Positions 1 to 43,191 of a stretch of 43,191 nt of DNA are shown here, piece by piece. The first letter of the stretch is position 1. Each line of letters begins with the position of its first letter. The stretch is from a virus. The DNA is taken from positions 1 through 43,191 of the IMG/VR virus record IMGVR_UViG_3300030044_000006, one strand, 5' to 3'. Below the pieces are notes generated by a model. It was not told where the DNA came from. It searched no databases and saw only the letters and a list, made by a program, of their open reading frames with translations. The position numbers were made by a program, and so were the translations under genes.

Positions 1-127
1 ATTCCTCAAGTGACATCCTTTGTGCCGCTTGCAGGACAACTCGGTGCTGAAATTGCAGCGATTGAAAAAGTTCCAGCCGACCTGGTAGAGGCGGCAGAAA
101 TTTTTGTCACCGACTTAAGTTTCTCAA
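1..127. repeat. Terminal direct repeat, left copy
   Basis: Bases 1-127 are identical to 43065-43191. The repeat lies inside one open reading frame that continues correctly across the join. A length of exactly 127 is a common largest k-mer size in short-read assemblers, so this is most simply the overlap left when a circular assembly graph is written out linearly. It is less likely to be a physical terminal repeat. Confidence 0.95.
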
Positions 128-231
128 GTGCAAAAGCCCAAGCTATTTTAGCTGCCGCTTTTCCGCTCGCGAATTCACTCGTTGGTGTTGTGCCCGAAGC
201 GCTCGCTCTTGAGGCTGCCATTAAGTCATGA
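1..231 (+). CDS. Hypothetical 117-residue protein, C-terminal part (continues from 42942)
   Basis: This is the 3' part of a gene that starts at 42942 and runs across the contig join. Joining 42942-43064 to 1-231 gives an uninterrupted 117-residue reading frame ending in TGA at 229-231. The protein is alanine- and leucine-rich with several amphipathic helices and no cysteine. I do not recognise a family. The in-frame GTG at 10 is internal and should not be used as the start, because the ATG at 42942 has a good Shine-Dalgarno sequence. The stop overlaps the next start by ATGA (228-231), so it belongs to the same late transcription unit as the DUF5675 and XhlA-like genes upstream. Confidence 0.85.
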   Translation: MPQVTSFVPLAGQLGAEIAAIEKVPADLVEAAEIFVTDLSFSSAKAQAILAAAFPLANSLVGVVPEALALEAAIKS

Positions 232-371
232 TCCATAAAGTGAGTGACTTCACTTTAAAGTTTTTACACGAGAGCGGCGCATCGCATTGGGTGCCCGCTC
301 TTGTTTTAGCGTGGCTTCACGGTTTGTCGATGCCGCAGCCTAAAATTTTACAAAAGAGAGATACTAAATGA
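228..371 (+). CDS. Hypothetical 47-residue protein
   Basis: The frame runs from ATG at 228 to TGA at 369-371. It begins MIHKVSDFTLKFLHESG and has a short hydrophobic centre around WVPALVLAWLHGL. The start overlaps the upstream stop as ATGA, and its own stop overlaps the next ATG in the same way, which is typical of translational coupling and is the main support for it being real. No family is recognised. The hydrophobic stretch is too short to call a membrane segment with confidence. Its position among the host-exit/accessory genes of the late operon is the only clue to function. Confidence 0.6.
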   Translation: MIHKVSDFTLKFLHESGASHWVPALVLAWLHGLSMPQPKILQKRDTK

Positions 372-406
372 ACAAGATATTCTATTTACTGAGAGGCAAT
401 ATCTAA
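368..406 (+). CDS. Possible 12-residue coupling peptide (MNKIFYLLRGNI)
   Basis: A 12-codon frame starts in an ATGA overlap with the preceding gene (368-371), follows an AAGAGAG ribosome-binding site, and ends in TAA whose last base is shared with the next ATG (TAATG, 404-408). It exactly bridges two genes. It may be only a translational coupler; whether the peptide itself does anything cannot be judged from sequence. Confidence 0.35.
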   Translation: MNKIFYLLRGNI

Positions 407-642
407 TGAGCTTCATGATTCCTGATTCAATTAAAGTTACTATCGATGGAAATTCTTCCCATAGCCCAAGACTTGCCGGAGACGTAGAGATTTTATTACT
501 CGATGAAGTTCACGTCACTGACCGCGAGACTGTGGATTTTGCGTGTGTAGATGCGAGCGGGCGCAAGCATTGTGTTTCCATGACTCAAAACCTTTTAAGA
601 AAACTTGGGAAAGTAGTTACCCCGAGCGAAGAAAAAGTATGA
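406..642 (+). CDS. Hypothetical 78-residue protein
   Basis: The frame starts with ATG at 406 in a TAATG overlap and has an AGAGG ribosome-binding site about ten bases upstream. The protein is small and looks soluble, with predicted beta strands (IKVTIDGN, AGDVEILLLDEVHV, VDFACVDASGRKHCVSM) and two cysteines. It has no signal peptide or membrane segment. I do not recognise the family. The stop overlaps the following start by ATGA at 639-642, so it is translated as part of the same coupled series of small genes at the end of the late operon. Confidence 0.7.
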   Translation: MSFMIPDSIKVTIDGNSSHSPRLAGDVEILLLDEVHVTDRETVDFACVDASGRKHCVSMTQNLLRKLGKVVTPSEEKV

Positions 643-947
643 CGACTACAACGCCGCCGCAGACTACAACGGGAGAAGAGATTGCAACGTCGATCGAAAA
701 CGTAACTTCGACTATCGCAACCCTTGCAGAGCCTACCTTGTGGACCGCTTTTTTGGGTTTCATGACCGCACTTCCTATGATCATGGGAGTTTTTAAAGCG
801 ATGATTGATCTATTCAAAAATAACGGAATTCAACAAACCATAGCGAAAGTTGGGGATGCGTGGACGCAAATCCAAAACGCTAAAACTGATGAGGATAAAC
901 AAAATGCGGCGTCTAATCTTGCCTCTGTTCTTTCTAAGCTTAAGTAA
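639..947 (+). CDS. Small membrane protein, holin-like candidate
   Basis: This 102-residue protein has a Thr-rich N-terminus (MTTTTPPQTTTGEE), one hydrophobic segment at about residues 36-58 (LWTAFLGFMTALPMIMGVF), and a charged, amphipathic C-terminal helix. The ATG at 639 overlaps the upstream stop by ATGA. A longer in-frame start at 543 lies inside the upstream gene and has no ribosome-binding site. A single membrane segment, small size and a place beside a lipoprotein and a secreted protein would fit a holin or other lysis accessory, but this rests on context and topology. The 3' end overlaps the lipoprotein gene by 44 bases in another frame. Confidence 0.7.
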   Translation: MTTTTPPQTTTGEEIATSIENVTSTIATLAEPTLWTAFLGFMTALPMIMGVFKAMIDLFKNNGIQQTIAKVGDAWTQIQNAKTDEDKQNAASNLASVLSKLK

Positions 948-1344
948 TTGTGCTCACTTAAATCTGAACGTGTGTCTATCGGATGCACAAACTAAATTTA
1001 ATTGCGGAAACGCGAAAGGCCAAAAGAGTACTTTGCTTTTCACTGCGTCTGCCGGTTACAAAGCGGTATCTCCCGTGGATGACGTAAACCTAGTTGACTA
1101 TATTGAGAAAAGAAATACGGGGGCTACTCCGCCTAATTTTATTCTCTGTACCTCAAACGGACAAACGGGCTTTGCGTGCGTGCAAGAAATATGTAGCATC
1201 AATCAGAATCTTAACGGCGCAAATTGTGTAAAAGGAAACGGTTCTTTTTTAGCGTTTAGTGATTCTTTAAATTACGTTGCTCTTTCTTCTACCGACGAGG
1301 GTACGTTATTAAACAGCGGAAACATAGCGTTGGTGGATCAATGA
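904..1344 (+). CDS. Putative lipoprotein with two related Cys-rich repeats
   Basis: The start is set at ATG 904, eight bases after a GAGG ribosome-binding site; the frame stays open to 850 inside the upstream gene. The 146-residue protein starts with a lipoprotein signal: Arg-Arg, a hydrophobic core (LILPLFFLSL) and a SNC lipobox with Cys at about residue 16. The rest looks like two copies of one unit. The first has CLSDAQTKFNC followed by GYKAVSPVDDVNLVDYI. The second has CTSNGQTGFACV followed by NYVALSSTDEGTLLNSG. This suggests an internal duplication of a disulfide-bonded fold. An outer-membrane location is inferred; a spanin or superinfection-exclusion role is possible but not shown. The stop overlaps the next start by ATGA. 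Confidence 0.75.
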   Translation: MRRLILPLFFLSLSNCAHLNLNVCLSDAQTKFNCGNAKGQKSTLLFTASAGYKAVSPVDDVNLVDYIEKRNTGATPPNFILCTSNGQTGFACVQEICSINQNLNGANCVKGNGSFLAFSDSLNYVALSSTDEGTLLNSGNIALVDQ

Positions 1345-1853
1345 AAGGCATTTATGCGCTTGTCTTTTTATTCTTTTCTTCGTACTCTCCGGTGCTTGCT
1401 TTCCCTCAAATGCAAGTCAGTGATATTTCGGGCGCATTGCCGAACGAGATCGTTTTTATCCGATCAGGGCTTGATCACGTAAATACGGTACTGCAATCGG
1501 ATTGTTTTAAAAATGCAGTTCTTGCTTCAAATTTCACAGAAAATCAGAATCTCTCAGGCGCTCAAATCTATGCGTTACAAAATTCAAAAGTCACAACAGT
1601 AAAAGTCGTGATGTATACCGGATCGTGGTGGGCGAATCATATTTCACACACAATTGGAGATGAGAATGAACCTTCCACCGTTTACATGAATCGGTACTAC
1701 GTTAAGGGTGCGTACATGGTCGGAGACAATTTGATTCATGAGGGGGAAGGGCACTCGCTCGGTTTCACTCACTATCACGTCAAGAGTACAAGTGAACCTT
1801 ACGGAATGAATGCGATTTACGAATCGTGCGCGCCTAAAGTTTGGCTTAATTAG
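1341..1853 (+). CDS. Secreted metzincin-like putative zinc protease
   Basis: The 170-residue protein has a Sec signal peptide at about residues 1-20 (MKGIYALVFLFFSSYSPVLA). A histidine-rich motif, HEGEGHSLGFTHYH, begins at residue 133. Metzincins use HExxHxxGxxH. Here the second half (HSLGFTH, 138-144) matches exactly, but HE and the next His are separated by three residues instead of two. There are two cysteines in the mature part (about 55 and 164). The motif may be a variant, a degenerate site or the result of a 3-base insertion in the G-rich codons. It ends the late operon and its stop overlaps the convergent gene. A role in envelope degradation or host exit is inferred. Confidence 0.7.
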   Translation: MKGIYALVFLFFSSYSPVLAFPQMQVSDISGALPNEIVFIRSGLDHVNTVLQSDCFKNAVLASNFTENQNLSGAQIYALQNSKVTTVKVVMYTGSWWANHISHTIGDENEPSTVYMNRYYVKGAYMVGDNLIHEGEGHSLGFTHYHVKSTSEPYGMNAIYESCAPKVWLN

Positions 1854-2050
1854 CGATTTACTTGTTTCGATTTGTACTGTTTCATCGCGATCTCAAGGCC
1901 TTCAGCTACTGTCGAGTCGATAAATAAAGGCTGTTTTTGGTAGCAACACTTTTTGAATTTTTTGTCCGACTTACATGGGCATGCGTCGTTGCGCGGGAAA
2001 TCGCGCATTGGATTGATGGAATAACCTTTTTTTGGAAGTAAAACTCTCAT
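1850..2050 (-). CDS. SEC-C motif zinc-binding protein
   Basis: This 66-residue protein carries a SEC-C type motif, RNDACPCKSDKKFKKCC at about residues 20-36, matching the family pattern CxCxSxxKxKxCC. In SecA and many small proteins this motif binds one zinc and mediates protein interactions. The rest is a basic N-terminus and a short C-terminal helix. It is the last gene of the leftward operon and overlaps the end of the rightward late operon by 4 bp (1850-1853). No start closer to a strong ribosome-binding site is seen. The role in the phage is unknown. Confidence 0.75.
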   Translation of the reverse strand: MRVLLPKKGYSINPMRDFPRNDACPCKSDKKFKKCCYQKQPLFIDSTVAEGLEIAMKQYKSKQVNR

Positions 2051-2140
2051 AATATTAATGCCGATTATTATCCTACACTTTAAATCGGTTGCATGGCGTC
2101 GTTGTTAGCAGGACCATGTGTACAAAATTGGCCGATGAGC

Positions 2141-2326
2141 TTACTCTAAGGTGATTTTAACGTAAGGAGCAGTGTCACTTCCTGCTGGAAGGATGTTCTG
2201 TTCGTTTCCGATTCTCACGAATCCAACGATGGTACGGGAAACTCCCGCTGCATCGATAATTACTACGTTGTCGGTGCTCAAAATTTCACTTGCTGCAAAC
2301 CATGCTAACACTTCTGCTACTGTCAT
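2141..2326 (-). CDS. Hypothetical 61-residue protein
   Basis: This small protein begins MTVAEVLAWFAASEILSTD and continues with predicted beta strands (NVVIIDAAGV, RTIVGFVRIGN, APYVKITLE). There are no cysteines and no membrane segment. No family is recognised. It has only a weak purine-rich sequence before the ATG and follows a 292-bp non-coding stretch on the same strand, so it may have its own promoter or leader RNA. A gap of 90 bp separates it from the SEC-C gene. Confidence 0.55.
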   Translation of the reverse strand: MTVAEVLAWFAASEILSTDNVVIIDAAGVSRTIVGFVRIGNEQNILPAGSDTAPYVKITLE

Positions 2327-2618
2327 TTTAGTATCGCTTTCTTTTTTTGTTTAGTGGCTTGGTTAAAGTTTACAGTTTGATTGATATATTTAAAAGAATA
2401 AAGTTTGGCCGCGTATGGTGCGGCGCTACTCCCTCCAGCCTGTCCGTCGGTCGCTGAAACACCGCTCGAAGTTTTGTGGCACACACATTACGGCAAGTCC
2501 ACCCCAGTCCGACACGGTCATATTAACGACTACCGTGCAACGTTCGTTCGATGAGCGCTCATCGAAACTTTCCCCCTGAGTCCTGGTTCGATTAGGTTAT
2601 CAGAATTCAGGGTGAAAT
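2327..2618 (-). ncRNA. Non-coding, possibly structured leader or small RNA region
   Basis: This stretch has no convincing ORF on either strand, and its centre (about 2400-2590) is richer in G+C than its flanks. It contains several inverted repeats: a perfect 20-bp palindrome at 2547-2566, CCCTGA/TCAGGG arms at about 2574-2612, and a GCCGC/GCGGC hairpin near 2410-2430 that, read on the - strand, is followed by a T-rich run. Such features could belong to a structured RNA between the Acb2-like gene and the 61-residue gene. This is a pattern-based guess with no recognised RNA family. Confidence 0.3.
2547..2566. repeat. Perfect 20-bp palindrome
   Basis: TTCGATGAGCGCTCATCGAA is identical to its own reverse complement. 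It lies in the non-coding stretch upstream (on the - strand) of the 61-residue gene. It could be a dimeric repressor operator or the stem of an RNA hairpin. Confidence 0.8.
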
Positions 2619-2816
2619 TTAGTAATCTTTCTTACTCTCGTGGTTATCGTCCATTTGAGCGATTGCCTTAGCTCCAAAGAAAACAGCTTCATCGATTTTC
2701 GTCAAGAAAATAGACTTCTCTCTTGATTCTTCCATGGATTGAGTGACTTCGGTTACGAAATTAGATGCCGCTGTTTTAAAAGCGTCCATCTGTTTTTTGC
2801 CTTCTGGGTTTAGCAT
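2619..2816 (-). CDS. Acb2/Tad1 hairpin-domain-like protein (candidate anti-CBASS cyclic-nucleotide sponge)
   Basis: The protein is at most 65 residues and almost entirely two helices. Its core, SREKSIFLTKIDEAVFFGAKA at about residues 31-51, matches my recollection of the phage Acb2/Tad1 hairpin family, which typically reads SREKSLALTKLEEAxxW. Acb2 proteins are short helical-hairpin proteins that assemble and sequester cyclic di- and trinucleotide signals of CBASS defence. Family assignment is from motif memory and sponge function is inferred. The start is uncertain. ATG 2816 lies 20 bases from an AGGAGG (2837-2842). An in-frame ATT at 2831 sits 5 bases after that AGGAGG. ATG 2789 (MDAFKTAASNF) follows an AAGG at ten bases. 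Confidence 0.65.
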   Translation of the reverse strand: MLNPEGKKQMDAFKTAASNFVTEVTQSMEESREKSIFLTKIDEAVFFGAKAIAQMDDNHESKKDY

Positions 2817-2862
2817 ATGGGTTGTGAAAATAAAAACCTCCTAGTTTATTGTTAAAGTTTAT

Positions 2863-3192
2863 TCAGCCGTCGCCGTCGCCGGAGCCGTCGCCGTAGCCGT
2901 CGCCGTAGCCGGAGCCGTAGCCGTAGCCGTCGCCGTAGCCGGAGCCGTCGCCGTCGCCGGAGCCGTCGCCGTAGCCGTCGCCGTAGCCGGAGCCGGAGCC
3001 GTAGCCGTCGCCGGAGCCGTCGCCGTAGCCGTCGCCGTAGCCGGAGCCGTAGCCGTAGCCGTCGCCGTAGCCGGAGCCGTCGCCGTCGCCGGAGCCGTCG
3101 CCGGAGCCGTCGCCGTAGCCGGAGCCGGAGCCGTAGCCGTCGCCGGAGCCGTCGCCGTAGCCGTCGCCTATGTTCTCTTTTACACTTTCCAT
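2863..3192 (-). CDS. Gly-Asp/Tyr/Ser dipeptide-repeat protein from a hexanucleotide array
   Basis: The 109-residue frame has eight ordinary residues (MESVKENI), then fifty Gly-X dipeptides in which X is Asp, Tyr or Ser, then Gly and stop. A GGAG ribosome-binding site lies about nine bases before the ATG, and the start overlaps the end of the DUF6948 gene by 13 bases, as expected for a coupled gene. The alternation of small and polar/aromatic residues would give a flexible, acidic, probably disordered chain. The same DNA is open in the other - strand frame as an Arg/Leu repeat, so coding is not certain from openness alone. No function is known. Confidence 0.5.
   Translation of the reverse strand: MESVKENIGDGYGDGSGDGYGSGSGYGDGSGDGSGDGDGSGYGDGYGYGSGYGDGYGDGSGDGYGSGSGYGDGYGDGSGDGDGSGYGDGYGYGSGYGDGYGDGSGDGDG
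2869..3168. repeat. Hexanucleotide tandem array with 132-bp higher-order repeat
   Basis: Fifty consecutive 6-bp units occupy 300 bp. On the + strand every unit is a GCC triplet beside GTC, GTA or GGA; on the - strand it is GGC beside GAC, TAC or TCC. The order of variants is not random: reading the - strand, unit n equals unit n+22 at 26 of 28 comparable positions, giving a 132-bp secondary period of about 2.3 copies. The array was therefore built by duplicating long blocks as well as single hexamers. Its G+C content far exceeds that of the neighbours. Confidence 0.95.
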
Positions 3193-3479
3193 TGAGAAAA
3201 CTCCACGATGTTTCTCTCCGCTTCTTTGGTACAGTGTGAAATTTCAAAACCTTGTGGGCTTACGATTTCTGTTTTCGGAACAGGCGCGCCGATTTTATTA
3301 TCGCCTGCTGCTAATCCGCTTGTCGCCACCTGAGATAGACTTGCTCCGAACCACTTCCAAAGACGGCGAGATTTTGTGAGTGTGACGGTATCTCCTTTTC
3401 GAGATTCAAGATATCCTGCATGGACTCCTGCTGTATGTGAACGAACGATAACGTATGGTTTTTTTGTTTTTGCGGTCAT
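3180..3479 (-). CDS. DUF6948-like phage protein
   Basis: This 99-residue protein starts at ATG 3479 (MTAKTKKPYVIV), six bases after AAGGAAG; an upstream ATG at 3494 is less well placed. The pattern YVIVRSHTAGVHAGYLESRKGDTVTLT, then RRLWKWFGASLSQVA, then a near-C-terminal EI segment, matches the phage family I know as DUF6948, whose members read YVIVRTxSAGVHAGxL, RRIWYW and LSQLA. The function of that family is not known. It lies between RecT and the hexamer-repeat ORF in the leftward recombination/anti-defence operon. The identification is from recalled motif spacing. Confidence 0.75.
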   Translation of the reverse strand: MTAKTKKPYVIVRSHTAGVHAGYLESRKGDTVTLTKSRRLWKWFGASLSQVATSGLAAGDNKIGAPVPKTEIVSPQGFEISHCTKEAERNIVEFSQWKV

Positions 3480-3490
3480 TTTTCTTCCTT

Positions 3491-4480
3491 TCATAGTGGT
3501 AAGTTCGGATCGTTAAAATCCATCGGCCCTGGGTCTTCTCGATTCGTTAAAATCGGCGTCGCCGTGGTTTGGATTATTTCTTGAGCTGGTGGAAGCGGTT
3601 CTTTTGCCTTCAGTGCTGATTTTAATTTTGATGGGCCTTGTACGACTCCAGGAGCGCTCGCTGAGGCAGCTTGTACTGGCGTTGCGGTTTCAGCCGTTGA
3701 AGCTACCTGATGAACTGCTTGGGTCTGTTCGGTGATAGCATCAACCTCGTCATCCTGACCAAAAAACGACTCAATGTCGGTACTCATCGGCAGGCGCTTT
3801 GATAGTCTCTTGAGTCCAGTTTTTTTAGCCATCTCTTCATAGTCAGAAACCCATGGTCCTGACGTTCCTGAAGGTGATCGCGCACGAATCTTGTCCACTT
3901 GTTCCTTTGTCATCACCTCTAGGTAAATTCCACCGTCTTTCATTACAGCAAGCGTATATGTCCCTGTCATTTCGCCTGGGTTTTGGAAGTTAGGTCTGTG
4001 CATTAGATGCGGACCTTTTTCGTCAATATAATAATCGAATGTATCGTTTGACCGAATAATTTGCGGATTTATCGAACTAAGTTCACCGCTGTTCCGAATT
4101 TTCTTTAAAATCCCTCCGACCATGGGCTGATAAACGACCTTGCCTTTAAATGGAACGAGAGCGCCTTCCTTGCCATCTGGCATGAGTCCGTCTTTTGCGG
4201 CGTCCACGCAAGCGGTGAAAAGCGATGCGCGATCGTATTGCAGAAGGCCTGGATTTTTAGCTAGTGCCGAGCAAACAATCTGAGTGAATTTCTCAAACGG
4301 AACGTGTGCCGGAAGCAGTGGCTTGAACTGTCCTTCAGATACCTTTAGGGATCTAGCGAAGTCCTCAATCGGGCTTATTGCTCTTGACTGCGGCTGCGCT
4401 GCTGGCGGTTGGCCCTGAAATCCTGTTCGGGCGACTTGGTTTGACTGCTGGGGTTGGGCTGGCTGGTTTGGCTGATTCAT
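3491..4480 (-). CDS. recT: RecT-family single-strand annealing recombinase
   Basis: The 329-residue protein has a Gln/Pro-rich N-terminal tail (to about 40), then a RecT core: LLPAHVPFEKFTQIVCSA, LFTACVDAAKDGLMPDGKEG, VVYQPMVGGILKKIRNSG, TGTYTLAVMKDGG, and YEEMAKKTGLKRLSKRLP at about 210-227. The C-terminus is Ala/Pro-rich and probably disordered. RecT proteins anneal complementary single strands made by a 5'-3' exonuclease; the YqaJ exonuclease two genes upstream is the expected partner. ATG 4480 is preferred because GAGG precedes it by about eight bases. It overlaps the preceding gene by 116 bases in a different frame, an unusually long overlap. Confidence 0.95.
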   Translation of the reverse strand: MNQPNQPAQPQQSNQVARTGFQGQPPAAQPQSRAISPIEDFARSLKVSEGQFKPLLPAHVPFEKFTQIVCSALAKNPGLLQYDRASLFTACVDAAKDGLMPDGKEGALVPFKGKVVYQPMVGGILKKIRNSGELSSINPQIIRSNDTFDYYIDEKGPHLMHRPNFQNPGEMTGTYTLAVMKDGGIYLEVMTKEQVDKIRARSPSGTSGPWVSDYEEMAKKTGLKRLSKRLPMSTDIESFFGQDDEVDAITEQTQAVHQVASTAETATPVQAASASAPGVVQGPSKLKSALKAKEPLPPAQEIIQTTATPILTNREDPGPMDFNDPNLPL

Positions 4481-4778
4481 TTGGAACCTCACTATAGTTA
4501 TAAACGCGTGGATGCGAGAAGTTCGCAGGCATCGCTTCAGTTAAAAGATAAAGGAACGAGAATGTCTGTGGATTGACTGGAAGATTAAATCTGGCCTTTC
4601 GCATGCCGAATTGAGCTTTAAACTTGCGAGCGTTTTGAATATTCTGTTGATCGGATGGGGTATTAAAAATAAAAACGGATCTCGCCGAATCGGTGCGTGT
4701 TTGCTGGTCTGACGGTTCGGGCGATTGTTTTTTAAGAATAACTTGCCTAGGAAGCGTTTTGGCTTGTTCTGTCTGCAT
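4365..4778 (-). CDS. Hypothetical 137-residue protein overlapping recT
   Basis: This protein is basic, Gln/Ser/Pro-rich and probably partly disordered, with a more ordered middle (FKAQFGMRKARFNLPVNPQTFSFLYLLTEAMP, about 53-84). No family is recognised. It begins at ATG 4778, 32 bases inside the upstream coiled-coil gene. Its last 116 bases lie over the start of recT in another frame, where both proteins are low complexity. The 5' 300 bases have no alternative gene, which supports it being real. Its place between a coiled-coil protein and RecT suggests a recombination accessory. Confidence 0.65.
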   Translation of the reverse strand: MQTEQAKTLPRQVILKKQSPEPSDQQTRTDSARSVFIFNTPSDQQNIQNARKFKAQFGMRKARFNLPVNPQTFSFLYLLTEAMPANFSHPRVYNYSEVPNESAKPASPTPAVKPSRPNRISGPTASSAAAVKSNKPD

Positions 4779-5070
4779 TATCTTTTAACTCCAGGTGAGA
4801 TAGATGGTCTTTGATTTTAAAAACACGCTTTAGCCAGTGTGTTCTAAATCCAGGAATTCCTCCACGGTGAAACGCTTCTTCAATAGCCGAAAGTCGTTTA
4901 TCGAACTGAGTTTGAACTTCCATGATTCTAACAAAATCATTTTCAAGCTCAATCGTTTTCTTGAGTGACCCTTGCATTTTTTTTGCAACGGCCTCCATCA
5001 TGACTTTTGCGTTTGCGAGGGTATCAATCAGACTGTCTGCTTGACGTTCTTCTCTGTTTTTTATTTCCAT
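4747..5070 (-). CDS. Coiled-coil protein in the recombination operon
   Basis: This 107-residue protein is mostly charged helix with heptad character across about residues 5-70 (SLIDTLANAKVMMEAVAKKM, KKTIELENDFVRIMEVQTQF), then a basic stretch with GGIPGFRTHWLKRVFKIKDH. It has no membrane segment or cysteine. The start at 5070 abuts the end of the YqaJ exonuclease gene (one shared base). I do not recognise a family. Position suggests a structural or accessory partner of the exonuclease/annealing pair. Confidence 0.7.
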   Translation of the reverse strand: MEIKNREERQADSLIDTLANAKVMMEAVAKKMQGSLKKTIELENDFVRIMEVQTQFDKRLSAIEEAFHRGGIPGFRTHWLKRVFKIKDHLSHLELKDNADRTSQNAS

Positions 5071-5984
5071 TATTTTACCTTTCGTTCAGTGATTCTGAAA
5101 TTTCTGACACCAGCTCGTTCAAAAGCTTTAACAAAAGTGGGTGGACTGCACTTAGCAGAGATTGAAAACAATGGGTGTTCAACTCGCTCGACATCTCCAA
5201 TAAGACTGAGGATCTGCGCTTTGATCGCTTTTCTAGCATTTTCGTATTCTGTCGCTTGTTTCCCGCAGACTTTATACTGTTCTGCGAGCGCGAGGAGTTC
5301 TTGTGAATCGGTCGTGAGCGTTTTGCCTGGTTCTGCGTAGCCATATAATTTCCCGATGATATCAGCGTCTTTTAAGAAGTCCGGTTGTGGTGCTTCGTTC
5401 GTATCGATTGAATGCCAGAATCCTGCGCACTTGTCTAGGATTACTGCGTGGATTTCTTTATCTGCTTCCCTGCGAATTAGCTTAATGTCGTTACCAGAGA
5501 TTAGTGCGCCGATATAGCAGTATGAGACATCTGCAAGTAACATTTGGTGCTGCACTTGAAGCTCAATGTGAGCTGGCGCTTCGAAAGTTCCGTCTTCGTT
5601 TTTGGTCCACTTGTCGCGGAATTGGATAAAGTCCACGTTTTTGATCTCGAGTATTCCATTAGGATCTCCTTCAACACAAAAATCAAAGCTGGATCCAATC
5701 CTGAGCTGCTCATCGTAAATGTATTGTTTCATTTCAGAAACGATCCAGCCTTGATCTTTTGCAATGCCTTCGGCAATCGAGTTCTGAAGTCGTTTACCCC
5801 ATAAAGTCCGGGGGTTCTCCTGGAAATCTACGACTACGTTTTCCTTGTGCCGATGCCATAACTCGAATTTTGTCATGTAAGGTGAAAGGTCGAATAAAGC
5901 AGGGATTTCAGTTGAGTTCAGATTTTTCGCTCTGAGCGCTAGCCATTCCTGCTCATTTTTTGGTACTACACTAATTGTTTTCAT
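5070..5984 (-). CDS. YqaJ-family (lambda Exo-type) recombination exonuclease
   Basis: The 304-residue protein has the order of motifs of the YqaJ viral recombinase family, part of the PD-(D/E)xK nucleases. These include EWLALRAKNLNSTEIPALFDLSPY at 13-36, WGKRLQNSIAEGIAKDQGW at 62-80, a catalytic Asp in SSFDF (D101), ExK in GILEIKN (E113, K115), and HIELQVQHQMLL near 140. These enzymes resect double-stranded ends 5' to 3' and feed RecT. It is the first gene of the leftward operon and diverges from the Cro-like gene with only 35 bp between start codons. No clear ribosome-binding site precedes the ATG, so the mRNA may be leaderless or nearly so. Confidence 0.93.
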   Translation of the reverse strand: MKTISVVPKNEQEWLALRAKNLNSTEIPALFDLSPYMTKFELWHRHKENVVVDFQENPRTLWGKRLQNSIAEGIAKDQGWIVSEMKQYIYDEQLRIGSSFDFCVEGDPNGILEIKNVDFIQFRDKWTKNEDGTFEAPAHIELQVQHQMLLADVSYCYIGALISGNDIKLIRREADKEIHAVILDKCAGFWHSIDTNEAPQPDFLKDADIIGKLYGYAEPGKTLTTDSQELLALAEQYKVCGKQATEYENARKAIKAQILSLIGDVERVEHPLFSISAKCSPPTFVKAFERAGVRNFRITERKVK

Positions 5985-5992
5985 GCTATGAT
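5984..5992 (+). promoter_or_regulatory. Extended -10 promoter for the replication operon
   Basis: TGCTATGAT at 5984-5992 fits an extended -10 element (TGnTATAAT) with one mismatch. No good -35 is seen at normal spacing. Transcription would start near 5999, about 20 bases before the Cro-like gene ATG, whose AAGGA ribosome-binding site lies at about 6010. The element covers the first codons of the divergent exonuclease gene, so the two directions probably compete. Confidence 0.5.
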
Positions 5993-6019
5993 GTGAACAT
6001 TAAACCACAAGGAATTAAA

Positions 6020-6217
6020 ATGCAAAAGAAAAATTCAGTAGAGTATCTTATTAAAAAGTTTGGTGGATTACGCGCGACTGCTCGCGGTGTGAACAGGGCG
6101 CCGAGCGGAGTACATAGATGGCGGGTGAACGGCAGGATTCCAAGACTGGCCATGCCGTCGGTTTTAAGGGGTGCAAAACGAAATGGATTGACTCTTAATT
6201 TGAATCGGCTTATGTAA
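6020..6217 (+). CDS. Cro/YdaS-like helix-turn-helix regulator
   Basis: The 65-residue protein starts at ATG 6020, seven bases after AAGGA; the frame is open upstream to 5975 but without a ribosome-binding site. The sequence FGGLRATARGVNRAPSGVHRWR followed by NGRIPRLAMP resembles small phage Cro-like proteins, where GG is followed by a helix-turn-helix ending in a V-x-x-W and then G-x-IP. It is strongly basic. It opens the rightward replication operon directly beside the divergent control region, so it likely binds there to balance leftward recombination and rightward replication transcription. No partner CI-type repressor is adjacent. Confidence 0.75.
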   Translation: MQKKNSVEYLIKKFGGLRATARGVNRAPSGVHRWRVNGRIPRLAMPSVLRGAKRNGLTLNLNRLM

Positions 6218-6222
6218 GCTGA

Positions 6223-7656
6223 ATGTCGCTTACTCTCCGAGATTACCAGCTAGACATTATTGAAAAAGCTAGGCAAAAAATGCGTGAAGGGTGTAAGCGA
6301 TTTCTGATTACTTCGCCCACCGGATCGGGAAAAACCGTCTTAACCGCGCACATGCTGCAAACTGCGGCGTCAAAGGGAATGGATTCTCTCTTCCTGGTTC
6401 ATCGCCGGGAATTAATTAAACAATCTGTATTGACGTTTTCAAGCGTAGGGGTTCGGCATGGGATTGTCGCCGCAGGATTCGCTCCAGATCCGAAACCGCA
6501 CATTCAAATTGGTTCAATTGGAACGGTTGGAAATAGACTTCATAAAATTCGTGCGCCTAAGTTAATTATTTGGGATGAATGTCATCACCTGGCTGCAAAT
6601 TCATGGGCAAAAATATTTAAAGCCTTCCCAAACTCGTTTCACATAGGATTAACCGCTACTCCTCAAAGATTGGATAGAAAAGCTCTTGGAGAATTTTTCG
6701 AGTCAATGATTCGTGGGCCTGAAGTTGAATGGCTAATTTCAGAAGGATATCTGACAAAATACATTATATTTGCGCCACCTGGCCCATCGATGGAAGAGGT
6801 CCATGTTAGAATGGGAGATTTTTCAAAGCATGAAGTCAGCGAAATTTTTAATAAGCCACAAATATTAGGGGATTCTCTTAAGATTTACAAAAAACACGCT
6901 GATGGAAAGCGTGCAATTGTGTTTTGTCCTGGCGTCTCACACTCTGAAAATCTTGTTTCGACCTTTAAGGTTGGGGGCGTAAGCGCAAAACATGTTGATG
7001 GAAACTCTGAAGAGGTTGTACGGGACGGAACAATTCGAGCATTTAAAGAAAATGATTTGTCGGTTCTTTCAAATGTAGGGTTATTCGGAGAGGGATTTGA
7101 TGTACCGGCAATTGATGCGGTTATTGACTGCTCGCCGACTCTTTCGCTTTCTGCATATCTCCAGCGTTTTGGTCGTTGTCTGCGCCCTAATTATAAAAAA
7201 GGAATGCCTCTCGATACTCGTGAGGAGCGTTTGGCTGCAATTGCTGCCTCTGACAAGCCATTTGCAACTTATTTAGATCAGGCTGGAAATGTCATGCGAC
7301 ATGGGCTTCCTGACGAAGTTCGTGAGTGGAGTTTAGATGGAGAAAAGAAGAGAAAAAAAGAAGAGTCAAAAGTAAAATTATGTGAAAAATGCATGGCTGC
7401 AAATTCATCTTTTGCAAAGGTTTGTGTTTTTTGTAATGAACCGTTTCAAGTTCGGGCGCGAGTTATTGAGCAAGTTCCCGGTGATTTGGTTCAAATTGAT
7501 CCGAATGAGATCAGGAGACTAAGAGCGAAAGAACAGGGTTCGGCAAGAACATATGAACAGCTTGTTGAGCTTGGTCGTAAACGTAATTATCGACGTGCCG
7601 AGTTATGGGCAAAACATATGATGATCGCAAGAGCAAACAAAAAACAGGGGGCATAA
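6223..7656 (+). CDS. Superfamily 2 DNA helicase with C-terminal zinc ribbon
   Basis: The 477-residue protein has a Q-motif-like start (LRDYQLDII), Walker A SPTGSGKT (31-38), motif Ia near FLVHRRELIKQ (57-67), DEAD-box-type motif II DECH (118-121), motif III LTATPQR, and motif VI QRFGRCLRP beginning at about 314. A C-terminal four-cysteine ribbon follows (C387, C390, C401, C404). This layout is common in phage SSL2/RadD-like helicases that remodel branched or replicating DNA using ATP. It lies between the Cro-like gene and the VRR-NUC nuclease, so a role in replication and recombination is likely. No strong ribosome-binding site precedes ATG 6223, which is five bases after the upstream stop. 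Confidence 0.92.
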   Translation: MSLTLRDYQLDIIEKARQKMREGCKRFLITSPTGSGKTVLTAHMLQTAASKGMDSLFLVHRRELIKQSVLTFSSVGVRHGIVAAGFAPDPKPHIQIGSIGTVGNRLHKIRAPKLIIWDECHHLAANSWAKIFKAFPNSFHIGLTATPQRLDRKALGEFFESMIRGPEVEWLISEGYLTKYIIFAPPGPSMEEVHVRMGDFSKHEVSEIFNKPQILGDSLKIYKKHADGKRAIVFCPGVSHSENLVSTFKVGGVSAKHVDGNSEEVVRDGTIRAFKENDLSVLSNVGLFGEGFDVPAIDAVIDCSPTLSLSAYLQRFGRCLRPNYKKGMPLDTREERLAAIAASDKPFATYLDQAGNVMRHGLPDEVREWSLDGEKKRKKEESKVKLCEKCMAANSSFAKVCVFCNEPFQVRARVIEQVPGDLVQIDPNEIRRLRAKEQGSARTYEQLVELGRKRNYRRAELWAKHMMIARANKKQGA

Positions 7657-8055
7657 ATGGACGAAGCAGAATTGATGCGGAGGATTCAACTCCACGCATC
7701 TAAAATGGGACTACGGTTATTTAGAAATAATACGGGCGTTGGCTGGGTCGGTTCAATAGTTGACAGAACGTCGCACTCGCTTAAGCTAATGAATTTTCGT
7801 CCATTACATTCCGGGCTTGCGGTCGGAAGTGGAGACCTGATCGGATGGACCCCTGTAAAAATTACAGAGGCACACTTGGGGAAAACATTCGCAGTGTTCA
7901 CAAATTGTGAGTGCAAAAATCCTAACGGTCGAGGTAGGGTTTCTGAAGAACAAAAAAATTTTGACAGAGTAGTTATTGAATCTGGGGGGATCTCGGCTAT
8001 CGTGAAATCGGTTGACGAGTTCGATTATTTCATCAATGAGTTTACAACAAAATGA
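7657..8055 (+). CDS. VRR-NUC domain nuclease
   Basis: The 132-residue protein is a stand-alone VRR-NUC domain, the usual phage form. Visible motifs are GSGDLIGWTPVKIT (about 57-70, with the catalytic Asp), AVFTNCECKNPNGRGR (about 78-93, ExK pair) and SEEQKNFDRVVIESGG (about 95-110, conserved Gln). Members are Mg-dependent structure-specific nucleases acting on branched DNA. The start follows the helicase stop directly (TAAATG) with a G-rich ribosome-binding site. It sits between a helicase and the primase-helicase, a common phage replication arrangement. It overlaps the next gene by about 20 bases. Confidence 0.92.
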   Translation: MDEAELMRRIQLHASKMGLRLFRNNTGVGWVGSIVDRTSHSLKLMNFRPLHSGLAVGSGDLIGWTPVKITEAHLGKTFAVFTNCECKNPNGRGRVSEEQKNFDRVVIESGGISAIVKSVDEFDYFINEFTTK

Positions 8056-10369
8056 TTTTAAAGAAATTTCGAGTCTAGCACTTGCACACATCAGGTCTCT
8101 CGCGAGTGATCTTTTGCCGGGTGGAAAAATGCGGGGCAATGAATGGGTTGCGGGTTCTGTAACTGGCGGTCAAGGTGATAGCTGTAGCCTGAATTTGAAC
8201 AGCGGCAAATGGGCTGATTTTGCGACCGACGAAAAAGGTGGAGACCTCATCTCTCTTTATGCCGCTCATCATCGGTGCTCCCAGCTCGATGCCATGAAAG
8301 CGCTCGCCAAAAAAATCGGGTATAAGTTTAAACAAAATAACTATAAATCGGCTCATGCTCCGACGCCGCATACTCCGCAAGTCACAAGTCGGCAGCCCGA
8401 CGAAATCCCTTTTAACCTTGTTCCGATCCCTCTTGAAGTCCAGGAGCCAAATTTTTTCCACGCCCAACATGGTTCTCCTGAAGGAACTTGGTGCTACTAT
8501 GATGAGGGGGGAGGACGACTTTTTTGGATTGCCCGATATAAATCCAAGGATGGAGGCAAGCAATTCATACCGTTCTCATGGTGTTCAAACCGGGGGAGGA
8601 TCGTCTCGAAGGCTTGGGACGGTCCACGTCCGTTGTATGGGCTTGAAAAACTCGCTGATGAGTCCCAGGCGGTTTTAATCGTTGAAGGCGAGAAGACCTG
8701 TGAAGCTGCACGCCGTTTCCTGAATCCTAAGACATATACAGTGGTTTCCTGGTCCGGTGGGGCAAAGGCCTTTGAAAAGACAGACTGGACGCCTCTGCGT
8801 GGTCGTAAAATAGTTCTTTGGCCTGACAATGACCGCAAGGTGATCAAAACCGAGACACAATCTGCCAAATACGGCCTTGCGGTCGGTGAAATGATTCCTT
8901 TAGATGAGCAACCTGGGTTCTCTGCCATGATGGGGATAGCTGCAATTCTCGCGCCATATTGCGAAATTAAGTATTTTTCCTTGCACGAATATCCTGCAAT
9001 CGGCGAAATAGATGGTTTTGACGCCGCTGATGCCGAAAACATGGCCTGGACCGCGCAGATTTTCAAAAATACCGTCCTCCCGTTTGTTAAAACATACGAG
9101 TTACCGCCCGTAATTACTCCGCCTGAGCTTGAGGAGGTGGCAGAAACGGAGTGGGTGCAGGGGAATATTTACTCAGAGCTGAACAATTGCGGTTTGATTC
9201 AAAAAATAGGATCAAGTGAATTTCATTTGAATATTTCTAACATGGTTGCGTTAATTTCAAATCACAGAAACTTAAAGGGACGGATCTGGTTTGATGAGTT
9301 TCATCTTCGGACATTTACAACGTGGCGAACCGAAAAGCCCGTTCAGTGGATCGATGGTGATGATCTTGAGCTAACGGCAATTTTTCAACGAGTTTTTGAG
9401 ATGCATAAGCTCGAAGTAGGAACCGTAAGAGAAGCTGTTAGGCTGTACGCGCACAAAAACCGAAAGAATGAGCCGCGTGACTGGATGAGTTCGCTTGTGT
9501 GGGACAAAAAAGAACGGTGTCACGATTTTTTTATTAATGCATGTCAGTCAGAAAATGATGAATACACACGCACCGTCTCAAAGAACTTTTGGGTAGCGAT
9601 GGCGGCGCGGGTTTTTGTTCCCGGTTGCAAAATGGACAACATGGTGATCCTAGAAGGAAGACAAGGTGCTCAAAAATCGACACTGCTTGAGGAGATCGCA
9701 AAAGAGTGGTTTACGGAATGTACCGAAGCGGTAGGCTCTAAAGATTTTAAATCTCTTTTGTCAGGCCATTTGATCGTAGAGATTCCAGAATTAACGTCTT
9801 TACTTAAGGCACACAACCAACAAGACATCAAAGCCGCTCTTTCGGATCGTGCTGACAAATATAGGCCGTCTTATGGTAGGCATGAAATATTATTCAATCG
9901 GACTTGTGTATTTGTTGGGACCACGAATGACGGGGAATATCTGGCAGATCCAACGGGCGCGCGTCGATACTGGCCTATATATGTAAATAAAGTGGACATC
10001 GATTACGTTCGCAATAATCGTGATCAGTTATTTGCGGAAGCGGTTTGGAGATTCAGAGAGAATAAGGAATCATGGTGGATGGTTCCAGAAAGTGCAGCAA
10101 AAGAAATGCAAGAAACAAAACGCGTAATTGATCCGTGGGAAGAAAAAATAGAAGATTGGTTATATGGAGCGGCAGGGTATCAGGATAGATTTAGGATGAG
10201 CATTGTTTTTGATTTATTAGAAATTCCAGTTCACCAACAAAGAAAACAGGACAAAGATAGAATAAAGCATATTCTAGAAATTAAAGGATACGTTTGTAAG
10301 CCAACTCGGCATGATGGTAAAATTGAAAGGCGCTGGTGCAAGGAATACTCTAGCACTAGCCAAGTCTGA
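8036..10369 (+). CDS. TOPRIM primase fused to VapE-type superfamily 3 helicase
   Basis: About 777 residues. The N-terminal part (1-90) has CSLNLNSGKWADFATDEKGGDLISLYA, typical of phage primase N-termini that lack a complete CHC2 zinc finger. A TOPRIM-like segment follows: LIVEGEKTCEAA (about 215-226) with a downstream WPDND. After a linker, residues about 470-690 match the VapE/virulence-associated E helicase: Walker A GRQGAQKS (about 541-548), then EIPELTSL, then FVGTTNDGEYLADPTGARRYWPI. It would unwind the replication fork and make primers. No DNA polymerase follows, so host polymerase is presumably recruited. The start is uncertain: ATG 8036 or ATG 8012, both inside the nuclease gene. Confidence 0.92.
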   Translation: MSLQQNDFKEISSLALAHIRSLASDLLPGGKMRGNEWVAGSVTGGQGDSCSLNLNSGKWADFATDEKGGDLISLYAAHHRCSQLDAMKALAKKIGYKFKQNNYKSAHAPTPHTPQVTSRQPDEIPFNLVPIPLEVQEPNFFHAQHGSPEGTWCYYDEGGGRLFWIARYKSKDGGKQFIPFSWCSNRGRIVSKAWDGPRPLYGLEKLADESQAVLIVEGEKTCEAARRFLNPKTYTVVSWSGGAKAFEKTDWTPLRGRKIVLWPDNDRKVIKTETQSAKYGLAVGEMIPLDEQPGFSAMMGIAAILAPYCEIKYFSLHEYPAIGEIDGFDAADAENMAWTAQIFKNTVLPFVKTYELPPVITPPELEEVAETEWVQGNIYSELNNCGLIQKIGSSEFHLNISNMVALISNHRNLKGRIWFDEFHLRTFTTWRTEKPVQWIDGDDLELTAIFQRVFEMHKLEVGTVREAVRLYAHKNRKNEPRDWMSSLVWDKKERCHDFFINACQSENDEYTRTVSKNFWVAMAARVFVPGCKMDNMVILEGRQGAQKSTLLEEIAKEWFTECTEAVGSKDFKSLLSGHLIVEIPELTSLLKAHNQQDIKAALSDRADKYRPSYGRHEILFNRTCVFVGTTNDGEYLADPTGARRYWPIYVNKVDIDYVRNNRDQLFAEAVWRFRENKESWWMVPESAAKEMQETKRVIDPWEEKIEDWLYGAAGYQDRFRMSIVFDLLEIPVHQQRKQDKDRIKHILEIKGYVCKPTRHDGKIERRWCKEYSSTSQV

Positions 10370-10371
10370 AC

Positions 10372-10406
10372 CATGAAACCCCAGTATCGGGCCGAAATGT
10401 TTCATG
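10372..10406. terminator. Stem-loop between convergent operons
   Basis: CATGAAAC (10372-10379) and GTTTCATG (10399-10406) are perfect inverted arms around a loop that itself has CCC/GGG. It begins three bases after the primase-helicase stop and lies between the rightward replication operon and the leftward small-gene operon. There is no T-run, so a classic intrinsic terminator is not shown; it may stabilise the 3' end of the mRNA. Confidence 0.45.
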
Positions 10407-10475
10407 CGCGCCTTCGGACGAAGTATAATCGCCTGGCGAGAGACATTAAAAGTATATCAATATTATTTAAAAAAG

Positions 10476-10688
10476 TCAACCATTTGAAGTAGGTTCAAAT
10501 GTTTTTGTGAGGTTTGCTTGAACGAAATTTTCGAAAATATCTTTCATGTACGACATGGCGGGGAGTGGTCCCGTAAAGCTTACTTGGACGTCGCCTTTAT
10601 CATCAATTTTAAGAATTGCCATTGCATGCGTGCGCGGACCTGAGTCCGCAACGAAATCGACTGCTGACTTGATTTGAGATTCTGTCAA
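10476..10688 (-). CDS. Hypothetical 70-residue protein
   Basis: The frame starts with TTG at 10688, two bases after the stop of the upstream gene, with a weak AGG ribosome-binding site. The protein has an N-terminal helix (ESQIKSAVDFVADSG), a central beta pair (THAMAILKIDDKGDVQVSFTG) and a C-terminal helix (MSYMKDIFENFVQANL). No family is recognised. It is the last gene of the leftward small-gene operon and faces the end of the replication operon across about 100 bp. Confidence 0.6.
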   Translation of the reverse strand: MTESQIKSAVDFVADSGPRTHAMAILKIDDKGDVQVSFTGPLPAMSYMKDIFENFVQANLTKTFEPTSNG

Positions 10689-10689
10689 A

Positions 10690-10884
10690 TTAACCTACGC
10701 GTTTAGACGATTTATGGGCTGCCCGCTGTTTTCCGTGTTCAGCCATTTTTTCCATTTTGGCTTTTCCGTACTTTTCCATTCCTATCTTAGCGGCCACCGC
10801 TCCAGGATTGTGAACCTTCCCTGAGAGTTTGTGTTCGAGAGCTGCGAAACGACCACCACCACCTAATTTCATCGATTTAGCCAT
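10690..10884 (-). CDS. Small basic Gly-rich phage protein
   Basis: The 64-residue protein starts MAKSMKLGGGGRFAALEHKL and continues NPGAVAAKIGMEKYGKAKMEKMAEHGKQRA. This pattern of GGGGRF, NPGA.AA.IG and KYGKAKM is one I recall as a widespread small protein of unknown function in phages. It is strongly basic and probably helical, so nucleic-acid binding is possible but not shown. It is preceded by a 51-residue membrane protein gene and followed after one base by the 70-residue gene. Confidence 0.75.
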   Translation of the reverse strand: MAKSMKLGGGGRFAALEHKLSGKVHNPGAVAAKIGMEKYGKAKMEKMAEHGKQRAAHKSSKRVG

Positions 10885-10900
10885 GAAACCAGTTTAATAT

Positions 10901-11056
10901 TCACTCAGAAAAAAGCAAATAAAACGAGAGGAAAATCATAGCGATGCTGATTATAAAAACAATTCCCCAGCTAAAATCTATGCGTGTTTTACAGGACTTT
11001 TTGCGTTCATAGTCGGTTAGGGCAATTGAATCAGTTACGTTGTTGAAGCGTGTCAT
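10901..11056 (-). CDS. 51-residue single-pass membrane protein
   Basis: A previously uncounted short frame begins at ATG 11056 with AAGGA six bases before it, and ends in TGA at 10901-10903. It starts MTRFNNVTDSIALTDYERKK, has a basic patch (KKSCKTR), then one strong hydrophobic helix (WGIVFIISIAMIFLSFYLLF) and ends almost at once. The topology predicts N-inside with a short outer tail. It starts one base after the end of the 67-residue gene. Function is unknown; small phage membrane proteins often act in lysis control or superinfection exclusion. Confidence 0.7.
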   Translation of the reverse strand: MTRFNNVTDSIALTDYERKKSCKTRIDFSWGIVFIISIAMIFLSFYLLFSE

Positions 11057-11057
11057 A

Positions 11058-11261
11058 TTAATCCTTAAACGCCTGTATCGCGCGTCTTACTGATGGTAGA
11101 TTCTGGCTATCTTGGCATTTAATTAACCATTGTGCCGAATTAATCATTTCTTTAAGTTGATGAGCTGGAAGTGCGACGAGTGCTTTAGGATTTTTTTCGC
11201 ATCCATCCATTAATTGCTCGATCGTAAATCTTAGATCTCTTGCATCAGGAGCCTTTTCCAT
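11058..11261 (-). CDS. Hypothetical 67-residue helical protein
   Basis: This is an all-helix small protein beginning MEKAPDARDLRFTIEQLMDG and containing HQLKEMINSAQWLIKC and VRRAIQAFKD. There is no recognised family. An AAGGG lies unusually close to the ATG. The gap upstream carries a TTGACA element and a 12-bp palindrome, so this gene may also be read from its own promoter with a very short leader. The 51-residue membrane protein starts one base after its stop. Confidence 0.65.
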   Translation of the reverse strand: MEKAPDARDLRFTIEQLMDGCEKNPKALVALPAHQLKEMINSAQWLIKCQDSQNLPSVRRAIQAFKD

Positions 11262-11266
11262 AACCC

Positions 11267-11295
11267 TTATGTATCACAGTACTGTGGCGTGTCAA
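11267..11295 (-). promoter_or_regulatory. Candidate operator/promoter with CACAGTACTGTG palindrome
   Basis: On the - strand TTGACA (11295-11290) is followed by a perfect 12-bp palindrome CACAGTACTGTG (11275-11286) lying where the spacer would be. The -10 match is poor (TACATA, spacer 16), and transcription would start almost at the ATG at 11261. The palindrome between the two elements is what a repressor operator would look like. Confidence 0.4.
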
Positions 11296-11526
11296 CTATA
11301 AATCTGCCCAATTTTCCCCGAATTGTTGCTCAATAAACTGGATATTTTGTGGACAATCGGCGTCTATCTGACAAAGCCAATAACCTTCCTTACCCATGAT
11401 TGCATCGTACTGCTCTTTCGTGGGATAAAACCTGAAGTCAATGGGCCAATACTGGGGTAAAACGTGAAGGTTTGCGTAGTTTAAAGTTACCTTGCAAGAC
11501 GTGGGGTTAGGTGGGCAACTGCTCAT
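11296..11526 (-). CDS. Hypothetical 76-residue protein
   Basis: The protein begins MSSCPPNPTSCKVTLNYANL and contains FRFYPTKEQYDAIMGKEGYWLCQIDADCP, with four cysteines spread along its length. No clear zinc-knuckle spacing is visible. No family is recognised. The ATG overlaps the upstream stop by ATGA at 11523-11526, so it is coupled to the 80-residue gene before it. A 34-bp gap with a candidate promoter follows. Confidence 0.65.
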   Translation of the reverse strand: MSSCPPNPTSCKVTLNYANLHVLPQYWPIDFRFYPTKEQYDAIMGKEGYWLCQIDADCPQNIQFIEQQFGENWADL

Positions 11527-11765
11527 GTGGTAATTGTTTCAGATAATAGGACTCGTTGCAACCGTTCATCAAGTTCCACTATTTTCGAAAAAAACGCATC
11601 GGCAGCTTTATAATGATACGAATGCCTGCGCAGAATAAATAGGAGAGCGCGCGCCTCCTCTGTTTCGATAGTTGAATCACTTTTTAAGTCGTTCTTGTTT
11701 TCGGCGCGGATAATTAATATGTGAACGCGCTTCATTAATATTTTGTATGCTTCGGGATGGTTCAT
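11523..11765 (-). CDS. Hypothetical 80-residue helical protein
   Basis: The start is ATG 11765 (MNHPEAYKILMKRVHILIIRA), nine bases after GGAG and overlapping the stop of the 22-residue membrane peptide by ATGA. A longer in-frame start at 11795 would duplicate the coding space of that peptide. The protein is charged and helical, with no membrane segment or cysteine. No family is recognised. It belongs to the coupled small-gene series. Confidence 0.65.
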   Translation of the reverse strand: MNHPEAYKILMKRVHILIIRAENKNDLKSDSTIETEEARALLFILRRHSYHYKAADAFFSKIVELDERLQRVLLSETITT

Positions 11766-11830
11766 TTTATGCTTCTCCAAAACTTGTAACAGCAATATCC
11801 AATGATGAGCCAGATTGCGATTGCGGTCAT
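11762..11830 (-). CDS. 22-residue membrane micropeptide
   Basis: This frame reads MTAIAIWLIIGYCCYKFWRS plus IK, essentially one short hydrophobic helix with a basic end. Its ATG overlaps the upstream stop by ATGA (11827-11830) and its TGA overlaps the next ATG by ATGA (11762-11765), so it fills the gap between two genes exactly. That fit, and its clean hydrophobic character, argue for a real micropeptide. The function is unknown. Confidence 0.55.
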   Translation of the reverse strand: MTAIAIWLIIGYCCYKFWRSIK

Positions 11831-12375
11831 TGGTTACCCTGATCTCGGAGGGCGTGGAGTTTTGAGAGCGCTTTTGTACTAATATCTATGCGTTCGTTTA
11901 AATCCCACCCAAAGTTTGCATGTTGCATATATGGAAACGAAACTCTTTTAAGCGCCTCCTCGCAAATTTTCACCTGCTCCTGCAAGCTTGCTATTTTATT
12001 TTCCAAACAAGAACGAAATTGATCTTTGTAAAATTCAGTACCGCAAGCCGGACATTGAAACACGTCCTCATGGTTTTGTTTCTTCAGCTTCTCAATCTCC
12101 GCAGCTTGGCTTGCGATTTGTAATTGCTGTTCATGAATTTTAATCTCATCTGAAATACTTCTTGCCGATTCACGACTAAGCTTATTTGTTAAATTGTTGA
12201 TCGTAGCCTTTGACTCAGCCCTGATGATTGGTATCGCGAAATGAGCGCCAGCTATCCAGGCGTCTTTCGGGTCTGGCGCGGATTGAAGTGCAGGATGTCT
12301 GTTCATCTCACCGATAACATAATGACCCTTGTAAGAGTGCCAACCGTCTTCAATCTTTTCGTTAGTGAGTTTCAT
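11827..12375 (-). CDS. Coiled-coil protein with central zinc knuckle
   Basis: The 182-residue protein starts MKLTNEKIEDGWHSYKGHYV and has a long helical region (about 57-100) rich in Glu, Gln, Lys and Ala. A possible zinc site FQCPACGTEF near 105-115 follows, with another Cys in FRSCLENK about eleven residues on, then further coiled coil. Similar small coiled-coil/zinc proteins are frequent in phage early regions, but I cannot assign a family. The start overlaps the 42-residue zinc-ribbon gene by ATGA and the end overlaps the micropeptide by ATGA. Confidence 0.7.
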   Translation of the reverse strand: MKLTNEKIEDGWHSYKGHYVIGEMNRHPALQSAPDPKDAWIAGAHFAIPIIRAESKATINNLTNKLSRESARSISDEIKIHEQQLQIASQAAEIEKLKKQNHEDVFQCPACGTEFYKDQFRSCLENKIASLQEQVKICEEALKRVSFPYMQHANFGWDLNERIDISTKALSKLHALRDQGNQ

Positions 12376-12500
12376 AAATTAACCGCCCCGCATGTCGGAC
12401 ATGCGTCGCTAAACATAGAAGCGTAAAGTCTCCCGCAGTTTGAACATTTCTTGAATTCGGTAAACGCGCGCTCTTTATCGGTTTCGTTTGATGGGGTCAT
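12372..12500 (-). CDS. 42-residue zinc-ribbon protein
   Basis: The frame begins MTPSNETDKERAFTEFKKCS and contains two CxxC knuckles: CSNCGRLYAS and, after a short spacer, CPTCGAVNL at the C-terminus. This is the minimal rubredoxin-like zinc ribbon that often mediates protein or nucleic-acid contacts. Both ends overlap neighbours by ATGA (12497-12500 and 12372-12375). It is shorter than typical gene-finder limits. Function is unknown. Confidence 0.75.
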   Translation of the reverse strand: MTPSNETDKERAFTEFKKCSNCGRLYASMFSDACPTCGAVNL

Positions 12501-12793
12501 TTTAAAAGCCTTTCGAATTTGACTGGAATAACTTCTAGTATGGCAACAATTGAACTTAAAGATGGTTCGCGATGACCACTAATAATCTGAGAAATGGCCG
12601 CTTGTGTGAGTTTCGATTTTTCTGCCAATTCGGTTTGGTTCATTCCTAGTGTATCCATCACTTCTTTTAAGTTTTTTTCGTCGGATGGGTCACCATGAGA
12701 AGTACGTATGTGTGTTTTAGGTTCCCACTTCCCTGGTGTTGCCACTTTCGCTTTCGATTCAATCCTCCGCAATTTGGTTTCGAGAGAATTCAT
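12497..12793 (-). CDS. XRE-family helix-turn-helix regulator
   Basis: The 98-residue protein starts at ATG 12793 (MNSLETKLRRIESKAKVATP), which overlaps the upstream stop by ATGA; the longer frame to 12883 lies within that gene. The N-terminus includes ATPGKWE, resembling the ATPGPW segment of several phage accessory proteins. The C-terminal 60 residues are a lambda-repressor-like HTH: LGMNQTELAEKSKLTQAAISQIISGHREPSLSSI. It probably represses a promoter in the phage, and the inverted repeats at 11275-11286 and 13592-13613 are candidate sites. Confidence 0.85.
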   Translation of the reverse strand: MNSLETKLRRIESKAKVATPGKWEPKTHIRTSHGDPSDEKNLKEVMDTLGMNQTELAEKSKLTQAAISQIISGHREPSLSSIVAILEVIPVKFERLLK

Positions 12794-13083
12794 TCCCCGG
12801 TCTCCAAAAACGAAATTGCGTGGATGCAAGTTGGTGTTCTCATTCTGAACATGCAAACGTGACAGGGGCATTTCACTCCCCAAAATCCTTCTCGCCAGTT
12901 CACTTTAGGGATGTCACTCACGTTACACTCGTTCAAAAACTCAGTCATCTTTTTGCAGTCGTACCAGTGCGCTGGGTGTGCGGGTGTTTTACCTTCGGAA
13001 GCGCGGCAACACTTCGCGCACAGCGAGTCTCTTGCGGTTTTAAGTAAACGCAGAGCTTTGGTTAGGCGTTCTGATTCGGTCAT
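12790..13083 (-). CDS. Hypothetical Cys-rich 97-residue protein
   Basis: The start is taken at ATG 13083 (MTESERLTKALRLLKTARDS), about ten bases after AAGGAAG; the frame is open to 13212 but that part overlaps the previous gene. The protein has cysteines in pairs and singles (CAKCC, YDCKK, NECN, CPCHVC, TCIH) with histidines, consistent with one or two zinc sites. No family is recognised. It is coupled to the XRE gene by ATGA. Confidence 0.65.
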   Translation of the reverse strand: MTESERLTKALRLLKTARDSLCAKCCRASEGKTPAHPAHWYDCKKMTEFLNECNVSDIPKVNWREGFWGVKCPCHVCMFRMRTPTCIHAISFLETGE

Positions 13084-13108
13084 GCTACCGCTTCCTTCTT
13101 CTTGTGTT

Positions 13109-13348
13109 TCACTCCGAGAAACTTGTCTCGCACGCGGCAATAGGTTCGGGAGCAGGTTCTGGCTGTCGCACCACTTTTTTGGGTTCAAGATGAGGCTGAA
13201 AATTCTGAACAACAGGGGCAGGCTTTAGTTTGCCGTCCGCTGCGAGCATGAGACTATAAGCATCTTGTGGTGCTGGGATTGTCACATACGCAAGCCATGC
13301 GGCGTTCACAATCGGGTCGTTTAAGAGTTCGTCAATGGTCTTTTTCAT
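13109..13348 (-). CDS. Hypothetical 79-residue protein with Pro-rich tail
   Basis: The N-terminal half is helical (MKKTIDELLNDPIVNAAWLA) and the C-terminal half is Pro/Glu/Ala-rich and probably disordered (QPEPAPEPIAACETSFSE). There is no recognised family. It follows the 70-residue gene by 15 bases and precedes the Cys-rich gene by 25. Confidence 0.6.
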   Translation of the reverse strand: MKKTIDELLNDPIVNAAWLAYVTIPAPQDAYSLMLAADGKLKPAPVVQNFQPHLEPKKVVRQPEPAPEPIAACETSFSE

Positions 13349-13363
13349 TTGAATTCGAAAATA

Positions 13364-13576
13364 TCAACCGTTAGCCGAGTTTTCATGTATATCTTGCAGT
13401 ACGCTTGAGATTCCTTTAACTTCTTTAGCAAGAAGCTCTATTGCTCCCATTGGGGTTGCCGCGTCTGCTGTTCCTAGTTTGTGAATTGCTTTAGCAACAT
13501 CTAAAATAGCTGCTGCGAGTACAAGTTTTGAATCTCCGGTGTCGTTAAGTGCGTCTAAAACTGTTTTTGTGTCCAT
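13364..13576 (-). CDS. Hypothetical 70-residue helical protein
   Basis: ATG 13576 (MDTKTVLDALNDTGDSKLVL) is chosen because AAGGA lies eight bases upstream; an upstream in-frame ATG at 13597 falls in the operator. The protein is Ala-rich, helical and acidic, without cysteine or membrane segment. No family is recognised. It directly follows a near-perfect 22-bp inverted repeat, so it is probably the first gene of a separately regulated sub-operon. Confidence 0.65.
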   Translation of the reverse strand: MDTKTVLDALNDTGDSKLVLAAAILDVAKAIHKLGTADAATPMGAIELLAKEVKGISSVLQDIHENSANG

Positions 13577-13591
13577 ATTTATTTCCTTTAT

Positions 13592-13613
13592 GAACACTGT
13601 TTATACGGTGTTC
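13592..13613 (-). promoter_or_regulatory. Operator-like 22-bp inverted repeat over a candidate promoter
   Basis: Arms GAACACTGT (from 13592) and ACGGTGTTC (to 13613) match their reverse complements except at two positions. On the - strand TATAAA (13605-13600) lies in its centre, with GTGACA 15 bp upstream (13626-13621), a slightly short spacer. A dimeric repressor bound here would cover the -10. It lies 16 bases upstream of the 70-residue gene. Confidence 0.5.
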
Positions 13614-13652
13614 TGATTCTTGTCACTTAAAAATCGTCCTTGTGTCGTTTTT

Positions 13653-14147
13653 TTAGAATGGCACGTCCTCGCTAGCCGTTGTCGGTAATACCTGTTTAGT
13701 ACCGAATCCACGGCCCATTACATAATCTGGGCGACGCTGACCATGCTGAGGGCAAATCGCGATAATCCTAAACCCATTCTGAATTTCTTCTTGAACGCGT
13801 TCGGTGCAGGCATCATTCAATACGAAAACTTCGTTTATGGTAAGTAGCTCGTTGCCCGGCAAGTGAACGTGATGGTGTAAAAGCGCCTGCTTTAGATCGG
13901 TCGCTTTCACATCGCCTTTAAAATCAGTCTGCCACAATGGTTTTACGCGTTTAAACTCTAGGTGTTCAAACAATCCGTCAGGGATGCTTTCGAAGTCGTT
14001 AACCCATCCTTCGATCCCGTTATAACTTTTATTGGCTTCTTCGATTGGCTTTATTTCTGGATTTATGACGCGACATTCTTCGTATAGTTTCGGGTTTTTC
14101 GTGGCGAATTCTCTTATTTTCCATGCGCTTAAACTTATAAAAATCAT
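13653..14147 (-). CDS. Hypothetical 164-residue protein
   Basis: The frame has ATG at 14147 and an alternative TTG at 14153 overlapping the upstream stop. The C-terminal half is distinctive: HHHVHLPGNELLTINEVFVLND, TERVQEEIQNGFRIIAICPQHG, QRRPDYVMGRGFG. This resembles conserved uncharacterised proteins of phage early regions, though I cannot name the family. It is soluble, with no membrane segment. It is the last gene before the operator region at 13592-13613. Confidence 0.7.
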   Translation of the reverse strand: MIFISLSAWKIREFATKNPKLYEECRVINPEIKPIEEANKSYNGIEGWVNDFESIPDGLFEHLEFKRVKPLWQTDFKGDVKATDLKQALLHHHVHLPGNELLTINEVFVLNDACTERVQEEIQNGFRIIAICPQHGQRRPDYVMGRGFGTKQVLPTTASEDVPF

Positions 14148-14149
14148 TA

Positions 14150-14665
14150 TCAATCACCGTAAAAACTTTCCTTTTTTCCAATTTCGGTTGGTTTCAAATA
14201 ATCCCAGTAGTGATCTTTTACCTTAAACGAGTCGTCATGGCACAGCTTGAGGCGACCGCGAACAATTTTCGCGTAACTTAATTTTCCATGTGCTCCCTTG
14301 CAGCGCGAAGAGATCCATTCGCGGCCCGAATCCCATCCGTCTGATTCGAGCGCGGTTTCGGGTGCGCACAAAAATACCCTACTTCCCTTCACTGCAATGA
14401 TCTGGAAAAACTCGTTTCGGCGCATCGTCGCGCCACTGGAGCACACGAAAAGATCGCCTGGCGCGAACGGTTTCGGAGCTGCTGGCGCGTCGCTTACACT
14501 CGTCATCGCATCATCGCACTTCTTTTCGAAGTCGGCAGTTTTAACGGTATAAAAATCCATGCCGAAACGCTGGCAGAGTTCTTTCATGAGGAGACCTTTT
14601 TCAAGGTACAGGTTTCCAAGCGGCATTTCGCGGAGTTCTTTGATGAGTTGGGGAATGGTTTTCAT
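14150..14665 (-). CDS. Hypothetical 171-residue protein
   Basis: ATG 14665 (MKTIPQLIKELREMPLGNLY) is preferred because an AGAAAGAAG ribosome-binding site and a leader hairpin lie just upstream; the frame is open to 14704. The protein has a helical N-terminus, a Pro/Ala linker near 60, and a C-terminal region resembling a small beta-rich domain (FAPGDLFVCSSGATMRRNEFFQI). No family is recognised. It is the first gene downstream of a TATAAT promoter. Confidence 0.65.
   Translation of the reverse strand: MKTIPQLIKELREMPLGNLYLEKGLLMKELCQRFGMDFYTVKTADFEKKCDDAMTSVSDAPAAPKPFAPGDLFVCSSGATMRRNEFFQIIAVKGSRVFLCAPETALESDGWDSGREWISSRCKGAHGKLSYAKIVRGRLKLCHDDSFKVKDHYWDYLKPTEIGKKESFYGD
14178..14191 (-). promoter_or_regulatory. 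CCGAAA-loop hairpin, third and weaker copy
   Basis: CCAA and TTGG arms enclose a CCGAAA loop (- strand), like the hairpins at 14680-14696 and 15874-15889. It lies in the last codons of the 171-residue gene, about 25 bases before the next start, and is followed by AAAAAAGGAAAG. Because it is also coding sequence, it could be coincidence. Confidence 0.3.
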
Positions 14666-14679
14666 TGTTACTTCTTTCT

Positions 14680-14696
14680 GCTGAATTTCGGTCAGC
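14680..14696 (-). promoter_or_regulatory. Leader hairpin with CCGAAA loop before the 171-residue gene
   Basis: On the - strand GCTGA and TCAGC pair around the loop CCGAAAT. The hairpin ends 14 bases before ATG 14665 and is followed by AGAAAGAAGTA. The same arrangement, with different stem bases but the same loop and the same following sequence, precedes the gene starting at 15858. Compensating stem differences with a fixed loop suggest an RNA-level element. Confidence 0.55.
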
Positions 14697-14702
14697 GTGT
14701 GC

Positions 14703-14733
14703 ATTATAGTGTGTCAAGCTTGAAAATAATCAA
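14703..14733 (-). promoter_or_regulatory. Promoter with perfect TATAAT
   Basis: TATAAT (14708-14703, - strand) is preceded by TTGATT at 19 bp spacing. Transcription would start near 14696, which would put the leader hairpin at the extreme 5' end of the mRNA for the 171-residue gene. A TTGACA also lies only 3 bp upstream of the -10, too close to be its -35. Confidence 0.45.
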
Positions 14734-14851
14734 ACTTGATCTTAAATTCGTCGGCCCTACATTCAATACAACATTCAGGTTTTTCGATCATATCGGGATC
14801 TGATTCTTCATCGGTTTCATGCCCGCAATTCTGGCAAACCCAGAACCACAT
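14714..14851 (-). CDS. 45-residue zinc-ribbon protein
   Basis: The frame begins MWFWVCQNCGHETDEESDPD and ends with PECCIECRADEFKIKFDYFQA-like sequence. It has CxxC knuckles (CQNC and CIEC) around an acidic loop, a compact zinc ribbon. ATG 14851 follows GGAAG by eight bases. A longer version from TTG 14890 would overlap the upstream stop as TTGA and add 13 Pro-rich residues, also with a GAGG nearby. It is below usual gene-calling size. Function is unknown. Confidence 0.65.
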   Translation of the reverse strand: MWFWVCQNCGHETDEESDPDMIEKPECCIECRADEFKIKFDYFQA

Positions 14852-14886
14852 CTTAACTTCCGGCGGATCAATCGGCGGTTCGGGGT

Positions 14887-15141
14887 TCAAAACGGAGCCT
14901 CGTCAGTCTTCCGTTTGTGGATCTCCACTTGTTTCTCAGCGGACGCGTGCCAGTGATCCACGCATAGTTTCGCTTGAGTGAAATCAGGTGCGTAAAATTC
15001 AATCGTGGGCAGCATGATCATGACGCGCTGAGATCTTTTTTGTAGATATGAATACGGCCCGGCCCATCCTTCCCATAGCGTGATGCCGCGATAGGTTTCG
15101 ATGCGTTCCTTTTGGATCTTTTTGCGCAATCGTTTTTTCAT
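14887..15141 (-). CDS. Hypothetical 84-residue basic protein
   Basis: The start is ATG 15141 (MKKRLRKKIQKERIETYRGI), overlapping the upstream stop by ATGA. The N-terminus is strongly basic; the rest contains LWEGWAGPYSYLQKRSQRVM and AKLCVDHWHASAEKQVEIHK. No family is recognised. The basic leader could bind nucleic acid, but this is only charge-based. It is part of the coupled small-gene series. Confidence 0.65.
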   Translation of the reverse strand: MKKRLRKKIQKERIETYRGITLWEGWAGPYSYLQKRSQRVMIMLPTIEFYAPDFTQAKLCVDHWHASAEKQVEIHKRKTDEAPF

Positions 15142-15374
15142 GACTCGATTACCTCCATTTGGCAATTGCTGAGTAAGGCTTTCCTGTACATGTAAGCGCG
15201 TGCGCAGCTATACGTTTCAAATCCTTTCACATCACGATAGAATTCGAGGCAGATTTCTTTATCCCAAAATGTCACGATAAAGTGATTCCCGTTTAGTTCT
15301 TCAATGGTGTATTTTTCATTTCCTATTTCCAAGATATCTAAAACCAGGTCTTCTGTTCCATGTTCGCGTGCCAT
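15138..15374 (-). CDS. Hypothetical 78-residue protein
   Basis: ATG 15374 (MAREHGTEDLVLDILEIGNE) shares one base with the upstream stop in a TAATG overlap, with GGGGAG nine bases upstream. The protein has beta-rich character (KYTIEELNGNHFIVTFWDKE) followed by a helix. A longer frame to 15461 lies inside the neighbour and is not used. No family is recognised. Confidence 0.65.
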   Translation of the reverse strand: MAREHGTEDLVLDILEIGNEKYTIEELNGNHFIVTFWDKEICLEFYRDVKGFETYSCARAYMYRKALLSNCQMEVIES

Positions 15375-15712
15375 TAGAATAAACTCCCCTGAGCGACCAC
15401 AGCAGTCACGATTAGGTACACTCCGTTTTTCAGATAATACGGACGCAAGACCGCGCCGCATTCAGAGCATGCAGTTTCGCTGGGTGTTTTTTTCCATCCG
15501 CCATTCGCTCCAGTTTGGTCGATCGGCTGTGATATCATGAGATACCCCTCAATCTCTGAGAAGTTGAATTCGTCGTCTTGTGTGCATTCCTGAACGGCAA
15601 TGCGGTCAGCGATTAAATCTACCTGGATCTCAAGCTCGTGTTTCTGCGTGACGGTTAGTGTCGAGCTTGCGATTAAAGATAGTGCTTTTCTTATGCTGCT
15701 GCCGGTGATCAT
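15374..15712 (-). CDS. Hypothetical 112-residue protein
   Basis: ATG 15712 (MITGSSIRKALSLIASSTLT) overlaps the stop of the 49-residue gene by ATGA; the frame extends to 15823 only by running through that gene. The N-terminal 45 residues are helical. A CSEC pair sits near residue 85 and the C-terminus is hydrophobic (YYLKNGVYLIVTAVVAQGSLF-like), possibly a short membrane or core helix. No family is recognised. Confidence 0.6.
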   Translation of the reverse strand: MITGSSIRKALSLIASSTLTVTQKHELEIQVDLIADRIAVQECTQDDEFNFSEIEGYLMISQPIDQTGANGGWKKTPSETACSECGAVLRPYYLKNGVYLIVTAVVAQGSLF

Positions 15713-15858
15713 TCTGCACCGCCAACTGATGCCATGAGCACTACTGAAGGGTGAGTCACAGGTGCGTTCATCGCAGACACCTGGGCTATCGTGCGCAGGC
15801 CGATCATCAGTGACGCGGCCCATATTACAATACTTAAACAGGCGGTTAATTTGTTCAT
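15709..15858 (-). CDS. 49-residue exported or membrane peptide
   Basis: The frame begins MNKLTACLSIVIWAASLMIG and continues LRTIAQVSAMNAPVTHPSVV, ending at TGA 15709-15711. A basic start followed by a hydrophobic helix looks like a signal peptide (possible cleavage after VSA) or a signal anchor. It has an AGAGAAG ribosome-binding site and a leader hairpin upstream, and ends in an ATGA overlap with the next gene. It is the promoter-proximal gene of the leftward operon. Confidence 0.65.
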   Translation of the reverse strand: MNKLTACLSIVIWAASLMIGLRTIAQVSAMNAPVTHPSVVLMASVGGAE

Positions 15859-15873
15859 TTTATACTTCTCTCT

Positions 15874-15889
15874 GCCAATTTCGGTTGGC
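15874..15889 (-). promoter_or_regulatory. Leader hairpin with CCGAAA loop before the 49-residue gene
   Basis: On the - strand GCCAA and TTGGC pair around CCGAAA. The hairpin ends 15 bases before ATG 15858 and is followed by AGAGAGAAGTA, nearly the same as after the 14680-14696 hairpin. It lies in the leader of the transcript from the 15922-15950 promoter. Confidence 0.55.
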
Positions 15890-15921
15890 GGTTACTTCAG
15901 GATTTAGTTCCTGATATGGTG

Positions 15922-15950
15922 AGTTTAACACGCCACGATAACGGTGTCAA
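15922..15950 (-). promoter_or_regulatory. Main leftward promoter of the small-gene operon
   Basis: A perfect -35 TTGACA (15950-15945, - strand) and a -10 TAAACT (15927-15922) are separated by 17 bp. Transcription would start near 15915, giving a leader of about 57 bases that contains the CCGAAA-loop hairpin. The TTGACAC and GTGTTAA ends of this element form an imperfect inverted repeat, a possible repressor site. Confidence 0.65.
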
Positions 15951-16428
15951 GAATGAAATAACGCAATTCTGAAAATGTTACAATTGTAACGGCGTGTTAT
16001 TGTAACTGGAAATTGTGACGCAAGCATTTTTAAATAGCACGAAAATTGTCGCGTTATAGTGTAATAAAAACTTTTGTAAAAATTACATGTTAGCTGATAA
16101 TTTAAGTAATGTAACAAATCGATTTTCTGTAATATTCTGTAATTTTTTTCGTCAATGGTTTCAAAGTATTTAACATGATGTTACTGTGTTACAAAATATA
16201 TATATAAATAATTAGTAATACTATGATATATTACCCCCCCCTAGTTTAACTATATATACCCCCCTATTTCCCATTTCCAGAGAGTCCATGAGAAGTGGCG
16301 TAATTTTTGTAACTTTGTAACAAACATTCTTCAGAAATTGTTTAGACAATTTACAGACGCAGAGCACCGATAAACACCAAGAAAGAATCAAGTTTGCAAT
16401 CCCGATCGATTCAACCAATACTGTGGGT
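15951..16428. other. AT-rich divergent control region with TGTAAC repeats; candidate origin
   Basis: No ORF of note is present. TGTAAC occurs at 15985, 16001, 16110, 16308 and 16316, and its reverse complement GTTACA at 15977 and 16188; TGTAAT adds copies at 16060, 16128 and 16138. Two C-runs (8 and 6 bases) follow similar ATATA-rich sequence at 16225-16266, and a 7-bp stem hairpin AAATTGT/ACAATTT lies at 16335-16352. Repeated short sites in AT-rich DNA between divergent operons fit a replication origin with iterons or a regulator array. It could also include the packaging start site. Confidence 0.55.
15977..15990. repeat. Palindrome GTTACAATTGTAAC
   Basis: A perfect 14-bp palindrome formed by two inverted TGTAAC units with two spacer bases. 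It is the only close inverted pair in the repeat field and lies about 30 bp upstream of the leftward -35, where a regulator could act. Confidence 0.8.
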
Positions 16429-16512
16429 ATGGAATTCAAGGGAGTTTACCCTGCCTGGGATGGAGATACGAGTCATGGAATTCAAACATGTTTACCCCGC
16501 ACTGCAAGATGA
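16429..16512 (+). other. Out-of-frame partial duplicate of the terS start
   Basis: A 27-codon frame begins MEFKGVYPAWDGD; the terS gene 46 bases downstream begins MEFKHVYPALQDE. At DNA level ATGGAATTCAA and GTTTACCC are shared with the same spacing. The 46-base offset puts the copy in a different frame, and it stops inside terS. It may act as a leader peptide or be the scar of a small duplication. No strong ribosome-binding site precedes it. Confidence 0.5.
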
Positions 16513-17011
16513 AGACTGCATGATGAAGCTAACAGATCATGTCACGACTGGCGGCTCCGTGACTGAGCTAGCCAAACTATGGGAAGTCCCCTATCGCGTC
16601 CTGATTCGGTTTTTAAGGGGTGATCCAATTCGCTCACGCCAATACGACGAAGCACTTGCGGATCGCAAGGAGTGGGTTGTCGAACGGCTATTGACCGAAC
16701 TGAGATCGATCTCGTGTGTGGCCATGACACAGGTGATTGACAAGGATGGTGCTTTACTACCTACCGATAGTTGGCCTGATGATGTTAAATCAAACCTAAA
16801 GAAAATGGTTGTGGTCGAAACCTTCGAGGGTGCAGGTGAGGATCGAACTTGGACCGGCTACCTGAAAACCATAGAGTTCCATGACAAACTCAAAGCAATC
16901 GACATGTACGGCAAGCAACTCAAAATGTGGAGCGACGACAAAACGATCAAGGTTGGCATGACTTACGAAGAGCTATTGACCGCGTCGCGTTCGATCGATA
17001 AGAATGAATAA
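16475..17011 (+). CDS. terS: Terminase small subunit
   Basis: The 178-residue protein has an N-terminal helix-turn-helix-like region (VTELAKLWEVPYRVLIRFL), a central helical part, and DKDGALLPTDSWPDDVKSNL followed by a terminal FHDKLKAIDMYGKQLKMW segment. The last two resemble the DNA-packaging TerS proteins of many tailed phages, where a D-x-x-G-x-L-x-P and a DKLKALExLGKxL helix recur. It directly precedes the large subunit (TAATG overlap at 17009-17013), which supports the call. The start is taken at ATG 16475, ten bases after GGAG. TTG 16394 and ATG 16460 are in frame but less well placed. It would bind the packaging site on the genome. Confidence 0.85.
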   Translation: MEFKHVYPALQDEDCMMKLTDHVTTGGSVTELAKLWEVPYRVLIRFLRGDPIRSRQYDEALADRKEWVVERLLTELRSISCVAMTQVIDKDGALLPTDSWPDDVKSNLKKMVVVETFEGAGEDRTWTGYLKTIEFHDKLKAIDMYGKQLKMWSDDKTIKVGMTYEELLTASRSIDKNE

Positions 17012-18480
17012 TGACTCCAGGTGAGGCAAAAATAAAGCGTTGGCGCGAATCTTGTTTGTACTTCGCGGTTGAAGAACTTGGTATGCAACCTGATCCCTGG
17101 CAGGTCGAACTATTTGAGGCGTTCTCGTCTGGAACTCCCATAGACAAGCGTATCGCTCTTGCCGCCTGCAAAGGCGTAGGAAAGTCAGCAGGTCTTGCAG
17201 TATGCATCTTAAACTTCCTGGCAGCTCAGGGCGAACGTGGCGAGCATCCGAAGGGAGCCGCTACCTCAATCACTGAAGACAACATCTCAGACAACTTGTG
17301 GCCTGAGATTTCAAAGTGGCAAGGTCGATCAGAACACTTGAAGCGTTCATTCAATTGGACGAAGACTAGAATCACGTCCGTTGACCACCCCGAAACCTGG
17401 TTCTTCAGTTTAAGAACGTGGCCGAAGTCAGGCGACAAAACCAAGCAGGCGAACACCTTGGCCGGTCTCCATTCGAAATACCTTCTATTCGTAGTTGACG
17501 AGTCAGGCGATGTACCTGATTCAGTATTCGCTGCCGCCGATGCAGGATTGACCGGAACTGAGGAAGGTCGATTCCAAAAGATTATCCAAGCCGGAAACCC
17601 GACGAAACGAGATGGTCCGCTGTACCGTGCATGTTTCCGTGAGCGTGATCTCTGGCACACGATCAAGATTACAGGAGATCCTGACAATCCGAATCGATCA
17701 AGCAGGCAGAACATCGAATGGGCACGAGATCAAATCAAACGCTATGGCCGCGATTCGCCTTGGGTGATGGTGAACGTGCTTGGGGAGTTCCCTGAGACTT
17801 CGATTAATGCCATCTTGTCAGCTCACGAGATTGAGGTTGCAATGAAACGTAAGCTTGATCTGTACACCTATGAGCGTGCCCAGAAACGAATTGGAAACGA
17901 CGTGGCTCGTGAGGGTGATGACATGACGGTGATGTTTCCAAGGCAAGGACTTCGAGCATTTAACTATGTGGAGCTGTCAGGTGCTCGTGGACCTGAGGTT
18001 GCGGATCGTTTGATTACATCAAAAGAAAAATGGGGATCAGAATTAGAGTTCGTTGATGATACTGGTGGTTTCGGTGGATCGGTGATCGATTCCATGGTTC
18101 AACGTGGCTATTCGCCAATTGGTGTGAACTTCAGCTCCAAGGCTACCGATCCAAGGTATTTCAACAAGCGAGCTGAGATGTATTTCAGGATGCGGGACTG
18201 GTTCAGGCGTGGGGCACAGTTACCTGACGACTCGCGTTTGATGGAAGAATTATGCGCCACGAAATACACGAGTAAGAATGGCAAGATTATTTTGGTTCCA
18301 AAGGAATTGATCAAAGCTGAACTGGGAAGGTCACCTGATCGGGCGGATTCGTTAGCGCTTACATTTGCGCAAGAAGAGGCAATTTCACGCACCCAGGCGG
18401 GTATTATTACCCTAGGCGAGCGGTCAAATCACGCTGAGACGGAATGGGATCCATTCGAGACTGCGAGTTCAGAAGACTGA
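17011..18480 (+). CDS. terL: Terminase large subunit
   Basis: The 489-residue packaging motor has an ATPase domain with a Walker A-type ACKGVGKS (about 52-59) and Walker B LLFVVDES (D163, E164). A C-terminal RNase H-like nuclease carries NDVAREGDD (about 296-304), VDDTGGFGG (about 348-356) and DRADSLAL (about 443-450), supplying the acidic metal-binding residues. It translocates DNA into the prohead through the portal and cuts it. Its length is normal for the family. The start overlaps the terS stop by one base. The packaging strategy (headful or cos) cannot be decided by eye. Confidence 0.97.
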   Translation: MTPGEAKIKRWRESCLYFAVEELGMQPDPWQVELFEAFSSGTPIDKRIALAACKGVGKSAGLAVCILNFLAAQGERGEHPKGAATSITEDNISDNLWPEISKWQGRSEHLKRSFNWTKTRITSVDHPETWFFSLRTWPKSGDKTKQANTLAGLHSKYLLFVVDESGDVPDSVFAAADAGLTGTEEGRFQKIIQAGNPTKRDGPLYRACFRERDLWHTIKITGDPDNPNRSSRQNIEWARDQIKRYGRDSPWVMVNVLGEFPETSINAILSAHEIEVAMKRKLDLYTYERAQKRIGNDVAREGDDMTVMFPRQGLRAFNYVELSGARGPEVADRLITSKEKWGSELEFVDDTGGFGGSVIDSMVQRGYSPIGVNFSSKATDPRYFNKRAEMYFRMRDWFRRGAQLPDDSRLMEELCATKYTSKNGKIILVPKELIKAELGRSPDRADSLALTFAQEEAISRTQAGIITLGERSNHAETEWDPFETASSED

Positions 18481-18524
18481 TTCATATACAGCGCGTTAAT
18501 TAAACATGTAATTATTTCATTGCT

Positions 18525-18541
18525 AACCGTTTAAATCGGTT
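18525..18541. promoter_or_regulatory. Inverted repeat AACCGTTTAAATCGGTT upstream of an HTH gene
   Basis: Eight-base arms match with one mismatch around a central base. It lies 15 bases before the ATG of the XRE-type gene at 18557, in the only gap of the packaging/head operon (18481-18556), so autoregulation by that protein is plausible. No matching promoter elements are clear. Confidence 0.45.
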
Positions 18542-18556
18542 TAATCATGATTACAA

Positions 18557-18811
18557 ATGCGAATGGTCGGACGATTACTTGAACGTCAAAGACAAGCGTT
18601 GTACCTGTCCAAGAGCGAAATCGGGAGGAGATTCACCCCGCCGGTTACACCTCAATTTATTTTCAATGTCGAGACTGGTCGGGTTCGTTTGCCGATCTCC
18701 AGAGTCACCCAGGCTTGCGAGATTCTGTCGATCAAGCCGTTAGAACTTGTTGAAGCATACGTCACCGATTCCAGGAATGAGATCATTGATCAGTTGGGAA
18801 TCACGGTATGA
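18557..18811 (+). CDS. XRE-type helix-turn-helix regulator within the late operon
   Basis: The 84-residue protein has the layout of a lambda-repressor-like HTH: LERQRQALYLSKSEIGRRF (helix 1-2), PPVTPQFIFNVETGRVRLP (recognition helix and turn) and VTQACEILSIKPLELVEAYV. Position 18557 is one of two close ATGs (18563 is the other); neither has a strong ribosome-binding site. It sits between terL and the structural genes, which is an uncommon place for a regulator, and a candidate operator lies just upstream. It may tune late transcription. Confidence 0.85.
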   Translation: MRMVGRLLERQRQALYLSKSEIGRRFTPPVTPQFIFNVETGRVRLPISRVTQACEILSIKPLELVEAYVTDSRNEIIDQLGITV

Positions 18812-19323
18812 GTGAACTGGCACCTCTCGAACGAATGCAGACTGAATTTAATAAGATGACTCCGCTTGAGCGCGGGTTGTCTCTCGAAACGGTTGAAGCG
18901 AATCTCTATAAACTCGTCGATCGGTTTCCAGATGCGAAATATCCAAATACCGCAAAACATCACTTTTCAGGAAATTTATATGCAAGAGAATACTTCTTGG
19001 CTCGAAACGCTCTTTGTTTGGGTCGTGTTCACAAGTTCGATCATATTGCTGTGGTTGCTCGTGGCGATGTCTCTGTTATTTCTAAAGACGGTTGGTTTCG
19101 CCTTAAGGCAGGATCAATTCTTGAATCAAAGGCAGGGAGTCAGCGTCTCGTCTTTGGACATGAAGATACACTATTCGTTACCATACACAATGCTACTAGA
19201 GCAGCAGATGCAGGCCGAAGCGATGATGATCCAGAGAAAATGATGGACGCTCTGACTTCGCCATCTAAGCGCGAGTATTTAGAATGGCTTGAACACGAAG
19301 TTGCAAGACTGGAGCAAAAATGA
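18808..19323 (+). CDS. Cupin-fold phage protein
   Basis: The 171-residue protein matches small cupins found beside portal genes: HHFSGNLYAREYFLARN, CLGRVHKFDHIAVVARGDVSVIS, GWFRLKAGSILESKAGSQRL and TLFVTIHN. The strand order and the H-F-G-x-Y-A-R-E and G-x-x-H-K patterns fit a RmlC-like barrel, possibly metal-binding through the histidines. The C-terminus is a charged helix (SPSKREYLEWLEHEVARLEQ). It is coupled to the XRE gene by ATGA and to the next gene by ATGA. Role unknown, probably virion assembly. Confidence 0.75.
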   Translation: MSELAPLERMQTEFNKMTPLERGLSLETVEANLYKLVDRFPDAKYPNTAKHHFSGNLYAREYFLARNALCLGRVHKFDHIAVVARGDVSVISKDGWFRLKAGSILESKAGSQRLVFGHEDTLFVTIHNATRAADAGRSDDDPEKMMDALTSPSKREYLEWLEHEVARLEQK

Positions 19324-19652
19324 GTTTTGCGGCAATAGGTATTGGCATCGGTGCAATTGGTTTGACTGCTCAGATTTTCAATGGAATAAATCAATCCAAT
19401 GAAGCTAATCAGGCAATGAATAATCAAACGAATATTGAAAATCAGCAACTCCAAACTGCCCAGACAAACGAAACCAACACGCAAGCCGAGAATAATGCCA
19501 ACAACCAAGAAAAGAATCAAGAGTCAGTCTTGGCATCGATGGGACTTGGGAAGCAGGGATGGGCAGGAACGATTCTAACGAGTCCGCTCGGAGTGCCGAC
19601 AAACTCTGCTAACGCCGGGACGACTGGCGGAAAACAGGTGTTGGGTCAATAG
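19320..19652 (+). CDS. Asn/Gln-rich small protein upstream of portal
   Basis: The 110-residue protein has a hydrophobic Gly/Ile-rich N-terminus (MSFAAIGIGIGAIGLTAQIF), a long Asn/Gln/Glu/Thr-rich helical middle, and a Gly-rich tail. This resembles short proteins found before the portal in podoviruses of the BPP-1 type, and is similar in design to the gp14-like protein at 28508. Its N-terminal helix could insert in a membrane. The function is not known. It is joined to the cupin gene by ATGA and abuts the portal start. Confidence 0.7.
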   Translation: MSFAAIGIGIGAIGLTAQIFNGINQSNEANQAMNNQTNIENQQLQTAQTNETNTQAENNANNQEKNQESVLASMGLGKQGWAGTILTSPLGVPTNSANAGTTGGKQVLGQ

Positions 19653-21512
19653 ATGGCAAGAGACATTGAAACAAGCGCGTATTCGGATATTGAAGGAAAT
19701 GCACAGAATCCTAAAAAAGAGAAACCGCTTGAGGGTCAGTTCTTAATTAACTCTCTAACTCCACGTCAGCGGATGGAGATGTTACGTCAGCAGCTTAAGA
19801 ATGAACGATCGACGTTTTGGCCGACGTGGGATGACTTGGCGAGGAACGTTCAGCCGAGACGCAGACGGTTTTTTGTTCAGGATACGAACAAAGGTTATTT
19901 AAGGAATCATCATATTATTGATTCGACGCCTACCTTGAGTTTGCGGACTACGAAATCTGGCATGATGGGCGGCATTACAAGTCCAGCACGTCCATGGTTT
20001 CGGATTGATACGCCTGATCCGTCACTCCAAGAAAATGCGGACGTGAAGGATTGGTTGTATCGCGTGACCGAAGCGATACTTACGGTGTTTCTTAAATCAA
20101 ATTTATATAATCAGTTTCCGATTGTGTACGGAGATTTGGCGTTGTTTGCAACGGCTGCGATGCTCATGGAAGAGGATGAGGACGAGGTAGTAAGATTTTA
20201 TACATTTCCATTAGGTAGTTATTGCATCGCGACCGACGAAAAGGGACGCGTAAACACTTGGATGCGCGAGACGGAGTTCACCGTGTCTCAACTGGTGGAC
20301 AAGTTCGGTAAAAAGATTCCAGGCACAAAGACTCTGGACTGGCAAAATTTCAACTGGGAAAATTTTTCAACTCAAGTAAAAACAGCAATCGAAACAAATC
20401 AGTGGAATCAAAAGATTTACGTTGTTCACATGATTTTACCTAATGATCATTTCAAAATCGGAAAGCCTGGTCCAGATGGAAAAAGATTTGTTTCAGCGTA
20501 CTACGAGCAAGGTGCGACCTCCGTTGATTCGCAGATGTATAACGGACCAGACGCTAATCGTTTTCTTCGTTATTCTGGGTATGATCTGTTCCCGATTCTT
20601 GCTCCACGTTGGGAAACTGTGGCTGAAGACGCATATGGGACTGACTGTCCAGGAATAACGGCGTTAGGGGATATTAAAGCGCTTCAGATCATGCAGAAAC
20701 GTAAAGCGCAGGCCATTGAAAAAATGGTTAACCCGCCGATGACTGGGCCTGCATCGCTTCGGAACACTAAGACATCGCTCTTGCCAGGAGATATTACTTA
20801 TCAAGACGTGCGTGAAGGTCAGCAAGGATTTAGGCCTGTTCACGAGGTTAAATTCGATATTGCGGCGTTATTGCAAGATATCGAGATGACGCAGGGTAGG
20901 ATTGAAAAGGCGTTCTTTGTTGATCTTTTTATGATGATGATCAACGACGAGCGCACCCAGCCTGCGACCGCGACTGAGATCAACGAGAAGAAACAAGAGC
21001 AGATGCTTGCGATTGGTCCGGTTCTTGAGCAGTTGAATCAGGATGTACTTGATCCGTTAATTGTTGGCACGTTTCATTACATGCTAAAACATGGGAAGAT
21101 TCCACCGCCTCCAATTGCTCTTCATGGAGTGCCTTTAAAAATTGAATACACTTCGATCATGGCAGAGGCTCAAAAACTTCTTGGACTTGCTAGTACCGAG
21201 AGATTCTTCCAGTTTGTTGAAGGAGTGGCTCAAGTGTTTCCTCAAGTGGTTGATTCGATCGACATCAACGAAGCGATTTACGATTACGCAGACAAAACTT
21301 CGATTGCGCCAAAAATTGTGCGTGATCCGAAAGTCACAGCTCAGATTCAAGCAACGAAACAGAAAATGCAAATGCAGCAGATGCAAACTCAGAACCAGCT
21401 TCAGCAGTCACTTGCAACGAAGCATTTGGCGCAGAGTCCTACGGATGGACCGAATGCATTAACTCAACTCCAACAACAAGGTCAGGCCGGTAATCCGGTC
21501 CCATCACAGTAA
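19653..21512 (+). CDS. Portal (head-tail connector) protein
   Basis: The 619-residue protein matches the T7-type head-to-tail connector family: RQQLKNERSTFWPTWDDLARNVQPRRRRFF (about 43-72), STPTLSLRTTKSGMMGGITSPARPWFRI (about 90-117), VYGDLALFATAAMLMEED, FYTFPLGSYCIATDEKGRVN, and RIEKAFFVDLFMMMINDERTQPATATEINEKKQE in the core. The C-terminal 60 residues are Gln/Met-rich and disordered. Twelve copies form the ring through which the terminase pumps DNA and to which the tail adaptor binds. It starts directly after the upstream stop. Confidence 0.95.
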   Translation: MARDIETSAYSDIEGNAQNPKKEKPLEGQFLINSLTPRQRMEMLRQQLKNERSTFWPTWDDLARNVQPRRRRFFVQDTNKGYLRNHHIIDSTPTLSLRTTKSGMMGGITSPARPWFRIDTPDPSLQENADVKDWLYRVTEAILTVFLKSNLYNQFPIVYGDLALFATAAMLMEEDEDEVVRFYTFPLGSYCIATDEKGRVNTWMRETEFTVSQLVDKFGKKIPGTKTLDWQNFNWENFSTQVKTAIETNQWNQKIYVVHMILPNDHFKIGKPGPDGKRFVSAYYEQGATSVDSQMYNGPDANRFLRYSGYDLFPILAPRWETVAEDAYGTDCPGITALGDIKALQIMQKRKAQAIEKMVNPPMTGPASLRNTKTSLLPGDITYQDVREGQQGFRPVHEVKFDIAALLQDIEMTQGRIEKAFFVDLFMMMINDERTQPATATEINEKKQEQMLAIGPVLEQLNQDVLDPLIVGTFHYMLKHGKIPPPPIALHGVPLKIEYTSIMAEAQKLLGLASTERFFQFVEGVAQVFPQVVDSIDINEAIYDYADKTSIAPKIVRDPKVTAQIQATKQKMQMQQMQTQNQLQQSLATKHLAQSPTDGPNALTQLQQQGQAGNPVPSQ

Positions 21513-21514
21513 AT

Positions 21515-21817
21515 ATGAACAGTGTAAAAAATGCAGCGGATGAAGACGAAGTAAGAGAGATGGAACGCGATGAGAAAAAACACGCGCGTAATGAACTTGA
21601 AGACTTAAGGGCGCTTCTTAAATTGCCGCAGTTTAAACGATTCATATGGAATGTTCTTGTTTACTGCGCACCACTTGAAGACCCATTGAATACAAATACC
21701 GTTTTAATGGCGAGCAATATTGGCCGTGGAAATGTTGGTAGGATGATCATCGCAAAAATTAGTGATGCAGATCCTTCAGCATTCTTTAAACTGAAAGAAG
21801 AGGCAAAAAATGTCTGA
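21515..21817 (+). CDS. Bbp19-like structural protein
   Basis: The 100-residue protein has an acidic helical N-terminus (ADEDEVREMERDEKKHARNE) and then DLRALLKLPQFKRFIWNVLVYCAP, NIGRGNVGRMIIAKISDADPSAFFKLKEE. This L.xLP.F.RFxW.LL and N.GRGNVG pattern resembles the Bbp19 family of BPP-1-like phages. Those genes sit between portal and scaffold or capsid, exactly as here. Its role in the virion is not well defined. It overlaps the scaffold gene by 8 bases. Confidence 0.75.
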   Translation: MNSVKNAADEDEVREMERDEKKHARNELEDLRALLKLPQFKRFIWNVLVYCAPLEDPLNTNTVLMASNIGRGNVGRMIIAKISDADPSAFFKLKEEAKNV

Positions 21818-22559
21818 TGTAATAAACACAGGAACACCCCAAAATACAAATCAAGGTGCTCCTGCTAATTCTGTAGTACCATCTCCGACGACTGGAACCC
21901 CAGTTGCTACCCCACCCGCTCAACCTGCGGCAGGGGCATCTCTCATTGATCCGGGCACGGCTCAAGTGAATGCTCAGCCACCAGCAGGCGCGACTACGGC
22001 GCAATCGGCAACTCTAGTGACTGGAGCGAATCCTACGGAAGTTCCCGTTGTTGCGGCTGTGACACCTGAAGCACCAGTGCAAAAGGTTGTACCCGAAAAG
22101 TACGATCTAAAAGCACCGGAAAAATCACTCCTAACTACTGAAGCTATTCAAAGAGTTGCTGACTACGCCAAGGCGAACCAGCTCTCGCAAGAAGAAGCTC
22201 AGCGCGAGTTAGTTCGTGAAAGTGACTCAGTGTCCAGGTTACAAAGCAGCGTGAATCAAGCAATGGAGCGGCAAGTGCAGACTTGGATCAATGAAGTGAA
22301 AACAGATCCATTAATGGGTGGTGCCAATTTCGAGAAGACCGTGCGTCTTGCTCAAATCGGCGTCAACAAAATGGAAGATCCTGAATTGATCAAAGAGTTA
22401 AACAGAACTGGACTCGGGAATAATCCCAGGTTCGTTCGAGCGTTTGCCAAAGTTGGAGCAATGTTTGAGGACGACAAATTTGTTCACTCCGGGAATCCCG
22501 TAGGAGCAGGTCAAGTCAATCCTTTAGATGTTCTCTATGATAAACAACCAAAAAAATAA
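21810..22559 (+). CDS. Scaffolding protein
   Basis: The 249-residue protein is Pro/Ala/Thr-rich and disordered to about residue 95. It continues with a helical region (LLTTEAIQRVADYAKANQLS, QAMERQVQTWINEVKTDPLM) and a C-terminal helical segment with VRAFAKVGAMFEDDKFVHSG. This acidic, largely helical design, the place between portal and major capsid, and GGANFEKTVRLAQ-type repeats of phage scaffolds support the call. Scaffolds organise the procapsid and leave before packaging. GAGG lies about ten bases before ATG 21810. Confidence 0.85.
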   Translation: MSDVINTGTPQNTNQGAPANSVVPSPTTGTPVATPPAQPAAGASLIDPGTAQVNAQPPAGATTAQSATLVTGANPTEVPVVAAVTPEAPVQKVVPEKYDLKAPEKSLLTTEAIQRVADYAKANQLSQEEAQRELVRESDSVSRLQSSVNQAMERQVQTWINEVKTDPLMGGANFEKTVRLAQIGVNKMEDPELIKELNRTGLGNNPRFVRAFAKVGAMFEDDKFVHSGNPVGAGQVNPLDVLYDKQPKK

Positions 22560-22572
22560 GGGGTAATAAAAA

Positions 22573-23595
22573 ATGGGTGCTATAGGCGCAAATTGTCTTA
22601 CTCTCACTGACTGGGCAAAACGGAAAGATCCGAACGGAAAAGTTGCTAAGGTAGTTGAGATTCTTAACCAGGCGAATGACATTCTTTTAGACATGTTGTT
22701 CAAAGAAGGAAATCTTGAAACAGGTCACAGAACGACCATTCGGACAGGCTTGCCTACCGTTTACTGGCGTTTGTTGAACATGGGTATTCCACCTTCTAAA
22801 AGCACAACCGCTCAGGTCGATGAGAACTGTGGCATGTTGGAAGCTTATTCGGAAGTGGATAAAGACCTAGCTGAACTTAACGGTGACGTGGCGGCATTCC
22901 GTCACTCTGAATCTGTTGCGTTCTTAGAAGCGATGAACCAATCTATGGCGAGTGTGTTGTTCTACGGAAACGTAAGCACGACTCCTCAAGAGTTCAATGG
23001 CTTCTCAGTTCGTTATTCGTCTCTTGAGGCGCTTAATGGTCAGAACATCATCCAAGGTGGTGGAACGTCTTCGGACAACGCTTCCATTTGGCTTGTGTGT
23101 TGGGGCGAGCAAACTTGTTTCGGTATTTTCCCTAAAGGGTCAATGGCCGGAATTAAACAAACCGATCATGGCGAAGTGACTATCGAAGTCACCGCAGGCG
23201 TGGCTGGTTCAAGGATGCAAGCGTATCGCGAACACTTCCAATGGAAAAATGGTCTCGCACTTCGTGACTGGCGTTATGTCGTCCGTTTCGCTAACATCGA
23301 TACCACAAACCTCGTAACAGAGTCCTCTGCTGCGAACTTGGTCAAAGGTATGATCAAAATGGTTCACCGTATCCCGTTCATGAAGATGGGTAAACCATGC
23401 TTCTATATGAACCGTACCCTGTTCCAGATGCTCGACATTCAACGATTCGAGTACCTCGCTGGTGGTCCATCAGGATCAGGCGGCGGTGGTGGTATCACTT
23501 ACGAAACTGTAGACGGTAAAAACGTCCCTACGTTTCGTGGGATCCCAATCCGAATTGTCGATGCTCTGACAAACGCAGAAGCAGAAGTGACCTAA
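22573..23595 (+). CDS. Major capsid protein
   Basis: The 340-residue protein matches the HK97-fold major capsid proteins of BPP-1-like podoviruses: LTLTDWAKRKDPNGKVAKVVEILNQANDILLDM at the N-terminus, HRTTIRTGLPTVYWRLLNMG, EVDKDLAELNGD, AFRHSESVAFLEAMNQSMAS, then LALRDWRYVVRFANIDTT and FYMNRTLFQMLD. A GSGGGGG flexible loop lies near 303. It builds the icosahedral shell. Scaffold lies upstream and cement downstream. A strong stem-loop follows its stop, likely giving a more stable capsid message. Confidence 0.93.
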   Translation: MGAIGANCLTLTDWAKRKDPNGKVAKVVEILNQANDILLDMLFKEGNLETGHRTTIRTGLPTVYWRLLNMGIPPSKSTTAQVDENCGMLEAYSEVDKDLAELNGDVAAFRHSESVAFLEAMNQSMASVLFYGNVSTTPQEFNGFSVRYSSLEALNGQNIIQGGGTSSDNASIWLVCWGEQTCFGIFPKGSMAGIKQTDHGEVTIEVTAGVAGSRMQAYREHFQWKNGLALRDWRYVVRFANIDTTNLVTESSAANLVKGMIKMVHRIPFMKMGKPCFYMNRTLFQMLDIQRFEYLAGGPSGSGGGGGITYETVDGKNVPTFRGIPIRIVDALTNAEAEVT

Positions 23596-23607
23596 ATTTT
23601 ATTGATA

Positions 23608-23638
23608 CAGGGGTTCCGGAATTTTTCCGGAGCCTCTG
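23608..23638 (+). terminator. Strong stem-loop after the major capsid gene
   Basis: CAGGGGTTCCGG and CCGGAGCCTCTG form a 12-bp stem (two G-U pairs) with loop AATTTTT. It begins 13 bases after the capsid stop and 33 bases before the cement gene. No T-run follows, so it is more likely a partial terminator or an mRNA end-protecting hairpin than a full intrinsic terminator. Confidence 0.65.
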
Positions 23639-23670
23639 TAATAACCAAAAACTTATTAAAGGAGACTAAA

Positions 23671-24105
23671 ATGATTTTAGATGCACAAAACCAATTCGAC
23701 TCCAATGTAGCACTCACTGCTACTGCGGCGTCAACTAACTATATCGATCTGAGCGAATCTCGTCAGATTCAACAAGGTGAACAGCTCGGTGTTTTAATTA
23801 CCGTGAGTGTGACAGCGGCGTCAGGTGGAACTTACGAGTTCCAATTACAGTCGTCTGCATCAAGCGGTTTTGGAAGTACTGTGAACTTGTTTGACGTGAC
23901 AATCCCTGCGGCGACGCTTGTGGCTGGCGCTCAAATCTTTATCCCACTTCCAGAGGGTTTAGTTACAACGCTTGAATTCTTGCGCTTGTACTATATCCTT
24001 GGTGGAACATCACCAACCATCACCCTGAGTTCATACTTGCAACCTCAGGAAGCTATCGATGCGTACACAGACTATCCGTCTGGATTCGTAATCGCTGGCC
24101 ATTAA
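23671..24105 (+). CDS. Capsid cement protein, Bbp16-like
   Basis: The start is ATG 23671, right after AAGGAGACTAAA; the frame is open to 23602 but lacks a ribosome-binding site there. The 144-residue protein begins MILDAQNQFDSNVALTATAA and has STNYIDLSESRQIQQGEQLG and GGTYEFQLQSS. This matches the Bbp16 capsid cement/decoration proteins of BPP-1-like phages, beta-sandwich proteins that stabilise the shell. It lies directly after the capsid gene, as in those phages. Confidence 0.85.
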   Translation: MILDAQNQFDSNVALTATAASTNYIDLSESRQIQQGEQLGVLITVSVTAASGGTYEFQLQSSASSGFGSTVNLFDVTIPAATLVAGAQIFIPLPEGLVTTLEFLRLYYILGGTSPTITLSSYLQPQEAIDAYTDYPSGFVIAGH

Positions 24106-24117
24106 TTAGGAGATCAC

Positions 24118-24468
24118 ATGGCGTACAAAGTAAAGGCCTTAGCAGACGGTTATTATGGCGACCAACGCAGAACAGAGGGAAAGGTTTTCTTCATCAAGAA
24201 AGCGAAAGAATTTTCGTCAGTATGGATGAAGTCTCTTGATTCTGCTCTCGATACCGCGCTTCAATCAGATCCAAAATTGTGGGAACGCCACAAGCACAAT
24301 CTGCTTAAGTCGAACGGTAAAAAGGTAGTCAAATTACTTCCAACTGTTAAAGCACCACCTCCACACGAGGATGAAGAACCTAGCAATCCTGACGATGATG
24401 TCGAGCAGGAAGCGGAGCTTGACGATACAGAACTGAGCGAAGGTCACGACTCGGATGCTGTTATTTAA
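24118..24468 (+). CDS. Small acidic-tailed head-region protein
   Basis: The 116-residue protein starts MAYKVKALADGYYGDQRRTE and continues GKVFFIKKAKEFSSVWMKSL. I recall this GYYG..RR..G..F.I......FS..WM pattern in short proteins of phage head gene clusters. Its C-terminal third is strongly acidic (DEEPSNPDDDVEQEAELDDT). AGGAG precedes the ATG by six bases. A stem-loop follows. Its function is unknown, and it may be a minor head protein. Confidence 0.75.
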   Translation: MAYKVKALADGYYGDQRRTEGKVFFIKKAKEFSSVWMKSLDSALDTALQSDPKLWERHKHNLLKSNGKKVVKLLPTVKAPPPHEDEEPSNPDDDVEQEAELDDTELSEGHDSDAVI

Positions 24469-24480
24469 ATGACCTATAGT

Positions 24481-24515
24481 GTGAGGCTTGGGTAGTTATG
24501 ACACTCAGGCCTCAC
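24481..24515 (+). terminator. Stem-loop between head genes
   Basis: GTGAGGC and GCCTCAC form a perfect 7-bp stem around a 21-base loop. It lies between the acidic-tailed gene and the next ribosome-binding site (AAAAAAAGGAGG). No T-run follows; it may adjust transcription or protect RNA ends. Confidence 0.45.
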
Positions 24516-24535
24516 TCTAAAAAAAGGAGGATCAG

Positions 24536-24862
24536 ATGGGAAATGGTTTATTAGGCGCTTTTAGTACAAGTTTTCAACTAGTTCCTGCGTCTTCCAGTTG
24601 GCAAGTTTTAGAGAGTCCAAACGGTGCAGGATCTCAGGGTGACATTATTTCGGAATTGGTTATTATTCCTGCGACTACCACACCCGGTACGGTTCAGATT
24701 CGAGACAGTTCCACTGGAACTGCGATCACTATTTTTGTGGGTGGAACGATTTCGGATATAAAACCTTTTGTTGTTCTGCTTGGAATAAGATCAAGAGTTG
24801 GTCCATGGGCGGTTAATACTGGAGCAAGCGTATCGGTATTAGCAGTAGGGAACTTCACTTAA
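24536..24862 (+). CDS. Hypothetical virion-region protein, 108 residues
   Basis: The protein is beta-rich with no charged clusters: SFQLVPASSSWQVLESPNGA, IISELVIIPATTTPGTVQIR, GTAITIFVGGTISDIKPFVV. This looks like a compact beta-sandwich such as a head-decoration or stopper protein, but the family is not recognised. AGGAGG sits seven bases before the ATG. Its last base is shared with the adaptor ATG (TAATG). Confidence 0.75.
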   Translation: MGNGLLGAFSTSFQLVPASSSWQVLESPNGAGSQGDIISELVIIPATTTPGTVQIRDSSTGTAITIFVGGTISDIKPFVVLLGIRSRVGPWAVNTGASVSVLAVGNFT

Positions 24863-25626
24863 TGCAGAATCAGAATACGATTCTGAATTTTGACGACACG
24901 GCGACAAATATATCGAATATTGCGATTGCCCGTCTAGGAATCAATAAGCAGATTGCGAATCTGACGACAGAGCGCTCGGCTGAAGCTAATGCCTGTCGTC
25001 AGTTTTACGCGATCACGGTCACTCAAACGCTCGAGGATTATTGGTGGACGTTTGCGACTAAGTTCGCGACATTGCCACTGGTTCAGCGTTGCCCGACGCG
25101 TGAGTGGAGATTTGCCTATGGGTATCCTGCCGACTGTCTTAAGGTTAGAAGGATCTTAAGCTATCGCAGGACAGATACCAGAGAGTCCAGAGTTCCTTTT
25201 AAAGTGGTTTCGAATCCCAATGATCCATCCAGCAATTTGATTTATACCGACTGGGGCGTTAATTGTGGTCAATCGTTTGGGTCTGGTCCTTCGCCATCGA
25301 ATCTTCCTGGACCATGGTTTGCGGCTGAAATTGAATACACGTTTCAAAATCCAAACTCAAGCTCTTACACGGTTGATTTTATCATGTCTGCGGCATTAAG
25401 GCTTGCTTCGAATATCGCACCAATCATTACTGCGGGTGATCCATTTAATCTGACTCAGAAAATGATGGGTCTGTATCAAATGGAACTCGCAAAAGCCCAA
25501 GACAACTCTGCCCAAGAAGAACAGGTTGACCGCGAACCAGAGGCAGAATGGATTAGAGCTAGAATGACAACCGGACGGTGGGGGCGAGACGGTGGCTGGG
25601 GTGGTGGTTGGGATGGTGACTGGTGA
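24862..25626 (+). CDS. Tail adaptor protein (gp11-like, tail tubular protein A)
   Basis: The 254-residue protein matches gp11-like adaptors: NIAIARLGINKQIANL, RSAEANACRQFYAITVTQTL, DYWWTFATKFATLPLV and WRFAYGYPADCLKVRRI. The later part has a helical segment (PFNLTQKMMGLYQMELAKAQ) typical of these proteins, and a Gly/Trp-rich tail. It would form a twelve-fold ring beneath the portal and join it to the nozzle. The stop overlaps the GTG of the next gene (GTGA). Confidence 0.9.
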   Translation: MQNQNTILNFDDTATNISNIAIARLGINKQIANLTTERSAEANACRQFYAITVTQTLEDYWWTFATKFATLPLVQRCPTREWRFAYGYPADCLKVRRILSYRRTDTRESRVPFKVVSNPNDPSSNLIYTDWGVNCGQSFGSGPSPSNLPGPWFAAEIEYTFQNPNSSSYTVDFIMSAALRLASNIAPIITAGDPFNLTQKMMGLYQMELAKAQDNSAQEEQVDREPEAEWIRARMTTGRWGRDGGWGGGWDGDW

Positions 25627-28511
25627 GTTCAGTAGCCCAAAGATCATTCGTAGGTGGCGAGTTATCGCCAAAGCTCTATGCTCGCTGTGATGAGAGTAAA
25701 TACACTGAAGGTCTAAGGACGCTTAGGAATTTTCTCATTATGAAGAGCGGTGGCGCTGCCAATCGTCCCGGAACGAATTACCTGGGCGAAGTCATGAACT
25801 CTGCCGACACGGTGAGATTATTTCCATTTGAAGTATCAGAAACCGTAAATTACGTTCTTGAGGCTGGTCAGAATTATTTTAGAGTGATTTATCAAGATCA
25901 ATACGTTACTGATTTGTCTGAAACGATCACGAATATTCAATCGGTTGGTGGTGAGACCATCGTGACGGTTACTTCAAATGTGTACATTGCCGAACAAGTT
26001 TACTTGACTGGAATCGGTGGAATGTGGCAGTTGAATAACAGGACGTTTGAAACCTATGGCGAAACTGGTACGAGTTTTAAAATTAAAGACCTATCTGGCA
26101 ATAACATTAACTCGAGCACGTTTTCTGCTTATACGAGCGGTGGCAAGGCACTTGAGATTTATGAAATCGGAACGCCTTATGCCTATACAGACCTACCGCT
26201 TGTAAAATTCGCTCAATCCATCGACGTGATGGAATTTGCACACAGTGACTATATAGCTCAGCAGTTAAATTTTGTAAGTAATACCGATTGGACAATGGCA
26301 CCGACCGTAATTGGAGTGAACACTTTCTATCCGTCAATTTTTGAAATCGCTGGCCCATCAAGTACGCCGCAAAATTCATACGTTGTAAGTGCGATCAATG
26401 AAGTCAGTTACGAGGAGTCGTTGCCATCGGTTGCACTTACTGCGCCTGGTACTGCTACCGGGACGAATCCAAATACCATTTATTTTGAAGGCCAATTGAC
26501 CAATATTTTATACAATGTTTATAAAACAATGGATGCCGCTGGAAGTAATTCTTACGGTTTCATTGGATCTACTACGGGCACTCCATCGGGGGCTTTTTTT
26601 AATTTAACGGCAATCGAAAGTGTAACAGCGGGAGCAATTTACTCAACGGGAGGAGAAAATTATACCGTTGTGAACACTACGACAGCAAGCTCAACGCTAT
26701 GGGTATCTGGAACAACAATCCCTCCGGCAAGTGGCACATTAACAAAAGTTAGTGGAACAGGACCAAGTTCGATAGGGTACACGTCATTTGGACCAACGTA
26801 TTCTTTTGTCGATACTGGTGCCGATCCTGACCAAGCACAGCCTCCTCAAACTTTCAGAAATCCATTCATTACATCAATCGGCGGTAATCCCGGTTGTGTG
26901 GCCTATGTTCAACAGCGGCTTACTTATGGGAATTTAGTTAATTTTCCTGAGCGAGTAGAGATGAGTCAGACGGGAAAATATTTGAATTTTAATGTCTCCA
27001 TTCCTTCGATTGCGTCTGATGGCGTTGAATTCGATATGGTTGGTTCTCAGATTAATCCGATCAAGCACATATTGGATCTTGGCGGAATGATTATCCTTAC
27101 CGAAAAAGGTGAATGGGCCGTGAATAGTCAAAGTCAGGGTGCCATCACACCATCAAATATTTACCTTCAACAACAAACGGCTTATGGTTGCACTGATTTA
27201 AAACCAATCGTGATTGGTCAGACAGCGCTCTATGTTCAAGCTCGCGGAAACATCGTTCGAGATCTAGCGTTCATGTGGCAGACGCAGGGTTACATTGGGA
27301 ATGATTTGACAATTTTCTCAAGTCATTTGTTTGAAAATCACACGATTGTTGATTGGTGTTATCAGCAAATTCCAAACTCAATTGTCTGGGCAGTTCGAGA
27401 AGACGGTATTTTGCTTGGGCTTACCTACGTTAAAGAACAGCAAATATGGGGCTGGCACAGACACGATTTCCAGAACACCTATCAGGCTGGTTTCGTAGAG
27501 AATGTGGTTTCAATTCCTGATCCTTTTATCAATGAGGATTCTGTTTACATGGTTATTCGCCGTGTGATCAATGGAGTAACCAAGCGCTACGTTGAAAAAC
27601 TTGATACTAGAACTCAGACTGAAATTCAAAATTTCGTTGGAGTTGATTCTAACATTTCTTATAATGGCTGGAACACAACTCCTGCCGATATCGGTGGTCC
27701 AACAATTACGCTTACGACGACAACGGGTGGATGGACTTCAGAAGACTTGCTTGATGCGACCGGATCCGTTCCATTATTTAATGCGGGAATGGTGGGCCAG
27801 GGGCTTCAGTTTCAAGATCCTGGAACGGGCGAGGTTTATCAGTTCAACATTACGGCTTATGTGAGCACTACGGTAGTGCAAGGATTTCCATCCGGTCCAA
27901 ACTATCCAGTTGACATGCAAGACGTTGCTCTCTGGCAGTGGGCTACTTCAATCAGTATTTTACAGGGACTCTGGCATTTAGAAGGACAAACGGTTTCGGT
28001 TTTTGGAGATGGGTATGTTATTGCCAGTCCAAATAATGATGAATTTGAAACTCAGCTTACAGTGACAAATGGTTACATAACCCTTCCGCGTCCTTATGGA
28101 ATTATTCAAGTTGGTCTACCGTACATTTCCGATCTAGAAACGCTTGATATTGATTCTCCTAGTGACTCTGCGATCAGACTTTACTCGAAACGGATTAATC
28201 AGGTCGCCGTGAACTTGAATCAGTCACGAGGATTTTTCGCAGGAATCGGTCAGCTCGCTTCCGCAAACGATCCACTTATTGATTTATCAAATGAAGATCC
28301 ATTGTGCAATCTGATGGAATACAAAGTTAGAAATGAAGAGAATTATGAACAGCCGGTTAGTCTCCATGATGACGTTGTAAAAGTGAACATCATGACGACA
28401 GACAATAGAAATGGTCGTGTTTTCGTTCGTGGAGTAGATCCTATTCCTTTGGCTATTTTATCGATCATTCCATCAGGCGACATTCCGATGGGTGGAGGGA
28501 GCAAGAAATGA
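25623..28511 (+). CDS. Tail nozzle protein (gp12-like) with inserted fibre-type domain
   Basis: The 962-residue protein starts with GTG at 25623. RSFVGGELSPKLYARCDESKY followed by GLRTLRNFLIMKSGGAANRPGT is the hallmark start of phage tail nozzle proteins. Later segments FRNPFITSIGGNPGCVAYVQQRL, EFDMVGSQINPIKHIL and WAVREDGILLGLTYVKEQQIWGWHRH are also typical. A beta-rich segment at about 330-390 (TAGAIYSTGGENYTVVNTTT, SGTLTKVSGTGPSSI) interrupts the conserved order. It resembles a domain near the C-terminus of the fibre-like protein at 38928. Six copies would form the tail tube end that contacts the cell envelope. Confidence 0.93.
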   Translation: MSSVAQRSFVGGELSPKLYARCDESKYTEGLRTLRNFLIMKSGGAANRPGTNYLGEVMNSADTVRLFPFEVSETVNYVLEAGQNYFRVIYQDQYVTDLSETITNIQSVGGETIVTVTSNVYIAEQVYLTGIGGMWQLNNRTFETYGETGTSFKIKDLSGNNINSSTFSAYTSGGKALEIYEIGTPYAYTDLPLVKFAQSIDVMEFAHSDYIAQQLNFVSNTDWTMAPTVIGVNTFYPSIFEIAGPSSTPQNSYVVSAINEVSYEESLPSVALTAPGTATGTNPNTIYFEGQLTNILYNVYKTMDAAGSNSYGFIGSTTGTPSGAFFNLTAIESVTAGAIYSTGGENYTVVNTTTASSTLWVSGTTIPPASGTLTKVSGTGPSSIGYTSFGPTYSFVDTGADPDQAQPPQTFRNPFITSIGGNPGCVAYVQQRLTYGNLVNFPERVEMSQTGKYLNFNVSIPSIASDGVEFDMVGSQINPIKHILDLGGMIILTEKGEWAVNSQSQGAITPSNIYLQQQTAYGCTDLKPIVIGQTALYVQARGNIVRDLAFMWQTQGYIGNDLTIFSSHLFENHTIVDWCYQQIPNSIVWAVREDGILLGLTYVKEQQIWGWHRHDFQNTYQAGFVENVVSIPDPFINEDSVYMVIRRVINGVTKRYVEKLDTRTQTEIQNFVGVDSNISYNGWNTTPADIGGPTITLTTTTGGWTSEDLLDATGSVPLFNAGMVGQGLQFQDPGTGEVYQFNITAYVSTTVVQGFPSGPNYPVDMQDVALWQWATSISILQGLWHLEGQTVSVFGDGYVIASPNNDEFETQLTVTNGYITLPRPYGIIQVGLPYISDLETLDIDSPSDSAIRLYSKRINQVAVNLNQSRGFFAGIGQLASANDPLIDLSNEDPLCNLMEYKVRNEENYEQPVSLHDDVVKVNIMTTDNRNGRVFVRGVDPIPLAILSIIPSGDIPMGGGSKK

Positions 28512-29164
28512 GTGCTTTTGATTACAACGCGCCTATAAGTGGAAATTCATGGGGAGTTGATCCGTCTCTCGGAGTTGGAACGAATCCCTATGGAGCTGAC
28601 ATTTCTAATCCAGTTCTTAGCATCCCTCAACCCGGTGGTGGTGGAATAAGTCCCAATGGAATCGCCGCAGGCGGAATGGCTCTAAACGCGTTCAGTTCTA
28701 TTGCATCTTCTATCTTTCAGTCAAATGCACTTCAAATGCAGGCGAAGTATGCATCTCAGCAGTTAAACTTCAAAGCACAGATTGCTCAGGTTCAAGCCCA
28801 GGGTGCGCTAGATGAAGGAGAACATCAAGCCGAACAAATCGAGCGATCAGGTCAGCAACAAGTTGGTGCCGAGCGAACAAGCGAAGCAGCGGGCGGCGTA
28901 AACGTAAACGCTGGTTCTGCCGCCGCAACTCAAAGTTCAACTCAGGCTATGACCGCCCTCGATGCTCTTACGGCTCGTAATAATGCTGCAAGACAGGCAT
29001 GGGGCTATGAAGTTAGCGCTACCCAAGAACAAGGCGAAGCGCAAATTGGCGAAATCGCAGCTCAAGGCCAATCTACGTCTACTCTTCTCACTGGCGGTCT
29101 AAATGCGGCTGCATATGGCTCAAAAGCCGGGTACTACGGAATGGGAGGAGCCTTCAGTGCCTAA
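28508..29164 (+). CDS. Internal virion protein, gp14-like
   Basis: The 218-residue protein has a Gly/Pro-rich start, a small hydrophobic segment (GIAAGGMALNAFSSIASSIF, about 51-70) and a long Gln/Ala-rich helical region (QMQAKYASQQLNFKAQIAQVQAQG). It ends in a Gly/Ala-rich tail. This composition and position after the nozzle match gp14-type internal proteins of podoviruses, which form part of the ejection channel in the outer membrane. It is coupled to the nozzle gene by ATGA and overlaps the next gene by 8 bases. Confidence 0.8.
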   Translation: MSAFDYNAPISGNSWGVDPSLGVGTNPYGADISNPVLSIPQPGGGGISPNGIAAGGMALNAFSSIASSIFQSNALQMQAKYASQQLNFKAQIAQVQAQGALDEGEHQAEQIERSGQQQVGAERTSEAAGGVNVNAGSAAATQSSTQAMTALDALTARNNAARQAWGYEVSATQEQGEAQIGEIAAQGQSTSTLLTGGLNAAAYGSKAGYYGMGGAFSA

Positions 29165-30989
29165 TCAAGAGTTCAATACACAACTTCAGGAAACTAACTT
29201 TCCAACTCCGAATGTAAATACGCAAGCTCCGCTCGAGGCTTTTGGCGGTGGAAGCGTTCAGACTGGTCCAGAGGCTGCAATCGCAAATCTTGGAAATACA
29301 GTTGAGGGACTTGCTAAACAATCTTTCAATACGGCGACACTTGCTGCGAACATGCAGAATAAGAACGAGGTTGACACGTTCAAGTCGAACGGTCTGTATG
29401 GTTACACAGATCCAACCACAGGTCAGCACGTTCCTGGTGCTCTTGAAAAGATTCAGGGATCTGGACAAAATGCACACGCTGTTTTTGATCAGTATCAGCA
29501 GTCATATAATGACTGGGTTTCTGATAAAATGTCGAACTTGCCCACACCTCAGCAGAAACAATTTTTTGCAAATGCTGCGTCTGATTCTTGGGATGTTCAA
29601 AACAAGGTTCTTCAAACTCATATCAGCGCAGAGCAGACTCGTTTTCAGCAAGCTACTTACGACACTTCACTTGAAAATTCAGTGAACAGTGGGGTTCAAC
29701 AATACAGCGATTCTGATGCTGTAAACGCGGCAAAAGAAGAAATCATAAAAACCGCTCAGGCCTACGGATTTACTCATGGTCAAAGCACTGATGAAATAAA
29801 TGCAGCTCAAGGAAACGCCTTAAGTAAAATGTATTCAGGGGTGGTTGAGAAATATTTTGCTAATGGTCAAGCCGATCAAGGAAAAGATTATTACGAGTCT
29901 ATTAAAAATCAAATCACCGATTCAAAAACTTCTATCGCAATGGATAAGCTTGTTCAAGAAGGAGTTTTGCAGCAAACCGCTCAAACTACGGCTCAAGGAA
30001 TTGTAGCGAATCATTCGGATATGAGTTCTGCGGAATCTGAGATCGAAGGAATCAAAGATCAAAAATTACAGGATCAAACGCGTGAACGAGTTAAGACCCT
30101 CATGTCTATCAAGGATAAACAAACCCAAACGCAGCGCGATCAAACCGCAATGCAAGCTATAGATATTGTCACAAAAACAGGAAATTTTGACCAAGTTCCG
30201 TTGTCAATTCAGCAACAACTTGATCCAGCGACTTCAGATGCCATTAAGAAACTCGCAAATAATACGAATGGCGCTCAACCGATTCAGACCAACGATAAGA
30301 TTTTGCAGCAATATTCAAGCATGCCTCCTGCTCAACTTGGACAAGTTTCTCAGGCAGAAATGGCACTTAAAGTTCGTCCAAACTTAAGCGATTATGATTA
30401 TCAAAAAGTTCAAGCTCAGTGGATTCAAGCTCGAGAAGGTATTGGCGGAAATCAGGCAGCGCTTGCAAAAGCAAATCAGTTATTTGGGATTGACGGTATA
30501 GCGCTTCAGTCTTTCACGAATACTCGAATAAATGGCGCACAACCTGGTCAGAAATATAATAATTTTGATGCTCCAGTAAGACAAGCTTACGATGATTACA
30601 AGAGTGCGGTTCAAACTGAGATCGACACTCAACAACAACTCCAAGGTCGCCCACTCAAGCCGGATGAAGTTCAAGCAATTTCAAATAAAATTGCGACACA
30701 AAAGGTATTTACTTCGACTCCTGGAATGTTCGGAAATTCAGAGCAAGACAAACTGTTGTTTCAAGTTCCACCCGATCAGCGCGGAAACATCAGAGTTCGC
30801 GTTCAGAATATTCCACAAAATCAAACTCAACAACTGTATCAAATGGGCGTTCAGGCCGGAGGTATTCCAGTCAATACTCCGCTTGATGTGGCAACTTCTA
30901 AATATAAAAATAATTTCGAGAAGGCCTATGGTGCTTATATCCGTGGTGCAAATGCTCAACAAGTTAGAGCCATCATGGGAGGCCAGTAA
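29157..30989 (+). CDS. Internal virion protein, gp15-like
   Basis: The start is GTG 29157 (MPNQEFNTQLQETNFPTPNV), six bases after GGGAGGAG; the frame is open to an ATG at 29103 inside the preceding gene. The 610-residue protein is Gln/Ala/Asn-rich and predicted mostly helical (FANAASDSWDVQNKVLQTHI, AAKEEIIKTAQAYGFTHGQS). Position between gp14-like and a giant internal protein, size and composition match gp15-type core proteins that build the periplasmic part of the ejection tube. The stop shares a base with the next ATG. Confidence 0.8.
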   Translation: MPNQEFNTQLQETNFPTPNVNTQAPLEAFGGGSVQTGPEAAIANLGNTVEGLAKQSFNTATLAANMQNKNEVDTFKSNGLYGYTDPTTGQHVPGALEKIQGSGQNAHAVFDQYQQSYNDWVSDKMSNLPTPQQKQFFANAASDSWDVQNKVLQTHISAEQTRFQQATYDTSLENSVNSGVQQYSDSDAVNAAKEEIIKTAQAYGFTHGQSTDEINAAQGNALSKMYSGVVEKYFANGQADQGKDYYESIKNQITDSKTSIAMDKLVQEGVLQQTAQTTAQGIVANHSDMSSAESEIEGIKDQKLQDQTRERVKTLMSIKDKQTQTQRDQTAMQAIDIVTKTGNFDQVPLSIQQQLDPATSDAIKKLANNTNGAQPIQTNDKILQQYSSMPPAQLGQVSQAEMALKVRPNLSDYDYQKVQAQWIQAREGIGGNQAALAKANQLFGIDGIALQSFTNTRINGAQPGQKYNNFDAPVRQAYDDYKSAVQTEIDTQQQLQGRPLKPDEVQAISNKIATQKVFTSTPGMFGNSEQDKLLFQVPPDQRGNIRVRVQNIPQNQTQQLYQMGVQAGGIPVNTPLDVATSKYKNNFEKAYGAYIRGANAQQVRAIMGGQ

Positions 30990-33900
30990 TGGCAGATGAA
31001 TTTTCAGTTCAGAAAATGGACGTAGCGCCAACGACTCCACCTCAAAACGCTGGTCCCGCTCCGGCGAGTTCTGGAATAGAAAATTCCGTAACTCCTGCAC
31101 CAGTCGCTCCAGCTCCTGCACCGACTCCTCAGCCAGTTCAAACTAGGGTTCTTTCGACTGCGCCTCAAGCTCCAAATCCATACCCAATTGGTGCGTTTGA
31201 TTTGTCTGCGGAGGGAACAGAGGCTCAAACCGTTGCGAAAGTTCAAGCTGCATCGACCGACGGATCAACTCCAGATCAGGCTGCTAAAGTTTTAAATTTA
31301 TCCATGAAAACTGGGATTGCTCCAGAATTCATTAAGACAGATCCAGATGGTTTCGAGAAGCAAATGAACCAGGCTAATTTCTCGCCAGAGCAATTCGTTC
31401 AATCAAATCCGAAGCTCGCCGCATGGGTTGCGCAAAATCCTTTGCATTATCCGCTCATTAAAAACGATTTGCCGAATCTCAAAAGCATGTCCGATCAGCT
31501 TCAGGAATACGGAATGCTAAAAGACGCTTATGACGCACTTGGTTCCGGCGTGAATCAGCTTTTCGCGAATACCGCTCGGATTCCAAATTTCGCTTACAAT
31601 ATGGCCGCGTGGCCTCAGAATTATCTAGCGAGTAAATATCCTGATCAATTCGGTAACTTGGCGGCAAGTGCTCCAACGAGCAACATGGTCGCCGACTTCT
31701 TTGATCGGCAGGCTAAGACCTTCACTGACGAAAATTCAGACTTAAATGATTCGGTAAGTTCAGAGATCACAAAGGGTAATTACTCGAGAGCCGGACGTGT
31801 GGCATTCGCCAAACTCGTTCAGAGCGCTCCACAGCTCGCAGAATTGATGGTGGGGGGTGCCCAGGCGCATGGGCTGAAGCTTTTGCTCATGGGCAGTCAG
31901 CAGGCCGCTGAATCGGCAAACAGGCCTGAAAACCAAGCGGCGGGGCCGGTGACAGGTACTCTCGATGCAGTCACTCAGGGCGCGGTCGCAATGGGCGCGG
32001 GTGAGGTCGGAACTTTTGGACCAATGGCGAAATGGGGTGAAACCCTGGTTCAGAATTACGGCAAAGCCACGGCGGCGACGGTGATGAAATCGTTTACTAA
32101 TGCACTCACCTATTCATTTACTAGGGACGCGGGTTCGATGGCCGCGATGAGCGTGGCAAACGATTTAACCGACTACGCGACCGGGGTGAACAAAAACGCA
32201 CTCGAAGGAACTTTCGGACGTGCAATTGAAAGTGGCATTATCGGAGGCGCGACTGGTGCTCTCATGGTCTCGCCTTCTGCTGTACTGTCCGCGCATTCAA
32301 GCGTGCATGATATTCGTCAAGCACAGCTTCAAAAGGATTTTTACACGTCCTTGGGTGACACAGCAGAAGCGTCTCAAGTTAAAAAAACACTGCCTCTTAA
32401 GTTTCAGGAGATCGTCGATGCGCTGACCAAAAACGGACCCGTTGAGCACGTCTATGTTGATCCAAACGCGATGACTCAGCTTTACCAGTCAAAAGGACCG
32501 GATGAGCTTCCAAAGGTTTTATCGGATCTCAATATCGGCAAAGAATTCGATCAGGCAAAAGATTCTGGGGGAATGGTAAAAATTCCACTCTCTGATTGGA
32601 CGACAAAAATCGACCCTCAAGATTATAAGGCGATGGCCGATCATGTGACCTTTGATCCAGGTCAGCCAACCGTCGCTGAGGCTACTAAAGCGAATGACAT
32701 TGCTAGAGAAAACGAACACCACGTCGCAAATAACGGTGGTTCATTCAATGATCTCGGTCGCGGCGTCATTGAGCAGGTTAGCCAAAAACTTCAGGCGACC
32801 GGAATGGATAAAGCGACTGCGGATAAAAACGCTTCGATTTATAATTTCTTCAATGTGATGGCGCAGTCTGAAGGTACAACTCCAGAAGAGCTTTTTAGTC
32901 GGTACAATCTCGATATCACTCGTTCACTTCCTGATCAGCTAAAATCTAAAAACATTGATGAGTTTGATCCGATCCTGAATAAGCTTCGTGAGGGAAAAAT
33001 CCCAAGCGAGCGTGAGGCCTATGGCCAGTCGTTGATTGATTTCATGAAAGGAAAAGGCGGCGTAAATACTGCTGGACCTGGGTCCGACGTTCAGGCGATG
33101 GACATAAAAGGTCTTACAAGAAAAATGGGAATGGATCTTGATCGTGCAGCCGAGCAAGCGCACGAAGCTGGATATCTGAAGGAACATTCAATCCCAGAAT
33201 TGCTTCAGCGCGTGGCAGCCGAATCTCAAGGTCAGAAACAGTATGCTGAAGGAAATCGCCATCCTGAAAAAGCCGACACTCGAGAACAGATGCTTGAAAT
33301 GGATAAGTATCTTAGGAGTCAAGGAATTGACATCCAAAACGCAGATAATGAATCCATCAAAAAAGCGCTCGAAACGAACAGGGATTCGCCGAAGCAGGCG
33401 AAGGATTTTTTTGATTTTTTGCAGTCGAATGGTCTTGAAAAAAAGAGTGGTCCAGTTTTCCGTGGAAAGCTTCTAGGGGTAGCGCATCTTTCACATGGAA
33501 TAACAGATCACTTTATAAATCCTGAACACGTCAGTAATGAGATTCGTTATGATGGCGGTGAGGGCGTCTTTGGAAAACACACCTATTTCGATGAAAGTGG
33601 GAACTGGGTTGCCGGTGATGGAGGATACCGTGGGCAGATCGCCGGAGACAAAGTTCACTCGGCAGATCTCAACTTTAAAAAAGCGCTTCTTATCACACCC
33701 GAAACCATAAAAAGCCTTCCGCGAGAAATCCTTAAAATGAATGGCGATGAGGCCGTTGAATGGCTTAAGAAAAACGGTTACGATGGTTTAATAATTCGTG
33801 GAATGGACGATTTTGGTCAGCCAATTTCAGATGCAGCTCATGCTGCTACCCTTGAAAAGCACGGCATAGGATGGATGAATAGTAGACCTGGTGAGACTGA

Positions 33901-36900
33901 AGAGCAAGCCAGACAAAGAAGAATAGATACACACGCAGAAACCGCTAAATTCATTTCTGATCGAACTGGCGGTCTAGAAAATCTTTCACAATGGCAAGAC
34001 CAGGTAGTAAGTTTTTACCCACACGAAAACGCTGAAAATGTAAAGTATATCGGCTCTAAAGATGCTGTTTCCACGAAAGATATTGCAGCCCAAGAAAAAC
34101 GCGATAGATATCAATACTATCAAAATGGCGATCACGATCCAATGGGCGGCATCACCTTCCACCCCGACAAAACCACAATTTCACTTTTAAAAGACGCAAA
34201 CCTTTCGACGTTCTTACATGAGACTGGTCACTTTTTTACTAAGGTTTTAAATGATCTTGCAAGTCGTCCTGACGCTTCAGAACGCACGAAAGAAATCAAC
34301 CGAGCGCTTTACGATTTTGCCGGTGCAGAACATGGATCGGAGCTAACTCGAGAACAGCACGAAAAAATCGCCGAAGGTTTTGAGAAATACCTAATGGAAG
34401 GGAAAGCCCCGTCATCTGCGCTCAGAGAAGCTTTTGCCGCATTCAAAGCTTGGATGATTCACGCTTATAAAACACTGATGGCGCATCCTGATGTCACGCT
34501 CACCCCTGAAGTCAGAAACGCTTTTGACCGCATGATCGCGACTGACGATGAGATCGCAGATGCAAGGAATTCAGTCGGATTAAATCCATTATTTTCTGAT
34601 CCTCACAAGTTCATGACTCCAGAGGATGCGGCAAAATACGCAAAAACAGTTCAAGAAGCTCGAGCTGCTGCTGAAGACAATTTGACCGCTAAAAATATGA
34701 AGGCAGTCGAACGTGAACGCTCGAAACAGTATAAAATTGAGCGCGAATCAGTCGAACGTGAAATCACTGCTGAAGTTGAAGCGCGTCCAGAATACCGAGC
34801 ACTTGATGCGATTAAATCTGGTGAACTTCCAAACGGTCAAAAGGTCGATCTTCAACTCGATCGAAAAACGATCGTTGCGGATTATGGAAAAGACATCGCA
34901 AAAGAAATGCCGCGTGGGACTTTGACCAAAGACGGCCTTCACTACGAACAGGCCGCTGAATTGTTAGGGTTTAATTCGGGCCACGAATTGGTGATGGCGC
35001 TTGCAAATGCTCAGCCTAAAGACGATCTGATACGCCAGGAAACAGACAACGAAATGAGGCAGCGTTACGCTTACGAGGATCCGACCGTTAATGGTCAGAT
35101 GCAAGAAGAAGCGATGAAGTCCATCCACAACGCGAAAGAATCGTCTCGTTTGGCTTTCGAGTTGAAATGGATCATGGAAAATAAGCTAGGTGATTACAAG
35201 GAGCTGATGCGCAGGATCGGAAAACGCGTAATTACCGCTGAATCTTTCCAAAAGCAAGCCGACACGATCACTGCGACTTTATCTACTCGAGACTTAAAAC
35301 CTTATCTGTATCAGCGCGCTGAAACCAAGGCCGCAAACGAAGCGATGAATCAGGCGCTCAAGGGCGCGTGGGATAAAGCGTTTGAAGCGAAGTATCAGGA
35401 GTTTCTGAATCACGAGCTTTATAAAGCTGTTTCTGAATCTCAAGCTGACGTTCAAAAATCAGTCGATGGATTCAAGGACTTCAATAAAAAAGATGACGTG
35501 CTATCGAAAACCCGCGACATGAATTTGATCAATGCCGGTCGTGTGATTCTTGATCAGCTTGGAATTGGATCAGTTGAGCGCGGTGAAAAGGCGCAGGATT
35601 ATTTAGAGAAGCTTAAAAAATACGGCGATGTCGATCAGTACAATGAATCGGTCGCTCAGGTCCAGTCGCTCGGGCAATTAAAAGCCTATGGCGATATGCC
35701 GTATGGTCAATTCCAAGCGGTTCGTGAGCAGCTTGATGCGCTTTGGGATCTGGCAAAAATGAATCGTGAGCTTGATCTCCAAAACGAAAGAGTTGATTTA
35801 AACCAAGCTCAAGAAGAAACCCGAAATCAACTTGCAGACGTGAAACCAGGAAATTTCCGCAAGTATCGCGGAGAAGGTGGAAAAACCACAAAACTCGAGG
35901 ATCTCACTACGGGTGCTCTCTCGATCGGCAGCATGCTTGTTAGGGTTGAGCACTTCGTCGATGCGCTTTCAAATGGCGATATAAATAGTCCACTTTATAA
36001 ATATCTTTGGCTTCCGATCAAAGAAGCGTCATCTAAATTCAGACTTGCGAACGACGCTGCTCAGGATCGAATTAGTGACATGAATGAGAAGATTTTTAAA
36101 AAACTAAGTTATGAGCGAATCGAAGCTCCAGAACTTGGTCAGACTGCTGAAGGTGAAAACATATTTTTCCCAGATCAGGCGCATCTCATGATGGCTATTG
36201 CTCACTCAGGAAATGAAAGTAATCTCAAGAAACTCCTCATTGGTCGCGGCTGGGGTTCTATGGATGAGGAAGGAAATCTTGATCGCAGTCAATGGGACGA
36301 ATTCCTAAAACGCGCAATGACCGACGGTAGCGTAACCAAAGATATGATGGATTGGGTCCAAGGGATGTGGGACTTGAACGAGTCTCTCCTTCCAGATGCA
36401 CAGAAAGCCCATTACAAACGCTATGGACGATATTTTGATACCGTTGAGCATACTCCTGTTCAAACTCCTTTTGGCGATTACAAAGGGGGTTATATTCCCG
36501 CAGCCGCTGATCGTGATCTAACAAAAACTGGATACACCGATCAAGTAATTCGTCAAGGTAAAGCGATACTAGAGTCTGATTCTGGATACTCATTACTACC
36601 GGGTTCTAGCAATGGATTCACTAAAAAGCGAGTCGATAATTACAATGTGCCATTGAGCCTTGATCCGGGTCTGATTGGTTCACACGTCCGAGAAGTTTTA
36701 AAATTCACGCACATGGATCCGACGATTTATCAAGTGGGCCGTTTGATCCTCGATCGCGGCGTTTCAAAGGGTTTTGACTCGATTCTGCCTGAAGCGACAA
36801 AAAAAGTTTTGATTCCGTTTCTCGATCGCGCAAAACAGCAAACGACTGGAAAGCCAGGATCGAATCGCTATCTTGATCAGGCCATGAATTACTTGCGGAC

Positions 36901-37969
36901 GAACAACTCTGCGATGGTCTTCTTTTTGAACGCTCGAAACACCCTGATGATGTTTCATGGAATTCCAATGGCGATGTCTAAAGAAATTCCAGCGTCTTAC
37001 ACTGCTCGAGGATTCTTGAGTTACATGCAGGACGCAAAAGGCACACAGGAAATGATCAGCGAAAAGTCACCTTGGATGAGTTCAAGGTTTAATGATCGCT
37101 CGACAACAATGCGTAAAACGCTTTACGATATTGCAAATGGAACCGGAACGGCAAGCGACATAAAAAAATATATCGTGGCAAACTCGTTTTTTACTCAGCA
37201 CGCAGTTCAAAATGTGGTCGATGTTGGCATGTGGAAAGCGTCCTATGATCACGCGATTTCCCAGGGTCACGCGGAGGATCAGGCAATTGCAAAGGCTGAT
37301 GCGGTAATTTCTCAAACTCAGCACAATATGGAACCGATTTCGATCAGTAGCGCCGAACACACGACGCCTCTCGTGAAATCGCTTCTCGGGTTTTACTCAT
37401 TCCAAAACCTGAAACTGAATCTTCAGGCTGGTGAGTATTACAAGGCTTTAAAATTTCAAGGCATAAAACAGGCCGCTTTTCGTGCGCTTCCTATTTTCGC
37501 GTACACAAGCGCAATTCCTGCAATGATGATGACGACTGCTGCAATAGCGCTTTCGGGCAAGGCTTGGGATGAGTCTGGCGATGGAGCTTGGCAGGCGTTC
37601 GCTTCCAAAGTCGGTCAAAACATCGGTCGCGATACACTTGCTGAAATTCCGATCGTGGGTTCAATGGTCGATTCCATGCTTCACGAAAAACGCAAGGGTG
37701 AGGCCGACAGGTTAAACTCTCCTGCTCTCGATGCACTCTATGCCGGGATTCATGCTCCAGGTGAAATTAAGAACGCCATTCACTCTGGAAAGTGGGACGA
37801 TAAATCCATCAAGGATAGTTTAACTCTCATGAGTTTAATTTCCGGTGTTCCGGTGACTCCTCTCGCGAAACCTGTCTCATATTTAAACCAAGTTAATTCG
37901 GGTAACGCTCACCCGACTGGTCCGATTGATTTTACTCGTGGACTTATCACGGGTCAGAAGGGAAGATAA
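30989..37969 (+). CDS. Giant internal virion (gp16-like) polyvalent protein with ART-like and HExxH segments
   Basis: The 2326-residue protein fills the slot of gp16-type ejected core proteins. Residues 1-65 are Pro/Ala-rich. Residues about 260-480 resemble the N-terminal part of phage polyvalent proteins. Residues about 815-1025 look like the ART-PolyVal ADP-ribosyltransferase family: PVFRGK, HTYFDESGNW, KKNGYDGLIIRG and a late FYPHENAENVKYIG. Residue 1077 begins HETGHFF, an HExxH zinc-protease-type motif, followed by helical AHPDVTLTPEVRNAFDRMI. The remaining 1200 residues are mainly helical, with one hydrophobic stretch near 2170-2195 (FAYTSAIPAMMMTTAAIALS). It could enter the cell with the DNA. 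Enzymatic activity is inferred. Confidence 0.85.
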   Translation: MADEFSVQKMDVAPTTPPQNAGPAPASSGIENSVTPAPVAPAPAPTPQPVQTRVLSTAPQAPNPYPIGAFDLSAEGTEAQTVAKVQAASTDGSTPDQAAKVLNLSMKTGIAPEFIKTDPDGFEKQMNQANFSPEQFVQSNPKLAAWVAQNPLHYPLIKNDLPNLKSMSDQLQEYGMLKDAYDALGSGVNQLFANTARIPNFAYNMAAWPQNYLASKYPDQFGNLAASAPTSNMVADFFDRQAKTFTDENSDLNDSVSSEITKGNYSRAGRVAFAKLVQSAPQLAELMVGGAQAHGLKLLLMGSQQAAESANRPENQAAGPVTGTLDAVTQGAVAMGAGEVGTFGPMAKWGETLVQNYGKATAATVMKSFTNALTYSFTRDAGSMAAMSVANDLTDYATGVNKNALEGTFGRAIESGIIGGATGALMVSPSAVLSAHSSVHDIRQAQLQKDFYTSLGDTAEASQVKKTLPLKFQEIVDALTKNGPVEHVYVDPNAMTQLYQSKGPDELPKVLSDLNIGKEFDQAKDSGGMVKIPLSDWTTKIDPQDYKAMADHVTFDPGQPTVAEATKANDIARENEHHVANNGGSFNDLGRGVIEQVSQKLQATGMDKATADKNASIYNFFNVMAQSEGTTPEELFSRYNLDITRSLPDQLKSKNIDEFDPILNKLREGKIPSEREAYGQSLIDFMKGKGGVNTAGPGSDVQAMDIKGLTRKMGMDLDRAAEQAHEAGYLKEHSIPELLQRVAAESQGQKQYAEGNRHPEKADTREQMLEMDKYLRSQGIDIQNADNESIKKALETNRDSPKQAKDFFDFLQSNGLEKKSGPVFRGKLLGVAHLSHGITDHFINPEHVSNEIRYDGGEGVFGKHTYFDESGNWVAGDGGYRGQIAGDKVHSADLNFKKALLITPETIKSLPREILKMNGDEAVEWLKKNGYDGLIIRGMDDFGQPISDAAHAATLEKHGIGWMNSRPGETEEQARQRRIDTHAETAKFISDRTGGLENLSQWQDQVVSFYPHENAENVKYIGSKDAVSTKDIAAQEKRDRYQYYQNGDHDPMGGITFHPDKTTISLLKDANLSTFLHETGHFFTKVLNDLASRPDASERTKEINRALYDFAGAEHGSELTREQHEKIAEGFEKYLMEGKAPSSALREAFAAFKAWMIHAYKTLMAHPDVTLTPEVRNAFDRMIATDDEIADARNSVGLNPLFSDPHKFMTPEDAAKYAKTVQEARAAAEDNLTAKNMKAVERERSKQYKIERESVEREITAEVEARPEYRALDAIKSGELPNGQKVDLQLDRKTIVADYGKDIAKEMPRGTLTKDGLHYEQAAELLGFNSGHELVMALANAQPKDDLIRQETDNEMRQRYAYEDPTVNGQMQEEAMKSIHNAKESSRLAFELKWIMENKLGDYKELMRRIGKRVITAESFQKQADTITATLSTRDLKPYLYQRAETKAANEAMNQALKGAWDKAFEAKYQEFLNHELYKAVSESQADVQKSVDGFKDFNKKDDVLSKTRDMNLINAGRVILDQLGIGSVERGEKAQDYLEKLKKYGDVDQYNESVAQVQSLGQLKAYGDMPYGQFQAVREQLDALWDLAKMNRELDLQNERVDLNQAQEETRNQLADVKPGNFRKYRGEGGKTTKLEDLTTGALSIGSMLVRVEHFVDALSNGDINSPLYKYLWLPIKEASSKFRLANDAAQDRISDMNEKIFKKLSYERIEAPELGQTAEGENIFFPDQAHLMMAIAHSGNESNLKKLLIGRGWGSMDEEGNLDRSQWDEFLKRAMTDGSVTKDMMDWVQGMWDLNESLLPDAQKAHYKRYGRYFDTVEHTPVQTPFGDYKGGYIPAAADRDLTKTGYTDQVIRQGKAILESDSGYSLLPGSSNGFTKKRVDNYNVPLSLDPGLIGSHVREVLKFTHMDPTIYQVGRLILDRGVSKGFDSILPEATKKVLIPFLDRAKQQTTGKPGSNRYLDQAMNYLRTNNSAMVFFLNARNTLMMFHGIPMAMSKEIPASYTARGFLSYMQDAKGTQEMISEKSPWMSSRFNDRSTTMRKTLYDIANGTGTASDIKKYIVANSFFTQHAVQNVVDVGMWKASYDHAISQGHAEDQAIAKADAVISQTQHNMEPISISSAEHTTPLVKSLLGFYSFQNLKLNLQAGEYYKALKFQGIKQAAFRALPIFAYTSAIPAMMMTTAAIALSGKAWDESGDGAWQAFASKVGQNIGRDTLAEIPIVGSMVDSMLHEKRKGEADRLNSPALDALYAGIHAPGEIKNAIHSGKWDDKSIKDSLTLMSLISGVPVTPLAKPVSYLNQVNSGNAHPTGPIDFTRGLITGQKGR

Positions 37970-37973
37970 AACT

Positions 37974-38927
37974 ATGTCCATATCGTCCACGACATGCCGA
38001 AGTTTATTCGTTGGAAATGGTGCGGTTTCAGTTTACGATTACAATTTCAAACTCTTTCAGGCCGCCGACCTTTATGTTTTCATCCAAGACACCGAGGATA
38101 ATCAGTATGGTCCGCTTGTATTAAATACAGACTATTCAATAACTGGCGTTGGTTTTAGAAACGGTGGTTCAATTAGCCTGATAAACGCGTCTCAAGCATG
38201 GTTAACTTCTGGCGGAAATCTTATCACCGGATGGTCGATTCTTCTTATCCGATTGCCTGCGCTCACACAACTAACGGACATTAAAAATCAGGGCGCTTAT
38301 TTTCCGGAGCTTCACGAGAATGAGTTCGATACGCTTGTTATGCAGATTCAGGAGTTGAATGATCAAATCGCGAGATCCGCGATGTTTCCACTTTTTATAA
38401 CTCCAAATATTTTTAATCCTCAATTTCCAGCCGTTCTTCCGATTCCTGGACAAACGCTGATTGCTAACACGAGCGCTGACGGTTTTGTTTGGGGTCCGGT
38501 GGTTGGGTCTATTTCCGCATCTCTTATTTATGATGCAATTGTCGGCGCAGAAAATGGATGCAACTATACCACCCTTGCGGCAGCGCTCGCAGTGGCACAG
38601 CCAAATTGGAGAATTTTAGTTAAAGACTCTCTGACCATGAACAGCGGGTCTGGTTTTGTTGTAACTATCGGTGGAATCTTAATTGAATTCGCACCAAATG
38701 TGACTTACTCCCAGGGGTCTTTGTCTGGTCCAGCATTTACGATTGAAGCATCAGGGGTAAGAATTAAGGGTGGAAGATTCAGCGGTTTCACTACCGCATT
38801 TCAAGTGAACAATTCTTATAATTTCAACTTTATTACTGAATGTAGATTTGCTGCCTGCACAACTCAAATTAGTGATTTGAACAGTGCGCCTAATAACATT
38901 TACTTTAATAATATTACGGAGTCATAG
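37974..38927 (+). CDS. Tail fibre/spike with T7-type N-terminal domain
   Basis: ATG 37974 follows GAAGGGAAG by about eight bases; a longer frame begins inside the giant gene. The 317-residue protein opens with SLFVGNGAVSVYDYNFKLFQ, DYSITGVGFRNGGSISLIN and FPELHENEFDTLVMQIQELN, the pattern of virion-binding N-terminal domains of T7-type fibres. The C-terminal part (about 190-317) has short repeated strands (GGILIEFAPNVTYSQGSLSG, IEASGVRIKGGRFSGFTTAF) like a right-handed beta-helix. It is short for a receptor-binding spike, so it may be an adaptor to which the following protein binds. Confidence 0.85.
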   Translation: MSISSTTCRSLFVGNGAVSVYDYNFKLFQAADLYVFIQDTEDNQYGPLVLNTDYSITGVGFRNGGSISLINASQAWLTSGGNLITGWSILLIRLPALTQLTDIKNQGAYFPELHENEFDTLVMQIQELNDQIARSAMFPLFITPNIFNPQFPAVLPIPGQTLIANTSADGFVWGPVVGSISASLIYDAIVGAENGCNYTTLAAALAVAQPNWRILVKDSLTMNSGSGFVVTIGGILIEFAPNVTYSQGSLSGPAFTIEASGVRIKGGRFSGFTTAFQVNNSYNFNFITECRFAACTTQISDLNSAPNNIYFNNITES

Positions 38928-41900
38928 ATGAAAAATAAAATTAAAAAATACATTGCGTTAATTGGTGGTCTTGTGGGTGTTGGGGCGATGGCCGTTGCTA
39001 TGGCTGCGCAGTCGCCCGCAGTCATCCCCAACAACGACTTATCTCTTGGTTTGACTGGAAATACCAACAAGGTACTCGAGTTTAATCTTACCGCTCCAGG
39101 GGCATCGACAAATCCAAAATTAAGATATAACAGTTCAAATAATTCGATTGAATATTCCAATAATGGAACTACTTTTAATCAAATTGGAACTGTCAATCCA
39201 CTGCCAACTCCTACTCAAACTACTCTGGGTGGCGTACTGGCAGCGACTCCTACGCCTGGCGAATATGTGATCGGTATTGCCGGGACTGGTGCTCCGATTT
39301 TTGGCCCAGTGACAGGAATAGGTACGGTGACATCGGTCGGAATGACGGTGCCTTCCTTCTTGTCCGTGAGCGGTTCGCCAATTACCACAAGCGGAAGTTT
39401 TGGACTTACTCTCTCAGGAACGGCGCTAGGGGTTGCCAATGGTGGAACTGGAGATACTACGCTCGCATCAGGAAAGCCTTTGATCGGAAATGGAACTAGT
39501 CCGATTACAAATGGGACTTTTGCAGGTAATACGACCGAGATCGCGACCGTAAGCGGTGCGCTTACTTCCGGTCACTGCGTTGATATCGATTCAAATGGGA
39601 ATTTGGTAGACGCTGGTGCCGCGTGTAACGCCGGAAGTACGGGCGTCACTTCAGTTGGTCTAGCAGTTCCATCGTGGCTAAGCGTTGCAGGCTCTCCAGT
39701 AACGTCCAGTGGTACGATGACAATCAGTTCTACGACCGTCACAGAGAACAAATTTTTGGCTTCTCCAAACGGCGCAAGTGGTGTTTTAAGCCCACGAGCG
39801 ATAGTTGGTGCAGATTTACCCAATCCAACGTCAACGACTTTAGGAGGTGTTTTATCTGCGACTCCGACGCCAGGACAGTTCATGGTCGGGATATCATCGG
39901 TTGGGGTGCCTTTATTTGCGACGGGTGGCGGTCTTGGGACTGTCACTTCGGTTGGAATGACTGTTCCAGCATTTCTATCGGTATCTGGGTCGCCAATAAC
40001 GTCTAGTGGGACTTTGGCCGTGTCTCTTTCGGGATCTGCACTTCCAGATTCAAGTGGTGGAACTGGAATTGATAGTTCAAGCAGTACGGGCATTGCACAT
40101 GTCTCTTCTGGAACTTGGAGTTTTTCGCCAGTAAATTTATCGAACTCAGACGTGACTGGAAACTTGCCAGTTGCTAATTTAAACTCTGCCACAAACGCAT
40201 CTAGCGCAACATTTTGGCGTGGTGATGCGACTTGGAGTAATACTCTAACGGATTCTATTACGGTTTATTCAGATACTGGAACCAATTTAAATCAAGTATG
40301 GATTGGTCCTGGTTCGAGTGGTTATCAAGCTTGGGACTGGTTCGTAACAGCGTCTTCAATGATTCTTGAAAATCCTGCTGTTGGCGGTTTCAGGGAAGTT
40401 CACGATAACGTCGGGGTAGTATCGTTTAATGGAAACACAAGTGATGTTGCGGCTCTTGAGGTTTACGGAATATCAAATAAAGCTGCTCTCATGGTCGCAA
40501 ATAATGCTACAACTCCGGGAGATTTATTTGATGGCTGGAATTCTGCCCTAAGCACAAAATTGTTTTCGGTCAATAATGCCGGAGCAGTAACAAATGGCGC
40601 ATGGAATGGCAGTACTGTGGGCGTTCCATATGGTGGAACGGGCGCGACAACGCTTTCTAGTGGGGCACCTCTCTTTGGTGCTGGAACTTCTGCAATCACG
40701 ACCGGAACGCTTTCGGGAAATACCACTGAACTCGCAACATCAACGGGAACTCTGACCACTGGACACGGAGTTAAAATTGATGCAAACGGAAACTTCATAG
40801 ATGCAGGTTCGGCTTATGGTACGGGGTCCGTAACTTCAGTTGCGCTAACTGCTCCTGCATGGTTAACCGTTGGTGGAACTCCGATCACCACAAGCGGAAC
40901 TTTGGCGATTACCGGAACAAGTGAGAGTGCAAATTTATTTTTGGCTTCTCCCAATGGCTCTAGTGGTGCAATGACTCCGAGAGCGATCGTAGGCGCTGAT
41001 CTTCCCAATCCTACTACTACGACTCTAGGTGGCGTGCTCGCCGCAACTCCGACTCCTGGTCAATTCGTAACCGGCATTTCAACGAGCGGTGTAGTGCAGT
41101 TTGGAACGGGGTTGGGTACTGTGACAAGTGTATCGCTTACAGTACCGTCATGGCTTACGGTTGGGGGATCTCCAATCACTACGAGCGGAACGCTTGCGGT
41201 CACAGGAACCAGTGAGAGTGCAAATCTTTTTCTAGCGTCCCCAAATGGATCAAGCGGGGCAGTTACTCCGCGCGCGATTGTGGGTGCAGATTTACCAAAC
41301 CCTTCCACTTCTACACTTGGCGGTGTGCTCGCCGCCACGCCGACCCCGGGATATTATGTGGGTGGGATTTCAACGAGTGGTGTAACTACATTACAGGCAT
41401 TTACAGCGCCAACCCTAAGCATAGCCACAGCTACCGGAACGGGTACAGGCGGATTTGGATCTTCTCAAACCGGGGTCCTCATTACACTTACCACTACAAC
41501 CATTACAGCTACAGCGGGTGCGGTTTATACGAACAATAGTAATAGCTACACCTTACTCAATACCGTCTCCACTGCTACGGTGGGACTATTCTTTTCTGGA
41601 AGCGGAACAACATCCGGTACCACATTTACCAAATCTAGCGGTACTGGCCCTTCCACCATAGTGGCGAATTCTGCATCAAATATTCAAACTTTAGCGACCT
41701 ACACGACGCCAACAAGCCCACGAACTCCACTTTATTTAAAAGCAAAACAAGTAGGCGCCGGGGGCGGTGGGGCCGGTTCTGGTAGTACCACAACTGGGGG
41801 CATTGGGGGCACTGGGGGCGCTACCACTTTTGGTACAGATCTGCTTTACTGTGGTGGTGGCACTGGGGGGTATACATACGCTGCGGGTGGTCCAGGTTTG

Positions 41901-42305
41901 GGTGGTTCGGGTGGGATCGGCAACACAGCAACATATCTTGTGTCTATTCCTGGCAGTGGGGGACAAGCAAGTAATGGGGTTGCATTGGCAAACGTGGGGG
42001 GTGGTGGTGGAGCAACTCCATTTGGTGGAGCGGCAGGAGCAACAACAGGGGGAGCTGCTAACTATGGACAACCTAACTCGGGGTCAGGTGGTTCGGGTGG
42101 GCCGGGTAGTGCTACAGCCCTATCGGGAGGATGTGGGGGCGGCGCGGGCGGTTATGAAGAAGCTAATATTTATTCTCCTTCGGCCACTTATTACTATTCG
42201 GTAGGTACGGCAGGAACGGCAGGGTCCGCAGGGTCTGGTTCTGGGGCCACACCGGGTGGGCAAGGTGGGTCTGGGTATATAGTTGTGGAAGAGCATTATC
42301 AGTAA
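38928..42305 (+). CDS. Long repetitive fibre-like protein with N-terminal signal peptide
   Basis: The 1125-residue protein starts directly after the preceding stop, with GGAG eight bases upstream. Its first 28 residues look like a Sec signal: KNKIKK, hydrophobic YIALIGGLVGVGAMAVAMAA, AxA-type cleavage site. Then come imperfect repeats: GTVTSVxxTVPxxLxVxGSPIT (about six), LFLASPNGSSGAxTPRAIVG plus TLGGVLAATPTPG (three to four), and GGTGxTTLxSGxPL (two). Residues about 848-920 resemble the insert in the nozzle protein. The last 180 residues are Gly-rich, ending in GGSGYIVVEEHY, like Gly-rich adhesin tips of tail fibres. It is probably the receptor-binding fibre, but the signal peptide is unexpected. 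Confidence 0.8.
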   Translation: MKNKIKKYIALIGGLVGVGAMAVAMAAQSPAVIPNNDLSLGLTGNTNKVLEFNLTAPGASTNPKLRYNSSNNSIEYSNNGTTFNQIGTVNPLPTPTQTTLGGVLAATPTPGEYVIGIAGTGAPIFGPVTGIGTVTSVGMTVPSFLSVSGSPITTSGSFGLTLSGTALGVANGGTGDTTLASGKPLIGNGTSPITNGTFAGNTTEIATVSGALTSGHCVDIDSNGNLVDAGAACNAGSTGVTSVGLAVPSWLSVAGSPVTSSGTMTISSTTVTENKFLASPNGASGVLSPRAIVGADLPNPTSTTLGGVLSATPTPGQFMVGISSVGVPLFATGGGLGTVTSVGMTVPAFLSVSGSPITSSGTLAVSLSGSALPDSSGGTGIDSSSSTGIAHVSSGTWSFSPVNLSNSDVTGNLPVANLNSATNASSATFWRGDATWSNTLTDSITVYSDTGTNLNQVWIGPGSSGYQAWDWFVTASSMILENPAVGGFREVHDNVGVVSFNGNTSDVAALEVYGISNKAALMVANNATTPGDLFDGWNSALSTKLFSVNNAGAVTNGAWNGSTVGVPYGGTGATTLSSGAPLFGAGTSAITTGTLSGNTTELATSTGTLTTGHGVKIDANGNFIDAGSAYGTGSVTSVALTAPAWLTVGGTPITTSGTLAITGTSESANLFLASPNGSSGAMTPRAIVGADLPNPTTTTLGGVLAATPTPGQFVTGISTSGVVQFGTGLGTVTSVSLTVPSWLTVGGSPITTSGTLAVTGTSESANLFLASPNGSSGAVTPRAIVGADLPNPSTSTLGGVLAATPTPGYYVGGISTSGVTTLQAFTAPTLSIATATGTGTGGFGSSQTGVLITLTTTTITATAGAVYTNNSNSYTLLNTVSTATVGLFFSGSGTTSGTTFTKSSGTGPSTIVANSASNIQTLATYTTPTSPRTPLYLKAKQVGAGGGGAGSGSTTTGGIGGTGGATTFGTDLLYCGGGTGGYTYAAGGPGLGGSGGIGNTATYLVSIPGSGGQASNGVALANVGGGGGATPFGGAAGATTGGAANYGQPNSGSGGSGGPGSATALSGGCGGGAGGYEEANIYSPSATYYYSVGTAGTAGSAGSGSGATPGGQGGSGYIVVEEHYQ

Positions 42306-42314
42306 GGAATCAAT

Positions 42315-42530
42315 ATGGTAAGATCCGATGGCGAGAGACTTGCTACTTTAGAAAGCGATTCAAAATGGATAAAAATCCAAATGATCGAACTTCGTAAAGA
42401 TGTGAGAATTCTTATCCACGCTAAGGATAAAAATTCAGGAGCGCGTGCAGTTTATGGAGCGCTTGCAGGAATCGCCGGGGGTTTAATCGCTATTGTCGTT
42501 CAACTTTTTACGAAAGGATATCTTCCATGA
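42315..42530 (+). CDS. XhlA-like small membrane protein (holin-type candidate)
   Basis: The 71-residue protein has a charged coiled-coil N-terminus (GERLATLESDSKWIKIQMIE, LRKDVRILIHAKDKN) and one C-terminal membrane helix (VYGALAGIAGGLIAIVVQLF) with a short KGYLP tail. This arrangement resembles the hemolysin XhlA family, which takes part in lysis with a holin. It begins the host-exit/accessory cluster after the fibre gene, with AAGGA about seven bases before the ATG, and overlaps the next gene by ATGA. Confidence 0.75.
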   Translation: MVRSDGERLATLESDSKWIKIQMIELRKDVRILIHAKDKNSGARAVYGALAGIAGGLIAIVVQLFTKGYLP

Positions 42531-42919
42531 ACCCGTTTGTACAAAGAAAAATGTGGATTGCCGACGGTGCATTTGGTGAAATGAGTGACGATAAAGGGTC
42601 ATTTGTTTGTTGTACAATGGAGCGTTTGTTTGATGGTAAAACCGTTATCCCCGCCGGAACATGGGATTTTTATCGTTACTGTTCGCCACATTTTGGTTAT
42701 GAAGTTTTTAGGTGCGATACTATTCCCGGACATGAGGCAATCGAGTTACACATCGCAAACTTTGTGGAACAATTAGAAGGGTGTGTAGGACTAGGCGAAC
42801 AAATCGGCCCACGCTTTGCAAAGCCTGGGAGGATGCTAATGAAGAGCTTAGATGCTTTTAAAAAGTTTATGGCGCTTCAAGTAGGAGTGGACAAAATCCG
42901 AGTGACCTTTCATGATTAA
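42527..42919 (+). CDS. DUF5675-like protein
   Basis: The 130-residue protein fits the phage family I know as DUF5675: FVCCTMERLFDGKTVIPAGTWDFYRYCS, FRCDTIPGHEAIELHIANFVEQLEGCVGLGE, and a short C-terminal helix (LDAFKKFMALQVG). Family members read CYTLE, KIPxGxY, RIHxGNxxxDxxGCIL. The GC-containing loop and histidines resemble L,D-transpeptidase-like catalytic sites, so peptidoglycan activity is possible, but this is not established. It follows the XhlA-like gene with an ATGA overlap, so it is a candidate lysis enzyme. Confidence 0.8.
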   Translation: MNPFVQRKMWIADGAFGEMSDDKGSFVCCTMERLFDGKTVIPAGTWDFYRYCSPHFGYEVFRCDTIPGHEAIELHIANFVEQLEGCVGLGEQIGPRFAKPGRMLMKSLDAFKKFMALQVGVDKIRVTFHD

Positions 42920-42941
42920 ATAAAACAAGGAGAAATAAAAT

Positions 42942-43191
42942 ATGAACCCGATTCAAGAAAAATATCCGGCCCTTTTCGCATTCATCGGTCTTTTAAGTGC
43001 GGTAGCAAAAGACTTTGGAGCGAGTGGAACGCTTCTTCAACGCTTAGTCAGTCTAGATAACACGATTCCTCAAGTGACATCCTTTGTGCCGCTTGCAGGA
43101 CAACTCGGTGCTGAAATTGCAGCGATTGAAAAAGTTCCAGCCGACCTGGTAGAGGCGGCAGAAATTTTTGTCACCGACTTAAGTTTCTCAA
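42942..43191 (+). CDS. Hypothetical 117-residue protein, N-terminal part (continues at base 1)
   Basis: ATG 42942 is nine bases after AAGGAG and begins MNPIQEKYPALFAFIGLLSA. The frame runs off the end of the window and continues in frame at base 128 once the 127-bp duplicate is removed, ending at 231. The N-terminal 20 residues contain a moderately hydrophobic helix (YPALFAFIGLLSAVA) but no clear signal. No family is recognised. It follows the DUF5675 gene by 22 bases. Confidence 0.85.
   Translation, partial: MNPIQEKYPALFAFIGLLSAVAKDFGASGTLLQRLVSLDNTIPQVTSFVPLAGQLGAEIAAIEKVPADLVEAAEIFVTDLSFS
43065..43191. repeat. Terminal direct repeat, right copy
   Basis: Identical to bases 1-127. It shows that the contig closes on itself; the unique genome is 43064 bp. 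Confidence 0.95.

Follow-up and report, generated by a model that had tools for sequence, protein, structure and literature searches.

According to the accepted view, tailed phages assemble their virions entirely in the cytoplasm; since tail fibres, too, are normally made inside the cell, a Sec-exported one would be unexpected. In the branched systems of Autographivirus phages, a T7-type fibre is combined with a separate second receptor-binding protein, and the gene for a short N-terminal adaptor fibre is followed by that for the tip-bearing protein, as at the locus described here. These second receptor-binding proteins are not known to have a signal peptide. PblA and PblB of streptococcal prophages, likewise not known to carry one, reach the surface through lysis; another difference is that their hosts are Gram-positive. 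Like the protein studied here, both are phage tail-type proteins with a proposed adhesin role, namely on the bacterial surface (PMC4508584, among others). In the mosaic adhesive trimer (MAT) superfamily of Bdellovibrio, the signal peptide is followed immediately by a beta-rich domain of about 130 aa that is conserved among members (Nat Microbiol 2024, PMC10769870). By their described layout (signal peptide, beta-rich domain, fibre-like shaft and exchangeable tip) MAT fibres are alike, but they are encoded by a predatory bacterium and were shown on its cell surface, whereas the protein reported here is encoded by a phage in its late module. T4 Spackle offers a comparison as a periplasmic protein made by a phage and acting on subsequent infections, although it is not a fibre and its target is the lysozyme of the incoming phage (PMC7677548). 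Ordinary tail fibres from Achromobacter phage Motura (QDH83637), Cylindrospermopsis phage Cr-LKS3 (g11) and Cyanophage Cy-LDV1 (g10) share the GTVTSVG and ASP-G-R-LV-D-P repeats with our protein, but have neither a signal peptide nor the Cys-pair hairpin, and two of the three contain zero Cys.

The stretch of DNA analysed (the window) is a virus record of 43,191 bases with an exact 127-bp direct repeat at both ends (1-127 and 43065-43191), so that it probably represents a whole genome of about 43.06 kb. Moreover, the contig L002 runs from the right end of the window into its left end, in agreement with a complete genome. The late module is of podovirus type, with terminase, head-tail adaptor, major head protein, tail proteins and internal virion proteins. 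No integrase was found in the genome, and a search for a T7-type RNA polymerase gave no signal in the window or in the control genomes. Among the window proteins scanned, no fibre-type genes were recognised besides those at 37974-38927 and 38928-42305 (Table 1). The second of these encodes the 1125-aa fibre-like protein and, as the preliminary description had stated, possesses a clear ribosome-binding site and starts directly after the T7-type fibre gene: the TAG stop ends at 38927 and the next ATG, at 38928, follows in frame with zero gap. The same gene order, a T7-type fibre followed by a 1169-aa protein, was found in the relative L004 (IMGVR_UViG_3300040759_000021), where the ribosome-binding site context, ACGGAGTC, is identical. 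Upstream of the T7-type fibre, a 2326-aa protein (30989-37969), matched by a similar one in the corresponding place of L004, is probably a very large internal virion protein. Elsewhere in the window, a 170-aa protein (1341-1853) combines a signal peptide with a metzincin-like HExxxHxxGFxHxH/YGMN motif; it has no Pfam or PHROG match and is possibly a secreted zinc metalloprotease. A probable lipoprotein with an LSNC lipobox-like sequence is encoded directly before it (895-1344).

Table 1. Features of the exported fibre locus (all coordinates refer to the window)
Feature	Coordinates	Strand	Details
T7-type tail fibre, putative adaptor	37974..38927	+	317 aa; PHROG 1640, E 1.7e-30, residues 1-142
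GGAG ribosome-binding site	38918..38921	+	6 nt before ATG, within the last codons of the T7-type fibre gene
Fibre-like ORF	38928..42305	+	ATG start, 1125 aa
Sec signal peptide MKNKIKKYIALIGGLVGVGAMAVAMA, residues 1-26	38928..39005	+	heuristic score 6.3; predicted cut before AQSPAV
Conserved mature N-terminal domain, residues 27-87	39006..39188	+	89% identity to L004 over residues 27-101
Fibre repeats, GTVTSVG..P..LSVSGSPIT.SGT and ..ASP.G..G...RAIVGADLP types	39189..41399	+	common to ordinary tail fibres
Hairpin module GNTTEIATVSGALTSGHCVDIDSNGNLVDAGAAC, residues 200-233	39525..39626	+	Cys217 and Cys233, putative disulfide pair
Second hairpin module GNTTELATSTGTLTTGHGVKIDANGNFIDAGSAY, residues 597-630	40716..40817	+	both Cys lost
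Glycine-rich C-terminal tip, residues 925-1125	41700..42302	+	Cys975, Cys1069; ends IVVEEHYQ
71-aa protein, putatively holin-like	42315..42530	+	one C-terminal hydrophobic segment in the sequence; no PHROG or Pfam match
DUF5675 protein	42527..42919	+	PF18925, E 2.5e-15

The N-terminus of the 1125-aa protein was evaluated with a calibrated heuristic score rather than with SignalP, as were all signal-peptide calls reported here. It displays an n-h-c layout with five Lys, a single uncharged hydrophobic stretch and an A-M-A/A end, and its score of 6.3 lies within the range of the E. coli controls OmpA (6.5), DsbA (6.3), MalE (5.3), PelB (5.2) and PhoA (4.6); T7 gp17 received no call. Composition-preserving shuffles of this N-terminus reached 6.2 in only 0.4% of cases. 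A score of at least 5 was obtained for two of the 48 called window genes (the 1125-aa protein and the 1341-1853 product). Among the ORFs of 150 aa or longer from the retrieved loci that served as background, 69 of 840 reached this level. The analysis confirmed the Sec signal peptide, together with its A-M-A/A motif, that the preliminary description had placed at the front of the protein, but moved the predicted cut from residue 27 to residue 26. The residue at +1 is Ala, and Cys occupies this position in none of the 46 distinct family signal peptides, in contrast to what is expected of an SPase II lipoprotein. In addition, Pfam and NCBIfam profile searches found no surface-anchor family in the protein.

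The protein was then compared with that of L004, the one close relative on which this comparison rests, which begins MKLNQKLKKIILSILGASGLAGIAIA/AQSPAVIPNND. The two signal peptides share 35% identity with an unchanged n-h-c design, compared with 89% for the next 75 residues (27-101). Codon differences followed the same division, with 4 synonymous versus 19 nonsynonymous in the signal peptide (ungapped comparison) and 33 versus 8 in the first 61 mature codons. Divergence confined in this way to the signal peptide is typical of targeting signals that are cleaved off and tolerate sequence change, and is not what a structural helix would show. The n-region, hydrophobic core, A-X-A motif, fast-changing signal and conserved mature start of a protein secreted through Sec and SPase I were all found. 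The retention of the hydrophobic helix for a virion role, also considered in the preliminary description, is disfavoured, as this helix is the fastest-changing part of the front and the residues after the cut are conserved.

Further along the protein, identity to L004 was 83-97% per 75-residue block over residues 27-401 and mixed (47-75%) up to residue 626; beyond about residue 627, the two sequences are unrelated. In the T7-type fibre encoded upstream, conservation is instead highest towards the C-terminus, where the last third has 89-90% identity to L004, although the C-terminus of such a fibre is normally the variable, receptor-binding end. Since this end is conserved while the C-terminal half of the exported protein is swapped, we infer that the T7-type fibre may serve as an adaptor and that the 1125-aa protein would bear the tip. 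A receptor-binding role in the virion would account for the swapped half, and for the location behind an adaptor-like fibre, at least as well as the display on infected cells suggested earlier.

Export was further assessed across the family by three scans. A degenerate DNA pattern for the Cys-pair hairpin retrieved 35 loci from IMG/VR, in which a signal peptide starts nearly every complete ORF. Because this pattern demanded cysteines, a second scan used a hairpin-module pattern with the Cys positions left free and blind to signal peptides; 33 of its 34 complete ORFs received a signal-peptide call (29 at 5 or above, four at 4 to 5, and one none). The enrichment of scores of at least 5 (29/34 versus 69/840 in the background) gave p about 1e-24, a nominal value because more start codons were allowed for the module-bearing ORFs and several copies are near-duplicates. 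The third scan, based only on the shaft repeat common to ordinary fibres, returned 80 ORFs, of which about seven had a convincing signal peptide and most others began with usual fibre N-termini. Taken together, these scans suggested that export tracks the hairpin module and not fibre repeats in general. Unrelated family members carry standard signal peptides, with Gln at +1 in 32 of 46. Furthermore, the mature N-termini of L007 (E 1.5e-4) and, more weakly, L022 and L121 resemble those of fibres without a signal peptide that start at Met, indicating that processing would leave an ordinary fibre N-terminus and further arguing against a helix kept in the virion. Predicted export of the window protein, and of the whole uncultivated-phage family, is well supported by these sequence comparisons.

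The role of the hairpin cysteines was evaluated among distinct module copies in the Cys-neutral sample, with the second Cys scored as present also when it lay one or two residues away from its usual position. Both cysteines were found in 35 copies, neither in seven and a single one in none (p about 4e-8); two of the seven Cys-less copies (L180 and L194) hold another Cys pair within the module. The two cysteines are therefore kept or lost together, as expected of disulfide partners, and such a bond would suit an oxidising environment beyond the cytoplasm. This pattern suggests that the pair forms a disulfide, which would be made in the periplasm. An AlphaFold2 model of the module from 23 sequences (pLDDT 57, pTM 0.27) showed only a short beta-hairpin around Cys217-Cys233; its confidence was too low for judging the bond or for a fold search, and the disulfide in the model proposed below is accordingly putative.

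The 1125-aa protein is encoded in the tail module and shares its shaft repeats with annotated tail fibres; its ..ASP.G..G...RAIVGADLP repeat type falls in Pfam DUF5907 in the relative L118. The glycine-rich tip, presumably the receptor-binding end, is missing from L004, whose C-terminus differs, and similar tips occur in L069 (exported), L056 and L132. The tip had no match in cultured phages in a search whose low-complexity filter possibly masks it. For the full protein, no match was found in Pfam, PHROGs or NCBIfam, no relative in a PDB sequence search and none along its whole length in bacterial genomes. The hairpin module was likewise without a match in 50,697 cultured phage records. The lack of profile matches and of the module in the cultured phages searched may explain why the open-licence papers searched yielded no account of a tailed phage with Sec-exported tail fibres.

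Within two genes of the exported fibres, PHROG matches comprised tail, DNA ejection, head, baseplate, fibre and lysis functions, and Pfam matches included SU10 adaptor and P22 coat. On the podophage-like contig L003, the gene for a 540-aa exported fibre precedes that for a glycine-rich protein of 325 aa, which is exported as well. Adjacent genes of L003 (3100-8438) have the signal-peptide-like N-termini MKRILLGVAFLLGFVGAAQA, MRKLLLALALTWGFVAPALA, MRKLLALALALALLLLTGPAVA and MKKFFASLLLLIGLALPLNA and seem to form an exported cluster flanked by capsid-like and tail-tube-like genes. In bacterial genomes, the Cys-pair pattern occurs only rarely, at nine loci in 84,980 species; one of these, L050, was dropped as a chance match within a sugar-phosphate enzyme-like ORF, and the others are mostly from Acidobacteriota. 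The module locus L044 (Xanthobacteraceae) adjoins a phage tail gene, and two Bryobacterales loci adjoin glycosyltransferase genes. The chromosomal module genes of L043, L046 and L048 (Bryobacterales) lie beside glycosyltransferase or hydrolase genes, and their products may be cell-surface fibres of the bacteria themselves.

We propose, at about an even chance of being correct, that the 1125-aa protein is a receptor-binding fibre which, after its export, attaches to particles when the cell lyses. In this model, the 26-residue signal peptide would target the fibre to the host Sec machinery and signal peptidase I would cut it, a step strongly supported by sequence. As the paired cysteines suggest, a disulfide disfavoured in the cytoplasm would then form in the hairpin module in the periplasm, where the exported protein would fold, probably into a trimer as fibres do. 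The conserved N-terminal half would provide attachment, and the swapped C-terminal end would be the receptor-binding tip. In the last and least certain step, lysis would bring the pre-folded fibres together with the particles made in the cytoplasm, the short T7-type fibre from the adjacent upstream gene would serve as the docking site, and the virion would be completed outside the cytoplasm. Against this model, no tailed phage is documented among open-licence papers as finishing its particles with a Sec-exported fibre, and the exported Bryobacterales proteins beside glycosyltransferase rather than phage genes fit a cell-surface role for at least part of the family.

The main rival to docking at lysis is free or surface-bound action, such as receptor blocking or superinfection exclusion. 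In this case the exported fibre would never join the virion; it would remain periplasmic, at the surface or free in the lysate and bind the host receptor, which would block competing phages or stop progeny from sticking to debris. Export does separate the fibre from the cytoplasm, where tailed particles assemble, and many such phages carry several adjacent exported proteins, as 34 of 116 same-strand neighbours of exported fibres are themselves exported, compared with 5 of 247 where the fibre lacks a signal peptide. The glycosyltransferase genes beside related exported Acidobacteriota proteins point in the same direction, and T4 Spackle, a periplasmic phage protein for superinfection exclusion (PMC7677548), provides a precedent. 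However, the 1125-aa protein has no lipobox or recognised anchor, its gene lies in the late virion module beside an adaptor-like fibre, its tip is swapped as in receptor-binding virion proteins, and a multi-repeat fibre of this length would be a costly decoy. We consider this reading somewhat unlikely.

It is improbable that the gene is a captured host surface adhesin, an exported bacterial fibre as in Bdellovibrio that would serve host physiology and not the particle. The Bdellovibrio MAT proteins, which are made with a signal peptide and join a beta-rich N-terminal domain to phage-fibre-like shafts at the cell surface (PMC10769870), and the exported module-bearing proteins in Bryobacterales genomes are consistent with such an origin. 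On the other hand, the lack of an integrase in a complete-looking genome makes long-term conversion of the host not obvious, and the gene is set between the T7-type fibre and late genes in two phages. Least probable is that the N-terminus is a helix retained in the virion for membrane activity or assembly, which the drifting helix, the preserved cut site and the standard signal peptides of unrelated members contradict, or an internal segment of a TAG-readthrough fusion of both fibre genes, for which the gapless in-frame junction in the window would allow a product of about 1443 aa but which is ruled out by L004, where the two genes are offset by one nucleotide and cannot be joined.

Dozens of uncultivated phages encode similar exported and probably disulfide-bonded fibres in their tail-gene region. 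Extending the docking model to them, we suggest tentatively, and with less confidence than for the window protein, that in uncultivated tailed phages of a widespread group the particles are completed only after leaving the cytoplasm, with Sec export of receptor-binding fibres, periplasmic oxidation and folding, and joining at lysis only. If many phages send Cys-paired fibre-like proteins through Sec, the periplasm would represent a second assembly compartment for receptor-binding parts; alternatively, such fibres would mean an unrecognised layer of phage-made surface adhesins.
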